The notes under the pieces are model-generated. The model was not told where the DNA came from. It saw only the letters and a list, made by a program, of their open reading frames with translations, and did not search any database. Of a DNA stretch of 64,000 nt, positions 1-64,000 are shown piece after piece (the first letter of the stretch is position 1; every line of letters starts with the position of its first letter). A program made the translations under genes and the position numbers. Where the stretch lies: NCBI GenBank assembly GCA_015056045.1, contig SVGZ01000008.1:1-64000 (forward strand). The letters run 5' to 3'. Source of the DNA: Clostridiales bacterium (GTDB lineage Bacteria; Bacillota; Clostridia; Christensenellales; Christensenellaceae).

Positions 1-1
1 C

Positions 2-121
2 ATTAGGGAACTCTATGACGATATTGCCATCGACAATTCTTCTGTTGCGCTATTCCTTAAATGTGGGTTTGTTGAAGTTCTGCGAACCACCGAGTATGTT
101 TTAGTAAAAAAGGAATTGTGA
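2..121 (+). CDS. GNAT-family acetyltransferase, C-terminal end only
   Basis: The reading frame is open from the window edge and ends at a TGA at 119-121. The 39 visible residues contain the segment SSVALFLKCGF followed by a short beta strand (TEYVLVKKEL). This matches the end of GNAT N-acetyltransferases, where a helix of the form A..FY.K.GF closes the acetyl-CoA site. Substrate and N-terminus lie outside the window. The A/T-rich codon use resembles the next gene. Family assignment is inferred from a short fragment. Confidence 0.6.
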   Translation: MRELYDDIAIDNSSVALFLKCGFVEVLRTTEYVLVKKEL

Positions 122-172
122 GTTTAATAAATTCCAATTTTTCGAACAGACTCAAGACCACACTTAAATCTA

Positions 173-191
173 TAATTCTGTTATAATCAAT
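173..191 (+). promoter_or_regulatory. Extended -10 promoter for the TPR-like gene
   Basis: A perfect TATAAT at 182-187 is preceded by TGT, giving an extended -10 element (TGTTATAAT). No good -35 box lies at the usual distance. The start codon at 208 follows a GAGG ribosome site. Confidence 0.5.
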
Positions 192-207
192 TTGTGAGGT
201 AAATTGA

Positions 208-885
208 ATGGGAAAAATAGATGAATTTGAGCAAAACCTCATTAAGCAAGGCATGACGGATGATGATTTTATTGAATATGGAAAACTGCTCAAACGAGTT
301 AGAGGTAATTTCTTAAAACGCCAACACTGTTATACAACGGCTATTCAGTTTCCCCGCAAATATGCTGAACAGGCAGTAAAGCTCATACAATATGGTTTGG
401 AAAACTTTGAAGATGATTGGTTTTCCACATACACATCTTATTTGTATATGGGGCATATTTATGAAGGAATAAGCAATTATCAAAAAGCGTATGCATCCTA
501 TTTATTGGCGAAAGAGGCTCTTGGCGCGGAGAATCCTGAATATGTTGCAGAGTTATCCAAGAATCTTTTGTGGATGAAGCTGCATATAGATTCCTTCAAA
601 TATTCGGTGGAATTGGAAGAGTATCTCTCTTGCTATGAGGAGGAAACAGATGTTTTTTCAAAAGCCTTTGTAAATACTGAATTTATGGTCGCTGTTGCTA
701 ATATAGTGATTTCGGTATATCATGGCAATATCACCGAAGCAAGACAATTTCATAAAAAGGCAAAAGAAATATGCAAGCCAAATTATTTAGGGAAATTGTA
801 TCAAATTTTGCTCAAACACAATTATCGCGAATCACTTAATACGACGCCTGAGGCGATTGCATTTGTGCGACAGCTTAAACTTTAG
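208..885 (+). CDS. Hypothetical protein, probable TPR-like helical repeat
   Basis: A 225-residue soluble protein with no signal peptide or membrane segment. Pairs of amphipathic helices with TPR-like spacing are visible, for example around residues 68-100 (YTSYLYMGHIYEGISNYQ then a helix with AYASYLLAKEAL) and again near 160-200 (ANIVISVYHGNITEARQFHK). I do not recognise a named family. Tetratricopeptide-type repeats usually mediate protein contacts, so a binding role is the only reasonable guess. GAGG lies 8 nt upstream of the ATG, and an extended -10 promoter sits at 182. Base composition is more A/T-rich than the hydrogenase genes that follow, which could indicate transfer. It ends at a strong hairpin shared with hydA. 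Confidence 0.7.
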   Translation: MGKIDEFEQNLIKQGMTDDDFIEYGKLLKRVRGNFLKRQHCYTTAIQFPRKYAEQAVKLIQYGLENFEDDWFSTYTSYLYMGHIYEGISNYQKAYASYLLAKEALGAENPEYVAELSKNLLWMKLHIDSFKYSVELEEYLSCYEEETDVFSKAFVNTEFMVAVANIVISVYHGNITEARQFHKKAKEICKPNYLGKLYQILLKHNYRESLNTTPEAIAFVRQLKL

Positions 886-945
886 AAAGTTAAGTATCTT
901 CAATTCATCCAACAGCAAGAACTTCCTTTATATCATATAAACAAT

Positions 946-980
946 AAAAAACCAAGCTGCAAAATGCAGCTTGGTTTTTT
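946..980. terminator. Bidirectional intrinsic terminator
   Basis: A 15-bp inverted repeat (arms 946-960 and 966-980, loop AAAAT) begins with an A-run and ends with a T-run, so it works on both strands. It separates the convergent TPR-like gene (+) and hydA (-). Confidence 0.92.
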
Positions 981-999
981 GTTTATGAACTCGTTTTTC

Positions 1000-2724
1000 T
1001 TAGAAGCGATCTCTTGCAACGTATGTTGTGTGGAGAGCTTCGTGAGCTTTGTGGCTGCCGGGTTCGCCGAAATATTCAGCGTACAGGGTCTTGATAGCCT
1101 CATTTTCATGGGACTTACGGACTTCCTTAGCAGCGTCGTTGTTGTAGAGAGCTTTTGCACGCATAGCCTTCAGATCGTTGAAGTTGTAAACTTCAGAGGG
1201 CTGTGTGGGCTGACCACCACCGTTTACGCAGCCGCCGGGGCAAGCCATGATTTCGATGAAGGTGTAGTTCTTTTCGCCGCTCTTAACAGCTTCGAGGACT
1301 TTCTTAGCATTAGCAAGACCGGATGCAACGCATACGCTTACTGTAAGACCGCCAACTTCATAGGTAGCTTCTTTGATGCCTGCTGTGCCGCGAACTTCTG
1401 TGAATTCGAGGTTGCCAAGCTGTTCGCCTGTGATCTTTTCAACAGCTGTTCTGAGTGCAGCTTCCATAACGCCGCCTGTTGCGCCGAAGATAACAGCAGC
1501 ACCTGTGGATCTGCCGAGCGGATCATCGAACTGTTCATCGGGAAGATTTGCGAAGTCGATGCCTGCTTTGCGGATCATGCGGGCAAGTTCTTTTGTTGTG
1601 ATGGAGTGGTCTACATCTGCATAACCGGAAGCGCTCTGATCAGCACGGCCGATTTCGAATTTCTTCGCTGTGCAGGGCATGACGGATACGGAAACAATAT
1701 CCTTCGGGTCGATGTTGTTCTTTTCAGCATAGTATGTCTTAAGAACAGCGCCGAACATCTGCTGCGGAGATTTGCAGGTGGAGAGATTCGGGATCATTTC
1801 GGGATAGAAATGTTCGCAATATTTGATCCAGCCGGGAGAGCAGGATGTGATCATCGGGAGAACGCCGCCGTTCTGTACACGGCCGATAAGTTCGTTTGCT
1901 TCTTCCATGATGGTGAGGTCAGCTGCGAAGTTGGTATCGAAAACTTTGTCGAAGCCGAGTCTTCTTAAAGCAGCAACCATCTTGCCTTCAACATCTGTGC
2001 CGATCGGGAGACCGAATTCTTCGCCAAGAGCTGCACGAACAGCCGGAGCTGTCTGTACGACGACATGCTTTTCTTTCTGGCCAAGAGCAGCCCAAACACC
2101 AGCTGTGCTGTCTTTTTCCATGAGAGCGCCTGTCGGGCAAACACGGACGCACTGGCCGCAGCCAACGCAGGAGATGTCTGCGAGGTCACGATCGAATGCT
2201 GTGTTGATGTATGTTGCGAAACCGCGGTTTACCGGGCCGATAGCGCCGATGCCCTGGTTAGCCTGGCATACAGCGATGCAGCGACGGCAAAGGATGCACT
2301 TGTTGTTGTCGCGGATGAAATAGGGAGCGGAATCATCGATCGGGTACTCTTTGCGGTAGCCTTCGTAATGTGTTTCGTCAACACCCATTTCGTTGCAGAG
2401 CTGCTGGAATTCGCACTTGCCGCTCTTTTCGCAGGAAAGGCACTTCTTGTTGTGAACGGAGAGGAGAAGTTCCAGGTTGTTCTTACGAGCGCGGAATACG
2501 CGGTCGGAATTTGTAACGATGTTCATGCCTTCTTCAGCTTTGATGACGCAGGAAGCGACAAGTCGGCCGTTTGCTTCAACGAGGCAGATACGGCAAGCGC
2601 CGATCTCGTTGATTTCTTTGAGCCAGCAGAGTGTCGGGATCTTAACGCCAACTTTGCGGCATGCTTCAAGTATGGTAAGGCCTTCTTCTACTTCATAGGG
2701 CAGGCCATTAACGGTAATTTTCAT
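1000..2724 (-). CDS. hydA: [FeFe] hydrogenase catalytic subunit (HydA/HndD type)
   Basis: A 574-residue catalytic subunit of a multimeric cytoplasmic [FeFe] hydrogenase that makes or consumes H2. In order: a [2Fe-2S] ferredoxin-like domain (C33, C44, C47, C59), a His-Cys [4Fe-4S] site (H91, C95, C98, C104), two ferredoxin clusters (C143/146/149/153 and C186/189/192/196), and the H-cluster domain. All three H-cluster signatures are intact: TSCSPGW at C295, MPCTAKK at C351 and MACPGGCVNGGGQP at C495/C499. It lies 15 nt after hydB in the same operon. In characterised trimeric enzymes such as Thermotoga HydABC this subunit receives electrons from NADH and ferredoxin together; bifurcation here is inferred from the subunit set. 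No hydE, hydF or hydG maturase gene is in the window. Confidence 0.95.
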   Translation of the reverse strand: MKITVNGLPYEVEEGLTILEACRKVGVKIPTLCWLKEINEIGACRICLVEANGRLVASCVIKAEEGMNIVTNSDRVFRARKNNLELLLSVHNKKCLSCEKSGKCEFQQLCNEMGVDETHYEGYRKEYPIDDSAPYFIRDNNKCILCRRCIAVCQANQGIGAIGPVNRGFATYINTAFDRDLADISCVGCGQCVRVCPTGALMEKDSTAGVWAALGQKEKHVVVQTAPAVRAALGEEFGLPIGTDVEGKMVAALRRLGFDKVFDTNFAADLTIMEEANELIGRVQNGGVLPMITSCSPGWIKYCEHFYPEMIPNLSTCKSPQQMFGAVLKTYYAEKNNIDPKDIVSVSVMPCTAKKFEIGRADQSASGYADVDHSITTKELARMIRKAGIDFANLPDEQFDDPLGRSTGAAVIFGATGGVMEAALRTAVEKITGEQLGNLEFTEVRGTAGIKEATYEVGGLTVSVCVASGLANAKKVLEAVKSGEKNYTFIEIMACPGGCVNGGGQPTQPSEVYNFNDLKAMRAKALYNNDAAKEVRKSHENEAIKTLYAEYFGEPGSHKAHEALHTTYVARDRF

Positions 2725-2739
2725 AAAAAGGCTCCCTTC

Positions 2740-4593
2740 TTATTTCTTGATGATAGCGCCGAATTTGCACTTTTCGATACAAGCGCCGCACTTGAGGCAC
2801 TTAGCGGTATCGATCGTATGCGGATTGCGAACTGTTCCGGAAATAGCACCGGCGGGGCAAACTCTGGAGCAGAGTGTGCAGCCTTTGCACTTGTCGGGTT
2901 CGATGAAGTACTGGAGCAGAGCTTTGCAGACGCCAGCCGGGCACTTCTTATCGACGATGTGAGCGATGTATTCGTCACGGAAGTAACGGAGTGTGGAAAG
3001 AACCGGGTTCGGAGCTGTCTGGCCGAGTGCGCAGAGGGAGCTGGACTGGATATGAGCTGCGAGCTCTTCGAGTCTGTCGAGGTCTTCCATTTCGCCGTTG
3101 CCGCTTGTGATCTTGTCGAGGATCTCAAGAAGTCTCTTCATACCGATACGGCATGCTGTGCACTTGCCGCAGCTTTCATCGATGGTGAATTCGAGGAAGA
3201 ACTTAGCGATGTCTACCATACAGGTTTCTTCGTCCATGATGATGAGACCGCCGGAACCAACGATGGAACCAACTGCTTTTAAGCTTGCGTATTCGATCGG
3301 TGTATCAATGAGGGAAGCCGGGATGCAGCCGCCGGAAGGACCACCGGCCTGTGCAGCCTTGAACTTCTTGCCGCCGGGGATGCCGCCGCCGATTTCTTCA
3401 ACAACTGTGCGGAGTGTTGTACCCATCGGGATTTCTGCGAGACCTGTGTGGTTGATCTTGCCGCCGAGAGCGAATACTTTTGTACCTCTTGCACCTTCGG
3501 GACCATACTGTGCATACCATTCGCCGCCTTTTGTTAAGATCTGCGGAATGACGGAGTATGTTTCAACGTTGTTGAGAAGTGTGGGCTTTTCAAAGAGACC
3601 CTGGTTTGCCGGGAACGGAGGACGTACTCTGGGTTCGCCGCGCTTGCCTTCGATGGATCTCATAAGAGCTGTTTCTTCGCCGCAAACGAATGCGCCTGCG
3701 CCAAGACGGAGCTCGATATCGAAATCGAAGCCTGTGCCGAGGATGTTCTTGCCGAGGAGACCAAGTTCTCTTGCCTGTTCGATAGCGATGGTGAGGTGTT
3801 CAACAGCGATCGGGTATTCAGCACGAACGTAGATGTAGCCCTGGTTGGAACCGACAACGTAGCCTGCGATTGTCATAGCTTCGAGTACGGAGTGCGGGTC
3901 ACCTTCGAGAACGGAACGGTTCATGAATGCACCCGGGTCGCCTTCGTCTGCGTTGCAGCATACGTATTTAACGTCGCCCTTAGCAGCTCTTGTGAACTTC
4001 CACTTTAAGTGTGTGGGGAAGCCAGCGCCGCCTCTGCCTTTCAGACCGGAGATTTCGAGTTCCTTTAAGATTTCGTCTGCGGACATGGTGAGGAGAGCTT
4101 TTGCCAGTGCCTGGTAGCCGTCTCTTGCGATGTAATGTTCGATGTTATCGGGAGCGATAACGCCGCAGTTACGGAGAACGACACGTTCCTGAGCGCTGTA
4201 GAAGGGTGTTTCTGTATATTTGAGGATGCCTTCGCCCTGAACTGTTTCTTCATAGAGGAGTTCACGGATCGGGTTGCCGCCGATGATGTGCTCATCGATG
4301 ATCCTTTCGATGTTTTCCATCTTAAGCTTGGAATAGAAGCAGCCATCGGGCTGTGTGATCATGATCGGGCCTAATGCGCAAAGACCGAAGCAGCCTGTCT
4401 TGATAACAGCAACTTTGTCTGCGAGACCTTTTTCGTTGATCTGTCTTACGAGTTCTTTATAAAGATCGATACTTCCGGAGGAAGTGCAGCCTGTACCGCC
4501 GCAGATAAGGATCTGCTGTTCATAGCCTTCCATCTGGGCTTTTGCAACTTCTTTTAAAGCATGAAGTTCAGCAAGTGTATTGATTTTGCTCAT
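2740..4593 (-). CDS. hydB: NuoF-like flavin subunit of [FeFe] hydrogenase (HydB/HndC type)
   Basis: About 617 residues that bind NAD(H) and FMN and pass electrons to HydA. Visible parts: an N-terminal thioredoxin-like [2Fe-2S] domain (CGGTGCTSSGS, GCFGLCALGP), the NuoF core with FMN/NAD loops (GRGGAGFP, NADEGDPGAFMNR), an SLBB-type segment, a [4Fe-4S] site (ESCGKCTACR) and two C-terminal ferredoxin clusters (CKGCTLCSRVCP, CLKCGACIEKC). This long fused form is typical of bifurcating hydrogenases, not of complex I. I prefer the ATG at 4593 to the one at 4599: GGGAGG at 4602-4607 is 8 nt from the former but only 2 nt from the latter. It is the middle gene of hydCBA. Confidence 0.95.
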   Translation of the reverse strand: MSKINTLAELHALKEVAKAQMEGYEQQILICGGTGCTSSGSIDLYKELVRQINEKGLADKVAVIKTGCFGLCALGPIMITQPDGCFYSKLKMENIERIIDEHIIGGNPIRELLYEETVQGEGILKYTETPFYSAQERVVLRNCGVIAPDNIEHYIARDGYQALAKALLTMSADEILKELEISGLKGRGGAGFPTHLKWKFTRAAKGDVKYVCCNADEGDPGAFMNRSVLEGDPHSVLEAMTIAGYVVGSNQGYIYVRAEYPIAVEHLTIAIEQARELGLLGKNILGTGFDFDIELRLGAGAFVCGEETALMRSIEGKRGEPRVRPPFPANQGLFEKPTLLNNVETYSVIPQILTKGGEWYAQYGPEGARGTKVFALGGKINHTGLAEIPMGTTLRTVVEEIGGGIPGGKKFKAAQAGGPSGGCIPASLIDTPIEYASLKAVGSIVGSGGLIIMDEETCMVDIAKFFLEFTIDESCGKCTACRIGMKRLLEILDKITSGNGEMEDLDRLEELAAHIQSSSLCALGQTAPNPVLSTLRYFRDEYIAHIVDKKCPAGVCKALLQYFIEPDKCKGCTLCSRVCPAGAISGTVRNPHTIDTAKCLKCGACIEKCKFGAIIKK

Positions 4594-4608
4594 TGTCATA
4601 TCCTCCCT

Positions 4609-5112
4609 TTAGTCCTGATACTCTGCGAGGATCTTGTCAACATCATCCGGAACGAGGTTGCCATAGACCTTTTCGTTGATCGTCAAAACGGGTGCAAGAC
4701 CGCAAGCGCCGATGCAGCGGCAAGCTTCGAGGGAGAACTTACCATCGGGTGTGCATTCGCCTGCGCCGATGCCGAGTTTTTCGGAAAGTCTGTCGAAGAT
4801 AACGCCGGAGCCTTTTACGTAGCAAGCTGTACCGAGGCAAACGGAGATTCTGTACTTACCCTTCGGCTGGAGAGAGAAGAGAGAGTAGAATGTGACAACA
4901 CCATAAACATCGCTGAGAGAAACATCGAGGCCTTCTGCAACCATCTTCTGAACTTCGATGGGGAGATAGCCATAGATGCCCTGCGCTGCCTGAAGTACAG
5001 GCATAAGAGCGCCAGCCTGATCTTTATGCTGTTCGATGACTGCTTTCAAAGCAGCTTCCTGTTCGGGGGTGCCGTTGAATGCAGGACCGCCGCAGGAACA
5101 ATTGTTAGACAT
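4609..5112 (-). CDS. hydC: NuoE-like [2Fe-2S] subunit of [FeFe] hydrogenase (HydC/HndA type)
   Basis: A 167-residue thioredoxin-fold [2Fe-2S] subunit, first gene of hydCBA. The helical N-terminus with ALMPVLQAAQGIYGYLP and the cluster ligands CLGTAC and EACRCIGACGLAP match NuoE/HydC. It carries electrons between the flavin subunit and the hydrogenase. The chosen ATG gives MSNNCSCGG with GGAGG 7 nt upstream; an upstream in-frame start at 5163 would run almost into the promoter and has no ribosome site. The Cys-rich start (CSC) is unusual for the family but short. Confidence 0.93.
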   Translation of the reverse strand: MSNNCSCGGPAFNGTPEQEAALKAVIEQHKDQAGALMPVLQAAQGIYGYLPIEVQKMVAEGLDVSLSDVYGVVTFYSLFSLQPKGKYRISVCLGTACYVKGSGVIFDRLSEKLGIGAGECTPDGKFSLEACRCIGACGLAPVLTINEKVYGNLVPDDVDKILAEYQD

Positions 5113-5175
5113 ACAATATCCTCCTTGAAAATCGTTTGAATTTTCCAAAATTGCTATATACAAACTTCTGTGTTC

Positions 5176-5204
5176 ATTTTATCACGAAATGCCTGTAATT
5201 TCAA
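5176..5204 (-). promoter_or_regulatory. Promoter of hydCBA
   Basis: On the minus strand TTGAAA (5199-5204) and TAAAAT (5176-5181) are separated by exactly 17 nt, as expected for the main sigma factor. The predicted start leaves a leader of about 57 nt before hydC. Confidence 0.7.
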
Positions 5205-5640
5205 TTCTTCAGTGCCGAAAAATGCGGATAGACGGGGATTTTTGCGGATGCATAACAGTTTTTGCAATATTGCATTTTTGTCATATTTCAAGAAATTTTC
5301 CTAAGAAAGAAAACGAAAAGTGTTGCATTTATTACATAAAAATATCTGCTCAAAGGTTTGAATATTGCGCTGTTTATACATAGGTAAAACTTTGTTTTGT
5401 CCGTAAAATACGGGCTTTTTTTATTTGCAAAGCCCCTGATTTGCAAAGGATTTATACATAGAAAAACGAGTTTGTGAACAAAAAGTTAAATTTCCTTAAC
5501 CGAAAAGGCGCACGATAGGGAAATTGCAGTTTCATTTGTCGATAATTGCAAATTTTGTGATTTTATTGTCAAAATGATAGGGAAAACAAATAAAAAATAT
5601 TTTTTTCTCTCAAAAATTTACAATATTTATTTTTGGCAAT
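5205..5640. other. A/T-rich intergenic region without a supported gene
   Basis: About 435 bases between the hydC promoter and the terminator of the aldo/keto reductase cluster. It holds a short hairpin (CCGTA-AAA-TACGG, 5401-5413) followed by a T-run on the plus strand. It also has two copies of TTTATACATAG (near 5373 and 5450) and two copies of GATAGGGAAA (near 5513 and 5577). Short open frames lack ribosome sites. It may contain regulatory sites for hydCBA, but none can be named with confidence. Confidence 0.4.
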
Positions 5641-5668
5641 AAAAAAACCGGCAGAGCTGCTGCCGGTT
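5640..5668 (-). terminator. Intrinsic terminator of the aldo/keto reductase cluster
   Basis: Read on the minus strand, AACCGGCAGC and its complement (5646-5668) form a G/C-rich hairpin followed by seven T residues. It lies 12 nt after the last reductase stop codon. Confidence 0.9.
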
Positions 5669-5680
5669 GATCTTTTGGTT

Positions 5681-6706
5681 TTAGTAGTTCAGCTGAATAC
5701 CCGGAACATCGAGTTTGATATCATCGAGCCATTCGACTTCTTCGGGTGTGAGGTCAAAGTTTGCACCAGCCATGGTATCCATGAGCTGATCCATATTGCT
5801 CGTTCCGAAGATGACGCCGCACTGTACCTTATTGCAGGTGAGATATGCATTTGCGACCATGGTTGCGGTTACGCCCGGATGAGCTTCGCAATATTCGAGG
5901 ATCTTCGCATATTTTGCTCTGTTTTCGGGGCAGTCGAACATCTTTCTTCTGGGGGATAATGTTTCCCATGTTTCTTCGCCGCTGTAAAGCTTGCTGAAGA
6001 GGCCCTTTGCCTGTGCGGTGAAAGCGATAACGGGGATCGGTGTTTCAAGATACTGCTGGTAAAGTGCAGGCTCTGTGATCGGGTTCATGATGGAAAGCGT
6101 TGCATCGGCTCTTCTTGCGAAATCTGTATAAGCATATGCCCACTGAATTTCGGAAATGCTGATCTCTGCCTGACCTTTGCTCTGTGCATAGGCATTTGCT
6201 TCGCGGATACGATCCATAGACCAGTTGGATACGCCGATCGCACGGACTTTGCCTGTCTTTGCGATCATGTCAAGTGTATCCATGATATAGGAAACGGGCA
6301 GTGTTTTGTCGTCTCTGTGGAGCATATAGACATCGATCGTCTTGAGGCCGAGTCTGTCATAGCTTGTATAGAAATCGCCAAGGATCGCTTCTCTTGTTGT
6401 GCGGAAGCGGATCATGCGGTTTTCGCTGTCGAGATCGGGGAAGCCGCCTTTTGTCAGGACGTAAACTTTGCCTTCGAGGTTTCTTGCGCGGATGTAATCG
6501 CCGACTGCCTGTTCTGCCAGGCCGTTGTCATAGAATCGCGCGGTATCAAAGAAGTTGCCGCCCATTTCGATGTATTTATCCATCATTTCAAAAACGAATT
6601 CGTTGCCTAAATTTCTTGCTTTTCTGCCGAGGCCGCTTGCACCAAGGATGAGCTTCGTTGCCTGAATTTCGCCGCCGTCGAGCGTTTTAATTTTTAAGTA
6701 CTGCAT
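5681..6706 (-). CDS. Aldo/keto reductase, paralogue 1 of 5 (last in cluster)
   Basis: A 341-residue NAD(P)H-dependent aldo/keto reductase with a TIM-barrel fold. The catalytic tetrad is visible as D54 and Y59 (FFDTARFYD), K86 (VLTKGG) and H130 (YMLHRDD). The cofactor-contacting segment IGVSNWS and the C-terminal phosphate-binding region (GVIFGTSNMDQL) are present. Such enzymes reduce aldehydes or ketones, including sugar-derived carbonyls; the substrate is not predictable. It is the most downstream copy of the array and has a longer tail (KLDVPGIQLNY) in place of the IEKYL ending of three sisters. AGGAG precedes the ATG. Confidence 0.88.
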   Translation of the reverse strand: MQYLKIKTLDGGEIQATKLILGASGLGRKARNLGNEFVFEMMDKYIEMGGNFFDTARFYDNGLAEQAVGDYIRARNLEGKVYVLTKGGFPDLDSENRMIRFRTTREAILGDFYTSYDRLGLKTIDVYMLHRDDKTLPVSYIMDTLDMIAKTGKVRAIGVSNWSMDRIREANAYAQSKGQAEISISEIQWAYAYTDFARRADATLSIMNPITEPALYQQYLETPIPVIAFTAQAKGLFSKLYSGEETWETLSPRRKMFDCPENRAKYAKILEYCEAHPGVTATMVANAYLTCNKVQCGVIFGTSNMDQLMDTMAGANFDLTPEEVEWLDDIKLDVPGIQLNY

Positions 6707-6730
6707 ATTGTTCTCCTGAAAATCCTTTGA

Positions 6731-7741
6731 TTATAAGTATTTTTCGATGTCGATATCGTCGAGCCATTCGACTTCTTCGGGTGTGAGTTCAAAATCTGCG
6801 CCCGCCATGGTGTCGAGGAGCTGATCCATATTGCTGGAACCGAAGATAACACCTGTCTCAACCTTGTTGCAGGTAAGGTATGCGTTTGCGACCATGGTTG
6901 CGGTTACGCCCGGGTGAGTATCGCAATATTCGAGGATCTTCGCATATTTTGCCTTATTTTCTGCGCAGTTGTACATCTGTCTTCTTCTGCCGAGTGTTTC
7001 CCATGTTTCCTTGCCGCTGTAGAGGTAGCTGAAAAGACCGCTTGCCTGTGCGGTGAAAGCGATGACCGGAACAGGTGTTTCAAGATACTGCTGATAGAGT
7101 GACGGTTCTGTGATCGGGTTCATGATAGAAAGCGTTGCATCGGCTCTTCTTGCGAAATCTGTGTACGCATAGCTCCACTGAATTTCGGAAATGGCGATCT
7201 CTGCCTGACCTTTGCTTCTTGCATAGGCATTTGCTTCGCGGATTCTGTCCATCGACCAGTTGGAAACGCCGATCGCGCGGACAAGACCGGTTTTGGCAAT
7301 GATATCGAGTGTATCCATGATATAGGAAACGGGCAGTGTTTTATCATCGCGGTGGAGGATATAAACGTCGATCTTCTTCATGCGGAGTCTGTCATAGCTT
7401 GTGAAGAAGTCGCCAAGGATCGCTTCACGGCTTGTGCGGTAGCGGATCATGCGGAATTCGCTGTCGAGATCGGGGAAACCGCCTTTTGTCAAAACGTAGC
7501 ATTTGCCTTCAGCCTGTCTTGCCTGCATATAATCGCCGACAGTCTGTTCGCTTGTACCGCCGCCATAGGAACGTGCGGAATCGAGGAAGTTGCCGCCCAT
7601 TTCTCTGTATTTATCGATCATGGCGAAAGCAGCTTCGTTGCCCTGTGCCTTTGCAATGCGGCCGATGCCTGCTGCACCAAAGATGAGTTTGGAAAGATGG
7701 AGTTCGCCGCCGTCTAATGTTTTAACTGTCAAATACTGCAT
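6731..7741 (-). CDS. Aldo/keto reductase, paralogue 2 of 5
   Basis: A 336-residue aldo/keto reductase with the tetrad D54, Y59, K86, H130 (FLDSARSYG, VLTKGG, YILHRDD). It is nearly identical over long stretches to the copy at 8850-9860, including the middle of the barrel (residues about 120-225) and even the ribosome site GGAGGCAACAxATG. This indicates recent duplication or gene conversion. It differs at the active-site loop (SARSYGGGTSE against TARFYGFGASE), which may change substrate choice. The gap to paralogue 1 is 24 nt, so they are probably co-transcribed. Confidence 0.88.
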   Translation of the reverse strand: MQYLTVKTLDGGELHLSKLIFGAAGIGRIAKAQGNEAAFAMIDKYREMGGNFLDSARSYGGGTSEQTVGDYMQARQAEGKCYVLTKGGFPDLDSEFRMIRYRTSREAILGDFFTSYDRLRMKKIDVYILHRDDKTLPVSYIMDTLDIIAKTGLVRAIGVSNWSMDRIREANAYARSKGQAEIAISEIQWSYAYTDFARRADATLSIMNPITEPSLYQQYLETPVPVIAFTAQASGLFSYLYSGKETWETLGRRRQMYNCAENKAKYAKILEYCDTHPGVTATMVANAYLTCNKVETGVIFGSSNMDQLLDTMAGADFELTPEEVEWLDDIDIEKYL

Positions 7742-7766
7742 GTGTTGCCTCCTTTAATGGATATTC

Positions 7767-8777
7767 TCAGAGATATTTTTCGATGTCGATATCGTCGAGC
7801 CATTCGACTTCTTCGGGTGTAAGGGTAAAATCTGCACTGGTGAGTGTGTCTTCGAGCTGTGCCTTAGTGCGGGAGCTGAAGATGAGGCCGGTTTCGAGTT
7901 TGTTGCAGGTGAGGTATGCGTTTGCGATCATGGTTGCAGTTACGCCGGGATGTGCTTCGCAATATTCGAGGATCTTTGCATATTTCGCTTTATTTTCAGC
8001 GCAATTATAGGCATCTCTGCCGCCGCGGAGTGTTTCCCATGTCTCTTCGCCGCTGTAAAGCTTGCTGAAAAGACCTCTTGCCTGTGCGGTGAAAGCGATG
8101 ACCGGGATCGGTGTTTCGAGGTACTGCTGATAGAGAGCAGGCTCAGTGATCGGGTTCATGATGGAAAGGGTTGCATCGGCTCTTCTTGCAAAGTCTGTAT
8201 ATGCATATGCCCACTGGATCTCGGAAATGGCGATCTCTGCCTGGCCTTTGCTTCTTGCATATTCGTTGGCTTCACGGATCCTGTCCATAGACCAGTTGGA
8301 AACGCCGATCGCACGGACGAGACCTGTTTTGGCGATCATATCGAGCGTATCCATGATATAGGAAACGGGCAGTGTCTTATCGTCGCGGTGAAGGATATAG
8401 ATATCGATCACTTTCATGCGGAGTCTGTCGTAGCTTGTGAAGAAGTCGCCAAGGATCGCTTCTCTTGTTGTGCGGTAGCGGATCATGCGGAACTGATCAT
8501 CAAGATCGGGGAAACCGCCTTTGGTTAAGACATGGACCTGTCCTTCGGCGCGTCTTGCCTGCATATAGTCGCCGACGATCTGTTCGCTTTCGCCGTAGCC
8601 ATAGAATCTTGCGGTATCGATGAAATTGCCGCCTTTTTCGCGGTAACTGTCTACCATTTCGAATGCAGCTTCTTTGCCGTCTCTTTTTGCGATGTCGCCG
8701 AGGCTGTCTGCGCCGTAGATGAGCTTGGAGAGTCTGAGTTCGCCGCCATCGAGAGTTTTAACGCTGAAATATTGCAT
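7767..8777 (-). CDS. Aldo/keto reductase, paralogue 3 of 5
   Basis: A 336-residue aldo/keto reductase with D54, Y59, K86 and H130 in the expected places. It is the most distinct of the four close copies at its two ends: the N-terminal loop reads YGADSLGDIAKRDG, and the cofactor phosphate-binding region reads LIFSSRTKAQLEDTL in place of the VIFGxxNMDQL of the sisters. That second change is in the region that contacts the NADP(H) 2'-phosphate, so cofactor preference could differ. The middle of the protein is almost the same as the sisters. Its ribosome site is AAAGGAAAG, unlike the GGAGG of its neighbours. It lies 25 nt upstream of paralogue 2. Confidence 0.87.
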   Translation of the reverse strand: MQYFSVKTLDGGELRLSKLIYGADSLGDIAKRDGKEAAFEMVDSYREKGGNFIDTARFYGYGESEQIVGDYMQARRAEGQVHVLTKGGFPDLDDQFRMIRYRTTREAILGDFFTSYDRLRMKVIDIYILHRDDKTLPVSYIMDTLDMIAKTGLVRAIGVSNWSMDRIREANEYARSKGQAEIAISEIQWAYAYTDFARRADATLSIMNPITEPALYQQYLETPIPVIAFTAQARGLFSKLYSGEETWETLRGGRDAYNCAENKAKYAKILEYCEAHPGVTATMIANAYLTCNKLETGLIFSSRTKAQLEDTLTSADFTLTPEEVEWLDDIDIEKYL

Positions 8778-8801
8778 AATAGATCTTTCCTTTTAATTTT
8801 G

Positions 8802-8834
8802 AAAGAGGTCCCGATATACGGGGCCTCTTTTTTT
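8802..8834. terminator. Hairpin terminator inside the reductase cluster
   Basis: An 11-bp stem (8802-8812 with 8820-8830, one G-U pair) has a long T-run on the plus strand and only TTTC on the minus strand. On the minus strand, where the reductases are read, it is probably a partial terminator that lowers expression of paralogues 1-3. Confidence 0.55.
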
Positions 8835-8849
8835 GAGAGTTAATTTAAC

Positions 8850-9860
8850 TTATAAGTATTTTTCGATGTCGATATCGTCGAGCCATGCAACTTCTTCGGG
8901 TGTGAGGTCGAAGTTTGCGCCAGCCATGGTGTCAAGAAGCTGATCCATGTTGCGTGCGCCGAAGATAACGCCGCACTGTACCTTATTGCAGGTGAGGTAT
9001 GCGTTTGCGACCATTGTTGCGGTTACGCCCGGATGAGCTGCGCAGTATTCAAGGATCTTGTCATACTTCGCTCTGTTTTCAGCGCAGTCATACATCTTTC
9101 TGCCGCGGGAAAGTGTTTCCCATGTTTCTTTGCCGCTGTAGAGGTAGGAGAAGAGACCGCTTGCCTGAGCTGTGAAAGCGATGACCGGAACGGGTGTTTC
9201 AAGATACTGCTGATAGAGAGCAGGCTCTGTGATCGGGTTCATGATGGAAAGGGAAGCGTCAGCTCTTCTTGCGAAGTCTGTGTAAGCATAGCTCCACTGA
9301 ATTTCGGAGATAGCGATTTCAGCCTGACCCTTGCTTCTTGCATAAGCGTTAGCTTCGCGGATTCTGTCCATAGACCAGTTGGAAACGCCGATTGCACGGA
9401 CAAGACCTGTCTTTGCGATCATATCGAGTGTATCCATGATGTAGGAAACGGGCAGTGTTTTGTCGTCTCTGTGGAGAATGTAGATGTCGATCTTCTTCAT
9501 GCGGAGTCTGTCATAGCTTGTGAAGAAGTCGCCCAAAATAGCTTCTCTTGTTGTACGGAAACGGATCATACGGAACTGATCATCAAGATCCGGGAAGCCG
9601 CCTTTTGTTAAGACGTAGCACTTGCCTTCAGCCTGTCTTGCCTGCATATAGTCGCCAACGGTCTGTTCGCTTGCACCAAAGCCATAGAATCTTGCTGTAT
9701 CGAGGAAGTTGCCGCCCATTTCTCTGTATTTATCGATCATAGCGAAAGCTGCTTCGTTACCTTCCTTTTTTGCAACGGAACCGATGCCGCCTGCACCAAA
9801 GACGAGCTTGGAAAGGTGAAGTTCGCCGCCGTCGAGAGTTTTAACTGTTAAATACTGCAT
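8850..9860 (-). CDS. Aldo/keto reductase, paralogue 4 of 5
   Basis: A 336-residue aldo/keto reductase with tetrad residues D54, Y59 (FLDTARFYG), K86 and H130. The sequence differs from paralogue 2 at only scattered positions, mostly near the active-site loops and the C-terminal cofactor region, where it instead resembles paralogue 1 (KVQCGVIFG and MDTMAGANFDLTPEEV). This patchwork suggests recombination among copies. GGAGG lies 6 nt before the ATG. A partial terminator follows, and 40 nt separate it from paralogue 5. Confidence 0.88.
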   Translation of the reverse strand: MQYLTVKTLDGGELHLSKLVFGAGGIGSVAKKEGNEAAFAMIDKYREMGGNFLDTARFYGFGASEQTVGDYMQARQAEGKCYVLTKGGFPDLDDQFRMIRFRTTREAILGDFFTSYDRLRMKKIDIYILHRDDKTLPVSYIMDTLDMIAKTGLVRAIGVSNWSMDRIREANAYARSKGQAEIAISEIQWSYAYTDFARRADASLSIMNPITEPALYQQYLETPVPVIAFTAQASGLFSYLYSGKETWETLSRGRKMYDCAENRAKYDKILEYCAAHPGVTATMVANAYLTCNKVQCGVIFGARNMDQLLDTMAGANFDLTPEEVAWLDDIDIEKYL

Positions 9861-9900
9861 TTGTTGCCTCCTGAGATGTTTATATAAATCAAATTAGTTT

Positions 9901-10905
9901 TTAAATGTTGTCGAACCATTCGATCTCTTCCTGCGTAAGTGTGAGATCTGTATTCGAGAGAGAATCGGCGATTTCTTCTTCGGTCATGCAGCCGATGATC
10001 GGTGCACAATCGATCTTGTTGCTCGAAAGGTAGGCAAGAGCAACAGCCGCCGGGGAATGCCCTGTCTTGTCGCAGAATTCTTTCATTTTCAGCCAGCGCT
10101 TTTCGTTTTCGGGGAAAGCATACCATCTGTTTTTCTGCGGGACTTCATCCCATGTGTATGTGCCGTTATAGAGAAGGGAGAAAAGACCCCTTGCCTGCGA
10201 AGAAAAAGCAACGACCGGAATGGGATTTTCGATATATTTCCGGTAAAGCGCATCATCCATGATGGAAAGCGTCTTATCGTTTCTTGCGACGACGTCTGTG
10301 TAAGCATAACTCCACATGATCTCGGAAACGGCAATTTCTACCTGACCTTTGCTTCTCGCATAGGCATTTGCTTCGAGGATGCGCTCCATAGACCAGTTGG
10401 AAACGCCGATAACTTTGACAAGACCTGTCTGTTTGATTTCTTCCAAAATATCCATGATATAGGAAACGGGTTTGGAAGGATCATCTCTGTGCAGCATCCA
10501 GACATCGATCGGGCCTTTCTGCAGCCTGTCATAGCTTGTATAGAAATCGCCTAAAATCGCATCTCTGTTGATGCGGAAGCGGATCATATTGCTGATATCC
10601 TTGACATCAAGATCGGGGAAACCGCCTTTTGTGATGACTTTGATCTCCTTTTCGCATTTGCGGGATTTCATGTAACGGGAAATAATGCCTTCGTTAAAGC
10701 CGAAATGCTCCTGATCAACTTCGCCGCCATAAGCACGGCCGGTATCGATCGTATCGCCGCCGAGTTCGCGGAATTTATCGATATAGGCAAATGTGCCTTC
10801 TTCGCCGAGTTTATTCCAGATGTTATGAAGGGAAGCTGTACCAAGAATGATCTTCGAAAGCTTTAAATCCTCTCCGTTAACTGTCTTGAGGGTTAAAAAT
10901 TTCAT
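9901..10905 (-). CDS. Aldo/keto reductase, paralogue 5 of 5 (first in cluster, divergent)
   Basis: A 334-residue aldo/keto reductase, clearly the oldest branch of the array. It keeps the tetrad (IDTGRAYGGE for Asp/Tyr, ITKGGFP for Lys, WMLHRDD for His) and IGVSNWS, but carries an insertion after the Tyr (GGEVDQEHFGFNEGI) and differs throughout. The start at 10905 (MKFLTLKT) aligns with the MQYLTVKT of the sisters and has GGAGG 4 nt upstream; an in-frame start at 10965 is unlikely because it lies in the leader. It is the first gene after the promoter at 10994-11022, so it probably heads the operon. Confidence 0.87.
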   Translation of the reverse strand: MKFLTLKTVNGEDLKLSKIILGTASLHNIWNKLGEEGTFAYIDKFRELGGDTIDTGRAYGGEVDQEHFGFNEGIISRYMKSRKCEKEIKVITKGGFPDLDVKDISNMIRFRINRDAILGDFYTSYDRLQKGPIDVWMLHRDDPSKPVSYIMDILEEIKQTGLVKVIGVSNWSMERILEANAYARSKGQVEIAVSEIMWSYAYTDVVARNDKTLSIMDDALYRKYIENPIPVVAFSSQARGLFSLLYNGTYTWDEVPQKNRWYAFPENEKRWLKMKEFCDKTGHSPAAVALAYLSSNKIDCAPIIGCMTEEEIADSLSNTDLTLTQEEIEWFDNI

Positions 10906-10993
10906 TTGTCCTCCGTATTTTGTGCAGCCAATAAGACTGATATTGAAAAATACCATCGGATGCATGCACTATTTTTACTTCTAATGTGATTTG

Positions 10994-11022
10994 ATTTTAT
11001 CATAGATAAAATGAAAAATCAA
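10994..11022 (-). promoter_or_regulatory. Promoter of the aldo/keto reductase cluster with overlapping palindrome
   Basis: Minus-strand TTGATT (11017-11022) and TAAAAT (10994-10999) are 17 nt apart. A perfect inverted repeat, TTTTATC-ATA-GATAAAA (10995-11011), covers the -10 box and part of the spacer, as repressor operators often do. No regulator gene is adjacent. Confidence 0.6.
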
Positions 11023-11067
11023 TTCTTTATCTAACAAATCAGAGCATTTTTGTGCAAAAAATAACAT

Positions 11068-11096
11068 TAAAAAAGGATGACATAAGCTGCCATCCT
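11068..11096 (-). terminator. Intrinsic terminator of the lipoprotein gene
   Basis: On the minus strand a 9-bp stem AGGATGGCA/TGTCATCCT (11074-11096, loop GCTTA) is followed by six T residues. It lies 20 nt after the stop codon at 11116. Confidence 0.88.
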
Positions 11097-11115
11097 ATTT
11101 TGTTTATACGGTTGT

Positions 11116-12033
11116 TTAACCAACGGTCAAAAGATCGATGGAAAGTTTTGCCGCAGCATCGGTAAGCTGTTTTTCCGCATTACCTTCGATCGGTGCTGTG
11201 CCGATGAGGTAAATGCGTGTGCCCGCGGGGTCATTGATAACGAAGCTCAAAAGACGGATTTCTTCGCCGGAGATACTTGTTGTGCCGTTATCTTCGGTAT
11301 AAACGAGATCCCATACGGAAGAAGAATAGAGAAGCGGTTCTTCCTTCGGGAAGTTCTGTTCATAGGCGTCGATGCTGAAAGTCAGCGTTTCATCCAGCTT
11401 GCTGCGGAGAAATTCGGGTACGATCTCTTCCATCAGCTTGTCGATCGCAGCAGCCTCGTCAATGCCGCCGGCTGTGACGAAAAGGTTTTCTACGAATATG
11501 TTGTAATCCGCTTCAACAGGGCAAAGGATTTCCAGCTTTGTGAGGATATCCGCATCCGCTTCGTAAAGCTCTGTACCGTCGGAAAGAATGGCGACTTCAT
11601 AGCCGTCTTCAGCATGCAGCCATTTTTCAGGCATGATCTCATAGGTGTTTTCGCCGATCGTGACTTCATAGAGCGGTGTGAAAAGGAAAGGATATTCGAT
11701 AGGATCGGCATTTTCGATGTATGATAAAAGCTCTGCCGTATCTTCCTGCGAAATATCTGCGGAAGCTTCGCCGATCAGGCTCAAAACACTGCCTGCACCG
11801 GTAAGCGGAGGTGTTTCTTCGGGGATCTCTACGGAAGCTTCGGGTGTTGTTTCGTTTTCCATTTCAAGACCGCCGATGCTTTCTTCGGTTTCCTCGGGTG
11901 CGGCTGCAACGGATTCAAATTCGACCGTTCCTTCGCTCTGGCTGACTTCGTTTTCGGGTGTTTTTGCACAGCCAAATGCCGTTGCCAAGGCTAAAAGCAG
12001 GCTGATGATCGCTAAAAATCGTGTATTTTTCAT
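11116..12033 (-). CDS. Putative lipoprotein, unknown function
   Basis: A 305-residue exported protein. It starts MKNTRFLAII with a hydrophobic signal and a lipobox-like LATAFGC, so Cys is probably lipidated after cleavage. A low-complexity acidic linker rich in Glu, Thr and Pro follows (residues about 24-90), then a globular domain of mixed strands. The start at 12033 is chosen because it begins the signal peptide and has GAGAGG upstream; a frame extending to 12099 would put charged residues first. I do not recognise the domain. It is monocistronic, with its own terminator, and divergent from the zinc-ribbon gene. Confidence 0.75.
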   Translation of the reverse strand: MKNTRFLAIISLLLALATAFGCAKTPENEVSQSEGTVEFESVAAAPEETEESIGGLEMENETTPEASVEIPEETPPLTGAGSVLSLIGEASADISQEDTAELLSYIENADPIEYPFLFTPLYEVTIGENTYEIMPEKWLHAEDGYEVAILSDGTELYEADADILTKLEILCPVEADYNIFVENLFVTAGGIDEAAAIDKLMEEIVPEFLRSKLDETLTFSIDAYEQNFPKEEPLLYSSSVWDLVYTEDNGTTSISGEEIRLLSFVINDPAGTRIYLIGTAPIEGNAEKQLTDAAAKLSIDLLTVG

Positions 12034-12187
12034 GCTAAAAATTCCTCTCGGTCCGTTTTCTATGTTCATCATTTTATCACAGCGAACCCGATGCTTCAAT
12101 AAACGGGCATTCCCGACTTGTGAATTTCTTGTGATTAATTCGTAAAGAAAAAACAGCCGTATTTATCCTGAAAATATTTGATACCTG

Positions 12188-12217
12188 TTGAAACGAGAAA
12201 TTTCTGCGTTGTATAAT
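12188..12217 (+). promoter_or_regulatory. Promoter of the zinc-ribbon membrane protein gene
   Basis: TTGAAA (12188-12193) and a perfect TATAAT (12212-12217) are 18 nt apart. A GAAATTTC palindrome lies in the spacer. The leader is short, about 20 nt. Confidence 0.75.
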
Positions 12218-12245
12218 GGTTGTATCAATCCACGGAGGAAAAATC

Positions 12246-13628
12246 ATGTTTTGTCGTTATTGCGGAAAAGAACTTGCGGACGATGCAATATTTTGCGATT
12301 CCTGCGGAAAAAAGCTGCATGATGATGCGGAAGCTGTACAGAAAGAACCTGTTCAGCCAAAAGAAAACAGCCAAGTAAAAAAGCCGAAGAAAAAACTGTT
12401 TGTCACGATCGGTATCGTCCTTGCGGCAGTTATTCTGATCGCTGCTGTGTTCTTCATCGGTTACAGCATTGTTTCCGGCATTGAGGTAAAAATGCCCGAT
12501 CCTGTGGCGTTTTTTGATGTAGAGGGAGAAGAAAGCGAATCGGAGATCTGCATTTATACAAAGGAAAATCCTCTCGACGCTGTGTGGGAATATATCGAAT
12601 ACCTGGATGATCAGGAAGAATTTGATCTTCTTTTCGGCGGCGAATACCGCAAAGGTGAAGATTTTCAGCGCTTTGTTTTTGAATACAATGATAAGGGCGA
12701 TGCAGCTGCGTTTTTCGATGAAATTTTGGGAAATGTCGGTTTCCCCTGGATCGAGGTTTCTTACGGCGGAAGGGAAGCCTGCGGATGTTACAGTATTGCG
12801 GTTAAATTGATGGATGGCGGAAAATTTGTCATGCCTGAAGCAAGGACTTCGATCCTGTTGACAGCAGCGGAACATGACGAAACGCATGAAGAAATCATGA
12901 TCGACATAGAAGAGGATGTGAAAGCGGAAAGCGATGAAAAGGAAAATACGGAAACGGCTGTGACGGTTGATCCCGATGCGGCTGTTCTGCCGGATTTTGG
13001 TGCGTTCATTGGAAATCCGAAGCCGGTTGAATATGAAGCAACCGGAACGAATGGCAGACAGATATATTATGAGCTGCAGATCGATGAAGGTTGGCAAGCG
13101 GGCATTGAGTTTGTGGAACTGCTTAAGAGCTCCAAATACAACTTTGAACTGACAGAATCCTTTTCCGACACGACACTCTATTTATATGATGAATTTTATT
13201 TCTTTGAATATACAGGCAGCGAAACAATCGAACCTGTCAGCCATCGTTACTGGCTAAATGGTGGTTACCATAATTACACAACAGATATTTATATCTGTGT
13301 GCAAAGAAACGGACTCAATGAATATACATCGATTAGTATTGTATATAGTGCAGATCTTTCTGTTCAGGATTTTGGCGACAGAGCGAGTACCGTTCCGCAA
13401 AATTCGGATGGTTCATCGGACATGGATTTCTCTGATAGCGGTGATATTTCCCCTGATTTTAACAGACCTGATTGTCTAACCTGCAACGGCAGCGGCGATT
13501 GCACCGAATGCGGCGGCTATGGCACGATCAAGCGCTATAACGGCGACGGCGAATATATCGATTCTTCTTGTCCGCAGTGCAACGGCAGAAGAACATGCAG
13601 CACCTGCAACGGTTCAGGCAAACGATAA
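12246..13628 (+). CDS. Membrane-anchored zinc-ribbon protein with C-terminal DnaJ-like Cys repeats
   Basis: About 460 residues. The N-terminus is a zinc ribbon (FCRYCGKEL then FCDSCGKKL), followed by a charged linker and one membrane helix (residues about 55-80, FVTIGIVLAAVILIAAVFF). A large, probably external region follows. The last 55 residues carry four CxxCxG-type motifs (CLTCNGSG, CTECGGYG, CPQCNGRR, CSTCNGSG), like the DnaJ zinc domain. Zinc-ribbon membrane proteins of this layout are common in Firmicutes and their role is mostly unknown. The start gives GGAGG 7 nt before ATG. It is odd to place reduced Cys-zinc motifs on the outer side, if the single-helix topology is right. Confidence 0.8.
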   Translation: MFCRYCGKELADDAIFCDSCGKKLHDDAEAVQKEPVQPKENSQVKKPKKKLFVTIGIVLAAVILIAAVFFIGYSIVSGIEVKMPDPVAFFDVEGEESESEICIYTKENPLDAVWEYIEYLDDQEEFDLLFGGEYRKGEDFQRFVFEYNDKGDAAAFFDEILGNVGFPWIEVSYGGREACGCYSIAVKLMDGGKFVMPEARTSILLTAAEHDETHEEIMIDIEEDVKAESDEKENTETAVTVDPDAAVLPDFGAFIGNPKPVEYEATGTNGRQIYYELQIDEGWQAGIEFVELLKSSKYNFELTESFSDTTLYLYDEFYFFEYTGSETIEPVSHRYWLNGGYHNYTTDIYICVQRNGLNEYTSISIVYSADLSVQDFGDRASTVPQNSDGSSDMDFSDSGDISPDFNRPDCLTCNGSGDCTECGGYGTIKRYNGDGEYIDSSCPQCNGRRTCSTCNGSGKR

Positions 13629-13634
13629 AATAAA

Positions 13635-13670
13635 AAAACAGCTTTGGAGATCCCCAAAGCTGTTTTCTTT
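13635..13670. terminator. Bidirectional intrinsic terminator
   Basis: A 13-bp perfect stem (13635-13647 with 13654-13666) is flanked by an A-run and a T-run. It separates the convergent zinc-ribbon (+) and amidohydrolase (-) genes. Confidence 0.92.
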
Positions 13671-14465
13671 TTATAAGCCGAGTATTCGTTTTGCATTGCC
13701 GGAAAAAATCAGTTCCCGTTCTTCCTCGCTGATGGGCAGTTCACGGAAGAAATCGATCTCTTCTTTGGTGTTGCTCCAGGGCGAATCCGAAGCGAAAAGG
13801 ATCTTTTCCGCACCATGATCTTTGATGATGCGGAGGAGCTGTTCCCTCGGGTAATAGCGAGAACCCATCGATGTATCGAGGAAAATATTTTCGCCGACGA
13901 GATATTTTTCAACATCATCCCATTGCGCATGACCGCCAAGATGTGCCGCAACGATATGACCGCCTTTCATGGCTCTTACGATATTGCGGAACTGTTTCGG
14001 GCTGCTCTTAAACGGCGGCGGATATGCCGGGTCAAAGCCTGCATGGAAAAGGAGGATCAGCCCTTTTGAAAGGGCATAATCATAAACGGGCAGCATTTCC
14101 GGGCTGTCTACGACATAATTCTGGTATTCCGGATGGAATTTCAGACCTTTTAAGCCGAGACTCACGACATAATCGATATCTGCCTTCCATGTTTCGCTTT
14201 TCGGGTAAATACCGCCGAAAGAGATGATATGTTCATCACAGATCGACTTTGCCCATTCGTTTGTGCCCGTGAGCTGGCTTGCTTTTGTGATGACGGGCTG
14301 TACAACGGAAATATCGATGCCCCATTTTTCCATACAGGAAACAAGGGAAGATTTTTTCATGTCGTGCGCAGGCGTATAGAGATTGTCGATCGAATCCAGC
14401 AGTTTTTTCTGTGCACGCTCTGCCAAGGCATCGGGAAATAAATGTGTATGAAAATCAATGATCAT
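13671..14465 (-). CDS. Amidohydrolase-family metal-dependent hydrolase (COG2159 type)
   Basis: A 264-residue TIM-barrel amidohydrolase. The N-terminal metal site DFHTHLFP, later GLKFHPEY, LLFHAGFD and VAAHLGGH histidines, and the C-terminal LFASDSPW aspartate are all present, so the site looks complete. Relatives hydrolyse or decarboxylate small organic acids and amides; the substrate is unknown. It starts 3 nt after the histidine kinase stop, so it is the third gene of a regulator-kinase-hydrolase operon, which is unusual. The shared hairpin at 13635 ends transcription. Confidence 0.85.
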   Translation of the reverse strand: MIIDFHTHLFPDALAERAQKKLLDSIDNLYTPAHDMKKSSLVSCMEKWGIDISVVQPVITKASQLTGTNEWAKSICDEHIISFGGIYPKSETWKADIDYVVSLGLKGLKFHPEYQNYVVDSPEMLPVYDYALSKGLILLFHAGFDPAYPPPFKSSPKQFRNIVRAMKGGHIVAAHLGGHAQWDDVEKYLVGENIFLDTSMGSRYYPREQLLRIIKDHGAEKILFASDSPWSNTKEEIDFFRELPISEEERELIFSGNAKRILGL

Positions 14466-14468
14466 ATT

Positions 14469-16112
14469 TCAGCCTCTTTTTTTGGGGAAAAGGATGCGGA
14501 TCTGCGTTCCTTTCCCAAATTCGCTTTTCAGTTCGATTTCCGCATCGTGGAGGAGTGAACCCCTCTTGACAATGGAAAGACCAAGGCCTGTGCCGCCTGT
14601 TTCGCGCGAATGGCTCTTATCCACGCGGTAAAAGCGCTCGAAAACCTTTTCTTCTTCGCCGGAAGGGATGCCGATCCCCGTATCGGAAACGGAAAGAATG
14701 GCTTTATCTTCTGTTTCGCGCACTTCGACGGAAACGCTTCCGCCGGGTCTGTTGTATTTGATGGCGTTATCGCAAAGATTATAGATGATCTCGTTCAAAA
14801 CGGGCTTGGATGCAAGGATCATGCCCTTATCGCCGCTGATGCGAATGCCGATCTGCCTGTTATCCGCCTTTGCTGCCAAAAGGTTTGCCGTATAGCGGCA
14901 GCATTCGAGGAGTGAAAGCTCTTCTTTCTGCATTTCGACAGCGCCTTCATCGAGCCTCGATAAGCGCAGGATATCATCGATCAGCGTAATGAGCCGGTTA
15001 GTTTCGTCGCAGATACGGGAAGCAAACATCGGGATGTCTTCCGCTTTGACCCAGCCGTTTTTGATCGTATCGGCATAGCCCAGAATGGAAGTCAGCGGTG
15101 TTTTTAATTCGTGGGAAACATTGCCCGTAAATTCACGGCGAAGCCTTTCCGCATCGGCACGTATCGTAATATCGATGATAAGAAGAACGGTTCCGACAAA
15201 GCGGTCGCTTTCGATGATGCTGTGTGCGATGACCTGATAGATTTTTCCGTTCAGGCCAAATTCCTTTTCAAAAGAGCCCTTTGCATGGATCGCCCGTACG
15301 GCTTCTTTGACCGTATCGATCGTGGTCAGCGTGAGGTAATGTGCGCCGATATGCACGGGATGACCGAAAATATCCTCCGCATAGGGGTTGATATAGGCGA
15401 TGCAGTCGTTTTTGCTGAGAACAATAAGACCTTCCTTCATACTTTTGGCAACGGTCGCAAATTCTTCCTGCTTTTCGATCCATTCGCGTGTTTTCAGCTC
15501 GATCGCACGCTTTTGGTCGGAAATATTGTTCATCAGCGGACGCAGTTCTTCATAGATCAATGCGGAGTTGTTTTCGATATCGATGTTGTTGATCGGTTCG
15601 GCAAGCACTTTGGCTGTATTTTTGGCAAGACCGCCGCACAGAAGAACGATCGGGGCAATGCTTGCGCAAAGGAGCGGCAATATCCAGACAAAATAGGAAA
15701 AAAGACTGTGCTGATCGCTTTCGAGAAGGAGGATGTTTCCGTTGTTCAGGCGCATGATGCAGTATTGGCTGTAATCACGGAAACGATAAATGGATGGTTC
15801 GACAAATTTTTCGCTGCCGAGCATTTCGACGATTTTTTGTTTGTCGATGATGTCTTTGCCATATATAATGCTGCTGCCGTCTTCATTTAAAATGCGGATG
15901 ACCGTTTCGCCCGTAAAAAGATCAAGTGCAGAGAGCTTTTCCGGGTCTTCGCCTGTGTTTAAGACATAGGCAATATAGAGCGCTTCATCTTTTAACTCCG
16001 CTTTGACCGTTTTATCGGCATTCATATAGAAAATGACAGCGGAAAGAAGCGCAGTAAAAAGGATCGACAGGATCGCAACGGCAATAAATCGGTAGAGCAG
16101 CTTCTGTCTCAT
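14469..16112 (-). CDS. Sensor histidine kinase, PhoR/WalK-like
   Basis: A 547-residue membrane sensor kinase. Helices at about 8-30 and 138-160 flank an external sensor domain. A linker and a PAS domain (about 215-315) follow, then HisKA with the phospho-acceptor H334 (NVSHELKTPLTSILGY) and a HATPase domain with N box (NLCDNAIKYN), G1 (DTGIGIP), F box (FERFYRVD) and G2 (GTGLGLSIVK). The layout matches PhoR-type kinases of Firmicutes. It overlaps the response regulator by 4 nt (ATGA), so the two are translationally coupled. The signal is unknown; a phosphate role is possible but nothing in the window confirms it. Confidence 0.92.
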   Translation of the reverse strand: MRQKLLYRFIAVAILSILFTALLSAVIFYMNADKTVKAELKDEALYIAYVLNTGEDPEKLSALDLFTGETVIRILNEDGSSIIYGKDIIDKQKIVEMLGSEKFVEPSIYRFRDYSQYCIMRLNNGNILLLESDQHSLFSYFVWILPLLCASIAPIVLLCGGLAKNTAKVLAEPINNIDIENNSALIYEELRPLMNNISDQKRAIELKTREWIEKQEEFATVAKSMKEGLIVLSKNDCIAYINPYAEDIFGHPVHIGAHYLTLTTIDTVKEAVRAIHAKGSFEKEFGLNGKIYQVIAHSIIESDRFVGTVLLIIDITIRADAERLRREFTGNVSHELKTPLTSILGYADTIKNGWVKAEDIPMFASRICDETNRLITLIDDILRLSRLDEGAVEMQKEELSLLECCRYTANLLAAKADNRQIGIRISGDKGMILASKPVLNEIIYNLCDNAIKYNRPGGSVSVEVRETEDKAILSVSDTGIGIPSGEEEKVFERFYRVDKSHSRETGGTGLGLSIVKRGSLLHDAEIELKSEFGKGTQIRILFPKKRG

Positions 16113-16807
16113 TCTGTTTTCTGACTGCCGACTTTATAGCCAACGCCGCGGACAGTGAGGATAATATCCGCACCGGTGCCAAGCTTTTGACGAAGTGTCT
16201 GGATATGGACGTCAACGGTTCTCGTTCCGCCAAGGGAATCATAACCCCATACTTTTTCCAAAAGCTCATCCCGTGTAAAGACTTTGCCGGGTTCTTCGAG
16301 AAGGCACTGCAGGAGCTGATATTCTTTCAGCGTAAGCTTGATCTCCGTTTTATCAACAAAGATCGTGTGCTGCTGCAGGTCCATATGGACATTGCCAAAG
16401 CAGATATTGGAGGCTTTCGGTTCTTCCGCAGGGGTAAATTCTTTCTTGCTTCGGCGGAGGACGGCTTTCACACGGGAAACGAATTCCATCATGCCGAAAG
16501 GCTTGGCGATATAATCATCCGCACCGCCGTCAAGACCGCGGACTTTATCGTATTCTGCGCCTTTTGCCGTCAGCATAATAACGGGGATATCGGCAGTATC
16601 TTCACGGTTTTTGAGCTTCGAGAGAATGGAAAGCCCGTCTTCACCCGGGAGCATGATATCGAGGATGATGAGCTCGGGAAGTTCCTCTGTAAGAGCAGCG
16701 TAAAAACACTCTGCATCGGGGAAACCCTTTACCTCAAATTCCATCTGCCCCAGAACATAGATGACAAGATCGCGGATATTGGTATCGTCTTCGACATAAT
16801 AGATCAT
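16109..16807 (-). CDS. OmpR/PhoB-family response regulator
   Basis: A 232-residue two-domain regulator. The receiver has the acidic pair ED near residue 6, the phospho-acceptor D50 (LIILDIMLP), the Thr/Ser at IMLTAKG and Lys in DDYIAKPFG. The C-terminal winged helix has LTLKEYQLLQCLL and the recognition region GTRTVDVHIQTLRQKLG. It is phosphorylated by the coupled kinase and binds DNA. GGAG lies 7 nt before ATG, and a strong promoter sits upstream. Confidence 0.93.
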   Translation of the reverse strand: MIYYVEDDTNIRDLVIYVLGQMEFEVKGFPDAECFYAALTEELPELIILDIMLPGEDGLSILSKLKNREDTADIPVIMLTAKGAEYDKVRGLDGGADDYIAKPFGMMEFVSRVKAVLRRSKKEFTPAEEPKASNICFGNVHMDLQQHTIFVDKTEIKLTLKEYQLLQCLLEEPGKVFTRDELLEKVWGYDSLGGTRTVDVHIQTLRQKLGTGADIILTVRGVGYKVGSQKTE

Positions 16808-16839
16808 GAATAGTCTCCGTTATGCAATATTTGATTTTA

Positions 16840-16868
16840 AGTATATCGCTTTTGCGCCTTCTTTTCAA
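16840..16868 (-). promoter_or_regulatory. Promoter of the two-component operon
   Basis: Minus-strand TTGAAA (16863-16868) and TATACT (16840-16845) are 17 nt apart, about 33 nt from the response regulator start. Confidence 0.7.
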
Positions 16869-16892
16869 TAAAAGCAAAAGTAAAAGGCGTGT

Positions 16893-16928
16893 AAAGAAAA
16901 AAGCCGAAGCTTTTACACTTCGGCTTTT
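16893..16928 (-). terminator. Intrinsic terminator of the decarboxylase operon
   Basis: An 11-bp stem AAAAGCCGAAG (16899-16909 with 16918-16928) is followed on the minus strand by a T-run. It lies 14 nt after the biotin carrier stop codon. Confidence 0.9.
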
Positions 16929-16942
16929 GCTTTTGGTTTTGG

Positions 16943-17359
16943 TTAGGAAATAACTGCGAGAACGTCGCCGTTGTTGACGAACTGACCTCTTTCGACGAGG
17001 ATCTGTGCAATAACGCCGTCCTTCGGAGCTAAGATTTCGTTTTCCATCTTCATAGCTTCGAGGATAAGGATGGGCTGACCGTTCTTTACGGTGTCGCCGA
17101 CTTTTGCAACGATCTCTACGATAGAGCCCGGAAGCGGAGAATTAACGGGTTCACCGCCTTCAACAGGAGCTGCGGGTGCTGCTGCCGGAGCTTCTTCTGC
17201 CTTCGGAGCAGGTGCTGCAGCGGGTGCTGCTGCAACAGGAGCCGGAGCTGCCTTCGGGGCTGCTGCCATACCAACTTCATATTCGTCTAAAACTTCTGCT
17301 TCGCCTTCGTGAACGTTTACAACGAAAACTTTGCCATTGAGCGTTACTTTATATTTCAT
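16943..17359 (-). CDS. Biotin carboxyl carrier subunit of Na+-translocating decarboxylase
   Basis: A 138-residue carrier. An N-terminal beta domain (MKYKVTLNGKVF) is joined by an Ala/Pro hinge (residues about 32-68) to a biotinyl domain with the EAMKME motif, whose Lys is biotinylated. It carries CO2 from the carboxyltransferase (OadA) to the membrane decarboxylase (OadB). It is the last gene of the operon, 3 nt after the small membrane subunit. The separate carrier resembles MmdC/GcdC of methylmalonyl-CoA or glutaconyl-CoA decarboxylases; in many oxaloacetate enzymes this domain is fused to the alpha subunit. Confidence 0.93.
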   Translation of the reverse strand: MKYKVTLNGKVFVVNVHEGEAEVLDEYEVGMAAAPKAAPAPVAAAPAAAPAPKAEEAPAAAPAAPVEGGEPVNSPLPGSIVEIVAKVGDTVKNGQPILILEAMKMENEILAPKDGVIAQILVERGQFVNNGDVLAVIS

Positions 17360-17362
17360 GTG

Positions 17363-17728
17363 TTATCCCTCTACTTTCGTGATCGATTCGAATTGGAGCC
17401 TGGATAAGGGCAGGCCGGTCTTTTCTGCAACGATGGCCATGACCATAGCTGCTTCGCGTTCTGTTGTGTTATATAAGAAGAGCTTGCCCTGCGGAACGAA
17501 TGTTTCCATTTCAGCGGGTGCGACTTCTGCTGCCAGTGTATCGGAGATCACTTCGATGCCGTTTTTACCGATCTCGAGGCGTGTCTTCGGTGCATAGACA
17601 GGCTGTGCCGGAGCTGCGGGCTGATCTGCGATCTTCTTTAATGCGCCGACTGCAACGGCTGCGATGATGATGACTGCCAGAAGCATTGCTGCAAATACAG
17701 CGAGGATGGCGATTTCAAAAACTGTCAT
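17363..17728 (-). CDS. Small membrane subunit of the decarboxylase pump (delta-like)
   Basis: A 121-residue protein with one N-terminal membrane helix (residues about 4-28, FEIAILAVFAAMLLAVIIIA) and a soluble, Pro-Ala-linked tail containing a small domain (KTRLEIGKNGIEVI...). Position between OadA and the biotin carrier, and the single helix, suggest an assembly subunit that ties the soluble parts to the membrane pump, like MmdD or OadG. Sequence identity to named subunits cannot be judged by eye. Confidence 0.7.
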   Translation of the reverse strand: MTVFEIAILAVFAAMLLAVIIIAAVAVGALKKIADQPAAPAQPVYAPKTRLEIGKNGIEVISDTLAAEVAPAEMETFVPQGKLFLYNTTEREAAMVMAIVAEKTGLPLSRLQFESITKVEG

Positions 17729-17740
17729 ACGGTTCCCTCC

Positions 17741-19123
17741 TTATTCAACTTCTTCGATAGAGTAGAAGGCTTTCTTTTCTTCTCTTGCCTTGCGGTCATT
17801 GAAGAACTTTTCAGCTACCTGCGGGAAGGAGATATAGCTCATGACGTCTTCATCGTTTCTTGCGACATCGCCGAGCTCTGCCTTTGTCTTTTCAAACTGC
17901 GGCTCGAGTGTATCTGCGAAACGGCCTTCGAGCGGTTTATCGCCCATGAGGACTTTTTCAACGAGTGCGCCGTCAACTTCGCCGGGTGCTCTGCCGTATT
18001 CACCGCGGAGGTAAGCTTTGACTTCCTTGGAAACGACTTTGTATCTTTCGCCTGCAAGAACGTTGGAAACTGCCTGCTGGCCAACCATCTGGCTCATAGG
18101 CGTTACGAGCGGAGGATAGCCAAGGTCTTTTCTGACGTTGGGTGTTTCAACGAGAACGTCTGCAAACTTATCCATAGCGTTCTGCTGTGTGAGCTGAGAG
18201 ATCAGGTTGGAAAGCATACCGCCGGGGATCTGATAGTTCAGAGCATCTGTATCTGTACCGAGGACGCGCGGGTTTAAGCCGCCTTCATTGAGGAACTTAT
18301 CGCGGATCGGTTTGAAGTGTGCGTTGATCTTGCGGAGTGTTTCCTTATCGAGGCCTGTGTCATAGCCCATTTCGGTGAAGACATATTCAAGCGTTTCTGT
18401 TGCCGCCTGGGATGTACCGCCGGAGAAGCAGGAGATTGCTGTATCGATGACGTCTGCACCGGCTTCAACAGCTTTGAGCAGTGTCATGAAAGCAAGACCT
18501 GTTGTGGAGTGGGTATGAACGATGATCGGCAGGCTGACGTTTTCCTTGAGTGCGGAAACAAGAGCATATGCTTCTTTCGGTGTCATGATGCCGGCCATAT
18601 CCTTGATGCAGATGGTGTTGACGCCCATCTTTTCCATGTCTTTGGCGAGCTTGATGTAGCTTTCGATGTTGTGGATCGGGCTGATCGTATAGCAGATCGC
18701 ACCCGAAGCGATAGCACCCTGCTTTAAGGTTTCGTCAACTGCAACTTCGATGTTGCGGACGTCGTTCAAAGCATCGAAGATACGGATGATATCCATACCG
18801 TTCTTAACAGCCAGCTCGATGAACTTGCGGACGACATCATCCGGATAGTGTTTGTATCCGAGGATGTTCTGGCCGCGGAGGAGCATCTGCAGCTTGGTGT
18901 TGGGCATAGCTTTTTTGATGTTGCGAAGTCTTTCCCACGGATCTTCGCTAAGGTATCTGAGGCAGGAGTCAAAGGTAGCACCGCCCCAGCATTCGCAGGA
19001 ATAATAACCCGCACTGTCGATCGTCTTGAGGATGGGCTCAAAAGCGCTGAAGGGAAGCCTTGTGGCGATCAGCGACTGATTGGCATCTCGCAGTACGGTC
19101 TCTGTAAATCCGACCTTTTTCAT
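17741..19123 (-). CDS. oadA: Carboxyltransferase alpha subunit, oxaloacetate decarboxylase / pyruvate carboxylase type
   Basis: A 460-residue TIM-barrel carboxyltransferase of the pyruvate carboxylase/OadA family. The signature TVLRDANQSL near the N-terminus, the active-site Lys in CIKDMAGI, and the metal-binding HTHSTTG are all present, followed by the conserved C-terminal helical domain (LGYPPLVTPMSQMVGQQAV). It moves CO2 from oxaloacetate to biotin, giving pyruvate. It lacks the C-terminal biotinyl domain, which is a separate gene here. It is the third gene in the operon, 9 nt after the small gamma-like subunit. Confidence 0.93.
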   Translation of the reverse strand: MKKVGFTETVLRDANQSLIATRLPFSAFEPILKTIDSAGYYSCECWGGATFDSCLRYLSEDPWERLRNIKKAMPNTKLQMLLRGQNILGYKHYPDDVVRKFIELAVKNGMDIIRIFDALNDVRNIEVAVDETLKQGAIASGAICYTISPIHNIESYIKLAKDMEKMGVNTICIKDMAGIMTPKEAYALVSALKENVSLPIIVHTHSTTGLAFMTLLKAVEAGADVIDTAISCFSGGTSQAATETLEYVFTEMGYDTGLDKETLRKINAHFKPIRDKFLNEGGLNPRVLGTDTDALNYQIPGGMLSNLISQLTQQNAMDKFADVLVETPNVRKDLGYPPLVTPMSQMVGQQAVSNVLAGERYKVVSKEVKAYLRGEYGRAPGEVDGALVEKVLMGDKPLEGRFADTLEPQFEKTKAELGDVARNDEDVMSYISFPQVAEKFFNDRKAREEKKAFYSIEEVE

Positions 19124-19132
19124 AGTGTCTCC

Positions 19133-19384
19133 TTAGTTTTTCTTTTCTTTCTTTGTGAATACTTTTACGCCGAGCATGAGGAGCTCTACACAACCCCAGA
19201 TAACGGCGACAACGCCGATAACGGTCAGCATACCTTCACCCATGAGGAGGAGAGATTCTGCAAAATCGATATAAAGAGGGTTTTTCAGCGCTTCATCGGT
19301 AGCAGCTTCTTCGGCAGCAAATACGGGTGTGCAGATGGTGAATACCATCATCAAGGCAAATAAAACAGCAAAAATCTTTTTCAT
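19133..19384 (-). CDS. oadG: Small membrane protein, OadG-like gamma subunit
   Basis: An 83-residue protein with a cleavable-looking signal (MKKIFAVLFALMMVFTICTPVFAAEE) and one further membrane helix (residues about 50-72, EGMLTVIGVVAVIWGCVELLML), ending in a Lys-rich tail. OadG subunits anchor the peripheral carboxyltransferase to OadB, and this position between oadB and oadA fits. The true gamma subunit usually has one helix and a Zn-binding tail; no such tail is seen, so the symbol is tentative. Confidence 0.7.
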   Translation of the reverse strand: MKKIFAVLFALMMVFTICTPVFAAEEAATDEALKNPLYIDFAESLLLMGEGMLTVIGVVAVIWGCVELLMLGVKVFTKKEKKN

Positions 19385-19389
19385 ATCTA

Positions 19390-20505
19390 TCAGCCTCCTG
19401 TTACGAGAGATACAACGAAGCTCATCAGCAGACCGCCTGCAATAACGGATGCGATCTGACCGGATACGTTGACAGCTGTTGCCTGCATGAGGATGAAGTT
19501 ATAGGGGTCTTCATCTCTTGCCATCTTATGGACAACGCGGGAAGACATCGGGAATGCAGAGATACCTGCAGCACCGATCATCGGGTTGAACTTGTTGTCT
19601 TTCTTGAGGAAGAGATTGATGAGCTTGGCAAAGAGTACACCGCCGACTGTATCGAAGATGAAGCCGACAAGACCGAGGCCGAGGATGAGAAGTGTTTCCC
19701 ACTTGAGGAAGCTTTCAGCCTGCATCTGGAAAGCAACGGTGATGCCGAGGAAGATCGTGATAATATTGGCAAGAGGACCCTGTGCTGTTTCGGAAAGGTT
19801 GCGCAGAACACCGCATTCACGGAGCAGGTTGCCGAACATCAGGAAGCCGACAAGTGCAACGGACATCGGGGCAACGAAGCCTGCAATAGCGGTAACAACG
19901 ACCGGGAAGAGGATCTTGACGATCTGCGGAACTTCACGCTGTGTATAGGCCATGCGGATCTTTCTTTCTGCTTTTGTGGTCATGAGCTTGATGATCGGCG
20001 GCTGAATAACCGGAACAAGCGCCATATAGGAATAGGCAGCTACCATGATCGCGCCGAGATACTGCGAATGAAGCGTATTGGCAACGAAGATGGATGTCGG
20101 GCCGTCTGCAGCGGCGATGATGCCGATGGAGGCTGCATCCTGAATGGAGAAGCCAAGGAGAACAGCGATGCAGAGCGTGAAATAGATACCGAACTGTGCA
20201 GCACCGCCGAAAAGGAGCATTTTCGGGTTGGAAAGGAGCGGACCGAAGTCGATCATAGCACCGATGCCGATGAAGAGAATGAGCGGGAAAAGCTCGTTGG
20301 CAATGCCGGCGTTATAGAGCGTTTCGATCGTTTCGATTGCGCCGCTGTTGGGCAGGTTGACGAGGACGACACCAAAGCCCATAGGCAGGAGCAGCGAAGG
20401 CTCCATCTCTTTTTTGATGGCAAGATACATGAGGACAGCGCCGACGAGGATCATGACGGCCTGCTGCCATGTAAATGCCGCAAAGTTACTAAAAATAGTT
20501 TCCAT
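19390..20505 (-). CDS. oadB: Na+-translocating decarboxylase beta subunit
   Basis: A 371-residue polytopic membrane protein of the OadB/MmdB/GcdB family, with about nine to eleven hydrophobic helices. It decarboxylates carboxybiotin and uses the energy to export Na+. Family segments are clear: LLFIGIGAMIDFGPLL, GIIAAADGPTSIFVANTL (the conserved Asp in ADGP) and NPMIGAAGISAFPMSSRVV. The start at 20505 (METIFSNF) is preferred over a GTG at 20541 because only it begins the conserved part; AGGAGG lies 13 nt upstream, a little far. It is the first gene of the operon. Confidence 0.93.
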   Translation of the reverse strand: METIFSNFAAFTWQQAVMILVGAVLMYLAIKKEMEPSLLLPMGFGVVLVNLPNSGAIETIETLYNAGIANELFPLILFIGIGAMIDFGPLLSNPKMLLFGGAAQFGIYFTLCIAVLLGFSIQDAASIGIIAAADGPTSIFVANTLHSQYLGAIMVAAYSYMALVPVIQPPIIKLMTTKAERKIRMAYTQREVPQIVKILFPVVVTAIAGFVAPMSVALVGFLMFGNLLRECGVLRNLSETAQGPLANIITIFLGITVAFQMQAESFLKWETLLILGLGLVGFIFDTVGGVLFAKLINLFLKKDNKFNPMIGAAGISAFPMSSRVVHKMARDEDPYNFILMQATAVNVSGQIASVIAGGLLMSFVVSLVTGG

Positions 20506-20797
20506 GGAATTTCTTCCACCTCCTGTTATTATACGGAACACAAAACTTTTGTACCGTTTTTAAACAATTTTGAAACTTTCACCTCTGAAAAATTGCAAAA
20601 TTCACCCCAAAACCTGTTTTTGGCCGCAAAAAAGAGAACCCCGAAAAAAACCATCCTTCATGGCGATCCAGACGGGCAAAGAAAACTTTCATTTTTGCCT
20701 GCGTGTATAAAGAAGTAAGGGCGTTTTATTGCAAAAAGCCTGCATTTGGGGGGCTTTCAGGAGATAAAATGCCTGTGAGCAGAAATCCTACCCACTA
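20506..20797 (-). promoter_or_regulatory. Long leader of the decarboxylase operon
   Basis: About 290 nt lie between the predicted transcription start and oadB, with no open frame supported. It contains a terminator-like hairpin (AAAGCC at 20735-20740 with GGCTTT at 20752-20757, followed by more T residues on the minus strand). I could not match it to a known riboswitch. Confidence 0.5.
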
Positions 20798-20803
20798 TAC
20801 TTT

Positions 20804-20831
20804 ATTATAAATAGAACGGTTTTTTTGTCAA
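20804..20831 (-). promoter_or_regulatory. Strong promoter of the decarboxylase operon
   Basis: Minus-strand TTGACA (20826-20831) and TATAAT (20804-20809) are both perfect consensus boxes, 16 nt apart. Confidence 0.8.
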
Positions 20832-20967
20832 CCATATTTATGAAAAAAGACGTTTTCCGAAGTTAAATGTATGTAAAATGAAAGAATAACTGCATAATCG
20901 GGGAATTATGCAGGAAAATCAGAATACGCTTGCTTGTGCCGAAAATGTAAAATATGCTCCGGGCGAA

Positions 20968-20996
20968 TTGTTTTATCGGTGATATGCGGCTATAAT
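20968..20996 (+). promoter_or_regulatory. Promoter of the CotH-like lipoprotein gene
   Basis: TTGTTT (20968-20973) and TATAAT (20991-20996) are 17 nt apart, about 33 nt before the start codon at 21029. Confidence 0.75.
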
Positions 20997-21028
20997 ATAA
21001 TAGGAAAAGAATGGAGGAGTGTTTTTAT

Positions 21029-23953
21029 ATGAAGAAAACTCTTTTGAAATATATCGCAGGCGCAGCGGCGGTTTTATCGCTCTTTATGCTTGGCGGCTGC
21101 AAAAAAGATGAAGCACCGAAGGCAAAGGCAGGCGAGATCGTCATCAACGAAGTCGTTTCTTCCAACAGCTTTGCACATACCGCAGAGGATGGCTCTTCGC
21201 CTGATTATGTCGAGATCAAAAATATTTCGGATCATGCGATCAATTTAGAGGGATGCGGTCTTTCGGATAATATCAAAAAGCCCTATAAATTCAGGTTCCC
21301 CGAAAAAGTTATCGGTGCAGGCGAATGTATGCTCATCTATTGTACGGGAACGGAAGACACCACAGCGGCAGACGGCATTTTCCGCACGGCATATAAGCTT
21401 TCTTCTTCGGGTGAAGCGGTCTATTTCTCCACACCTGGCAGTGCAGATGCCGAAATGGCAAATGTTCCCTACCTTGATACGGATATGAGCTGGGGAAGAA
21501 CCGAAGACGGCAGCTATGAATATTTTAAAAAAGCAACACCCGGCAGAGATAACGAAGGCGAACACAACAGCGACGGCGTTTTTGAAACGGCACAGGCTTC
21601 CCTCATTATTAATGAATATATGATGGAAAATGATTACTCTGCAGCGGATTCCTTTGGCGAAAGGGAAAGCTGGGTAGAGATCCGCAATATCGGCAGCGAA
21701 TCTGCTTCTCTTCTTGGCTATGGACTTTCCGACGATATGGGCAATGCAGGAAAATGGGTATTCCCCGATGTTTCCGTCGGTGCAGGCGAAACGATCTTGG
21801 TCTGGCTTTCGGGCAAGGATACCGTCACCGAAACAGGTGAAATTCACGCAAGCTTCTCCCTTTCCGCAGATGATAATGCGCTCGTCTTATCGCAGGAACA
21901 GGGCATGGCGATCGACACCGTAACGCTTCCCGAATGCAACGACGGCAAATACAGCGTCGGCAGAGCGGTAAACGATACCAAACTCTGGCTCTATTTCCCG
22001 ATTCCGACACCGGGTTCAGCAAACAATACGCCCGGTTTTGCCTCGCTTGAAAATGCACAGGGCTACCTTCCCGATGTGTATATCAGCGAAGTCAAATCCA
22101 CGACCGAAGAAGGAACGGATTGGATCGAGCTGCACAACAAGAGCAAAAACAATATCGACCTTTCGGGCTATGCGCTTTCGGATTCGGCAAACGATCTTTC
22201 CAAATATAAACTGGATGGAAAGTCGATCGGCGCAGGGCAGTATATGGTCATCGAACTGGATGAAGATATCGGTTTTTCCCTTTCCGCGGCAACGGAAAAC
22301 ATTCTCCTTACAGATCAGAACGGCAGCGTTATCGACGTGATGTCTTCGGGCAAACAGAGTATTGCCGTTTCCACAGGCAGACTTGGCAGTGCTGAAAGAC
22401 TCTTCTTTGGAACTGCGACAAAAGGCGCAGCCAACTCCGAAGATGTCTACCGCGGCTATGCAAAAGCACCGGTATTCTCCAAAATCGGCGGCTATACCGA
22501 TGCCGGTACATCGATCGCACTTTCCGCAGGCGCAAACGAAACCATCTATTACACAACAGACGGCTCCAAGCCCGACCATACAAGCACAAAATATACAGGC
22601 CCGATCACGGTCGATGATTTCTCCTGCATCCGTGCGATCAGCTATGCAGAGGGAAAATTGCCGAGCGAAGTTGTCACGGAAAATTACATCGTCGGCGTAA
22701 CGCATGAGATCCCGATCGTCTGCGTCGATATGGATCCCGAAGATTTTAACGGCAACTCCCGCGGCATTTATGCAAAAGGCGATGGCTATTATCAGGATGA
22801 TGGCGACGGCGTCGATTATACGCACAGCAAAGCGAACTATTGGCAGGATTGGGAACGTGAAATGAACTTCAGCTTCTATGAAGCGGACGGAACAAAAGGC
22901 GTTTCTTTCGATGCTGGTATCCGCATTTTCGGTCAATATTCGCGCGAACTTGATCAAAAGAGCTTCTCTGTACATTTAAGGGGCGATTACGGACAGAAAT
23001 ATGTCACCTATCCCTTCTTCCGCGACAGCGAGATCACGACGTTCAAGAGTTTCCTTCTGCGCAGTTCCGGTCAGGATTGGGGAAAGACAAAAATCCTCGA
23101 TGCTCTCTGCGCGCAGGTCATCAAAGATTGCACCAATGTCGATATGATGGAATACAGACCCTGCGTTCTCTATGTCAACGGCGAATATTGGGGCATTTAC
23201 AACATCCGTGAAAAGGAAAATGAAAACTATATCGAATCGCATTACGGCGATGACGGTGCGAAAAAAGGCAATATCGACATCATCAAAGGCGACCGCATCC
23301 TGCAGGCAGGCAGCCGCGACGACTGGATGGAGCTGAGAAAATATGTTGATCAGCGCCTCCCGAAATACGGCAGAGCAAACCAGATCAACCGTGAAGATGT
23401 CATGGAAAAGATCGAAAGCCAGGTCGATATCGACAGCCTCATCGACTGGATCTGTATCGAGGCGTATTTCGGCAATACCGATACGGGCAACATCCGCCAA
23501 TACCGCTATAACGGCGGAAAGTGGCGCTGGATGCTGATGGATATGGACTGGGCATTGCAGAACGGCTCCGAGTATTCCAATTATCTTGGCGAACTCATGA
23601 CAAACGACGGGCATGGTTCGGGCAATATGTTCTGGACGCATCTGCACATGATGCTCTATTATAACGATACATGGCGTGCAAAATTCATCAACCGCTATGC
23701 TTACCTTCTGAACAATGTGTTCGATACGGAAAGAGTCTGCTCGCTGATCGATGCCATGGCAGCAGAAATTCGCCCGGAAATGGAACGCAACTGTGAGCGT
23801 TGGGGTAAGCCCGAAAGCCTTGAAAAATGGGAAGAAAACATTGAGAATATGAAGAAATCCGCAGAGATCCGCCGTTCGCAGGCGGTAAAGGAACTCAAAA
23901 AAGTCTTCGGACTTTCCGATTCCAAGATCAAGGATCTCTTCCCGAACGGATAA
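21029..23953 (+). CDS. CotH-kinase lipoprotein with three lamin-tail domains
   Basis: A 974-residue surface lipoprotein. The signal peptide ends in a clear lipobox (LGGC). Three lamin-tail (LTD) domains follow, each starting with an (I)INE or ISE strand and ending near GxxLSD (residues about 30-150, 190-320, 345-460). Next is a chitobiase-type Fn3-like domain (ETIYYTTDGSKPDHTS), then a CotH kinase domain (about 560-960) with the acidic motif LMDMDWAL at D838/D840. CotH proteins phosphorylate spore-coat proteins, but LTD-CotH fusions are common in gut bacteria and their targets are unknown. GGAGG lies upstream of the ATG at 21029. The GH43-like gene starts 12 nt later, so both act together, probably at the cell surface. 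Confidence 0.88.
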   Translation: MKKTLLKYIAGAAAVLSLFMLGGCKKDEAPKAKAGEIVINEVVSSNSFAHTAEDGSSPDYVEIKNISDHAINLEGCGLSDNIKKPYKFRFPEKVIGAGECMLIYCTGTEDTTAADGIFRTAYKLSSSGEAVYFSTPGSADAEMANVPYLDTDMSWGRTEDGSYEYFKKATPGRDNEGEHNSDGVFETAQASLIINEYMMENDYSAADSFGERESWVEIRNIGSESASLLGYGLSDDMGNAGKWVFPDVSVGAGETILVWLSGKDTVTETGEIHASFSLSADDNALVLSQEQGMAIDTVTLPECNDGKYSVGRAVNDTKLWLYFPIPTPGSANNTPGFASLENAQGYLPDVYISEVKSTTEEGTDWIELHNKSKNNIDLSGYALSDSANDLSKYKLDGKSIGAGQYMVIELDEDIGFSLSAATENILLTDQNGSVIDVMSSGKQSIAVSTGRLGSAERLFFGTATKGAANSEDVYRGYAKAPVFSKIGGYTDAGTSIALSAGANETIYYTTDGSKPDHTSTKYTGPITVDDFSCIRAISYAEGKLPSEVVTENYIVGVTHEIPIVCVDMDPEDFNGNSRGIYAKGDGYYQDDGDGVDYTHSKANYWQDWEREMNFSFYEADGTKGVSFDAGIRIFGQYSRELDQKSFSVHLRGDYGQKYVTYPFFRDSEITTFKSFLLRSSGQDWGKTKILDALCAQVIKDCTNVDMMEYRPCVLYVNGEYWGIYNIREKENENYIESHYGDDGAKKGNIDIIKGDRILQAGSRDDWMELRKYVDQRLPKYGRANQINREDVMEKIESQVDIDSLIDWICIEAYFGNTDTGNIRQYRYNGGKWRWMLMDMDWALQNGSEYSNYLGELMTNDGHGSGNMFWTHLHMMLYYNDTWRAKFINRYAYLLNNVFDTERVCSLIDAMAAEIRPEMERNCERWGKPESLEKWEENIENMKKSAEIRRSQAVKELKKVFGLSDSKIKDLFPNG

Positions 23954-23965
23954 AAGGAGAAGCTC

Positions 23966-25192
23966 ATGAAAACGAATCCCATCATCCCCAAAAAAGGCAT
24001 TTGTGACCCGCATATCCATATTTTTGGCGGCAAAGCCTATCTTTATGCAAGCAGCGACCGCTCCATCGATAACACAACATGGACGATGGACGATTGGGTC
24101 ATCTGGTCTTCGGAAGATCTGATCCATTGGGAATTTGAATCTTCTTTCAAGCCGGAAGACAGCTATATCGGCGAATGCGATGCCTGCTGGGCAGTGGATG
24201 CAGCCGAAAAGAACGGAAAATACTATTATTATTTTTCCAATAAAAACATCGATACCGGTGTTGCCGTTTCGGAAAATCCCGGTGGTCCTTTCAGGGATGC
24301 TTTGGGAAAGCCGCTTTTGCCGCAGGATCTGACGCCTTCTTGTCAGTATGACCCGACGGTTTTTACGGATGATGACGGAATTTCCTATATCATCTGGGGT
24401 TTGCCCGATGGCGATGGCTATTATATTGCCAAACTGAATGAAGATATGATCTCTCTTGCCGAAGAACCGAAGCGGATACTCTTAGACGGTGGCGCTGCAC
24501 GGGATGATAAAAACTTTGTTCATAAGAAAAATGGAAAGTATTATTTATCCTGGGCATCGAAATATGCTGTTTCCGAAAGCGTTTACGGGCCTTATACAAC
24601 AATGGGAAACCTCCGCCTTTCGGATGATCACGGTTCGTTTTTCTCTTTCAAAGGACAGGATTTCAACGCCTTTACGATCTTTGAACCGACAAAATATTTC
24701 CGCTCCACAGGCCTTTGCTATGTCCATTACCGCAAAAACGGCGAAATGGAAGCAGATCCGCTGATTGCCGAATACGGCGTCGGGCATTACGATGCAAACT
24801 GGAATAACCTGCAGGCAGTCTGGTTTATGGAATGCGAAAATGCAGAGAAGACCGAAAATATCTGGGGCGGATTTGACGTCTGCAATATCTCGGAAAAGAC
24901 ACGCCTCTATTACCCGAATATTGAAAATATTGCAGGGAAAAAGCGGCTCTATTTTGAGGCTGCTTCGCTCAATGAAACGGATTCTGTGATCGAAGTCTGG
25001 GATCGTAAAGCGGAAAAAATGATCGGCAGCTGCAAAGTCACAAAAACTATGGGTTATGACCACATGGGCTATGAACCTTTCTTCTGCGAACTTGATCTTT
25101 CGGGTGTTGGGGATAAGCTCATGATGGAGCTGCGCTTCCGCGGAAATGGCAGCGAGCTTATGCGGCTCAAAACACTGCATTTTTATGAATAA
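23966..25192 (+). CDS. GH43-like glycoside hydrolase with C-terminal carbohydrate-binding-like domain
   Basis: A 408-residue five-bladed beta-propeller enzyme of the GH43 type; no signal peptide is visible, so it is probably cytoplasmic. The expected catalytic Asp (CDPHIH, D14) and the pKa-tuning Asp (YDPTVF, D129) are present. At the place of the general-acid Glu (normally E just before a W/F..K.NGKYYL segment) there is D181 (RDDKNFVHKKNGKYYLS). The residues after about 300 form a CBM6-like sandwich. GH43 enzymes release arabinose or xylose from plant sugars. Because the acid residue is changed, either activity is altered or the alignment is shifted. It is coupled to the CotH gene and has its own ribosome site (AAGGAG). 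Confidence 0.8.
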   Translation: MKTNPIIPKKGICDPHIHIFGGKAYLYASSDRSIDNTTWTMDDWVIWSSEDLIHWEFESSFKPEDSYIGECDACWAVDAAEKNGKYYYYFSNKNIDTGVAVSENPGGPFRDALGKPLLPQDLTPSCQYDPTVFTDDDGISYIIWGLPDGDGYYIAKLNEDMISLAEEPKRILLDGGAARDDKNFVHKKNGKYYLSWASKYAVSESVYGPYTTMGNLRLSDDHGSFFSFKGQDFNAFTIFEPTKYFRSTGLCYVHYRKNGEMEADPLIAEYGVGHYDANWNNLQAVWFMECENAEKTENIWGGFDVCNISEKTRLYYPNIENIAGKKRLYFEAASLNETDSVIEVWDRKAEKMIGSCKVTKTMGYDHMGYEPFFCELDLSGVGDKLMMELRFRGNGSELMRLKTLHFYE

Positions 25193-25194
25193 TA

Positions 25195-25221
25195 AAAAGC
25201 TCTCCGAAATGGAGAGCTTTT
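25195..25221. terminator. Bidirectional intrinsic terminator
   Basis: An 11-bp stem AAAAGCTCTCC (25195-25205 with 25211-25221, loop GAAAT) lies between the convergent GH43-like (+) and TetR (-) genes. The same hairpin core recurs at 26967. Confidence 0.9.
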
Positions 25222-25222
25222 C

Positions 25223-25768
25223 TTATCGCTTTTTTGCGCAGACTTCCATGAAATAGGCAGCGGTTTCTTCCGGAGTTTCCGGGTTTTCCTTATGCAGCCA
25301 CCATTTGACGGTTTCGGCAAAGCTGCCGGCAAGATGATGGAGGAGGTAATCTTTTGGCACATCTGCAGAAAATTCCCCGAGATAGAGCGAAAATAATTCG
25401 CAGAGATAGCCCTTGAAATAGCCCATGAAAAGCTCGCCGCTTTCGCCGGAAAGGAAAATGTATTCCTTATTTTCACGGAGATGATAGAGGATATGCCCGA
25501 GCTTCAGCTCAAGGTCGCTGCTTCCGCCGGAATAATCGTGGTCCGCTTCCTGTGTCAGTTTTTCTGCAAAAATATGGTGAAACATATCGCTGCACATCGT
25601 CTGTAAAAGCGCATCTTTCGTTTCAAAATGGGCATAAAAAGTGCTTCTGCCGACGTTTGCTTCGTCGATGATCTCCTGCACGGTGATGCTTTCATAGCGT
25701 TTTTTATTGAGCAGATGTCTGAAAGCCTGAAAGATCGCTTCTCTTGTTTTTTTCTGTCTTCTGTCCAT
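25223..25768 (-). CDS. TetR-family transcriptional regulator
   Basis: A 181-residue repressor. The N-terminal HTH is typical (TREAIFQAFRHLL, ITVQEIIDEANVGRSTFYAHF), with a helical ligand-binding C-terminal domain. It is divergent from the EamA transporter gene with 154 nt between them, a classical repressor-target arrangement. Two copies of an AAAATGTTyCGTA sequence in the gap are operator candidates. The ligand is unknown. Confidence 0.9.
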   Translation of the reverse strand: MDRRQKKTREAIFQAFRHLLNKKRYESITVQEIIDEANVGRSTFYAHFETKDALLQTMCSDMFHHIFAEKLTQEADHDYSGGSSDLELKLGHILYHLRENKEYIFLSGESGELFMGYFKGYLCELFSLYLGEFSADVPKDYLLHHLAGSFAETVKWWLHKENPETPEETAAYFMEVCAKKR

Positions 25769-25790
25769 TTTTTATAAAACAAATCTCCCC

Positions 25791-25887
25791 AAAATGTTCC
25801 GTAACATACATTCGGCGTTTTTTGCATATTCTTTTTGCAGAGCCGTTTTGATAAAATAAATACCGAATAAAATGTTTCGTATCGTAC
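25791..25887. promoter_or_regulatory. Two repeated operator-like sites between TetR and EamA genes
   Basis: AAAATGTTCCGTAACATAC (25791-25809) and AAAATGTTTCGTATCGTAC (25869-25887) match at 16 of 19 positions. Each holds an inverted GTA-N3-TAC core. One is close to each gene start, as expected for a divergent repressor. Confidence 0.55.
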
Positions 25888-25922
25888 TGATTGTATGATG
25901 AAAACGGAGGAATTGCAAGACA

Positions 25923-26960
25923 ATGAAAACAAAATATACCGCAACGATCTTTGCCGTTCTTGCAGCGGCGCTTTATGCGATCAATATTCCTTTATCCAAA
26001 TATTTGCTCGGCGGCGTTGAACCGACGATGATGGCGGCTTTTCTGTATTTAGGTGCAGGGCTCGGGCTCTTTTTATACAGCGTCGTTTTCGGAAAAGAAA
26101 AAAGCGCATCTCCGCTGACAAAAGAGGAGCTTCCCTATACTTTGGGCATGATCGTCCTCGATATTGCAGCGCCGATTCTGCTGATGCTCGGTCTTCTTCA
26201 GACAAGCTCTGCCAATGCCTCTCTGCTCAATAATTTTGAGATCGTAGCCACTTCGCTGATCGCCTTTTTCGTTTTCCGCGAAGCGCTTTCGAAAAGGCTT
26301 GCCGTTGCGATCATCCTTGTCACTTTGGCGAGTGCGGCATTGAGCTTTGAAGGCAAGGGCAGCTTTGATTTCAATATCGGTTCGCTTTATGTCCTTGGCG
26401 CAGCCTGCTGCTGGGGTTTGGAAAACAACTGCACAAGAGTCTTAAGCTCCAAAAGCTCCGTACAGATCACGACGATCAAAGGGATCTTTTCCGGTCTCGG
26501 GAGTCTGATCGTGGCGCTGATCCGCGGTGAAAAACTGCCCGGACTTCTCCCCATTGCAGCGGTTCTTGTCCTGGGCTTTGTTTCTTATGGTCTCAGCATC
26601 AATTTTTATATCAAAGCGCAGAAAGACCTCGGTGCAGCCAAAACGAGCGCATATTATTCGATCGCACCTTTTTTGGGCGTATTCTTCGGTATTCTGATCT
26701 TCCGCGAAAATCCGGGCATTCAGTTCTATATCGGGCTTGTCATCATGATCATCGCAACGGTCCTGATGGTCAGGGATACGATCGGTCTGCAGCATACACA
26801 TGAGCATTCCCATACGCATACGCATGAACACAGCCATGGCGATCTTATTCACAGCCACGAGCATACGCATACCCATACGCACACGCACATCCACAGCGGC
26901 GATGAAAATGACCATACGCACGATCATAAAGAAGAATTGCCGCATGACCATACGCATTAA
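25923..26960 (+). CDS. EamA/DMT-family transporter with histidine-rich C-terminal tail
   Basis: A 345-residue inner-membrane protein. The first about 285 residues form ten helices in two EamA repeats (first PLSKYLLGGVEPTMMAAFLY, second IKAQKDLGAAKTSAYYSIAP). Residues about 291-345 are a hydrophilic tail with roughly 22 His, mostly HTH/HEH/HSH patterns, like metal-binding loops of ZIP and CDF transporters. EamA proteins export metabolites or drugs; the tail is an unusual addition that suggests metal sensing or binding. The divergent TetR gene is the likely regulator. GGAGG lies 13 nt before the ATG. The tail DNA is repetitive (CATACGCA units), so its length may vary by slippage. Confidence 0.85.
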   Translation: MKTKYTATIFAVLAAALYAINIPLSKYLLGGVEPTMMAAFLYLGAGLGLFLYSVVFGKEKSASPLTKEELPYTLGMIVLDIAAPILLMLGLLQTSSANASLLNNFEIVATSLIAFFVFREALSKRLAVAIILVTLASAALSFEGKGSFDFNIGSLYVLGAACCWGLENNCTRVLSSKSSVQITTIKGIFSGLGSLIVALIRGEKLPGLLPIAAVLVLGFVSYGLSINFYIKAQKDLGAAKTSAYYSIAPFLGVFFGILIFRENPGIQFYIGLVIMIIATVLMVRDTIGLQHTHEHSHTHTHEHSHGDLIHSHEHTHTHTHTHIHSGDENDHTHDHKEELPHDHTH

Positions 26961-26961
26961 C

Positions 26962-26997
26962 AAAAAAAGCTCTCCGAAATGGAGAGCTTCATTTTTT
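26962..26997. terminator. Bidirectional intrinsic terminator
   Basis: Stem AAGCTCTCC (26967-26975 with 26981-26989, loop GAAAT), with an A-run before it and TTTTTT after it. It is the same hairpin core as at 25195. It separates the transporter (+) and the Fe-S aldo/keto reductase (-). Confidence 0.9.
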
Positions 26998-28024
26998 AGT
27001 CTACGCTGACTTTCTTTGCCAATACGTTTCTGTAATCTTCGAGGTTTTTGCGGAGAAGTTCGGGCGTATTGAGCGAATAAGGGCAATGCGAGGTGCAGTT
27101 GCCGCAGCCGATGCAGTTTTCGATCTTGTTCATTTCTTCCTGCATAGCCGGTTCGAGGAACTTTGCCGAAGGTGCACGGCGAAGGAGAAGGGACATTCTT
27201 GCCGCTGTCGGGATGTTGATCTCCGCAGGGCAAGGCAGGCAATAACCACAAGCACGGCAGAAATTGCCGATCAGCTCTGCACGGTCTTTTGCGATGATCT
27301 CCTCAAGCTCTGCATCGAGTACAGGCGGGTTTTTTCCGTAAGAAATGAATTCTTCAAGCTCTGTCATGCGCTGGATACCCCAGATTGGTGCAACATTTTT
27401 GAACTGTGCGATGAAGGCATAGGCAGCTTTTGCGTTTGTGATAAGTCCGCCCGAAAGCGCTTTCATGGCAAGAACGCCCATATCTTTTTCTTCGCAAAGC
27501 TTGATCAGCTCGATATCCTTATCGCCTGCGAGGTAGCAGAACGGGAACTGCAGCGTATCGTAAAGACCGGAATTAACGGCTTCGAGCGCATTGTCGAGTC
27601 TGTGGTTGGTGATGCCGATGAAGCGGATCTTGCCCTGTTTTTTTGCTTCGAGCATGGCATCGTAAAGACCGTCTGCACCGCCGGGTTTCGGGACGAACTT
27701 CGGGTTATGGAACTGATAGATATCGATATAATCGGTTTTTAATCTCTTCAGCGATGTTTCGAGGTCGCTCCAAAAACCTTCTACGGTTGTGGAAGGTGTT
27801 TTTGTTGTGATGATGATATTTTTTCTGACATCGGAAAGCGCATAGCCGAGCTTTTCTTCGCTGTCTGTATAGCCATAGGCGGTGTCGAAAAGTTCAAAGC
27901 CATTGTCATAGGCGTGGCGAAGGATCGTTTTTGCCGTTTCCTTATCAACTCTCTGGATCGGGAGTGCGCCGAAGCTGTTTTTGTTGACGATGATGCCGGT
28001 TCTTCCAAGACGTACTTTTTCCAT
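26996..28024 (-). CDS. Aldo/keto reductase with C-terminal [4Fe-4S] ferredoxin domain (COG1453 type)
   Basis: A 342-residue fusion: aldo/keto reductase barrel (FDTAYGYTDSEEKLG with catalytic Asp/Tyr, ITTKTPS with Lys, YQFHNPKF with His) and a ferredoxin-like tail with ACGYCLPCPAEINIP and NCIGCGNCTSHCPY. The tail could feed electrons from ferredoxin. It is not part of the five-gene array and belongs to another branch. The start MEKVRLGRTG at 28024 has GGAGG 5 nt upstream; an upstream in-frame start at 28066 has none. Confidence 0.9.
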   Translation of the reverse strand: MEKVRLGRTGIIVNKNSFGALPIQRVDKETAKTILRHAYDNGFELFDTAYGYTDSEEKLGYALSDVRKNIIITTKTPSTTVEGFWSDLETSLKRLKTDYIDIYQFHNPKFVPKPGGADGLYDAMLEAKKQGKIRFIGITNHRLDNALEAVNSGLYDTLQFPFCYLAGDKDIELIKLCEEKDMGVLAMKALSGGLITNAKAAYAFIAQFKNVAPIWGIQRMTELEEFISYGKNPPVLDAELEEIIAKDRAELIGNFCRACGYCLPCPAEINIPTAARMSLLLRRAPSAKFLEPAMQEEMNKIENCIGCGNCTSHCPYSLNTPELLRKNLEDYRNVLAKKVSVD

Positions 28025-28115
28025 ATTTTCCTCCGATAAATTCTGCTTGTTTTCGGTCATTTTCATACGATACTTTTATGATAGCAAAAGTGTTTTTTTC
28101 GGTCAAGCGGAAAAC

Positions 28116-28144
28116 TTGTATTATGCGGCAGACGCGCATATAAT
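28116..28144 (+). promoter_or_regulatory. Promoter of the DUF218 gene
   Basis: TTGTAT (28116-28121) and a perfect TATAAT (28139-28144) are 17 nt apart, leaving a very short leader before the start at 28164. Confidence 0.7.
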
Positions 28145-28163
28145 AATGAAAAAAGGAGAGTTT

Positions 28164-28895
28164 ATGCAGGTATTTTTAAGTCTTATCGGGCTTCTCGGTA
28201 TTTTTTACACAGTTTTTCTGTTTTTCCATTCGAATATCAATCTGGGTGTCTTGATGCCGGCGATCATGGGTTTTCCGCTGCTGATCGTCGGGGTATTTTT
28301 GCCGTATTTTGGCAGCCTTTTCGGAAAAATACTGCTTATGCTCATGGCACTTGCGTATATAGCGTTCGGTGTTCTCTTTTTATATTGCTATTTATTGATC
28401 AAAAAGACACCGCTTTGCAAAGAAAGAGAAGTGGATGCGCTTATCATATGCGGTGCTGCTGTTCGCAACGGAAAGATGAGCCTTGCCCTTGAAAAAAGGA
28501 CACGGGCAGCGCTTGCTTATCTGCAGGCGCATGAAAAGACGATCTGCGTTGTTTCGGGCGGAAAAGGCTTGCAGGAAACGGTTTCCGAAGCGGAGCTTAT
28601 GCGGCGTTTTCTTTTAAAAAACGGTATTGCGGAAGAGAGGATTTTATTTGAAGATAAGGCCGAAAGCACAAGGCAAAACATGGAATTCGGCGCAAAGCTG
28701 GTTTTCGATCGTCTTGGCAAAGAAGCATCCCTTGCCGTTGTGACGAGCGATTTCCATATATACAGGGCTGTCCTCGAAGCAAGGAAAATTTTTCCCGAAG
28801 CCCTTGGCATTACGAGCAGGTCCGAATGGTTTATGAAGCCTTCCTATTATCTGCGCGAAACGGCGGCGATCACAAAAACACGCTTTTTATCATAA
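28164..28895 (+). CDS. YdcF/ElyC/SanA-family (DUF218) membrane protein
   Basis: A 243-residue protein with three or four N-terminal membrane helices and a DUF218 domain from about residue 90 (ALIICGAAVRNGKMSLALEKR, CVVSGGKG, EDKAESTRQNMEF, AVVTSDFHIYRA). In enterobacteria ElyC and SanA act in cell-envelope integrity; YdcF-like proteins in Firmicutes are poorly studied. The start at 28164 has GGAG 5 nt upstream; longer in-frame starts overlap the neighbouring gene's promoter region. Confidence 0.85.
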   Translation: MQVFLSLIGLLGIFYTVFLFFHSNINLGVLMPAIMGFPLLIVGVFLPYFGSLFGKILLMLMALAYIAFGVLFLYCYLLIKKTPLCKEREVDALIICGAAVRNGKMSLALEKRTRAALAYLQAHEKTICVVSGGKGLQETVSEAELMRRFLLKNGIAEERILFEDKAESTRQNMEFGAKLVFDRLGKEASLAVVTSDFHIYRAVLEARKIFPEALGITSRSEWFMKPSYYLRETAAITKTRFLS

Positions 28896-28903
28896 CGAAA
28901 AAC

Positions 28904-28929
28904 ACGGCACCGGTCGGGTGTCGTTTTTT
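28904..28929 (+). terminator. Intrinsic terminator of the DUF218 gene
   Basis: An 8-bp stem ACGGCACC/GGTGTCGT (28904-28911 with 28917-28924, one G-T pair) followed by TTTTT. Confidence 0.8.
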
Positions 28930-28956
28930 GTTTAAAAAATTGATACAAGTTTCCTA

Positions 28957-28984
28957 TTTACATTTGTATATGCTGTAGTAGAAT
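28957..28984 (+). promoter_or_regulatory. Promoter of the MarR/ABC operon
   Basis: TTTACA (28957-28962) and TAGAAT (28979-28984) are 16 nt apart. Just downstream, two direct GTTAATA copies (28992-28998 and 29001-29007) could be the MarR operator. Confidence 0.5.
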
Positions 28985-29024
28985 AAAAATAGTTAATACT
29001 GTTAATAAGTTTTTGGAGGAAACT

Positions 29025-29453
29025 GTGGAAAAAGACCTGACACAGACATTTATAGAAGCACTTTGGGATATTTTCCGGCTGCGTTCGATGAGCAGACTTG
29101 GGGAATTTTTACAGGGCGAAACGCTCATTTTGGCATACCTTGACGATCACAGGGAAAAAGCGGTTCATCCGTCGGAGCTTTCCAAAAATCTCGGTATGAC
29201 AAAACCCCGTGTGACGGCAGCAGTTTCTGCGCTTTCGGCAAAGGGCTGCGTTTTATCCAAGCAATGCGAAAACGACGGCAGAATGGTCGAGCTGTATCTG
29301 ACCGAAAAAGGCAGTGAGCTCATTCGCGAAAAAAGAGAAAAAATACACGCCTATTTTACGCGCTTTGTTAAAAAAATGGAAGCTGCGGATATTCTTGAGC
29401 TGACGAGGCTCATCGGCTTATCGGTCGAAATGATGAAAGATGAGGAAATGTAA
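29025..29453 (+). CDS. MarR-family transcriptional regulator
   Basis: A 142-residue winged-helix dimer regulator (HPSELSKNLGMTKPRVTAAVSALSAKG with recognition helix, and the wing near NDGRMVELYLT). It heads a three-gene operon with an ABC exporter-type ATPase and permease, and probably represses it. The GTG at 29025 is chosen as start because GGAGG lies 4 nt upstream; the TTG at 29013 has no ribosome site. It ends in TAATG, overlapping the ATPase start by one base. Confidence 0.88.
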   Translation: MEKDLTQTFIEALWDIFRLRSMSRLGEFLQGETLILAYLDDHREKAVHPSELSKNLGMTKPRVTAAVSALSAKGCVLSKQCENDGRMVELYLTEKGSELIREKREKIHAYFTRFVKKMEAADILELTRLIGLSVEMMKDEEM

Positions 29454-30157
29454 TGGCAGAGTTTGTTGAATTCAGAGAAGTTTCAAAATTTTATATTATG
29501 GGCGATACAAAAATCGCCGCAAACGATAAGGTCAGCTTTTCCATCAAAAAAGGCGAATTCTGCGTTATTGTCGGACCTTCCGGTGCGGGAAAAACGACTA
29601 TCCTCAATATTCTTGGCGGAATGGATTCCTGCGACGTGGGCGAGATCATATTGGATGATATCCGTGTGCATGAGCTTACCGAAGGCGAACTGACCGATTA
29701 CAGGCGTTATGATGTCGGTTTCGTTTTCCAGTTCTATAATCTTGTGGCAAATCTTACCGCACTTGAAAATGTAGAGCTGGCTTCGGAGATCTGCCGTGAT
29801 CCGGTTGATGCAAGGGAAGCTTTACGGCAAGTCGGTCTTGGCGAACGCATGGATAATTTCCCTTCACAGCTTTCCGGCGGTGAACAACAGCGTGTTTCGA
29901 TCGCAAGAGCTTTGGCAAAGAACCCAAAGATACTTCTTTGCGATGAACCGACGGGTGCGCTTGACTATAAAACGGGCAAAGCGGTTTTGAAACAGCTGCA
30001 GAATGCCTGCCGTGAAATGGGCAAAACCGTCATCGTCATTACGCATAACCTTGCAATTTGCGATATGGCAGATCGTGTTATTCATATTGCCAACGGCTCC
30101 GTTTCCAAAATCCTGACCAACGAACACCCGAAACCGATCGAAGAAATTGAATGGTAA
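29453..30157 (+). CDS. ABC transporter ATP-binding protein (MacB/LolD type)
   Basis: A 234-residue ATPase. Walker A (GPSGAGKTT), Q-loop (FVFQFYNL), signature (LSGGEQQR), Walker B ([12 protein letters not shown]) and the switch His (VITHN) are all intact. It energises the giant permease that starts 1 nt after its stop. Such pairs work as efflux or mechanotransmission devices, not importers, because no binding protein is encoded. Confidence 0.93.
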
Positions 30158-30158
30158 G

Positions 30159-33100
30159 ATGACAAAACACAGAAAATTGGGAAAAACCTACATTAAAAAT
30201 ATATTGCGCGAGATCAAGGGCAGCATCGGGCGATGTTTTGCCATTGTGGCGATCGCGCTTTTGACGACGAGCGTTGTCACGGGCTTGCTGCTTATCACGC
30301 CATACCTCAAAAACACCATGGATGTCTATCTCGACGGACAAAACACGATGGATATTTTTATCAAATCGGAGCTTGGCCTGACGGAAGAGGATCTTTTGGC
30401 TATTCGTAAACAGGAGATCATCGGGCAAGCAGAAGCGGCAAAAAGCCTCGATAAGCTCATTCTCAACAGCTCGGGAAAGACCTTGACCGCACGTTTTTAT
30501 GGGCAAAGTTTTGAAAATCAGATCAATCGCCTTATGCTTACGGAAGGTCGTTTGCCCGAAAACACGAACGAATGTTTGGCCATTGCGGGAAGCGATGCCT
30601 TTTATCCTGTTGCCGTCGGCGAAAAGCTGAAGATATCGCCTGCAAATGACGATTTTGAAAACATCGGTGATGAATTTGCCGAAACGGAATTTACCGTCGT
30701 CGGCATTGCGGAAAGCCCGCTGTATTATGCCAAACTGCAGGAAATGAGTACGCTTGGCAGCGGTTCTGTCGATACGGTGCTCTATACTTTGCCCGAAAGC
30801 TTCAATCTGGACGTCTATACGGATTTCTTCTTAAAGCTCAAAGGCAGCGAAGAATTTGTCGCTTTTACCGATGAATACAACGATTTTGTTTCGGATGCGA
30901 TCGATGCGCTTGAGGTTTTCGGCAAAGAACGTGCAGATATCCGCATCGAAACCGTTCGTGCGGAAGCTGAAGCGGAACTTGCCGATGCATGGGCTGAATA
31001 CAGAAGTGAAAGAGCAGATGCGGAAGCAGAGCTTGCCGATGCAAAAAAGAAGCTTGATGAAGCCAAAATCGAGATCGAAGATGCCGAAAAACAGCTTGAT
31101 GAAGGCGAAGCAGAGATCGAAAAAGGCTATGCGGAGCTGAAAAAGGGAAAAAATCGCTTTAATCGGGAGATGAAAGCTGCCGAAAAGCAGTTTGCCGATG
31201 CTGAGCTGCAGATCGAGGCTGCAAAGGCAGAGCTTGCACAGGGAAAAGAGCAGCTTTTGGCGCAGGAAAACAGAGTGAATACACTTCGTCGTGTTGCCGC
31301 ATTGATAGAGGAATTGCCGCCGGAATATCAGGACGATTTTGCTGTGCTTGGCAGCGATTCCATCAGCAATATGGCTAACGTGATCGGTGAAGTCCTCCAA
31401 AGCGACCGTACAACGGCAGAAAAAGTGCAGATCATCGGCACGATCACCAAAATCGGTGTACAGCTCCTGAGCCTTGGCGGCGGTAATCTTGGCGGAGAAA
31501 TGGAAAGCGTCAATATTTATGATGCTATTACCGCGTATGATGCCGCAATGCAGGAGATCGAAGCTGCGGAAAGCCTGATCGCTGAACAGGAAAAACAGCT
31601 CGAAGAAGGCAAAATTGCGCTTGAAGAAGGCAAAAAAGAGGCACAGAGAGAATTCCGCATTGCCGAAAGAAAACTGAAAGCTGCCGAAGAAGATCTGGCA
31701 AAAGGCAAAGAGGAATTTCTCGAAGGCAAAGGCGAATATTTAAGCGGACGCATGGAATATTACGAAGGCTTGGCCGAAGCGGAAGAAGGCTTTGCCGAAG
31801 CAGAGGAAAAACTTGCCGAAGCGGAAGAAGATATCTGGAAACTTGAGGAAAAAGAGTGGTATATCTTAGATAAACAGAGCACGATGTCTTATGCGAGCTT
31901 CATGACCAATATCGTCAAGGTAGACGTTATCGTGCGCTTATTCCCGGTATTTTTCATGCTGGTTGCACTTCTTGTTTCGCTGACGACGATGACGCGCATG
32001 GTCGAAGAACAGCGCATACAGATCGGCACATTAAAAGCACTCGGTTTCTCCAAAGCCGCCATTTTGGGCAAATACGTCATTTACAGCGGTGCGGCAAGTA
32101 TTTTGGGCAGTATCATCGGAGCACCTGTTGGGATATGGATTCTGCCGAAGCTGATCTATAACGCATTTCTTTCGCTGTATGATATGCCGCCGTTGATCAT
32201 CGGTTCGCATAGCTATATCGGGATCATCGTTACGCTTGCCTGCATCGGCTGTACGGTCGGTTCCGCTGCATATTCCTGTTTGAGTTCGCTCAGGGAAAAA
32301 CCGGCTTCGCTGATGCTGCCGAAAGCGCCAAAAGCTGGCAAACGCATTTTCCTTGAATATATAAGGCCGCTTTGGCGAAAGCTGAGCTTTTCCAAAAAAG
32401 CAACGGCAAGAAACATCCTCCGCAACAAAAAGAATCTTTTCATGACGGTTCTTGGTGTTGCGGGCTGTACAGCGCTTCTGATCATCGGTTTTGGCCTGAA
32501 ATCGGCGATGGAAATTTCTGCACAAAGGCAATATGATGCCGTTTTGCGCTATGACCTGATCATCCGCACGGAAGAGGATACGAGCTACTTACGTGAGCTT
32601 GCGGAGATCGGCAGAGAGCATTACACAAGGGTACGCTTTGAAAATGCGGAGATGATGCACGATAACAAGAGTTTTGCGATCGAGCTGTATATCCCCGAAA
32701 ATACGGAGGAATTTGGGAAATTTTTCGGTCTCCACGATATGCACACGCTGAAAGAACTGCCGCTTGATGATGATTCCGTCATCCTGAGCTATGCTTTGGC
32801 GAAAGAGATCGGTGCGGAAAAAGGCAGCGAGATCAGCATCAAAAATACAGATGCTGACCTTGGCAGGCTCATCGTCACGGATATTGCGGAAAATTATTTC
32901 GGTGCTTTTGCCGTTGTCGGGAAAAACGCCGCTGCGGATGCTTACGGAACTTTGAAAGCCAACGCATGGCTTGCCGAAAGCGGTATCGATACGGCGGAAG
33001 AAAAGGATGCTTTTCTGCTTACGCTGCTTGAAAACGAGGATGTCAAGGCAGCCTCATTCTCCTCCGATGCACAGGGCACGTTTGATATTCTGCTTTCGAG

Positions 33101-33506
33101 CATGACCTTTATCGTGCTTTTCATCATTGCCGCATCGGGTGCGCTTGTGGCAACGGTGCTCTATAACCTGACGAACATCAACATCAATGAACGCAAAAGA
33201 GAGCTTGCTGCACTTCGCGTCCTCGGTTACCATAAGAAGGAAGTTGGCAGATATATTTTCCGTGAGATCGTAATTTTATGTGTTTTGGGTACGTTGGTCG
33301 GTCTTGTTCTTGGGCATTATTTCCATCTATTCGTCCTTGATGCCCTGGAAAGCTTCAATATGTGCTTCGGTGTTTCGCTCGATTGGCCTTGTTATCTCTA
33401 TGCTGCGGTGATCACGATGGCATTTTCCGGTCTTGTCGATATTTTCATGTACAAGACAAAGGTCAAGACGATCGATATGGCGGAAAGCATGAAAGCGGTC
33501 GATTAA
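30159..33506 (+). CDS. Giant FtsX-like ABC permease with external coiled coil
   Basis: A 1,115-residue MacB/FtsX-type permease. One helix near the N-terminus is followed by a MacB-like periplasmic-core domain. A long charged region then runs from about residue 265 to 575 with heptad-like repeats (units such as AEAELADAKKKLDEAK, EQEKQLEEGKIALEEGK), predicted coiled coil, and is interrupted near 370-450. Three helices of the first FtsX domain follow (IVKVDVIVRLFPVFFMLVALL), then the second half with a further four helices. This type in Firmicutes is linked to export or surface-signal transduction; the substrate is unknown. The ATG at 30159 is preferred to a TTG at 30147, although its ribosome site is weak, so translation likely relies on coupling to the ATPase. 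Confidence 0.88.
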   Translation: MTKHRKLGKTYIKNILREIKGSIGRCFAIVAIALLTTSVVTGLLLITPYLKNTMDVYLDGQNTMDIFIKSELGLTEEDLLAIRKQEIIGQAEAAKSLDKLILNSSGKTLTARFYGQSFENQINRLMLTEGRLPENTNECLAIAGSDAFYPVAVGEKLKISPANDDFENIGDEFAETEFTVVGIAESPLYYAKLQEMSTLGSGSVDTVLYTLPESFNLDVYTDFFLKLKGSEEFVAFTDEYNDFVSDAIDALEVFGKERADIRIETVRAEAEAELADAWAEYRSERADAEAELADAKKKLDEAKIEIEDAEKQLDEGEAEIEKGYAELKKGKNRFNREMKAAEKQFADAELQIEAAKAELAQGKEQLLAQENRVNTLRRVAALIEELPPEYQDDFAVLGSDSISNMANVIGEVLQSDRTTAEKVQIIGTITKIGVQLLSLGGGNLGGEMESVNIYDAITAYDAAMQEIEAAESLIAEQEKQLEEGKIALEEGKKEAQREFRIAERKLKAAEEDLAKGKEEFLEGKGEYLSGRMEYYEGLAEAEEGFAEAEEKLAEAEEDIWKLEEKEWYILDKQSTMSYASFMTNIVKVDVIVRLFPVFFMLVALLVSLTTMTRMVEEQRIQIGTLKALGFSKAAILGKYVIYSGAASILGSIIGAPVGIWILPKLIYNAFLSLYDMPPLIIGSHSYIGIIVTLACIGCTVGSAAYSCLSSLREKPASLMLPKAPKAGKRIFLEYIRPLWRKLSFSKKATARNILRNKKNLFMTVLGVAGCTALLIIGFGLKSAMEISAQRQYDAVLRYDLIIRTEEDTSYLRELAEIGREHYTRVRFENAEMMHDNKSFAIELYIPENTEEFGKFFGLHDMHTLKELPLDDDSVILSYALAKEIGAEKGSEISIKNTDADLGRLIVTDIAENYFGAFAVVGKNAAADAYGTLKANAWLAESGIDTAEEKDAFLLTLLENEDVKAASFSSDAQGTFDILLSSMTFIVLFIIAASGALVATVLYNLTNININERKRELAALRVLGYHKKEVGRYIFREIVILCVLGTLVGLVLGHYFHLFVLDALESFNMCFGVSLDWPCYLYAAVITMAFSGLVDIFMYKTKVKTIDMAESMKAVD

Positions 33507-33522
33507 AAAAGAAGAAAAAAGT

Positions 33523-33553
33523 AAGAGCGTATCGCTGTGGATACGCTCTTTTT
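33523..33553 (+). terminator. Intrinsic terminator of the MarR/ABC operon
   Basis: Stem AGAGCGTATC (33524-33533 with 33540-33549) followed by a T-run. It stands 17 nt after the permease stop codon. Confidence 0.9.
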
Positions 33554-33569
33554 AAGCTGCATGATCACG

Positions 33570-33665
33570 AAAAAAAGCGTCATCCCTCAGGGCGGCGTTG
33601 GTCTTCATAAAGACAATAGGTCGATCTGCCCCGGATGACGCTTGCGGTTGCCCGCATCTTTATGA
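33570..33665 (-). ncRNA. Candidate structured RNA ending in an intrinsic terminator (unclassified)
   Basis: Read on the minus strand, it has a small hairpin GCGG-GCAA-CCGC (33644-33655). A 10-bp stem AGCGTCATCC/GGATGACGCT (33576-33585 with 33633-33642) closes a 47-nt inner part, and a run of seven T residues follows at once. Inside are a GGGC/GCCC pairing (33590-33593 with 33628-33631) and a hairpin GTCTT/AAGAC (33601-33614). The sequence TCTTTATG just upstream (33657-33664) can pair with CATAAAGA in that inner hairpin (33606-33613), as a pseudoknot or a switch. It follows the 59-residue gene. I do not recognise the class; it may be a 3' UTR element or a small RNA. Confidence 0.5.
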
Positions 33666-33685
33666 TACAACACTTGCGGTGCATT

Positions 33686-33865
33686 TTAAAGAGTTTTTTT
33701 AAAAACCATGCGCCGGATGAATAAAGGGTAATCTTCCTTCCTTATGATATATTGCGAACGGCGGATGATCTCTTCCTGTTCCGCTTCGGGAAAGGCAAGA
33801 AACTGCGTGAGGGCTTCCTTATCTTTGGCAAGCGCCATTCCGAAATACAGGGGCATATTTTTCAT
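33686..33865 (-). CDS. Small conserved-looking protein, 59 residues
   Basis: A 59-residue frame from the ATG at 33865 to the TAA at 33686. It begins MKNMPLYFGMALAKDKEAL and has a helix with FPEAEQEEIIRRS. Short Firmicute proteins starting MPL.FGMALA..., about 50-60 residues long, are familiar as unnamed conserved genes, so this is likely real. AAAGGA lies about 9 nt upstream, and a fair promoter candidate (TTGCGA, 17 nt, TATTTA) sits farther up on the minus strand. It is predicted soluble, with no known function. It is followed by the candidate structured RNA. Confidence 0.7.
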   Translation of the reverse strand: MKNMPLYFGMALAKDKEALTQFLAFPEAEQEEIIRRSQYIIRKEDYPLFIRRMVFKKTL

Positions 33866-33992
33866 AGCAAAAGTCCTTTTTCTTGGTAGTTTGCGTATAA
33901 ATAAGAAAAATATGTAAATATCGCAAGGGAATAAACATTTTCTGTATTCCGTTTCAGGGGCAAATAGTGTAAAATAGGTGTGAGGTGAGAAA

Positions 33993-34457
33993 ATGAGTCA
34001 AAAAAATCTTTCCGTGATGCTGCGCATGATCTGTATCGTATGCTGTTTTATACTGCTCTGTATGTGCGGATATGCGTATTTTCGCATCGATGAGATGATG
34101 AAAGAAGCGCTGCATATTGTTTTGTCAAAGCTGATCGTTGCGGTCTGTGCCGTTGTTGTTGCTATTGCGATCTTCTTTGCATGGGCGATTTTTGCGGATA
34201 TTGGCCGGGACCGCTCTTTTACCATGAAAAATGCGGAAAGATTAAAAGTGATCGCATGGCTTTTCCTTTCGGATTCTCTGGTATTTCTTGCGGCATTGGC
34301 GGCGGTTTTCATCCTGAAAATCGGCAGCGCAGGGCTTCCTTTTGTGATGCTGCTCATTATTTTCATCGGCATTTCGCTGACGGTCATCTGTGCCTGCTTA
34401 TCGCACCTTATCGCAAAAGCGGCTGTGATAGAGCAGGAAAACGAACTGACGATCTGA
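33993..34457 (+). CDS. DUF2975-family membrane protein
   Basis: A 154-residue protein with four membrane helices (about 9-30, 45-68, 86-108, 115-140) matching DUF2975 proteins. The cytoplasmic loop between helices 2 and 3 reads FADIGRDRSFTMKNAERL, the typical family spot. DUF2975 proteins are usually paired with a small Cro/CI-type HTH protein, as here, and the pair may sense a membrane signal. A putative -10 TAAAAT lies upstream. Confidence 0.85.
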   Translation: MSQKNLSVMLRMICIVCCFILLCMCGYAYFRIDEMMKEALHIVLSKLIVAVCAVVVAIAIFFAWAIFADIGRDRSFTMKNAERLKVIAWLFLSDSLVFLAALAAVFILKIGSAGLPFVMLLIIFIGISLTVICACLSHLIAKAAVIEQENELTI

Positions 34458-34467
34458 GGGAGGCTTT

Positions 34468-34680
34468 ATGATCATAGTGAATATCGATGTCATGCTCGCC
34501 AAAAGGAAAATGAGCGTGACGGAGCTTTCGGAACGGGTCGGCATTACGATGGCCAACATTTCGATTTTGAAAAACGGAAAAGCAAAGGCGATCCGTGTGG
34601 AGACTTTGAACAAGATCTGCCGTGCGCTGGATTGCCAGCCGGGTGATATCCTCGAATATCGTCCGGATGAGGAACAGTAA
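34468..34680 (+). CDS. Small Cro/CI-type HTH regulator (YozG-like)
   Basis: A 70-residue HTH_3/HTH_26 protein. The N-terminus forms VNIDVMLAKRKMSVTELSERVGITMANISILKNGKAKAIR, a full helix-turn-helix, and the end LDCQPGDILEY is typical of the YozG group. It follows the DUF2975 gene by 10 nt with AGGGAGG as ribosome site. It probably regulates its own operon together with the membrane partner. Confidence 0.88.
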   Translation: MIIVNIDVMLAKRKMSVTELSERVGITMANISILKNGKAKAIRVETLNKICRALDCQPGDILEYRPDEEQ

Positions 34681-34686
34681 CTTTTG

Positions 34687-34708
34687 GAAAGCAGCCTTGC
34701 TTTCTTTT
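34687..34708 (+). terminator. Weak hairpin before the GH2 gene
   Basis: A perfect 7-bp stem GAAAGCA/TGCTTTC (34687-34704) followed by only TTTT. It may reduce read-through from the HTH gene. Confidence 0.45.
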
Positions 34709-34737
34709 AACAATAGAGCATTGGGAAAGGACAAACG

Positions 34738-37134
34738 ATGGAAAACAATTTGAGAAGCTGCATCAGCGTCAATAAGGGATGGAAATTCTATCTTGGCGAT
34801 GCAAAGGAATTTGCTGCGGTCGATTTTGATGATTCCGCTTGGGCAGAAAAAACTCTGCCGCACGATTGGAGTATGGATTACCCGCTCGATGAAATGAGCA
34901 CAACAGGCGGTGGTGGTGGTTATGCACAGGCAGGCATCGGCTGGTACAGAAAAGAATTTGACTATGACGGCAATGCGGGAAAGGCAAGCTTCGTCTTTGA
35001 CGGCGTCTATATGGATGCAACGGTCTATATCAATGGTGAAAAAGCAGCTTGGCACGGCTATGGCTATACGAGCTTTTTAGCAGACGCAACGGCTTTCCTG
35101 AAACCGGGAAAGAATATCATCGCTGTTCGCGTCAATAACTCCCTGCAGCCCAATTCCCGCTGGTATTCCGGATCGGGTATTTACAGAAACGTATGGTTTG
35201 AAACCACATCGGCTGTCCATATGGTCAAATGGGGCGTTCGCAGCCAGACAAATACGATCTTCGATGATCTTGCGCTGATCCAGATCAAGGCGAAGATCAC
35301 AAACGAAAGCGAAAACGAAGTCAACAGCGGCGTTGTTCACCAGATCTATGATGCTTCGGGCAAGCTCGTCAGCACTTCGGGTACTGCCTTAAAGCTCCAT
35401 GCCGGCGAAACAGGCGACACGATGGTCGTGCCGACAGTTCCCGAACCGCATCTCTGGACAGTCGAAGACCCCTATTTATATACACTTATCAGCACAGTCG
35501 TTGCAGACGGCAAGGAAGTTGACCAGACAGAAACGAAGATCGGCATCCGCACCGCAACATTTGATTGCGATAAGGGCTTCCTCTTAAACGGCAAACAGGT
35601 CAAGATCAAAGGCATGTGCCTGCACCATGACTGCGGTCTTACGGGCGCTGTCGGTTACAGAAATACATGGGAGAGAAGACTCCGCAAGCTCAAGGATATG
35701 GGCTGCAACGGCATCCGCTGTGCGCATAACCCGCCGTCACCGGAATTCCTCGACCTTTGCGATGAGCTCGGCTTCCTCGTTATGGATGAAATTTTCGATG
35801 AATGGCTCTTAACAAAGGATAAGATCAACAACTATTACAGTGAGCACTTTGCTTACGGTTCGGGTCAGTTCTTCGACGAATTTGCAGAAGCAGAACTTAC
35901 GCATATGATTAACAGAGATTTCAACCATCCTTCGGTCATCCTCTGGAGCATCGGCAACGAAATTCCCGAACAGTCCGCTGCAGATGGTGTACGCGTCCTG
36001 AATTTCCTGCAGGATATTTGCCACAGAGAAGATACTTCCCGTATGGTCATTTCTGCCTGCGATAATATTGCGGCAGCACCGCCCTATACAACAAGACGAG
36101 AATTTGAAAATGCGCTCGATGTTGTCGGCTATAACTATACAGGCCGCTGGAGAGAAAGAGCGGAAACACTTTACGAAGAAGACAGAAACCTTTACCCGAA
36201 GCGCAGGATCTGCGGCAGTGAAAACGCATCTGCAGGCGGCGTTCGCGGTGATTATACGATCCCCGGTCCGGGAAGATCCCGTGTATTCCGCGATTACAGA
36301 ACGGTCACGATGACACATGAATGGCTCTGGAGATACACGATCAGCCGTGATTTCGTCGCAGGCGATTACCTCTGGACGGGCATTGACTACCTCGGCGAAA
36401 CAAGATGGCCCATGCGCGGCAGCGGTTCCGGTCCGATCGATACGGCAGCCTTTGCAAAGGATACCTTCTATTATTTCAGGAGCCTCTGGAACACCGAAGA
36501 TACAACGCTGCATATCCTTCCGCATTGGAACTGGGAAGGCGAAGAAGGAACTTTCAAGCAGGTTATCGCATACACGAACTGCGAAGAAGTTGAGCTTTAC
36601 TTAAACGACAGGCTCGTCGGCAAGCGTGCGTTCATGTGCCCGAACTACGGCGCAAAGAGAGCATGGAACGACGTTCCGCAATATACACCCACAACGCATG
36701 ACCTTCACCTCACATGGGACGTTCCTTTTGAAAAAGGCACTCTCCGTGCGGTCGGTTATAAAGGCGGCGAAGTTGTTGCGGAAAAGATTATCAAAACAAC
36801 CGGCAAAGCTGCAGATTTCCGCCTGACGCTCGATAAAGAAACAATTAAACCCGGCGAAGTCTGCCATGTTGAAATTTCTGCTTATGACGAAGAAGGCCTC
36901 TTTGTGGCAACAGCTTGCCCGATGGTTGGCTGCGAAGTCAGGGGAAGCGGTCATTTAGTCGGTATGGATGCCGGCGATCTTTCCGATAAGAGCCTTTACA
37001 GCGAAGATAAGAGAGCGATGTTCAACGGTCTCATCATGGCGATGGCCTATGCAGATGAACCGGGCGAGATCGTGATCAAAATCAACGTCGAAGGCATCGG
37101 CGAAAAAGAGATCAAAGTCAAAGTTGAAGCATAA
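34738..37134 (+). CDS. GH2 beta-galactosidase-type glycoside hydrolase
   Basis: A 798-residue intracellular GH2 enzyme, no signal peptide. The sugar-binding domain comes first (LPHDWSMDYP, WYRKEF), followed by the immunoglobulin-like domain and the TIM barrel (NGIRCAHNPPSPEFLDLCDELGF). The acid/base is E408 (WSIGNEIPE) and the nucleophile E495 (CGSENAS). Further C-terminal sandwich domains include a DUF4982-like region (VIAYTNCEEVELYLND). Beta-galactosidases of this kind release galactose; other beta-sugars are possible in this family. AAAGGA lies 8 nt before the ATG. It is probably a single-gene unit. Confidence 0.92.
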   Translation: MENNLRSCISVNKGWKFYLGDAKEFAAVDFDDSAWAEKTLPHDWSMDYPLDEMSTTGGGGGYAQAGIGWYRKEFDYDGNAGKASFVFDGVYMDATVYINGEKAAWHGYGYTSFLADATAFLKPGKNIIAVRVNNSLQPNSRWYSGSGIYRNVWFETTSAVHMVKWGVRSQTNTIFDDLALIQIKAKITNESENEVNSGVVHQIYDASGKLVSTSGTALKLHAGETGDTMVVPTVPEPHLWTVEDPYLYTLISTVVADGKEVDQTETKIGIRTATFDCDKGFLLNGKQVKIKGMCLHHDCGLTGAVGYRNTWERRLRKLKDMGCNGIRCAHNPPSPEFLDLCDELGFLVMDEIFDEWLLTKDKINNYYSEHFAYGSGQFFDEFAEAELTHMINRDFNHPSVILWSIGNEIPEQSAADGVRVLNFLQDICHREDTSRMVISACDNIAAAPPYTTRREFENALDVVGYNYTGRWRERAETLYEEDRNLYPKRRICGSENASAGGVRGDYTIPGPGRSRVFRDYRTVTMTHEWLWRYTISRDFVAGDYLWTGIDYLGETRWPMRGSGSGPIDTAAFAKDTFYYFRSLWNTEDTTLHILPHWNWEGEEGTFKQVIAYTNCEEVELYLNDRLVGKRAFMCPNYGAKRAWNDVPQYTPTTHDLHLTWDVPFEKGTLRAVGYKGGEVVAEKIIKTTGKAADFRLTLDKETIKPGEVCHVEISAYDEEGLFVATACPMVGCEVRGSGHLVGMDAGDLSDKSLYSEDKRAMFNGLIMAMAYADEPGEIVIKINVEGIGEKEIKVKVEA

Positions 37135-37188
37135 AAATAAGTGGCAGGGTTTTCTGCCTTGCCGCAAAATTTACCAGAAGGAGCAGGG

Positions 37189-37524
37189 ATGAACACTGCG
37201 GTCTATATGTGTTTGTTTCTTATCATTTTCCTGATTTTTGAGGAAAGAAAGCACAAAACTGCGCTGTTTTTCCGCATCAGGAAAAAAAGGAAACAAGGGA
37301 GTTTAGGTATTATGAATGAAGTTGTACAGGAATTTATCGGCAAAGAATGCGTGATCTATACGATCAGCAACCAGATCTCCGGGACGATCACCGAGCTGAA
37401 AGACGGTTGGATCGTCGTCATGACCCAAAGCGGAAAGGAAGCGCTGAACCTTGAACATGTTGGACGCATCCGTGAATATCCGCGCAATTCCAAGGGCAAG
37501 AAAAAGGCAATTATTGCCGACTGA
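37189..37524 (+). CDS. Small membrane-anchored protein with Lsm/SH3-like domain
   Basis: A 111-residue protein: one N-terminal helix (about residues 5-15, YMCLFLIIFLIF), a strongly basic stretch (RKKRKQ), and a beta-rich domain (ECVIYTISNQISGTITELKDGWIVV) like small Lsm-type barrels. The start at 37189 has AAGGAG 5 nt upstream. An internal ATG (near 37312) would give only the barrel, about 70 residues, and has the usual length of DUF6897-type proteins; GGGAG precedes it too, so the start is uncertain. Function unknown. Confidence 0.6.
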   Translation: MNTAVYMCLFLIIFLIFEERKHKTALFFRIRKKRKQGSLGIMNEVVQEFIGKECVIYTISNQISGTITELKDGWIVVMTQSGKEALNLEHVGRIREYPRNSKGKKKAIIAD

Positions 37525-37538
37525 GGATTCTAAAAAAG

Positions 37539-37573
37539 AAAGCCAGGCGTTTTTACCGCTTGGCTTTTTTATA
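37539..37573. terminator. Intrinsic terminator
   Basis: An 11-bp stem AAAGCCAGGCG (37539-37549 with 37557-37567, one G-U pair) followed by TTTT. It is shared by the small membrane gene (+) and the acetyltransferase (-). Confidence 0.88.
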
Positions 37574-37583
37574 TCGCTGCTGT

Positions 37584-38048
37584 TTACAGCATTAAGCGAT
37601 ACCGCTCAAGTTTGTCCGTTTTATCTTCATATAAAAATCCGTTTTTCATAGCAATTCTTTTGCTGGCGGTTTGCCTTTCGTCACATTCTATGACACAGCT
37701 TTCAGCACCCAAAACTCTTGCATATCGGATCAGTTCTTTTGTCACTTCGTCTGCAATGCCAATTCCCCAATAATCTTTATGCAACACCCAGCCGATCTCA
37801 TAGTCGTTTTTTTCATAAGGATGAAAAATGGCGTGTCCGATGACTTTTCCCGTCATTTTCCATTCGATCGCATAAACCAACGGCGGTTCGCACAAACCTG
37901 CCGATCGAATAAAATCTCTTGTCTTTTCTATGTCAAAAACCGGTTCTATATATTGCATCACATCCGCATCGGAAAGCACCTGAAATAGATCATCGGCATC
38001 GTTCATCTTCAACTGACGAATAAGACATCTTTTCGTTGTTAATTCCAT
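37584..38048 (-). CDS. RimJ/RimL-type GNAT acetyltransferase
   Basis: A 154-residue protein with all GNAT elements: TKRCLIRQLKMND start, IGHAIFHP, EIGWVLHKDYWGIGIADEVTKELI (acetyl-CoA loop) and ASKRIAMKNGF. It transfers acetyl groups to amines, perhaps protein N-termini or small molecules. A/T-rich base use differs from the recA and ftsK operon next to it. It follows the other acetyltransferase by 6 nt, so the two are co-transcribed. Confidence 0.85.
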   Translation of the reverse strand: MELTTKRCLIRQLKMNDADDLFQVLSDADVMQYIEPVFDIEKTRDFIRSAGLCEPPLVYAIEWKMTGKVIGHAIFHPYEKNDYEIGWVLHKDYWGIGIADEVTKELIRYARVLGAESCVIECDERQTASKRIAMKNGFLYEDKTDKLERYRLML

Positions 38049-38054
38049 ATTGCG

Positions 38055-38474
38055 TTATTCTTCAAATGCTAACATATTACCTAATGGTATTTTGAAACCA
38101 ATTGCTCGGTACATTTCTATATCGCAATCTGCACATCCGACTGTAAGGGAACCTACACCGCTTTGCTCGTATGCATAAGCAGCAAGTTTTTTGGCAATCC
38201 CCTTATGACGATATTTCGGCTGAATATAGAAATCTTCAAATACTCCGGATTTACCATAATGAAAAGTTGAGTAAGTTATGCAGATCGAGCAACAAGCTAT
38301 GAGGGCATGATCACAGATACATCCATAAAAAAGTATCTGTTCATTTTCTATTGCCTTTCTTAAACTTTCAAGTTCGGTGTTGGTTGGTGTGCATTCGCCG
38401 ATTTCCAGTTTATATGCTTTGTGCAATTCCGATAATTCTTCATAATGATCTGTTGTAATCTTCACAAATTGCAT
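38055..38474 (-). CDS. GNAT acetyltransferase
   Basis: A 139-residue GNAT. Residues include SGVFEDFYIQPKYRHKGIAKKLAAYAYEQSG, the acetyl-CoA binding helix, and YRAIGFKIP near the end. The start MQFVKITTDHYEEL at 38474 has GGAG 7 nt upstream; a longer frame back to 38552 lacks one. It is the first gene of a two-gene acetyltransferase unit. Substrate unknown. Confidence 0.85.
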   Translation of the reverse strand: MQFVKITTDHYEELSELHKAYKLEIGECTPTNTELESLRKAIENEQILFYGCICDHALIACCSICITYSTFHYGKSGVFEDFYIQPKYRHKGIAKKLAAYAYEQSGVGSLTVGCADCDIEMYRAIGFKIPLGNMLAFEE

Positions 38475-38594
38475 TTTTGTTCTCCATAAAAGCTGATGGA
38501 AAGACGTTTTTTCTTTCAAAGTGACGGTGAAAGGAAAGTTCAGGCTTTCCAAACAAGCTTGTATCTACCGAAAGGAAACCCCTTATACAGGAAA

Positions 38595-38628
38595 GGCACA
38601 ACAGTTTTAAGCTGCTGTGCCTGTTTTT
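38595..38628. terminator. Hairpin after recA
   Basis: Stem GGCACA-ACAG (38595-38604 with 38612-38621, one mismatch) lies just after the recA stop. The long T-run lies on the plus strand side; on the minus strand only TTTCC follows, so termination of recA may be incomplete. Confidence 0.6.
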
Positions 38629-39731
38629 TAGTCTTCGATCAAAGATTTGACGGATTCTTCCTCTTCGGGGAGTGCTTCCGCACGGCCGAGTTTTGCCATG
38701 ACTTTTCTTCTGATCTCTTCGCCGATCTCGGGGTTTTCCTCGATATATTTGCGTGCGTTGACAGCGCCCTGACCGATGCGCGTATCTCCGTAGGAATACC
38801 AGGAACCCATCTTGCTGATGATGTCAAACTCTACGCCGACGTTGAGAAGGCTTGCAGAGAAGGAAACTCCCTTGCCATAGAGAAGTTCGCATTCCGCTGT
38901 CTTGAAAGGCGGTGCAACTTTGTTTTTGACAACTTTGATCCTTGTTTTGTTGCCGATGATCTCATCGCCGTTCTTGATCGCTTCGCCTTTGCGGACGTCG
39001 AGGCGTACAGATGCATAGAATTTGAGCGCTTTGCCGCCTGTTGTCGTTTCGGGGTTGCCAAACATGACGCCGATCTTTTCACGGAGCTGGTTGATGAAGA
39101 TAACAACGGTCGAAGATTTTGCAATGATACCGGCGAGTTTACGCATTGCCTGGCTCATCATTCTTGCCTGAACACCCATGCTGGAATCGCCCATTTCGCC
39201 TTCGATTTCGCTTCTGGGGACTAAAGCGGCAACGGAGTCAACAACGAGAACGTCGATCGCACTGCTGCGGACGAGTGTTTCCGCAATGGCAAGACCCTGT
39301 TCACCGGTATCCGGCTGTGAAACAAAGAGGTTATCGATATCTACGCCGAGGTTCTTTGCATAAACCGGGTCAAGAGCGTGCTCTGCATCGACAAATGCAC
39401 AAGCGCCGCCGAGTTTCTGTGCTTCGGCAACAGCATGGAGTGCGAAGGTCGTTTTACCGGAAGATTCGGGTCCGTAAATTTCAATGATTCTTCCGCGCGG
39501 GTAACCGCCGACACCAAGAGCGATATCGAGTTCAAGGCAGCCCGAGGGAATAACTTCAAGGCCGTCTTTATTGGCTGTATCGCCGAGGCGCATAACAGCA
39601 CCTTTGCCGAAATTCTTTTCGATCTGTGCGAGCGCAATGTCGAGCGCCTTTGCCTTTTCTGCACGGATCTGTTCTGCATCGCCGTTGCGGTCGATGATAT
39701 TCATGCCTTTTTTCTTATCAGATGCTGCCAT
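38628..39731 (-). CDS. recA: RecA recombinase
   Basis: A 367-residue RecA for homologous recombination and SOS induction. Walker A is GPESSGKTT, Walker B is [11 protein letters not shown], the L2 and following DNA-binding segments read [24 protein letters not shown], and the C-terminal acidic tail is short. An N-terminal extension ([16 protein letters not shown]) precedes the usual start. It is the last gene of ftsK-rimO-pgsA-recA, 5 nt after pgsA. No SOS box was located; LexA control is not excluded. Confidence 0.98.
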
Positions 39732-39736
39732 TTTTC

Positions 39737-40282
39737 TTACTCCTTAATGACGTTGATGTTGTTTTTGATGTATTCGACGCAGGAAATGATGGAAAGGACA
39801 ACGCTTGCATAGAGAAGGATTTCTCCCATCGGGATACCGATCAGGTTGAACAGGATGTTATCGAGGAAAATGATGGAAATGCCTGTCATCTGTACGGCTG
39901 TTTTCCATTTGCCTGTTTTGCCTGCAGCGATGACGACACCTCTGTCTGCAGCGACCTGCCTGAAACCGGAAATGATGAATTCCCTGCCGATCAGGACGAT
40001 ATTAATATAGGAAGGCATATTGCGCCATTCCTGAATGATGAGCAGAGAAGCCATAACGAGGAGCTTATCTGCGATCGGGTCCATGAATTTACCGAAGTTG
40101 GAGACGAGACCCATTTTTCTTGCAGCCATGCCGTCGAAGAGGTCCGTCAGGGAAGCGATGATAAAAATTGCCGCAGCCCAGTAATTCCAGCCCGGGAAGC
40201 CGATATAATAGAGGATGCAGAGTACGGGGATCAGGACGATCCTTGCCAAAGTGAGTGTGTTGGGAAGGTTAAGAATTTTCAT
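39737..40282 (-). CDS. pgsA: CDP-diacylglycerol-glycerol-3-phosphate 3-phosphatidyltransferase
   Basis: A 181-residue CDP-alcohol phosphatidyltransferase making phosphatidylglycerophosphate. The DG..AR..G...G..D..D motif is present ([27 protein letters not shown]), with several membrane helices. The ATG at 40282 with GGAG upstream gives [15 protein letters not shown], the usual family start. It overlaps the end of rimO by 14 nt. In many Firmicutes it sits beside rimO and recA as here. Confidence 0.95.
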
Positions 40283-41582
40283 AAAGTTCTCCATATAAAT
40301 CGTATTCGTCGGCATCCACGATGTCAACTTGCACAAAACTGCCGATCATAAGCTCACGGTCTGTTTTGATATATAAGATACCGTCAACATCCGGTACCTG
40401 ATATTCTGTTCTTGCTTCATAGCCGCCATCGACCTTTGCCTCAACAACGGCGGTATAACGCCTGCCGATCGTTTCCTGTCCTTTTCTCCCGGAAATACGG
40501 GACTGGATCTGCATGATCTCATCGGCACGAGCCTGTTTGATCTCTTCGTCGATCTGGTTTTTCATTTCCGCTGCGGGTGTGCCGTCTTCTGCGGAGTAGG
40601 CAAAAACGCCGAGCCTGTCAAAACCGATCTCCTGCACATCTTTTTTCAGCTTTTCGAAATCTTCTTCCGTTTCGCCGGGGAAGCCCGTCATGACGGTCGT
40701 GCGGATGACGAATTCCTTGCCTGTTTTGCGGATCATATCGATCGCTTTTTCCGTATAGGCAAATGCACGGCGGTTCATTTCCGAAAGAATGGGGTCGCTT
40801 GTGTGTTGGATCGGCATATCGATATAGTTGACGATGTTTTCCGTTCCGGCGATCGTATCGATGAGCTCCTGCGTGATGCTTTCGGGGTAACAATAGAGGA
40901 CCCTGAGCCACCTGAGACCGGGAATTTCTGCAGCTTTTTTCATCAAAGGCGCAAGCTTTGCCGTTCCGTAGAGGTCTTCGCCGTATCTTGTCGTATCCTG
41001 TGCAACGAAGATGATCTCTTCCGCACCGTTGCTGACGAGCATTTCCGTTTCGGCAAGGATATCTTCCATCGTCCTGCTGCGGAAACCACCGCGGATATAG
41101 GGAATGGCACAATAGGAACAGAAATTATCGCAGCCATCGGCAATGCGGACGTATACCATATGCGGCGGTGTCGTCACTTTGCGGGTAAGAAAATCGGCTT
41201 CTTCGTTTTCCGTATAGCTGGAATAGCGCTTTTTGGCGAGTGCGCTTTTGATCGCTTCGCCGATGTCGTTATAGGCATGGATGCCCATGAAAGCATCGAC
41301 TTCGGGAAGTTCGCGTTCGAGTTCTTCACGGTAACGCTCCGTTAAGCATCCGCAGACGATCAGCGCAGCATCCTCTTTTTTGAGTTCAGCCATTTCGAGG
41401 ATAGTTTCGATCGATTCGGATTTTGCCGCTTCGATGAAGCCGCAGGTATTGACGATGATGACATCCGCTTCCTGCACATTATCCGTCATTCTTGCGTTTT
41501 CGATCGCGCCGAGGATAAGCTCCGTATCGACGCGGTTTTTTGAGCAGCCGAGTGAAATGGCTGCAACCATAAGTTCAGACAT
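40269..41582 (-). CDS. rimO: Ribosomal protein S12 methylthiotransferase
   Basis: A 437-residue radical SAM enzyme that adds a methylthio group to Asp of ribosomal protein uS12. The N-terminal UPF0004 domain has SLGCSKNRVDTE, VNTCGFIEAAK and CGCLTERY cysteines; the radical SAM centre is CDNFCSYCAIP; a TRAM domain ends the protein. It binds two [4Fe-4S] clusters. SLGCSKN and the GFIEAAK element favour RimO over MiaB. It starts 3 nt after ftsK. Confidence 0.96.
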   Translation of the reverse strand: MSELMVAAISLGCSKNRVDTELILGAIENARMTDNVQEADVIIVNTCGFIEAAKSESIETILEMAELKKEDAALIVCGCLTERYREELERELPEVDAFMGIHAYNDIGEAIKSALAKKRYSSYTENEEADFLTRKVTTPPHMVYVRIADGCDNFCSYCAIPYIRGGFRSRTMEDILAETEMLVSNGAEEIIFVAQDTTRYGEDLYGTAKLAPLMKKAAEIPGLRWLRVLYCYPESITQELIDTIAGTENIVNYIDMPIQHTSDPILSEMNRRAFAYTEKAIDMIRKTGKEFVIRTTVMTGFPGETEEDFEKLKKDVQEIGFDRLGVFAYSAEDGTPAAEMKNQIDEEIKQARADEIMQIQSRISGRKGQETIGRRYTAVVEAKVDGGYEARTEYQVPDVDGILYIKTDRELMIGSFVQVDIVDADEYDLYGELYENS

Positions 41583-41585
41583 AAA

Positions 41586-44372
41586 TCAGTTGTCTCCGTA
41601 TAATTCGTGGAATTCTTCCCAGGTGAGAAGGACCTGCCTGGGCTTTGCGCCTTCGGAAGGACCGACAAAACCTCGCTCTTCCATGGCGTCAACGATCCTT
41701 GCCGCGCGGTTGAAGCCGATCTTGAGCCTTCGCTGCAGCATAGAGGAAGAGATCTGTTCCATTTCGAGCGCAAGACGGATGGCATCTACCATCAGCTCAT
41801 CATCGGGATTTTCTTCTTCGGTGCGGTTATTGCCGCCGGTCGTGCCTTTATCGACCGCAAGCGCAAGCTCTTCATCAAAGTGCGTTGCGTTTTTGTTGCT
41901 TAAAAATTCTGTGATGCTTTCGATCTCGCTGTCGTCGATGTAGCAGCCCTGTACACGGATAGGCTTCGAGCTGCCCGGAGGCGTATAGAGCATATCGCCT
42001 TTGCCTAAAAGCTTTTCAGCACCGCCCATATCGAGGATGACACGGGAATCGACCTGCGAAGAAACGGCGAAAGCGATCCTTGTGGGAACGTTGATCTTGA
42101 TGTTGCCTGTGATGACGTTGACACGAGGTGTCTGCGTTGCGATGATCAGGTGAATACCCGAAGCACGGCCGAGCTGTGCAATACGGCAGATCGCATCTTC
42201 AACTTCTTTGGAAGAGGTCATCATAAGGTCGGCAAGCTCGTCGATGATGATGACGAGATAGGGGAGTTTTTCCTTGCCTTCTTTTGCCAAAATCGCATTA
42301 TACCTCGGGAGGTCTTTTGCGCCTTTCATGGCAAAGATCTTATAGCGGTTCATCATTTCCGCAACGGCCCAGTTGAGCGCACCGGCTGCCTTTTTCGGGT
42401 CGGTGACGATCGGGATGCGCAGATGCGGAATATTTTCATAGGGTTTGAGTTCGACCTTTTTCGGGTCAACGAGGATCAGCTGAACATCTTTGGGCGATGC
42501 ACCATAGATCAGGCTGACGATGATCGTATTGATGCAGACGCTTTTGCCCGAACCGGTTTCGCCGGCGATCAAAAGATGCGGCATGCGCGCAATATCGGCA
42601 TAGACATTTTTGCCGACGATGTCTTTGCCCAGAGCGAAAGTAATGGGCGATTTTCTCCTGCGGAAATCTTCCGTATCGAGGAGTTCCCTTGCGCAGACCA
42701 TGGTCTTGTCCTGATTGGGGACTTCGATGCCAATGGCGGCTTTCCCGGGGATAGGCGCTTCGATTCGGATATCCTGTGCAGCGAGGTTCAGCGCAATATC
42801 GTTTGTCAGTTCGACGATCTTGCGGACTTTAACACCCGGCGCAGGCTGCAGCTCGTATCTTGTAACAACAGGGCCTCTGACTGTATTGGTAACTTTGGCA
42901 TTGATGGAGAAGCTCTTTAAGGTTGCCTCTAAGATGCCTGTTTTGATGCGCATTTCCTCGTTATCGCGGATGCGTGTGTCTTTTGTCTTGCTTTCCTGTA
43001 AAAATTCGATCGGCGGTGCGATGTAGCTGTCAGGGATCTCGCCTTCTGCGGGAATGATCACGGTTTCATCGTCATCGTCGTCTTCGATATCGTCATCGTC
43101 ATCCATATCGAAAGGCGGTTCATCATCTTCCGCTTCTTCGATTTCTTCTGTATAGGCTTCTTCTTCAAAAAGCGGTTCATCGGGATAGATGACTTCGACT
43201 TCTTTGATCTCTTCCGTTTTGGGAATATCAAAGCTGATGCGGCTTTCGGTTACATCTTCTTCCTCATCTTCGGGTTCATCCGATGCGGCAAGGCGAATCG
43301 TCGGCGCTGTGATATAGCCAAGGTCTTCATCCATGGGAACGGATACGGTTCGTTTGACGGGTTTAGCCGGCTGTTTTTCGGGTTTGTTTTTGATGATCGG
43401 CTCTGCGGTATAGGCATGCGGTTCTTCGACTTCGACAAAAGCATTGCGCTTTTCGTTCTTCTTTTCGGAAAGACCGGGGTAAAGCGCACCGTAAGGCGAA
43501 TGTACAGAGGCAAAATCCTCTTTTAAAAGCTCTTCACGCTCTTTTTTATCAACGCCCCAAGGCATGGGTTCGTTGCTTTCGGATCTGGCATTTTCGGAAA
43601 CATCCTCGACGAAAAGCCCATGGTCGCTGTTTTTCGCATGGCGTTTGGCAAGAAGCTCGCGGTCACGCTGTTCTTTTTCCAGGCGGATCTGTTCACGCTC
43701 GTTTTCACGTTCAATGCGGAGTTTTTCGCGCTTTTCACGGCCTTCTTCATAGGAAACGGAAGCTTTATGGATGGCTTCTTTTGCGCCGACAGCGGCTTTT
43801 TTGGTAACGTTTGCCGCCTGCATGCCGACTTTTTTAAGGGAAAGCCTTGTGAGCAGCATGACGGAGATCAAAACCATCCCAAAGCTCAGGATGATACCGC
43901 CGATTTTGCCCAGAAGTGCATGCACAGGGAAACAGAGAACAGCGCCGATTCCGCCTGTGCCGATGTGCATTTCCGAACCGACATAGTAAGCACGGTGAAT
44001 ATAAGCAGAAAAACCTGCATTGGTGTCATATCGTTCACCCGGGAAAAGATGGAAAAGGAAAATAATGCCCAAAATCCCGACAAGAAGCGAAAGAAGCTTC
44101 GACGGACGAAGGCGGATCTTTTTTGCCGCAATGATAAGAACGCCAAGAATGACGATAAAAACGGGGAGTGCATATCCGGGCATACCGAAAAGACCGAAAA
44201 CAAACTTGTTTACGGCAGCGATAAAGGCAGAACCGCCCGATGTATAGAGCGAAAGCCCGAGGAGCACGCCTATGACCATAAAGATAACGCCTGTTACTTC
44301 GCCGGCAAGGGATTCAACGGGAGCCTGTTTTGCTTTGGATTTATTGTTTCGTTTGACCTGTTTTTTCGCCAT
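41586..44372 (-). CDS. ftsK: DNA translocase FtsK/SpoIIIE
   Basis: A 928-residue septal DNA pump. Four N-terminal membrane helices (about 25-170) are followed by a charged linker rich in Glu and Asp (about 180-440), then the motor. Walker A is GETGSGKSVCIN, Walker B is LVIIIDELADLMM, and the C-terminal gamma domain (MLQRRLKIGFNRAARIVDAME) reads orienting DNA sequences. It moves chromosome ends through the septum during division or sporulation. The ATG at 44372 is preferred to a GTG at 44381 because the AAGGTGGG site is correctly spaced. It heads the ftsK-rimO-pgsA-recA operon. Confidence 0.96.
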   Translation of the reverse strand: MAKKQVKRNNKSKAKQAPVESLAGEVTGVIFMVIGVLLGLSLYTSGGSAFIAAVNKFVFGLFGMPGYALPVFIVILGVLIIAAKKIRLRPSKLLSLLVGILGIIFLFHLFPGERYDTNAGFSAYIHRAYYVGSEMHIGTGGIGAVLCFPVHALLGKIGGIILSFGMVLISVMLLTRLSLKKVGMQAANVTKKAAVGAKEAIHKASVSYEEGREKREKLRIERENEREQIRLEKEQRDRELLAKRHAKNSDHGLFVEDVSENARSESNEPMPWGVDKKEREELLKEDFASVHSPYGALYPGLSEKKNEKRNAFVEVEEPHAYTAEPIIKNKPEKQPAKPVKRTVSVPMDEDLGYITAPTIRLAASDEPEDEEEDVTESRISFDIPKTEEIKEVEVIYPDEPLFEEEAYTEEIEEAEDDEPPFDMDDDDDIEDDDDDETVIIPAEGEIPDSYIAPPIEFLQESKTKDTRIRDNEEMRIKTGILEATLKSFSINAKVTNTVRGPVVTRYELQPAPGVKVRKIVELTNDIALNLAAQDIRIEAPIPGKAAIGIEVPNQDKTMVCARELLDTEDFRRRKSPITFALGKDIVGKNVYADIARMPHLLIAGETGSGKSVCINTIIVSLIYGASPKDVQLILVDPKKVELKPYENIPHLRIPIVTDPKKAAGALNWAVAEMMNRYKIFAMKGAKDLPRYNAILAKEGKEKLPYLVIIIDELADLMMTSSKEVEDAICRIAQLGRASGIHLIIATQTPRVNVITGNIKINVPTRIAFAVSSQVDSRVILDMGGAEKLLGKGDMLYTPPGSSKPIRVQGCYIDDSEIESITEFLSNKNATHFDEELALAVDKGTTGGNNRTEEENPDDELMVDAIRLALEMEQISSSMLQRRLKIGFNRAARIVDAMEERGFVGPSEGAKPRQVLLTWEEFHELYGDN

Positions 44373-44398
44373 AATACCCACCTTACATATTCCCTTCT

Positions 44399-44407
44399 AT
44401 TATAACA
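44399..44407 (-). promoter_or_regulatory. Extended -10 promoter of the ftsK operon
   Basis: On the minus strand TGTTATAAT gives a perfect extended -10 (TATAAT at 44399-44404). The -35 region is poor. The leader is about 20 nt. Confidence 0.6.
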
Positions 44408-44527
44408 CCGATGGGAAGTAAAATCCAGTTTTCAGGGCGATTTGAGAAGTTATTATCTATTATATATTTGAAAGCTTTGTAAATACTTGGAAGATGGCCT
44501 GCTTTTGTGGTATAAACGGCGGAAATG

Positions 44528-44536
44528 TGTTATAAT
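44528..44536 (+). promoter_or_regulatory. Extended -10 promoter of the mreC-rodA operon
   Basis: TGTTATAAT, the same extended -10 as the divergent ftsK promoter, with TATAAT at 44531-44536. No convincing -35 box at 17 nt. The predicted start is near 44543. Confidence 0.6.
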
Positions 44537-44560
44537 GGCTTCGAATAAAATGGAGTCCGT

Positions 44561-44599
44561 ATGGACTTTATGGATTGGGTTTATTATGAGAATTTTTGA
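44561..44599 (+). CDS. Possible 12-residue leader peptide overlapping mreC
   Basis: An ATG at 44561 with GGAG 5 nt upstream opens a frame MDFMDWVYYENF that ends at TGA 44597-44599. The mreC start at 44586 lies inside it in another frame and lacks its own ribosome site. Ribosomes ending on the short frame could restart at mreC. The only other in-frame mreC starts upstream have no ribosome site. Confidence 0.4.
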   Translation: MDFMDWVYYENF

Positions 44600-45404
44600 A
44601 GATAAAGCATTGATGATCACGCTGATATTACTTGTTGTTCTGGTCGTTCTCCTTTTTGCCAATGTAGGCTCTTCGGATGAGAGCATCATCGGCCGTTGGA
44701 TCGCACCATTGCAGCAGAAGCTTTATGCTGCGGCAAACAACGTCGGGCAGGCATTCCGTATGGCAGCGGAACCGAACGCATTGGCAGAAGAAAACCTCCG
44801 TCTGCGTGAAAATGTTGCCGAACTGACGGCAGAATTGCGCGAAATGGAGGAACTGAAAAAGGAAAACGAAAGGCTTACCGAGCTTTTAAACGTCAAAGGC
44901 AGCCTCGGCAGCTATGATTACCTGACCGCACGCGTTATCGGCAAAGCACCGGGCAGCTGGTTTGCGGAATTTACCGTCAACGTCGGCGAAGAAGACGGCA
45001 TCAGGGAAGGCATGATCGTCATTACGGAAGACGGACTCGTCGGCAAGATCACGGCTGTTCATTCGACATACAGCAAAGTCATGTCCATTATCGAGATCAC
45101 GAGCGGTGTTCCGGCAATGTTGGAGCGTTCGCGCGATACCTGTGTCGTCAAGGGAAGAGCTTCCGAGCTTGGCGATACGGATACGCTTCTGGACCTTGAA
45201 TATCTGCCCGTTGCAGCGGATGTCATGCCGGGTGATAAAGTTATTACTTCCGGGCATGGCGGTGTTTTCCCGAAAGGACTCATCATCGGCACAGTTGCGG
45301 AGGTTTCCGCCGATATGAGCGATGTCCGCATTGTTTCCGGTGTCGATTTTGCACACCTCGAGGAAGTTACCATTATTACGACTGTTTTTGAGGAAGTTGA
45401 CTGA
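44586..45404 (+). CDS. mreC: Rod shape-determining protein MreC
   Basis: A 272-residue MreC. One N-terminal helix (LMITLILLVVLVVLLFANVG) is followed by a coiled coil (about 60-105, ENLRLRENVAELTAELREMEELKKENERL) and the beta-barrel domain (GSWFAEFTVNVGEEDGI, GLVGKITAV, VITSGHGGVFPKGLIIG). It scaffolds the elongation machinery in the periplasm-facing side. The start MRIFEDK at 44586 matches usual family starts but has no Shine-Dalgarno. mreD overlaps by one base. Confidence 0.93.
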   Translation: MRIFEDKALMITLILLVVLVVLLFANVGSSDESIIGRWIAPLQQKLYAAANNVGQAFRMAAEPNALAEENLRLRENVAELTAELREMEELKKENERLTELLNVKGSLGSYDYLTARVIGKAPGSWFAEFTVNVGEEDGIREGMIVITEDGLVGKITAVHSTYSKVMSIIEITSGVPAMLERSRDTCVVKGRASELGDTDTLLDLEYLPVAADVMPGDKVITSGHGGVFPKGLIIGTVAEVSADMSDVRIVSGVDFAHLEEVTIITTVFEEVD

Positions 45405-45946
45405 TGCGCTATGTCATGCTGATCCTCATTGCGCTTATGAATGCGCTTATCATGTGCGGTGTTTCTGCACAGTTCAATATTTTCGGGTCGGAAATGGACC
45501 TTTTGCTCGTCATGCTGATCCTTATGCTCATGTTCGAGAAAAAAGTCACGCCCGTTTTGTGTGCAGCGATCGGCGGTCTTGCAATGGATTCCCTTTTTGC
45601 GAGAGGGCTTGGTTTCTATACGCTTCCCTATGTCATCACGGGGATGATTTTTACGCTGATCATCAGCATCCGCGAACCGAAAGGCATATGGATGAGCTGC
45701 CTTTTTTCCGCAGCGGCTTTTCTTGTAAAAGAAATCGTTTCGATCGTTTTGTGTATTCTTTTGGGTTACCAGTTTGATATTCTGCACAGGATCGTCAGTT
45801 TTTCTCTGCCGGGGATCCCGCTGCAGGCTGTTTTGTGCTTTGCCGTTTATTTCATATATAAATGGCTCTATTCCTTTGCCTTTATGCAGCCTTCGCATGA
45901 CCCGGAATATAAGCTGATGTTCAGAAGAAGGAGGAGAAGACGATGA
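45404..45946 (+). CDS. mreD: Rod shape-determining protein MreD
   Basis: A 180-residue protein with five or six membrane helices (for example MLILIALMNALIMCGVSA and FAVYFIYKWLYSFAF) and an Arg-rich end (FRRRRRRR). MreD belongs to the elongasome with MreC and penicillin-binding protein 2. The start overlaps the mreC stop as TGATG, and the end overlaps the next gene by 4 nt. mreB is not in the window. Confidence 0.88.
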   Translation: MRYVMLILIALMNALIMCGVSAQFNIFGSEMDLLLVMLILMLMFEKKVTPVLCAAIGGLAMDSLFARGLGFYTLPYVITGMIFTLIISIREPKGIWMSCLFSAAAFLVKEIVSIVLCILLGYQFDILHRIVSFSLPGIPLQAVLCFAVYFIYKWLYSFAFMQPSHDPEYKLMFRRRRRRR

Positions 45947-48420
45947 ATTTTCGTATGAGAGGGCGTTTCCTTTTTATCGGTATCGCTGTCGGTCTCGTTT
46001 TTGCCATTCTTGTTCTTGGGTTATATCATCTCACTGTCCTCAGCAGCGCAGAAGTTTCCGCAAACCTCAGTACGAGCGCCGTGCGTGAAGTCACGACAGC
46101 CGGAAAAAGAGGTTCGATTTTAGATATCAACGGCACGCCGCTTGCTTATGACGATGCGGCATATAACGTACAGTTTTTAAAAGATGCTTCCAAAGTTTTA
46201 TCGAGCGATAAGGCGCATTATACGCAGATTTTGATCCGAACGGTGGAAATTATCGAAGAAAACGGTTTTGAAGTCATCGATACTTTTGATATTGTCCGCA
46301 CGGAAAACGGCGCATTCGACTTCAGTTTTTCGGATAGCTCGCTTTCGGTCAGGCAGACGAAGATCAAAAACTGGCTTATCAATATGGCGATCCCCGAAAG
46401 CCTCACAGACCCTGAGCAGATCTATTATGAGCTCCGCACACGTTATCGTATTCCCGAGGAAATGCCCTATGAAGAGGCAAGAAAACTCCTGTCCATCTGG
46501 CAGGAAGTGCAGCTCATCAGTTCGTGGAGCTATCTGCCCGTCAATATTGCCTATGATGTCGATTTTGAAACGGTCGCACAGCTTGAGGCAAGAAGCGATG
46601 TTTTGGAAGGCATACAGATCAGCGAAAGCACCAAGCGTGTGTATCCGCAGGGAGAAATTGCCGCACACCTGATCGGTTATACCGGCAGAATTTCCGATGC
46701 AGAGCAGCTTGAAGCGCTCGAAGAAAAAGGCTATACTGCCGAATCGCTTATCGGCAAAACAGGCATCGAATATTCGATGGAGGAGTACCTTACCGCAGAA
46801 ACAGCGGATAAACGCGGCAAAAAGGAGATCCGCGTCAATACAAACGGCGTTGTTTTGGAAACGCTTTCGGAAAGCTTGCCCAAAAACGGCAACAATGTCA
46901 TTTTAAATATCGACCTTGAGCTGGAAAACGTCCTTATGGAAGCGCTCAGAAACAATGTCGAGCGAGTCAGACAGGAACAGGAATCTGAATATGCGCAAAG
47001 ACAGTCCGATCCGGCTGCCAGCGAAAAATTAAAAGAACAGCTTGGCAATCGTGCTCCGGATTTCTGCAACTCCGGTGCGGCGATCGTTGTCGATATCGAT
47101 ACGCTGGATGTTATGGCAATGGGCAGTTACCCTTCGTTTGACCTCAATGAATTTGTCGGCGGTATTTCACAGGAAAAGCTGACCGAATGGACAGAAGATG
47201 AAGCAACGCCGCTTTTTGATAAAACCATTCAATCCCGTTCAACACCTGGCTCGATTTTTAAGCCCTTGACGGCGATCGCAGGCTTGATGGAAGGCGTCAT
47301 TACACTCGAAGAAACCATCGACGATGAAGGCCCTTACACAAAATACATCACAGACGGCAGCGAAGCCCCCGATTGCTGGATCAGGGATTACCGTGCACAT
47401 AAAGCGCAGGACGTCATCAAAGCGATCAAAAACAGCTGCAACTATTATTTCTATGTTGTGGCAGATCGCCTGAAGATCGAAACGCTTTGCCTTTGGGCAG
47501 ATAAATTTGGTGTAACCTCCAAAACGGGGATCGAACTTCCCTATGAAACGACGGGTATCGTCGGCAATCAGACCGTTTTATACAATGGCGAAAAGAAAGT
47601 TACCGAACAGGTCACCTCAATGCCGAGGCTCGTTTACAGCGCCATTAAAAATAAGCTTGCTTCCTATGGCAGGGAAAGAAACGTCGAATATACAAATGAT
47701 CAGCTTTCCCGTGCTGCTGAAAAAATCGTTGCTCTGGCAGGCATGGGCAACCAGCAGCATGGTGAACAGATCAGGCGCATCCTGAGCAATGAACTGGAAA
47801 TCCCCGAAAGTTATTCCAACAACAAAGGCTGGGATAACGAGCTGAACGCTATTTTGCTTGAGCTTATCTGGGATGGTACGGATACGGTTACAACGGGCAT
47901 TGGCACGAACATCACACAGCTTACGCCGATCGCCATCGTCCGCTATCTGGCAACGATCTTAAACGGCGGCAAGCTCATGGTTCCGCATCTTGTCAACCGT
48001 GTTGTTTCCGCAGACGGAGAGATCATCTGTGAAGTCGAACCCGAGCTTTTGGATGACCTTGCGATCAAACAGGAATATATCGATGCCGTCAAGGAAGGCA
48101 TGAAAGAGGTTACCCTGACGACAGACGGCGGAGGTACTGCGGCAAAGGTTTTCCGAGATTTTGAATATCTTGGGCAGTTCGGCGGAAAATCCGGTACAGC
48201 GCCTGTTTCCAATTTAGACCTTGAAGATAACGGCTGGTTCATCGCATTTGCGCCTTTTGATGAACCGGAGATCGCTATTGTCGTATTCTTGCCGCACGGT
48301 GCATCCGGTTCCAACGCCGGTTATGCCGTCCGCGACATTTTACAGTATTATTTCGACAAAAAAGCACAGGCAGATGAAGGCGAAGAAAAATTTTATACCG
48401 AAGGTTCCTTGCTGCCGTAA
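45943..48420 (+). CDS. mrdA: Penicillin-binding protein 2, transpeptidase
   Basis: An 825-residue class B penicillin-binding protein. It has one N-terminal helix, a dimerisation domain (about 55-320) and a transpeptidase domain. The active-site motifs are S437xxK (STPGSIFKPL), SCN (KNSCNYYFY) and KSGT (GGKSGTAPVS). It cross-links peptidoglycan during elongation with RodA. The insert between SxxK and the end is larger than in E. coli PBP2, making this longer than usual (about 630-700), mainly in the region 560-690. It lies between mreD and minC. Confidence 0.93.
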   Translation: MNFRMRGRFLFIGIAVGLVFAILVLGLYHLTVLSSAEVSANLSTSAVREVTTAGKRGSILDINGTPLAYDDAAYNVQFLKDASKVLSSDKAHYTQILIRTVEIIEENGFEVIDTFDIVRTENGAFDFSFSDSSLSVRQTKIKNWLINMAIPESLTDPEQIYYELRTRYRIPEEMPYEEARKLLSIWQEVQLISSWSYLPVNIAYDVDFETVAQLEARSDVLEGIQISESTKRVYPQGEIAAHLIGYTGRISDAEQLEALEEKGYTAESLIGKTGIEYSMEEYLTAETADKRGKKEIRVNTNGVVLETLSESLPKNGNNVILNIDLELENVLMEALRNNVERVRQEQESEYAQRQSDPAASEKLKEQLGNRAPDFCNSGAAIVVDIDTLDVMAMGSYPSFDLNEFVGGISQEKLTEWTEDEATPLFDKTIQSRSTPGSIFKPLTAIAGLMEGVITLEETIDDEGPYTKYITDGSEAPDCWIRDYRAHKAQDVIKAIKNSCNYYFYVVADRLKIETLCLWADKFGVTSKTGIELPYETTGIVGNQTVLYNGEKKVTEQVTSMPRLVYSAIKNKLASYGRERNVEYTNDQLSRAAEKIVALAGMGNQQHGEQIRRILSNELEIPESYSNNKGWDNELNAILLELIWDGTDTVTTGIGTNITQLTPIAIVRYLATILNGGKLMVPHLVNRVVSADGEIICEVEPELLDDLAIKQEYIDAVKEGMKEVTLTTDGGGTAAKVFRDFEYLGQFGGKSGTAPVSNLDLEDNGWFIAFAPFDEPEIAIVVFLPHGASGSNAGYAVRDILQYYFDKKAQADEGEEKFYTEGSLLP

Positions 48421-48465
48421 AAAAGCTGCCTTATCATAAGCCTTGAACTTATGGAAAGGGGCTTT

Positions 48466-49071
48466 ATGATGTCGGAAAATATCAGTTTGAAAAGCACACA
48501 GGATGGGCTTGCCGTCCGCATCCGCGAAGATGTGCCGTTTTATGCGGTTCTGGCGGAAATTTCTGCACTTATTAAAAGAAATGCCGCATTTTTTGCGGGA
48601 AGCGAAAGGCCTGTCGTATTCCTCGGCAGAAGCTTATCCCTCATCGAAAAAAAGGGGATAAGCCGTGTTTTCAGGGAAGAATGCGGGCTCACAGACCTGC
48701 GTTTTTCTTCCGTTTTTGATGAAAAAAAGACGGTAAAAAAGGAAAATACCTTGCTCGTGGAAAACATCCGCAGCGGAAGAAGGGTCACATCCGATGGTGA
48801 TCTTGTCTTGATCGGCAATGCGGAGGAAGGTTCGGAGCTTATTGCCGCGGGAAATATTATCGTTTTGGGAAAGCTCTCGGGAAACGCCTATGCGGGCTCT
48901 TTGGGCAATGAAAAAGCCTGTATTGCCGCACAGTTTTTGCAGCCGAAAAAGCTGCGGATAGCGAATTTTGTCGGTGTTTTGCCGGAAGGACGCGAAACTT
49001 TGCAGGCAGAAGCGGTTTTTGCCGAAGAGGAAAGGCTCGTCATCAGAAAAGCCGGTATTCCGGTGTTTTAA
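48466..49071 (+). CDS. minC: Septum site-determining protein MinC
   Basis: A 201-residue FtsZ inhibitor. The N-terminal domain is weakly conserved; the C-terminal beta-helix is typical (RSGRRVTSDGDLVLIGNAEEGSELIAAGNIIVLGKLSGNA, with the conserved GxxxA..AG). The start at 48466 (MMSENISL) has AAAGGGG upstream. It binds MinD to block division near cell poles. It is first of the minCDE set, inside the mrdA-rodA operon. Confidence 0.93.
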   Translation: MMSENISLKSTQDGLAVRIREDVPFYAVLAEISALIKRNAAFFAGSERPVVFLGRSLSLIEKKGISRVFREECGLTDLRFSSVFDEKKTVKKENTLLVENIRSGRRVTSDGDLVLIGNAEEGSELIAAGNIIVLGKLSGNAYAGSLGNEKACIAAQFLQPKKLRIANFVGVLPEGRETLQAEAVFAEEERLVIRKAGIPVF

Positions 49072-49084
49072 GGCGGTGACGGGT

Positions 49085-49873
49085 ATGATGAAAAATGTAC
49101 TTGTGATCACTTCGGGGAAAGGCGGCGTCGGTAAAACGACATCGACCGCCAATATCGGTATGGCGCTTTCCGAAATGGGAAAGAAGGTTTTGCTCATCGA
49201 TACGGATATCGGGCTAAGGAATCTCGATGTTGCGCTTGGGCTCGAAAACAGGATCGTCTATGACCTGATCGATGTGGTAAAAGGCTCCTGCCGCTTGAAA
49301 CAGGCGCTGATCGAAGATAAAAGAAACCCCGATCTGTATCTTTTACCGGCTGCACAGATGGCAGATAAAGATGCTGTCAATACAGACGAAATGCTGCAGC
49401 TGATCGGGGAAGCTTCGGCAGATTTTGATTATGTGCTGATCGATTGCCCCGCAGGGATCGAAAGAGGATTTTTAAATGCAGCCTGTGGTGCAGGAATTGC
49501 CGTTATCGTTGCCGTTCCGGAGCTTTCGTCTTTGCGCGATGCAGACCGTATTTCCGCATTGCTTCTGGAAATGGGCATTACGGAGCGTTACCTGCTCATC
49601 AACCGCTACCGGCGTGATCTTGCCAAAAAAGGTGAGCTGATCTCCGCAAAGGATATGCAGGCAATGCTGCAAGTGCCGCTTCTTGGGATCATCCCCGAAG
49701 ATGACATGATATTGCGGCTCGGCAATTTCGGCGAAATGGCTGTTCACGAAAAAAGGAGCAGAGCAGGCGCTGCTTTTCTGCGTGCAGCGGAGCGGATCAT
49801 TGACGGTTCGGAATTATTATTGAGAAAACACGGCCTATTCACCTCTCTTTTTCATAAAGGAGGTGTCGCATGA
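49085..49873 (+). CDS. minD: Septum site-determining ATPase MinD
   Basis: A 262-residue deviant Walker ATPase. Walker A is KGGVGKTT with the signature lysine, the DTDIGLRNLDVALG motif follows, and the end has a basic amphipathic helix (LLRKHGLFTSLF) for membrane binding. It recruits MinC and is released by MinE. The ATG at 49085 is chosen; a frame from 48968 overlaps minC. It overlaps minE by 4 nt. Confidence 0.97.
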   Translation: MMKNVLVITSGKGGVGKTTSTANIGMALSEMGKKVLLIDTDIGLRNLDVALGLENRIVYDLIDVVKGSCRLKQALIEDKRNPDLYLLPAAQMADKDAVNTDEMLQLIGEASADFDYVLIDCPAGIERGFLNAACGAGIAVIVAVPELSSLRDADRISALLLEMGITERYLLINRYRRDLAKKGELISAKDMQAMLQVPLLGIIPEDDMILRLGNFGEMAVHEKRSRAGAAFLRAAERIIDGSELLLRKHGLFTSLFHKGGVA

Positions 49874-50109
49874 AAAGTGCAAAAGCCGCTAAAGAAAGAT
49901 TACAGAATATGCTTGTTCGCGACCGTGCGGAAATGCCCGCAGGCGAAGCGCTTTTTGCGGAATTAAAAGAAGCCTTTACCGAAACGGCGGAAAAATACCT
50001 TGTCCTCATTCCCGGCGAAACGGAATTCAGCCTGAAAAAAATCAGACATTCGGATAAGGAAGCTTCTGTGGAGCTGTGTTTTTCGGCAAAGGTCGACAGG
50101 CTGAAATAA
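49870..50109 (+). CDS. minE: Division-site topological specificity factor MinE
   Basis: A 79-residue MinE. The N-terminus has the MinD-binding helix (AAKERLQNMLVRDR), followed by a beta-rich dimerisation part. It stimulates MinD ATPase so that the MinCD zone oscillates or is confined. Overlap with minD (ATGA) shows coupling. Clostridia with MinE, rather than DivIVA/MinJ alone, use the oscillating system. Confidence 0.9.
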   Translation: MKSAKAAKERLQNMLVRDRAEMPAGEALFAELKEAFTETAEKYLVLIPGETEFSLKKIRHSDKEASVELCFSAKVDRLK

Positions 50110-50122
50110 AGAAGGTGAAATT

Positions 50123-51274
50123 TTGCTGAAGAGAAAATTTTTTGGAAGGATCGATTATCTGACGCTGCTTATAACGGCGGTGATACTTGTATTCGGGCTG
50201 GTTTCCATCTCGAGTGCGGTGTCTTCCGTGACGACGGACGAGCTTTCGATTTTTGATATTGCTGCGCTTGCCAATACGGAAAGTGCCTCTCTTCAGCTGA
50301 TTTTTTATGCTGTCGGGCTATTGGCCGTTGCGGTCATTTTGCTCATCGACTATAACAATCTGCGCGATTTTTCCGATTTGTTTTATTGGGCAGCTGTTGC
50401 GCTTCTCGTTCTTGTTTTGTTCTTCGGGCGAGAGATCAACGGTACTGCAGGCTGGTTCGTCATCAGCGGCAGAGGTTTCCAGCCTTCGGAATACGGCAAA
50501 GTCGTCATCATCATCGTTTTGGCAGCGGAAACGGCAAAAGTAACGCAGAACAAAGAAAGCGGCATCGATTCTTTCCGCGATCTTTGGCCGATCCTCTGGC
50601 GCTTTATGATCCCCTTTGTCCTCATTATGGCACAGCCGGATATGGGCAGTGCCTTTGTCTATCTTTTTGTCATGGCGGGTATCCTTTTTGCGGCAAGGTT
50701 GAGCTGGAAAAAGATCCTGTTCTTCCTTGGGCTTGCTGCAGCTGCAGCACCGTTGCTCTGGCTCGTGATGGATGATTACCAGAAAGTGCGTTTTGAAGTC
50801 TTTTTAAATCCGGAGCTTGACCCTTTGGGCAAAGGTTTGCAGACGATCCGTGCGAAAAATGTCGCAGCATCGGGCGGTCTTTTCGGGAAAGGCTTCTTTT
50901 CCTCCGAGCTTTTAACACAGCAGACCAACTATCTGCCCGAAGAAAGCACGGACTTCATTTTTTCCGCCATGGTGGAAGCCTGCGGTTTTATCGGCGGTCT
51001 TATCCTGATCGTGCTGTATGCCTGCCTGATCTTCCGCATCCTGCGCATTGCTTTCAGAGCAAAAGACCATTTCGGCTGCTATCTTGCGGTCGGTGTTGCT
51101 TTTATGATCCTTTTCCATGTTATTGAAAATATCGGCATGAACATCGGGCTTCTGCCGATCACGGGTGTTCCGCTTCCGCTGTTTTCCTATGGCGGTTCGA
51201 ATGTTTTGACGACAATGGCAGGTATTGGCCTTGCGCTCAACGTGCATATGCGAAGGCAGCGCATGGATATTTGA
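50123..51274 (+). CDS. rodA: SEDS peptidoglycan glycosyltransferase RodA
   Basis: A 383-residue SEDS protein with about ten membrane helices. Family motifs are GRGFQPSEYGKVVIII, AQPDMGSAFVYL and the C-terminal TGVPLPLFSYGGSNVLTTMAGIGL. It polymerises glycan strands in partnership with the penicillin-binding protein encoded upstream. The start is TTG at 50123, with AAGGTG 6 nt before it; the alternate in-frame starts cut into the first helix. It follows minE by 13 nt. Confidence 0.95.
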   Translation: MLKRKFFGRIDYLTLLITAVILVFGLVSISSAVSSVTTDELSIFDIAALANTESASLQLIFYAVGLLAVAVILLIDYNNLRDFSDLFYWAAVALLVLVLFFGREINGTAGWFVISGRGFQPSEYGKVVIIIVLAAETAKVTQNKESGIDSFRDLWPILWRFMIPFVLIMAQPDMGSAFVYLFVMAGILFAARLSWKKILFFLGLAAAAAPLLWLVMDDYQKVRFEVFLNPELDPLGKGLQTIRAKNVAASGGLFGKGFFSSELLTQQTNYLPEESTDFIFSAMVEACGFIGGLILIVLYACLIFRILRIAFRAKDHFGCYLAVGVAFMILFHVIENIGMNIGLLPITGVPLPLFSYGGSNVLTTMAGIGLALNVHMRRQRMDI

Positions 51275-51298
51275 TTTTTTGGCGAAAGAAGTGATTTG

Positions 51299-51808
51299 AT
51301 GAGCGAAAAAAACGAGAGTTTGAAAGAAGTTTTTGCGATGCCGGCAGCGGCTGCGATCATCGTCGGCGAAGAAAAAGGCGAAAAATATATCGTTATTCAG
51401 CGGCGCATGAAAGAAGGCGGCGGTATTTATAACGGTATGATCGAAATTCCCGCAGGGAAGATCCGCGAATATGAAAGCGTTTTTGATGCTTTGCGAAGGG
51501 AAGTCAGGGAAGAAACCGGTCTTGAAGTCATCGAGATCGAAGGCGAAGCACAGGCAACAAAAGAGATCAACGGCTATACGATTCTTGAACTCAATCCCTT
51601 TTTCACTTCGCAGAACTTGGCAGGCGGTTATTCGATCATTCTTCTGACATTTATCTGCCGTGCAGAGGGCGAATTGCTCGAAAAAACGAACGAATCCGAA
51701 GGCATGCGCAAAGTCAGTTTTTCGGAGCTTGCCGAGCTTATCGAAGGCGGAAATTTCCTTCCCATGCACATTTCCGCACTGAAAAAATACATCGCACAGG
51801 AAACATGA
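51299..51808 (+). CDS. NUDIX hydrolase, ADP-ribose pyrophosphatase-like
   Basis: A 169-residue enzyme with a full Nudix box (GKIREYESVFDALRREVREETGL, matching Gx5Ex7REUXEEXGU). It hydrolyses nucleoside diphosphate derivatives; the ADP-ribose type is a guess from length. The ATG at 51299 follows a weak site; a TTG at 51296 is equally close. It is the last gene of the long mreC operon before the terminator at 51833. Confidence 0.87.
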   Translation: MSEKNESLKEVFAMPAAAAIIVGEEKGEKYIVIQRRMKEGGGIYNGMIEIPAGKIREYESVFDALRREVREETGLEVIEIEGEAQATKEINGYTILELNPFFTSQNLAGGYSIILLTFICRAEGELLEKTNESEGMRKVSFSELAELIEGGNFLPMHISALKKYIAQET

Positions 51809-51832
51809 ATTTGTTAATTCGTATAAAAAGAG

Positions 51833-51861
51833 GCGCTTTTCACTTGTAAAGCGCTTTTTTT
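51833..51861 (+). terminator. Terminator of the mreC-rodA-nudix operon
   Basis: A 7-bp stem GCGCTTT/AAAGCGC (51833-51839 with 51848-51854), loop TCACTTGT, followed by seven T residues. It overlaps the next promoter. Confidence 0.85.
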
Positions 51862-51872
51862 CGTGGTAATAT
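51844..51872 (+). promoter_or_regulatory. Promoter of the folT-like gene, overlapping the terminator
   Basis: TTGTAA (51844-51849) and TAATAT (51867-51872) are 17 nt apart, with the leading part inside the terminator loop and stem. Readthrough folding of the hairpin could hinder polymerase. Confidence 0.6.
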
Positions 51873-51898
51873 TTGCTTGCTCGAAAGGAGGGATCTAT

Positions 51899-52426
51899 AT
51901 GAAGAAAAAAACGACTTTTTATTGGGTCTTTGCGGCGTTATTGCTCGCTATCTCCGTCATTTTAAAGGTGTATCTGGGGATCCCGGTATCGTTCCTCGGC
52001 AACCTGGCAAAGGATATCAATTTATCTCCGGCGATCATCATGCTTTGTGGGATCACGATGGGTCCTTTAATGGGCGGACTTGTCGGCGGATTGACCGATA
52101 TCGTGGCAACACTCATCAGGCCGATGGGTGCTTATGTCCCGTGGTTTACGCTGACTAACATCCTCATCGGTGTTATTCCGGCGCTGTTTTACCGCAAAAA
52201 AGATGTCAAAGAATATAAATTCGGGAAATGCCTACTCGTTTCCGTTGTGGAGCAGACGGTTTGCTCCGCACTTTTGAACAATATTCTTCTCATCTCGCTC
52301 TACGGTTTTCCGATCGAAGTGGCCTTTTTCCGCGCGATCGGTTCCTACATTTCTGCAGCGCTTTATGCAGCAATTCTCTATCTGCTTTTAAACCGCACAA
52401 AGAGCATCTTTGACAAGATCAAGTAA
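51899..52426 (+). CDS. folT: ECF-type transporter S component, folate-type
   Basis: A 175-residue membrane protein with six helices of the ECF S-component fold. The segments LGNLAKDINLSPAIIMLCGITMGPLMGGLVGGLTDI and PWFTLTNILIGVIPALFYRKK match the FolT family. It captures a vitamin, probably folate, and docks on a shared EcfAA'T module encoded elsewhere. AGGAGG lies 7 nt before the start at 51899. It ends before a hairpin (52470-52497) that serves as terminator. Confidence 0.82.
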   Translation: MKKKTTFYWVFAALLLAISVILKVYLGIPVSFLGNLAKDINLSPAIIMLCGITMGPLMGGLVGGLTDIVATLIRPMGAYVPWFTLTNILIGVIPALFYRKKDVKEYKFGKCLLVSVVEQTVCSALLNNILLISLYGFPIEVAFFRAIGSYISAALYAAILYLLLNRTKSIFDKIK

Positions 52427-52437
52427 AAAACAGAATT

Positions 52438-52469
52438 TTTGAAATTTCAGAAATTAGAATAATTTCAAA
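52438..52469. repeat. Inverted repeat between convergent genes
   Basis: A perfect 9-bp inverted repeat TTTGAAATT (52438-52446) / AATTTCAAA (52461-52469) with a 14-nt loop. It lies directly before the terminator hairpin. Function unknown. Confidence 0.5.
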
Positions 52470-52953
52470 GCAGGTCAGCAATGGCCTGCCATTTTTTTAT
52501 GAGGTCATCGGCATTGCGGATGTCTTTCCGCGGGATAGGGCTTGTCGAAGGCAAGGCAAAATGCGGCAAAGCGTTGTGATTGTGCTTTTCGTAGAGCTTT
52601 GCGGCAAGACTGCCGTTTGTGACGACGGTTTTGATATTCGGATACGCAGAAAGAAGCGCATCAATATCGTTGGGGATGGCATCTTTGATTTTGGCATCGG
52701 TGCTGCCTTCACGCCTGCAGGATGCGATCACATCAAAAAGTGCGATCCCATGCCGTGTGAGAAAATCCTGTTTTTCCGCAAGAGTTTCGGGTAGTTTTTC
52801 GCCCGTTAAAGCGGAAAGAACAAGGTAAAAGCGATTCCGTGGGTGCATATAGTAAAAACCTTCTGCAAGCGAACGCACAGAAGGCATACTGCCCAAAATC
52901 AGAAGGCGGCTGTTTTCGGAAATAAAAGGTGCAAAGCAATGAATCGTTTCCAT
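52465..52953 (-). CDS. Hypoxanthine/uracil-DNA glycosylase family protein
   Basis: A 162-residue protein of the uracil-DNA glycosylase superfamily, family 6 (deoxyinosine glycosylase) type: LLILGSMPSVRSL, YYMHPRNRFYLVLSALTG and LPSTSPIP. It removes deaminated bases (hypoxanthine) in base excision repair. It is a single-gene unit. Confidence 0.85.
   Translation of the reverse strand: METIHCFAPFISENSRLLILGSMPSVRSLAEGFYYMHPRNRFYLVLSALTGEKLPETLAEKQDFLTRHGIALFDVIASCRREGSTDAKIKDAIPNDIDALLSAYPNIKTVVTNGSLAAKLYEKHNHNALPHFALPSTSPIPRKDIRNADDLIKKWQAIADLL
52470..52497 (+). terminator. Terminator after folT, inside the next gene's end
   Basis: Stem GCAGGTC/GGCCTGC (52470-52476 with 52483-52489) plus ATTTTTTT on the plus strand. 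It overlaps the last codons of the convergent glycosylase gene. Confidence 0.8.
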
Positions 52954-52995
52954 AAGAAAAGTGGAAGCCTGCGGTGATGCAGGCTTTTTTGGTCG

Positions 52996-54120
52996 TTATT
53001 TGTTGTTGCGCATATTCATTTCACGGTAACGCCCCGGCGAAACGCCCGTATGGAGCTTGAATACCTTGGTGAAATAGCTCTGGCCATCGAAGCCGCAAAG
53101 CTTGGCAACATCCGAAAGGTTCAGCCACGGATCCATCAGGAAACCGAAGCTCTTTTCAACACGGACGCTGTTGACATAGGTGCAGAGCCTGCAGCCGAGG
53201 CTGTTATTGATAACGCGCGAAAGGTGCGATTTCGATAAGTGAACGAGATCGGCAATATCTTCGAGCGTGATCTTTTTGTAGTAATTTTCGTTGATGTATT
53301 CCTTGATGCGCTGGATCGTCTGGACATGATAGGTGTCCTTGGATTCTTCGAAGCAGGTTTCAAAATTATCGATCGTGCGGACCATGAGCCTGCGGATAGC
53401 CTGAATATCGGCAAGGATAGCGATATTGTTGAGGTAAGCATAGGTCAGCTCAAGGATCTTTCCTGCATCTGCACCGGCGTTTATGCATGCACGGCCTGCG
53501 AGGACGATAAGCTCGCTGATCCTTGTGCGGACCATTGCCGGGTCCTGATTATAGACCGTCATAATGTAGCCGATATAAGAATCGAGGAATTTCTTTGCTT
53601 CATCGGTATCGTGGGAGCTGATCAGGGAAAGAATTTTTTCTTCCTGTTTGATAAGGTAGGCAAAGCCCGGGTGTACCGTATCGGTACTGCTTTCGGTAAC
53701 GAGCGTCTTGCTGTGCGTTGCATCGACAAAAGCTGCCTTGATCATATCGGCAAGCATCGAGCGGATGGCTCTTCGCTGGTCACTCTTGGGCTGCTGTGCC
53801 TGTGCATAGCTCAGGATCGAATAGTAGCGTGTGTTGCTGCGCTGTTCGCTGATCGCCAGCGGGATCTGTGAGATCGGTGAAGCAAAAAATATCCTGTTTT
53901 CCTGGCAGCGGTAATCCGTCGGTTCATTTTTTGCAAATGCTGTGGCTGCTGCCTGTTTGTGGAATTCTTTGGGTTTGCATTCATTAGCCTTCGGACACAT
54001 AGAACAATATTCCGGCAGAGAGGAATCATCTATGTAACTGGCATCTAATATAATACTATTGGTTTGCGTCATAACGGAAAAAAGCTTCAGTCGCTGCGCA
54101 ATAGAAGATGTAATGTCCAT
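52996..54120 (-). CDS. PocR-sensor AraC-family transcriptional regulator
   Basis: A 374-residue activator. The N-terminal PocR domain carries clustered Cys residues (EYCSMCPKANECKP), a middle helical region follows, and the last about 100 residues are a double helix-turn-helix AraC domain (ITLEDIADLVHLSKSHLSRVINNSLG and the family end SYFTKVFKLHTGVSPGRYR). PocR domains sense small hydrocarbon derivatives such as 1,2-propanediol. The ATG at 54120 fits GGAG 10 nt upstream; a frame to 54198 reads through the promoter. No pdu, eut or other catabolic operon is in the window, so the target is unknown. Confidence 0.9.
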   Translation of the reverse strand: MDITSSIAQRLKLFSVMTQTNSIILDASYIDDSSLPEYCSMCPKANECKPKEFHKQAAATAFAKNEPTDYRCQENRIFFASPISQIPLAISEQRSNTRYYSILSYAQAQQPKSDQRRAIRSMLADMIKAAFVDATHSKTLVTESSTDTVHPGFAYLIKQEEKILSLISSHDTDEAKKFLDSYIGYIMTVYNQDPAMVRTRISELIVLAGRACINAGADAGKILELTYAYLNNIAILADIQAIRRLMVRTIDNFETCFEESKDTYHVQTIQRIKEYINENYYKKITLEDIADLVHLSKSHLSRVINNSLGCRLCTYVNSVRVEKSFGFLMDPWLNLSDVAKLCGFDGQSYFTKVFKLHTGVSPGRYREMNMRNNK

Positions 54121-54186
54121 TTTTTCAACGCTCCTCTCGTAGATTTTTTCTTGGAATAAAAAAGACCAAGAAAAACGAATACATAT

Positions 54187-54214
54187 ATAATAGCACAAAA
54201 ACGCACCAATGCAA
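54187..54214 (-). promoter_or_regulatory. Promoter of the PocR-AraC gene
   Basis: Minus-strand TTGCAT (54209-54214) and TATTAT (54187-54192), 16 nt apart. The leader contains a CTTGG/CCAAG hairpin. Confidence 0.55.
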
Positions 54215-54425
54215 GCAAAACTTTGTAATATTTAGTTAATAATTTTGTAGTAAAATGCCGAAAAATGCCGATTTAACGGGAAAAATTGAAGAATACCTTT
54301 TTTTGATTTGAAAAAATATTTTTAAGAAAATTATCTTTTTTTGGTTTTTTGAATACAAAAGACCGCAGGGAATGTGACAAATGCAAATTTTATAGGGTAG
54401 TAGAGAATTGATGGGAGGATATGGT
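54215..54425. other. A/T-rich intergenic region before the LysM gene
   Basis: About 210 bases, very A/T-rich, with several T-runs. No gene and no convincing promoter for the LysM gene is visible, although one must exist nearby. Confidence 0.4.
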
Positions 54426-54899
54426 ATGATAGAATACAGGATCAGAAGAGGCGATACATTGCCTAAGCTTTCCGCAAAATTCGGTGTTCCGGTCTGCATG
54501 ATCGTTCGGGCAAACGAAAAAGTTTTTCACGAAAAAGCTTTCAGGATCGGTACTTTATTAAGGATCCCCGAAATCGATTTTTGCAGCAGAACGGATAAAA
54601 ACGGCTGTTTGGCAAAAGAAAGCGACACGATCTATTCGCTTGCGGAAAGGCTCGGGACCTCGATGCACGCACTTATGCAGGAAAACGGCATGAGAGAGCC
54701 TTCGGAGCTCAGAGCAGGGATGTGGATCAGGTCTGCGAAAAAAACGGATGGCTTTGTGCACACCGTTCGGGCAGGCGAAAATCTTTTTACCCTTGCCGAA
54801 AAATACCATATGACGATACAGGAGATCATGGAAGAAAACCGCATCACGGGCGATGTTTACCCGGGGATGCAACTCCATATCCCAAAAAGGAAATCATGA
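54426..54899 (+). CDS. Protein with three LysM domains
   Basis: A 157-residue protein built of three LysM repeats (starting EYRIRRGDTLPKL at 3, CLAKESDTIYSL at about 60 and HTVRAGENLFTL at about 112). LysM domains bind peptidoglycan or chitin. There is no signal peptide, so it is either a cytoplasmic or spore-associated protein, like SafA-type spore morphogenesis proteins. GGAGG lies 7 nt upstream of the ATG at 54426. It overlaps the radical SAM gene by 4 nt, an unusual coupling. Confidence 0.85.
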   Translation: MIEYRIRRGDTLPKLSAKFGVPVCMIVRANEKVFHEKAFRIGTLLRIPEIDFCSRTDKNGCLAKESDTIYSLAERLGTSMHALMQENGMREPSELRAGMWIRSAKKTDGFVHTVRAGENLFTLAEKYHMTIQEIMEENRITGDVYPGMQLHIPKRKS

Positions 54900-56554
54900 A
54901 AATCTTGCTTCTTGGGCTAAATGCCCGCTATACGCATACAAACCTTGCCATACGCCGCTTAAAAGCAGCCGCAGGAGATTTGGCCGAAATCAAACTCCTT
55001 GAATGCAGCATCAATATGGATGCGGAGGAGATTCTGCAGAAGATAGAAAATGCCGATGCGGTCGGTTTTTCCTGTTATATCTGGAATGCTTCGCTGACTA
55101 AGGCATTATTGCCCATCCTCAAAGAAAAGGGTATGCGGCTCTTTATCGGTGGACCTGAAGCGGCGTTTTCACCGGAAGAATACCTGAAAACCTGCGAATG
55201 TGTCTTCTATGGCGAAGGCGAAAACGCATTCCCTGTCTATCTCAGGCATCTTTTGGGAGAAAAAGCGCTTTGCGAAGTACCTTCCATATATTATATGGAG
55301 GGAAATGGCATAAAAAAGACAAAACCCGCAGAACCCGTTGATATGGATATGTTTTCCGAATCCTATGCGCTTTCCGATGGCGAAACGAACCATCACCGTG
55401 TTGTCTATTATGAAAGTTCGAGGGGATGTCCTTTCCGCTGTGCCTATTGTTTATCCGGTGCGGAAAAAGGTCTGCGCTTCCGTTCGGCAAAAAAGACCAT
55501 CGAAGATATGCAGCTTTACGCAAAAATGGGCGTGAAGCATATCAAATTTGTGGACAGGACCTTTAATGCGGATAGAGAACGCGCAAAAGTGATCTGGCGT
55601 GCTGTTGCGGCAATGGACTGTGAATCCGAATTCCATTTTGAGATCGCGGCAGATTTGCTCGATGAAGAATCGGTCGAAATCATCAATTCTGCTCCGAAAA
55701 AGCGCATCCGGCTCGAGATCGGCGTGCAGTCTACCAATGAGAAAACGCTTCAGGCGATCGACAGACCCTGCGATATGGCAAAAATCGCCCGTATGACGAA
55801 GCTTTTATCCAAGGGAAATGCGACTGTGCACCTTGACCTCATTGCCGGCTTGCCCTATGAAGACAGAAACAGTTTCAAAAAATCTTTTGACGAGACTTTT
55901 GCTTTCGGCGGCAGCGAACTGCAGCTCGGTTTCTTAAAACTTCTCAGAGGCTCAACGCTCTATGCAAAAGCGGAGGCTTTCGGTATCGTTTGCAGTAAGG
56001 ATGCGCCCTATGAAGTCATCCGGACAAGCTGGGTCACGGAAGAAGACATCGAAGAAATGAAAAAAGTCGAATATGCTTTGGGAAGGCTCTATAACAGCGG
56101 CCTTTTCCGACAGACGACAAGGCTCATGGCAAAACATTTCCATAGCTGCTATGAGGCACTTTTGGCTTTCGATGCCTTTGCAGGCGATCTGCACAAGCTT
56201 GGCGAAAAGGCGATGGCAGAGGCGCTTTATGCCTTTGGAAAAGCGGAAAATATTCCCTTTATGCGTGATATCCTGCGCTATGACATGATCAAAAAAGAAA
56301 AAAGGGGCTATTTGCCCGATGTTTTGGAAGATGGCGCAGCCCCTGAAAAGAAAAAATATTATGCGGAAAATCCGGATATCCCGGGTCTGAAAAAAGGCAA
56401 ACGGGCATGGCATTATTCACGCCTTGAAAAATTTGGCCTTGATGTGCGGCTTTTTGCGGAAACGGGCGAAATCCTGGGAAAAGAGCATTATCTTTTCTTC
56501 GATTATATCAATGATGATATTTTTGAAGTGAAAAATATGCTACAATATATGTAA
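54896..56554 (+). CDS. B12-binding-domain radical SAM protein, DUF4080 type
   Basis: A 552-residue enzyme. The N-terminal cobalamin-binding-like domain (MKILLLGLNARYTHTNLAIRRLK, IGGPEAAFSPEEYL, EGENAFPVY) is followed by the radical SAM centre CPFRCAYC and a TIM barrel (RLEIGVQSTNEKTL, HLDLIAGLPYED), then a DUF4080 domain (MAKHF...). It uses SAM and [4Fe-4S], perhaps with cobalamin; the substrate is unknown. The ATG at 54896 sits in the overlap with the LysM gene (ATGA). Confidence 0.88.
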   Translation: MKILLLGLNARYTHTNLAIRRLKAAAGDLAEIKLLECSINMDAEEILQKIENADAVGFSCYIWNASLTKALLPILKEKGMRLFIGGPEAAFSPEEYLKTCECVFYGEGENAFPVYLRHLLGEKALCEVPSIYYMEGNGIKKTKPAEPVDMDMFSESYALSDGETNHHRVVYYESSRGCPFRCAYCLSGAEKGLRFRSAKKTIEDMQLYAKMGVKHIKFVDRTFNADRERAKVIWRAVAAMDCESEFHFEIAADLLDEESVEIINSAPKKRIRLEIGVQSTNEKTLQAIDRPCDMAKIARMTKLLSKGNATVHLDLIAGLPYEDRNSFKKSFDETFAFGGSELQLGFLKLLRGSTLYAKAEAFGIVCSKDAPYEVIRTSWVTEEDIEEMKKVEYALGRLYNSGLFRQTTRLMAKHFHSCYEALLAFDAFAGDLHKLGEKAMAEALYAFGKAENIPFMRDILRYDMIKKEKRGYLPDVLEDGAAPEKKKYYAENPDIPGLKKGKRAWHYSRLEKFGLDVRLFAETGEILGKEHYLFFDYINDDIFEVKNMLQYM

Positions 56555-56588
56555 GAAACGGCGAAAAACAATTGACAGAGGAAAGACG

Positions 56589-57299
56589 ATGAAACTGATC
56601 TTTATACGCCACGCAGAACCCGATTACAGTATCGACTCCTTAACGCCAAGAGGCTGGGAAGAAGCGGACTTTCTGGCAGACCGTGTGGAAAAAATACCTG
56701 CCGATGCTTATTACTGCTCGCCTTTGGGCAGGGCAAAAGACACCGCCAAAGAGAGTATGCGCAGGCTCGGGAAGGAATACACCGTGCTGGAATGGCTGCG
56801 TGAATTTCCGGCGCAGGTCATCGACCAATATACGGGAAAAAGACGCAACCCATGGGATTTTTACCCGAACGACTGGACGCATGAAGATGCCTATTACGGC
56901 AGCGAAACATGGTATACGACCGAACTCATGCGCGAAGGCAATGTAGAAGCGGCTTTCCGCAATATTGCAGACGGGCTCGACAGTCTTCTCCTTGAAAACG
57001 GTTATCGCCGTGAAGGCAGGCTTTACCGTGTTGAAAAAGGCAACACAAAAACTTTGGTATTCTTCTGTCATATGGCGATGCAGATGGCTGCCGTTGCACA
57101 CCTGACGGGTCTCCCGGCACTGCCGATATGGCAAGGCTTTTTCGTCGCACCGACGGGGATCACCATGCTCGAAACAGAGGAAAGACAGGAAGGCTATGCT
57201 TCCTTCCGCTGCAGAATGATGGGCGATATTTCCCATTTATACGCAAAAAATGAAGCCGTTTCCCGTTCGGGCTTCTTTAACGAGATTTTTGAAAAATAA
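56589..57299 (+). CDS. Histidine phosphatase family protein
   Basis: A 236-residue phosphoglycerate-mutase-like phosphatase. The catalytic RHA motif is RHAEPDYS, with the Arg/His partner in SPLGRAKDT and the second His in FFCHMAMQ. It likely removes phosphate from small molecules. The end ISHLYAKNEA is unusual in length. It lies 34 nt after the radical SAM gene and likely shares its transcript. Confidence 0.88.
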   Translation: MKLIFIRHAEPDYSIDSLTPRGWEEADFLADRVEKIPADAYYCSPLGRAKDTAKESMRRLGKEYTVLEWLREFPAQVIDQYTGKRRNPWDFYPNDWTHEDAYYGSETWYTTELMREGNVEAAFRNIADGLDSLLLENGYRREGRLYRVEKGNTKTLVFFCHMAMQMAAVAHLTGLPALPIWQGFFVAPTGITMLETEERQEGYASFRCRMMGDISHLYAKNEAVSRSGFFNEIFEK

Positions 57300-57323
57300 G
57301 ATAAAAATAAAGAGGAAAAAACA

Positions 57324-58724
57324 ATGATCAAACAGCTCATTTCGGATTATGTCGATCAGCACTTGGAGGAAGTCGTTGCAGATACTTCCCGACTGATCAG
57401 GATAGACAGCAGCAATGCACCGGCACTCCCGGGGAAACCCTTTGGCGAAGGTGCTGCAAAAGCGCTTGAAGAGGCACTTGCCATCATCGAAAGCTATGGT
57501 TTTAAGACAACAAATTACGATAATTATGTCATCACCGCAGACATGAACGAAGAGGAAAAAGCACTCGATATTTTGGCGCATTTGGACGTCGTTCCCGCAG
57601 GCGAAGGATGGACCGTTACAGAACCTTTCGAACCGATCGTCATCGACGGCAAGCTTTTCGGCCGTGGTTCGATCGATGATAAGGGACCTGCCATGGCTGC
57701 ACTTCTGGCAATGCGTGCCGTTCGCGACCTGAAGCTTCCCATTACGAAAAACGTCCGCCTGATCCTTGGTGCAAACGAAGAATGCGGCAGCGAAGACATC
57801 GCTTATTATTTTAAGAAAGAGCCTTTCGCACCGATGACATTCTCTCCCGATGCGGATTTCCCGCTGATCAACATTGAAAAAGGCAGCCTCGGCGGCAGAT
57901 TTACCGGAAAATACTTAGAAAACAGAGCGATCCCGATGCTGAAGGCTTTCCACGGTGGTCATACATCGAATGTTGTTCCGAATAAGGCATATGCTGTTGT
58001 TTGCGGAATGCCCGTGGATGAGCTCGCAAAAGCAGAAGCAAGAGCAAAAGAGCTTGGCGTACAGATCAGCTTTGAAGGTGAAGAGGAAGTGACGATCCGT
58101 GTTGAAGGCGTTTCCGCACACGCTTCTTTGCCCGAAAAAGGCAACAATGCCGTTACCGCACTCATCGACGTCTTATCGCAGATGACTTTTGCAGATGGCG
58201 GTGCAATGGCACTTATCCGTGAACTCGGAAAAATCTTCCCGCATGGCGATACCTGCGGAGAAGCTGCTGGCGTCAAGATGAGCGATGAACTCTCCGGCGC
58301 ACTCACGATGACGCTCGATATTTTAGATGTTGAAAACGGCAGCCTGCGCGGTGTCTTTGACAGCAGAGCACCGATCTGTGCAACCGAAGAAAACCTCTAT
58401 CTCGTCATGAAAAACAGGCTCGAAGCAGCAAATCTCTATTTCGATGCAGATGTTAAGATGAATCCGCCGCATTATGCAGACGGCAACAGCGAATTTGTCA
58501 GAACACTGCTTGCCTGCTATGAAACATACAGCGGCAAAAAAGGCGAAGCAAAGGCGATCGGCGGCGGCACATACGTTCACCATATTGAAAACGGCGTTGC
58601 TTTCGGCTGCGAAGTCGAAGGGATCGATAATCATCTCCACGGTGCAGATGAATTCATCGGCCTCGATGTTCTGGCGATGAGTGCAAAGATCTTTGCGCTT
58701 TCGATCGCTGAACTGTGCAAATGA
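57324..58724 (+). CDS. pepV: M20-family dipeptidase, PepV-like
   Basis: A 466-residue metallopeptidase. Zinc ligands are in DILAHLDVVPAG (His), FGRGSIDDKGP (bridging Asp), GANEECGSED (catalytic Glu and metal Glu), and GGGTYVHHIENGVAFG. The lid domain (HTSNVVPNKA) matches PepV of lactic acid bacteria. It splits dipeptides in the cytoplasm. AGAGGAAAA lies before the ATG. It follows the phosphatase gene by 24 nt. Confidence 0.92.
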   Translation: MIKQLISDYVDQHLEEVVADTSRLIRIDSSNAPALPGKPFGEGAAKALEEALAIIESYGFKTTNYDNYVITADMNEEEKALDILAHLDVVPAGEGWTVTEPFEPIVIDGKLFGRGSIDDKGPAMAALLAMRAVRDLKLPITKNVRLILGANEECGSEDIAYYFKKEPFAPMTFSPDADFPLINIEKGSLGGRFTGKYLENRAIPMLKAFHGGHTSNVVPNKAYAVVCGMPVDELAKAEARAKELGVQISFEGEEEVTIRVEGVSAHASLPEKGNNAVTALIDVLSQMTFADGGAMALIRELGKIFPHGDTCGEAAGVKMSDELSGALTMTLDILDVENGSLRGVFDSRAPICATEENLYLVMKNRLEAANLYFDADVKMNPPHYADGNSEFVRTLLACYETYSGKKGEAKAIGGGTYVHHIENGVAFGCEVEGIDNHLHGADEFIGLDVLAMSAKIFALSIAELCK

Positions 58725-58832
58725 TATTTAACGCAAATAATATTTGCTGCAAATAAAAAAATAAATTGATACTGTCGCCCGACATTTTTCTTTCCATGAG
58801 CCTGTTATTCTTGAGGAAAAAAGGAGCAGGCG

Positions 58833-59195
58833 ATGAAAAAACAGGATTGGGAAATGGAACGGCAGAGCTATGAAAAGACGATCCGCGAGCAGAAAGAACG
58901 CATTTTTGCCTTGCGGGAAAAGCTCGAAGCGCAGGAGATCCTTGCCGAAAAATATCTGCACAAGCAGAAAGCAGTAGGCGAGGCGATCCTTTCCGCAGAA
59001 AAAATGGCGGAGGATATTATAAAAGAAGCGCGCGCAAAGGCAGATGCGATCATTCTTCGCGCAGAGCTTGCCGCAGGAAAACGGAACAGCGAGATCGCTG
59101 CATACAGAGCGGAGCTTGCGGAAATCGGGAATACCTGCAGGAAAGTCCTGGCGGAGCTTGAGAGCGGCAGTATCAAAACCAAAAAAAGCGCATAA
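58833..59195 (+). CDS. Coiled-coil protein, unknown function
   Basis: A 120-residue, mostly helical protein. Residues 6-90 form a coiled coil with heptads (MERQSYEKTIREQKERIFALREKLEAQ, cut here at its clear repeat edge), followed by an Ala-rich helix with AEKMAEDIIKEARAKADAIIL similar to the tails of DivIVA/GpsB-like proteins. No lipid- or membrane-binding N-terminus is seen. AAGGAGC lies 7 nt upstream. Perhaps a small scaffold; a direct DivIVA link is not supported. Confidence 0.65.
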   Translation: MKKQDWEMERQSYEKTIREQKERIFALREKLEAQEILAEKYLHKQKAVGEAILSAEKMAEDIIKEARAKADAIILRAELAAGKRNSEIAAYRAELAEIGNTCRKVLAELESGSIKTKKSA

Positions 59196-59198
59196 AAA

Positions 59199-59232
59199 GA
59201 CCCGGTATCACATGAAAAAGTGGTATCGGGTC
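59199..59232. terminator. Bidirectional intrinsic terminator
   Basis: A 13-bp stem (59199-59211 with 59220-59232, two G-U pairs) between the convergent coiled-coil (+) and HxlR (-) genes. T-rich tails lie on each side. Confidence 0.85.
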
Positions 59233-59238
59233 ATTTCT

Positions 59239-59640
59239 TTATTTTGTTTTGATCGCATGGCAGCGGCAATCCATCGTGCCGGCATCGCTGCAGATCTCTT
59301 CGGGCTTGATATTAAGATGCGTGGAAAGGTATTTCATGCCGAATTGCCCCAAAGTATCGAGAACGGGCAGAAGCTCTTTGCCGGTTTCGGTCAGTTCGTA
59401 TTCCACTCTTGGTGGAACTTCCGGATAGATCGTTCGTTTGATGAGGTCATCGTTTTCGAGCTTGCGGAGCTGTTTGGTGAGCGTTGCCTGCGTTAAGGTC
59501 GGCATATAGCGCATGAGCTCCGAAAAGCGCAGAGCACCCCTGCGCAGATAACAGAGAATGAGCAGAGTCCATTTCCCCGAAAGGAGGCGCTGCATTGTCA
59601 TATAAGGGCAGTTGATCGTGGTATCCTGCAGATTTTCCAT
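59239..59640 (-). CDS. HxlR-family transcriptional regulator
   Basis: A 133-residue winged-helix regulator (QRLLSGKWTLLILCYL, RFSELMRYMPTLTQATLTKQLRKLE, wing TIYPEVPPRVEYELT). A Cys at residue 11 (INCPY) is the place where YodB/HypR-type members sense thiol stress by oxidation, and CRC residues occur near the end. A palindrome AGTATATA-AA-TATATACT in its leader (59653-59670) fits an autoregulatory site. It is divergent from potABCD. Confidence 0.9.
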   Translation of the reverse strand: MENLQDTTINCPYMTMQRLLSGKWTLLILCYLRRGALRFSELMRYMPTLTQATLTKQLRKLENDDLIKRTIYPEVPPRVEYELTETGKELLPVLDTLGQFGMKYLSTHLNIKPEEICSDAGTMDCRCHAIKTK

Positions 59641-59652
59641 GGTATCTCCTAT

Positions 59653-59738
59653 AGTATATAAATATATACTGACGATAGAAAAAAATTGTACTTGTGCATT
59701 TGTTACTTTGGATATAAAATATATCCTATAAATTTATA
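59653..59738. promoter_or_regulatory. Palindromic operator-like sites between hxlR and potA
   Basis: Three palindromes: AGTATATA-AA-TATATACT (59653-59670), GGATATA-AAA-TATATCC (59710-59726) and TATAAATTTATA (59727-59738). The middle one overlaps the -10 of a plausible potA promoter (TTGTGC at 59692-59697, 17 nt, TAAAAT at 59715-59720). Confidence 0.55.
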
Positions 59739-59815
59739 TTATCACAAAAGAACTCAACAAGGCAAGCACATCGGTTTTCCTATGCGCAAAACCTTATCGG
59801 AGAAAGGTGAAAAAT

Positions 59816-60898
59816 ATGCAGCAGGAAAGCATTTTAAAGCTGGAAAATATAAGAAAAAGCTTCGGGGATAACATCGTTCTTGACGGGATCGACCTCGACG
59901 TCAAAAAAGGGGAATTCATTACGCTGCTCGGTTCTTCGGGCTGCGGAAAAACGACAACGCTTCGCATCATCGGCGGTCTTGAAACGGCAGATTCGGGGAA
60001 AGTCCTCCTCGAAGGCGAAGATGTTTCCGGGCTTGAACCGAACAAACGCGACGTCAATACCGTCTTTCAGAACTATGCGCTTTTTCCGCATATGAATGTG
60101 GAAGCAAACGTCGGCTACAGCATGAAGATCCGCAAACGCAAAAAATCGGATATCGCAGAAGCTGTCAAAAAAGCACTCGCTATGGTGCAGCTTGAAGGTT
60201 TTGAAAACCGTATGCCGAACGAACTTTCAGGCGGTCAGAGGCAGCGTATTGCCATTGCAAGGGCGATCGTCAACGAACCGAAAGTATTACTTCTGGATGA
60301 ACCTCTGGGCGCACTCGATTTACAGCTCAGAAGACAGATGCAGATCGAATTAAAGCGCCTGCAGAAGAGCCTCGGCATCACTTTTATTTACATCACGCAC
60401 GATCAGGAAGAAGCGCTCAATATGTCTGACCGCATTGCCGTCATGAGAAACGGCGTCTTTGAACAGATCGGCACACCGGCAGAAATTTACGACAGACCGA
60501 AAACAAGCTATGTTGCGCAGTTTGTCGGCTCCGCCAATATCGTCCGCGGCATTGCAAAATCGGTCGGCGAAGTTGTCAGCTTTTCCAATGCAGACGGCTC
60601 GGGTCAGGTCCTTTCGAGAGGCGCTGATATTAAAGAAGAAATGCCCGTTACCGTTGCGATAAGAAGCGAACAGATCGAAATTACCAAACGCGGTGAAAGC
60701 GAAGTCGGTTTTGCCGCAGTTGTTAAGGAAAAGAGCTTTGCAGGCGGCATGCTCCGCATTGCGCTGACGCTTTCCGATGGGCAGGAGATCATCGCAAGCA
60801 GACACGGCATCAATGTTTCCTGGGTTCCCGGTGATGAAGTCACCGTCACATGGGATGCGGATAAGGCCGTTCTTGTAGACCTGGAGGCAGAGGCATGA
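59816..60898 (+). CDS. potA: Spermidine/putrescine ABC transporter ATPase
   Basis: A 360-residue importer ATPase. Walker A GSSGCGKTT, signature LSGGQRQRIA, Walker B VLLLDEPLGALD and switch His ITHDQEE are present, with a C-terminal TOBE domain (about 280-355). The ATG at 59816 follows AAAGG by 8 nt; a GTG at 59807 is less likely. It powers PotBC for polyamine uptake. It overlaps potB by 4 nt. Confidence 0.93.
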   Translation: MQQESILKLENIRKSFGDNIVLDGIDLDVKKGEFITLLGSSGCGKTTTLRIIGGLETADSGKVLLEGEDVSGLEPNKRDVNTVFQNYALFPHMNVEANVGYSMKIRKRKKSDIAEAVKKALAMVQLEGFENRMPNELSGGQRQRIAIARAIVNEPKVLLLDEPLGALDLQLRRQMQIELKRLQKSLGITFIYITHDQEEALNMSDRIAVMRNGVFEQIGTPAEIYDRPKTSYVAQFVGSANIVRGIAKSVGEVVSFSNADGSGQVLSRGADIKEEMPVTVAIRSEQIEITKRGESEVGFAAVVKEKSFAGGMLRIALTLSDGQEIIASRHGINVSWVPGDEVTVTWDADKAVLVDLEAEA

Positions 60899-61764
60899 AA
60901 AAAGACAAGAAGCCGGACATGAATCGTTCCTATAAATGGTTTGTCCTGCCGATCTACGCCTTTACATTCTTCTTTGTTCTGGGGCCATTGATCTATATGC
61001 TGATCCTGAGCTTCCTCATGAGGGATGAAGTATGGGGCGTAACGAGCACCTTTACCTTCAAAAATTACCTCGATATTTTTGAGCCCGTCTATCTTTCGAC
61101 CTTTGTCGAATCGCTGAAACTGGCGCTGATTTCCACCGTTCTTGTTGCGGTGATCGGCTATCTTTTCGGCTATTTTATGGCAAAGCTTTCCGCAAAATGG
61201 AAAAAGATCATGATGATGCTGATCATGATCCCGTTCTGGACAAGCTCACTCATCCGTCTGTATGGCTGGATCATTATCTTCCGCGCAAACGGCACGCTCG
61301 ATACGATTCTAATGTCGCTCGGGCTGACAGCGGAACCTCTGAAACTGCTCTATACTTATCCGGCGGTCGTCGTCGGTATGATCTATGCGCTCGTTCCTTT
61401 CATGATCCTTTCGGTCTATTCGAGCGTCGAAAAAATGGACTGGAGCCTTGTTGAAGCGGCAAGAGATCTGGGCGCTTCTTCGATGAAGGCTTTCTGGACG
61501 GTTACGTTCAAGCTGACGTTGCCCGGTCTTTTAACGGGTATCATCCTGACATTCGTTCCTTCGATGGGTCTGTTCTTCATTGCCGATATTTTAGGCGGCA
61601 ATAAGGTCGTACTCGTCGGCAATCTGATTCAGGAACAGCTGATGAAAGTCCATAACTGGCCCTTTGCAGCGGCACTTTCCGTGGCACTTCTGCTCATCAT
61701 GACGGTGATGATCTTCGTTTACCGCAAGATCACCAAGTCCAAAGATCTGGAGGCGACCTTATGA
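60895..61764 (+). CDS. potB: Spermidine/putrescine ABC transporter permease PotB
   Basis: A 289-residue permease with six helices and the EAA motif (VEAARDLGASSMKAFWTVTFKLTLPG). It forms the channel with PotC. The short overlaps (4 nt) on both sides indicate tight coupling in the operon. Confidence 0.92.
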   Translation: MKKDKKPDMNRSYKWFVLPIYAFTFFFVLGPLIYMLILSFLMRDEVWGVTSTFTFKNYLDIFEPVYLSTFVESLKLALISTVLVAVIGYLFGYFMAKLSAKWKKIMMMLIMIPFWTSSLIRLYGWIIIFRANGTLDTILMSLGLTAEPLKLLYTYPAVVVGMIYALVPFMILSVYSSVEKMDWSLVEAARDLGASSMKAFWTVTFKLTLPGLLTGIILTFVPSMGLFFIADILGGNKVVLVGNLIQEQLMKVHNWPFAAALSVALLLIMTVMIFVYRKITKSKDLEATL

Positions 61765-62552
61765 AAAACCGTACAAAGCTTCCCAATATCTATCTTGGCG
61801 TCATGATCGCGCTGATGTATTTGCCGATCGTCCTCGTCATCGTCTATTCATTTAACGAAAGTAAGATCAGCTCCGTCTGGGATGGCTTTTCTCTGCGCTG
61901 GTATAAAGAGCTTTTCAGAGATTCCTCAATGTTTGAAGCTCTGATGAACAGCATCTTCCTCGCTTTTGTTTCGAGCTTTTTGGCGGCAATTATCGGCACT
62001 TTCGGTGCAGTCGGCATGGCAAAAGTCGAATATAAGAGCAAGGGCATCGTTGAATATGTGAGCCAGCTGCCCATGATGATCCCTGAGATCGTCTTAGGCA
62101 TGGTATTTTTAACCTATTTCTCTCTGCTCAATCTGCCTTTCGGTATGCTGACGCTTATCATAGCGCATACCGCGTTCTGCATACCATATGTGTATATGCA
62201 GGTCAAGGCAAGGCTCGTTGGGCTTAGCCCGAGCTATGTTGAGGCAGCAAAAGACCTTGGCGCAAGCGAACTCAGAGCTTTCTTTGATATTACGCTGCCG
62301 CTCGTTCTTCCCGCAATTTTATCGGGTATGCTGCTTTCCTTTGCGATGAGCTTCGACGATGTCATCATCAGTGTTTTTGTCACCGGTGTTGATGTCAATA
62401 CGCTCCCGATCAAGGTCTATTCACAGATCAAGACGGGCGTTACCCCGAAGATCAACGCACTCTGTACCCTTATGTTTATTGCGACGGTACTCGTTCTCAT
62501 CATTTCCAATTTTGTTGGCAAGAAGGGTAAAGTCGATAATAATGAAAAATAG
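61761..62552 (+). CDS. potC: Spermidine/putrescine ABC transporter permease PotC
   Basis: A 263-residue permease with six helices and the EAA motif (VEAAKDLGASELRAFFDITLPLVLP). YSFNESKISSVWDGFSLRWYKELF near the N-terminus is typical of PotC. It overlaps potB by 4 nt; potD follows by 22 nt. Confidence 0.92.
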   Translation: MKNRTKLPNIYLGVMIALMYLPIVLVIVYSFNESKISSVWDGFSLRWYKELFRDSSMFEALMNSIFLAFVSSFLAAIIGTFGAVGMAKVEYKSKGIVEYVSQLPMMIPEIVLGMVFLTYFSLLNLPFGMLTLIIAHTAFCIPYVYMQVKARLVGLSPSYVEAAKDLGASELRAFFDITLPLVLPAILSGMLLSFAMSFDDVIISVFVTGVDVNTLPIKVYSQIKTGVTPKINALCTLMFIATVLVLIISNFVGKKGKVDNNEK

Positions 62553-62574
62553 AATCCATCAAGGAGGAAAATCT

Positions 62575-63618
62575 ATGAAAAAGATTCTTGCGCTCGCACT
62601 TGCAATCTGCATGATCGCCTGCATGTTCACAGGCTGCGCCAAGAAAAAAGAAACCCTGACCATTTACACATGGGAGGGTATGTTCCCCCAGGAAGTCCTC
62701 GACGCTTTCACAGAAGAAACCGGCATCGAAATCAACTATGCTGTATTTGATACAGACGAAACGATGCTTGCAAAGCTTCAGGCAGCCAAAGGCGGCGATT
62801 ATGACCTCGTCATCGCAGACGACTACATCATCGAAACCGCTATTGCAGAAGGCCTCGTCCAGAAGCTCGATAAGAAAAAGATCGAAAACTTCGGCAACAT
62901 CAACTCTGTTTATCAGGGCCAGTTCTATGATCCGGCTGATGAATACACCGTTCCTTACGGCGCAGGCGTTCAGACGATCGTTTACAACCCCGAAAACGTC
63001 AACATCGACATCACAGGCTATGCAGATCTCTGGGATCCTTCGCTTGAAGATTCCGTCGGCATCATCTCCAACTACCGTGTTATCAACGGTATGGCTCTGA
63101 AAGTTATGGGCGAAAGCTATAACATCGAAGATACCGCAAAGATCGCAGAAGCAGGCAAAAAGCTCCAGGAACTCGCTCCGAATATCCGCCTCATCAAAGA
63201 TGACAACCTGCAGGATGACCTTCTTTCCGGCGAAATCAACGCAGCTGTTATGTATACCTCTCAGGTAACCATGGCTATGCTTGAAAACCCGAACCTCAAG
63301 GTCGTATTCCCGAAGGAAGGCATCGGCTTCGGCATCATGGCAGGCTTCATTCCTTCCAAGGCTCCGAATGCAGACGCAGCGCATAAGTTCCTCGATTATC
63401 TCCTCCAGCCCGAAGTTGCGGCACAGTGCTTCGAATGGCTCGGCTACTACTGCACAACAGCACCGGCAGACGAACTCATTCACGAAGAATTCAGAGGCTT
63501 CCTCACACTGCCCGCTGAATTCAAAGCTGAAGATATGGAAATGATCGGCAACGTCAGCGCAGATGCTTTAGCAGCGCATGACCTCGCTTTCACAGAGTTC
63601 AAATCTCTCTGCGAATAA
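62575..63618 (+). CDS. potD: Spermidine/putrescine-binding lipoprotein PotD
   Basis: A 347-residue solute-binding lipoprotein. The signal peptide ends in a lipobox (FTGC, C21). The conserved LTIYTWEGMFPQEVLDAFTEETGIEINY start and the later YGAGVQTIVYN and DLWDP segments match PotD. It captures polyamines outside the membrane and hands them to PotBC. GGAGG lies 7 nt before the ATG at 62575. Codon use is richer in C-ending codons than in neighbours, as in highly expressed genes. Confidence 0.94.
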   Translation: MKKILALALAICMIACMFTGCAKKKETLTIYTWEGMFPQEVLDAFTEETGIEINYAVFDTDETMLAKLQAAKGGDYDLVIADDYIIETAIAEGLVQKLDKKKIENFGNINSVYQGQFYDPADEYTVPYGAGVQTIVYNPENVNIDITGYADLWDPSLEDSVGIISNYRVINGMALKVMGESYNIEDTAKIAEAGKKLQELAPNIRLIKDDNLQDDLLSGEINAAVMYTSQVTMAMLENPNLKVVFPKEGIGFGIMAGFIPSKAPNADAAHKFLDYLLQPEVAAQCFEWLGYYCTTAPADELIHEEFRGFLTLPAEFKAEDMEMIGNVSADALAAHDLAFTEFKSLCE

Positions 63619-63632
63619 GCTGAAATAAAAAG

Positions 63633-63659
63633 AAGCTCCTTGAAAAAGGAGCTTTTTTG
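63633..63659. terminator. Intrinsic terminator of potABCD
   Basis: Stem AAGCTCCTT/AAGGAGCTT (63633-63641 with 63646-63654), loop GAAA, followed by TTTT. It also separates the convergent esterase gene. Confidence 0.92.
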
Positions 63660-63666
63660 TTGCCTT

Positions 63667-64000
63667 TTATTCGATATCGATCATTTTGATATCTTCGCAG
63701 AGTTCAAGGCATTTTCTGTTTTCTTCGGTAAAGGCTGTCCATTCGGGAAGTTCGGGGCTGTTGGGGTTGCCTGTTTTGACAAAGTTTGCAAAATAGCTTG
63801 CCATTGCAACGGAAAGATCATAGTCAACACCCGTGAAAGGACGCCAGCATCTTGTCAGGGTTTCAAATTCATACCAGAGCTCGCCCGCATGGAATGCGCC
63901 GGGTTCATCTTCACCCGGAAGATCGCGCGAGAAGCAATAGGTATAGGCTGCTTTGCGGCCGAGTTTATTCTGCACTTCTGCAAAAGCAGTATTGCCGGGT
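63667..64000 (-). CDS. Type-B carboxylesterase, C-terminal part
   Basis: The reading frame is open to the window edge, so the gene continues beyond it. The visible 110 residues are the end of a carboxylesterase type B (alpha/beta hydrolase): the catalytic His in GAFHAGELWYEF, and the usual C-terminal helix MASYFANFVKTGNPNSPELPEW. It hydrolyses ester bonds; substrate unknown. The catalytic Ser and Asp/Glu lie outside the window. Confidence 0.85.
   Translation of the reverse strand, partial: PGNTAFAEVQNKLGRKAAYTYCFSRDLPGEDEPGAFHAGELWYEFETLTRCWRPFTGVDYDLSVAMASYFANFVKTGNPNSPELPEWTAFTEENRKCLELCEDIKMIDIE

Follow-up and report, generated by a model that had tools for sequence, protein, structure and literature searches.

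A genus-restricted tandem expansion of aldo/keto reductase genes in a Christensenellaceae genome, with divergence probably driven mainly by point substitution

Five aldo/keto reductase (AKR) genes that lie in tandem in the genome of a gut or rumen Christensenellaceae most probably represent a genus-restricted expansion, whose copies owe most of their divergence to point substitution in the presence of purifying selection. The array consists of five intact open reading frames (ORFs), all on the minus strand and arranged head to tail, from position 10905 down to position 5681 of the window, by which we mean the whole stretch of 64,000 nucleotides that was analyzed. Gene E (9901-10905, 334 amino acids), identified from ORF calls and Pfam, is the first of the array and is followed by genes A (8850-9860), B (7767-8777), and C (6731-7741), each encoding 336 amino acids, and gene D (5681-6706, 341 amino acids). 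The start of gene E at 10905 comes after GGAGGACAA; its longest ORF starts at 10965, and the upstream ATG there is a possible alternative start. The spacers E-A, A-B, B-C, and C-D measure 40, 72, 25, and 24 bases, respectively. An earlier note on this DNA had described five complete tandem reductase genes, four of them close copies, and our comparison agrees: genes A to D are 76 to 90% identical at the protein level (A-C, 90%; B-C, 83%; A-B, 82%; A-D, 81%; C-D, 80%; B-D, 76%), and gene E shares about 52% identity with them (51 to 53%). Third codon positions follow the same order, with identities of 0.63 to 0.69 among A to D and 0.47 to 0.49 between E and A to D.

All five proteins matched Pfam family PF00248 over the full domain (E ≤ 4.3e-45; 154 to 179 bits against a cut-off of 24). 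AKRs use a catalytic Asp-Tyr-Lys-His tetrad, and every one of the five proteins carries the same tetrad-like set, D54, Y59, K86, and H130. An AlphaFold model of the gene A product has the AKR TIM barrel fold (mean pLDDT, 86.8), and the best solved matches of this (β/α)8 barrel are all AKRs, with TM scores of about 0.63 to 0.80. The array proteins thus certainly belong to the AKR superfamily. By default, this fold acts on small aldehydes and ketones, and the array sequences are consistent with soluble NAD(P)H-dependent carbonyl reductases. The best PDB matches of the gene A model were DepB (7utf and 8hwn), AKRtyl (8jwn), and IolS (1pyf), at 20 to 24% identity. By convention, AKR nomenclature expects at least about 40% identity within one family; the array proteins share only 20 to 24% with solved members of AKR11, AKR12, and the DepB type in fold alignments. 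No NCBIfam model of a named AKR family or equivalog (YdjG, DkgA/B, Kv beta, PRK10376, and others) reached its threshold; the best score was 56 bits where the cut-off is 550. DepB of Rhizobium leguminosarum (7utf) and the DepB of 8hwn, both 3-keto-DON reductases, are the best match in sequence and fold, but at 21 to 23% identity in the fold alignment, activity on mycotoxins should not be assumed. Bacillus IolS/AKR11A (1pyf) and YhdN/AKR11B (1pz1) also share the fold and match in both sequence and structure, at about 20 to 21% identity. The same fold is found in the tylosin reductase AKRtyl (AKR12D1; 8jwn), whose structure is NADPH bound and whose identity to the array proteins is about 22%; AKRtyl is an octameric enzyme (PMC10923870).

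The restricted distribution of the array emerged from a comparison with related genomes. The nearest relative of the host, whose own assembly spans 2.07 Mb and is 80% complete, is the Christensenellaceae MAG RGIG6122 from sheep omasum, which belongs to the same genus (locus L027; JAFWWA010000009.1). This MAG, 69% complete and with a contiguous AKR locus, is the only other sampled genome of the genus. This locus holds two AKR genes rather than five: an ortholog of gene E (L027:6980-7987; 75% amino acid identity) and one A-type gene (77% identity to A). Homologs of two other genes are found near both loci, one encoding a decarboxylase subunit (77% identity) and the other a lipoprotein-like protein (29.5% identity; E = 1e-25). 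The lipoprotein-like gene adjoins the array at 11116-12099 of the window and has no Pfam match; its sister homolog (L027:5893-6819) is inverted relative to the AKR genes, unlike the arrangement in the host. We found no array-type AKR in 16 other genomes of the family at E ≤ 1e-60, and searches of 396 genomes of the order at 1e-55 and 391 genomes of the class at 1e-60 gave no match outside the genus. With gene E as the query, the nearest members in the class were 37 to 38% identical. The array is therefore neither old nor fixed among the relatives sampled, and the duplication proposed in the earlier note is borne out as a tandem expansion confined to the genus. A literature search returned nothing on AKR arrays in Christensenellaceae.

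In a tree of homologs, which leaves out locus L030, all A-type genes grouped together (support, 99) and joined the E pair (100). Genes A, B, and C formed a group with a support of 90, which D joined with a support of only 60. Third-position identity between A to D and the sister ortholog is 0.47 to 0.49, below the values within A to D. Part of this gap arises because the two genomes differ in GC content (47% versus 53% at the two loci), which inflates silent divergence between species: gene E and its sister ortholog show a third-position identity of 0.41, lower than the 0.47 to 0.49 of the older within-genome pairs of E with A to D. These comparisons suggest that the duplications are young and that those giving rise to A, B, and C most likely followed the species split, as the one giving rise to D may have. 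Gene D could instead predate the split and have been lost in the sister lineage, since an AU test on the branching order of A to D and the sister ortholog rejected none of six trees, including one with D outside the ortholog.

The copies differ far more at their ends than in their middles, as the earlier note had observed, and this is true at the protein level. Amino acid-variable sites make up 52% of residues 1 to 48, 10 to 17% of residues 97 to 240, and 45% of residues 289 to 336, and the middle of the gene is also the most conserved part in comparison with the sister ortholog. When synonymous and nonsynonymous changes were compared by position, as that note had proposed, pairwise dS (NG86) over eight blocks of about 44 codons averaged 0.56 to 0.91 with no dip in mid-gene, and dN went from 0.26 at the 5' end to 0.04 in the middle and 0.17 at the 3' end. 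Similarly, the variable share of silent codons ranged from 0.38 to 0.57 along the gene, and that of residues fell from 0.52 to as low as 0.10. Because dS is flat while dN varies about sixfold, the near-identical middles reflect a conserved protein and not homogenized DNA. Pairwise omega values of 0.09 to 0.23 are all well below 1.

Alternatively, gene conversion or unequal crossing-over between neighbors might have produced mosaics, with A resembling C up to about codon 245 and D beyond; we judge this unlikely. In residues 1 to 244, A is nearer C at 37 amino acid sites and nearer D at 6, and it is equidistant afterwards (8 versus 9). This partial resemblance of A to C at the protein level is what holds of the mosaic structure claimed previously. 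The silent sites show no mosaic: in the first part, A is nearer C at 21 silent codons and nearer D at 20, and in the second part the count is 5 for each. Likelihood segmentation with codon permutation for one breakpoint gave P values of 0.085, 0.010, 0.097, and 0.387 under four model and taxon settings (overall, 0.01 to 0.39); the codon model placed a single breakpoint at codon 249 (P = 0.01), but the GTR and five-taxon tests were nonsignificant. Site-level PHI on four sequences was significant (P = 0.003 to 0.04), a signal that weakens once each codon, with its linked changes, is treated as one unit: codon-level PHI gave P values of 0.12 to 0.84 (ABCD) and 0.05 to 0.28 (ABCDO). Runs tests gave 0.12 to 0.80. 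GENECONV-like analysis found an A-D run at codons 289 to 298 (global P = 0.019) and a B-D run at codons 102 to 109 (P = 0.02). The 3SEQ-like triplet tests were borderline when applied to replacement sites and gave no signal at silent ones; the best, A/B/D at amino acid-variable codons (P = 0.0008; about 0.02 when corrected for 24 tests), counts sites private to B, a copy with a run of replacements at residues 294 to 318, and rate variation can mimic such a signal. The three possible groupings of A to D are supported almost equally, by 21, 21, and 19 sites, which fits conversion but is expected of either a near-star tree or much recombination. The silent-site test gave a P value of 0.10 on the real data and has good power for recent tracts of at least 150 bp, as it recovered a simulated recent conversion in 32 of 40 trials at 150 bp and in 39 of 40 at 200 bp. 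Taken together, window identity, PHI, GENECONV-like, 3SEQ-like, and segmentation analyses give no firm support for conversion. Uniform divergence was the pattern that the earlier note had itself named as contrary to conversion, and divergence is uniform at silent sites. Recent conversion of 150 to 200 bp is unlikely; short or old events may have occurred.

The copies also differ at positions with a likely role in cofactor binding. In DepB from Rhizobium, NADPH binding is favored by Arg-290 and Gln-294, and the R290E substitution increases the NADPH Kd 11-fold but hardly alters NADH binding (PMC9427786). These residues align without gaps with array residues 303 and 307, a correspondence that depends on a presumed 20-residue offset (a tag) in the deposited DepB chain. 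Residue 307 is Gln in A to D. At residue 303, A and B carry Arg, and C, D, and the sister ortholog carry Ser; gene E has Met at 303 and Glu at 307. By analogy with DepB, A and B would be expected to show a stronger preference for NADPH than C and D. Residue 239, which adjoins the position aligned with the Lys of the IolS GKY motif, is Lys in two copies (B and D) and Tyr in the other two (A and C), such that all four combinations of residues 239 and 303 are present across the four copies. Near the catalytic Tyr59, residue 61 is F, Y, G, or N and residue 63 is A, E, T, or L.

Such differences might mean that positive selection retuned the substrate and cofactor pockets of single copies, and the larger numbers of private replacements in B (19) and D (27) than in A (4) and C (6) point the same way. 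We nevertheless consider this doubtful. With loop classes assigned by hand from the secondary structure of the gene A model, the active face, formed by the beta-alpha loops, is variable at 32% of its residues and the opposite face at 38%; the corresponding shares are 39% for the N-terminal hairpin, 24% for helices, and 22% for strands. The active face carries no significant excess of replacements over the rest (Fisher P = 0.37) or over the opposite face of the barrel (P = 0.57). The earlier suggestion that changes gather at the active-site loop and the cofactor region thus fails for the active face, and its cofactor part narrows to the pattern at residue 303, which is real but without enrichment at cofactor positions. 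The low pairwise omega values likewise speak against retuning. About equally doubtful is the opposite idea, that the copies are functionally equivalent and serve gene dosage alone. Strong purifying selection, an intact tetrad in every copy, the common orientation, and the short spacers would all fit dosage, but B and D differ from the others by 17 to 24% at the protein level, the residues at the cofactor positions differ, and D ends in a C-terminal tail (LDVPGIQLNY) unlike that of the other copies.

The array is framed by signals consistent with joint transcription. Shine-Dalgarno-like GGAGG or AGGA motifs precede the gene starts. A consensus scan identified a candidate sigma-70-type promoter upstream of gene E on the minus strand (10994-11022; TTGATT-17-TAAAAT, with TG before the -10 element), located between gene E and a terminator-like hairpin (11074-11096, minus strand) that separates the array from the upstream lipoprotein-like gene. 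Since promoter-like sites across the region occur at chance frequency (9 seen versus 8.9 expected), position is the main support for this candidate. The five genes would probably be read as one transcript that begins upstream of E and ends at a terminator behind D. This intrinsic terminator (5646-5668, minus strand) directly follows gene D and has a 9-bp stem and a TTTTTTT tail. The A-B spacer (8778-8849, minus strand; 72 bases) contains an imperfect, GC-rich hairpin, GAGGCCCCG..CGGGACCTC, at 8803-8832, where the plus strand has a T run; the terminator scan scored no terminator there, and the hairpin is a possible attenuator inside the array. Behind the terminator, on the downstream side, lie co-directional genes of the NuoE-like and NuoF-like types, in which additional 4Fe-4S domains are present (2740-5163).

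Across its roughly 2 Mb, the host genome contains 19 matches to AKR domains. Within the window, a further AKR gene at 26996-28066 encodes a protein with a C-terminal cysteine-rich, ferredoxin-like tail and is unlike the array genes in kind. Elsewhere, neighboring AKR genes are found on contig C4 (14558-17161; L037 and L003), comprising a DkgA-like pair with 61% identity and a third gene, and on contig C6 (6428-8315; L038), where a pair is 51% identical. A 965-amino-acid open frame on contig C4 that resembled a fused triple AKR was rejected, as it resolves into separate neighboring ORFs.

In the account that we favor, point-substitution divergence after tandem expansion, an older pair of E and an A-type gene, common to the sister species, would be the starting state. 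Local duplications in rapid sequence would have added three A-type copies in the host lineage, after which point substitution would have been the main source of divergence among the copies, with purifying selection acting strongly on the barrel core and less so on the two ends. The resulting array would raise the amount of enzyme, and its members would probably differ somewhat in cofactor or substrate preference. A more ambitious proposal, to which we give little credence, is that A to D form a natural two-by-two set at the cofactor site (Lys/Tyr239 by Arg/Ser303), carried on one transcript, with paralogs graded from NADPH to NADH use; if true, such a set would let the cell reduce carbonyls from whichever cofactor pool is in surplus. 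Tandem expansions of carbonyl reductases are a common outcome of gene duplication, and in this sense the array is ordinary and its superfamily known. Its lesson is that paralogs with near-identical middles and varied ends need not imply gene conversion. For this uncultured Christensenellaceae genus, the array offers four natural variants of one scaffold in which to study how cofactor preference may drift after duplication.
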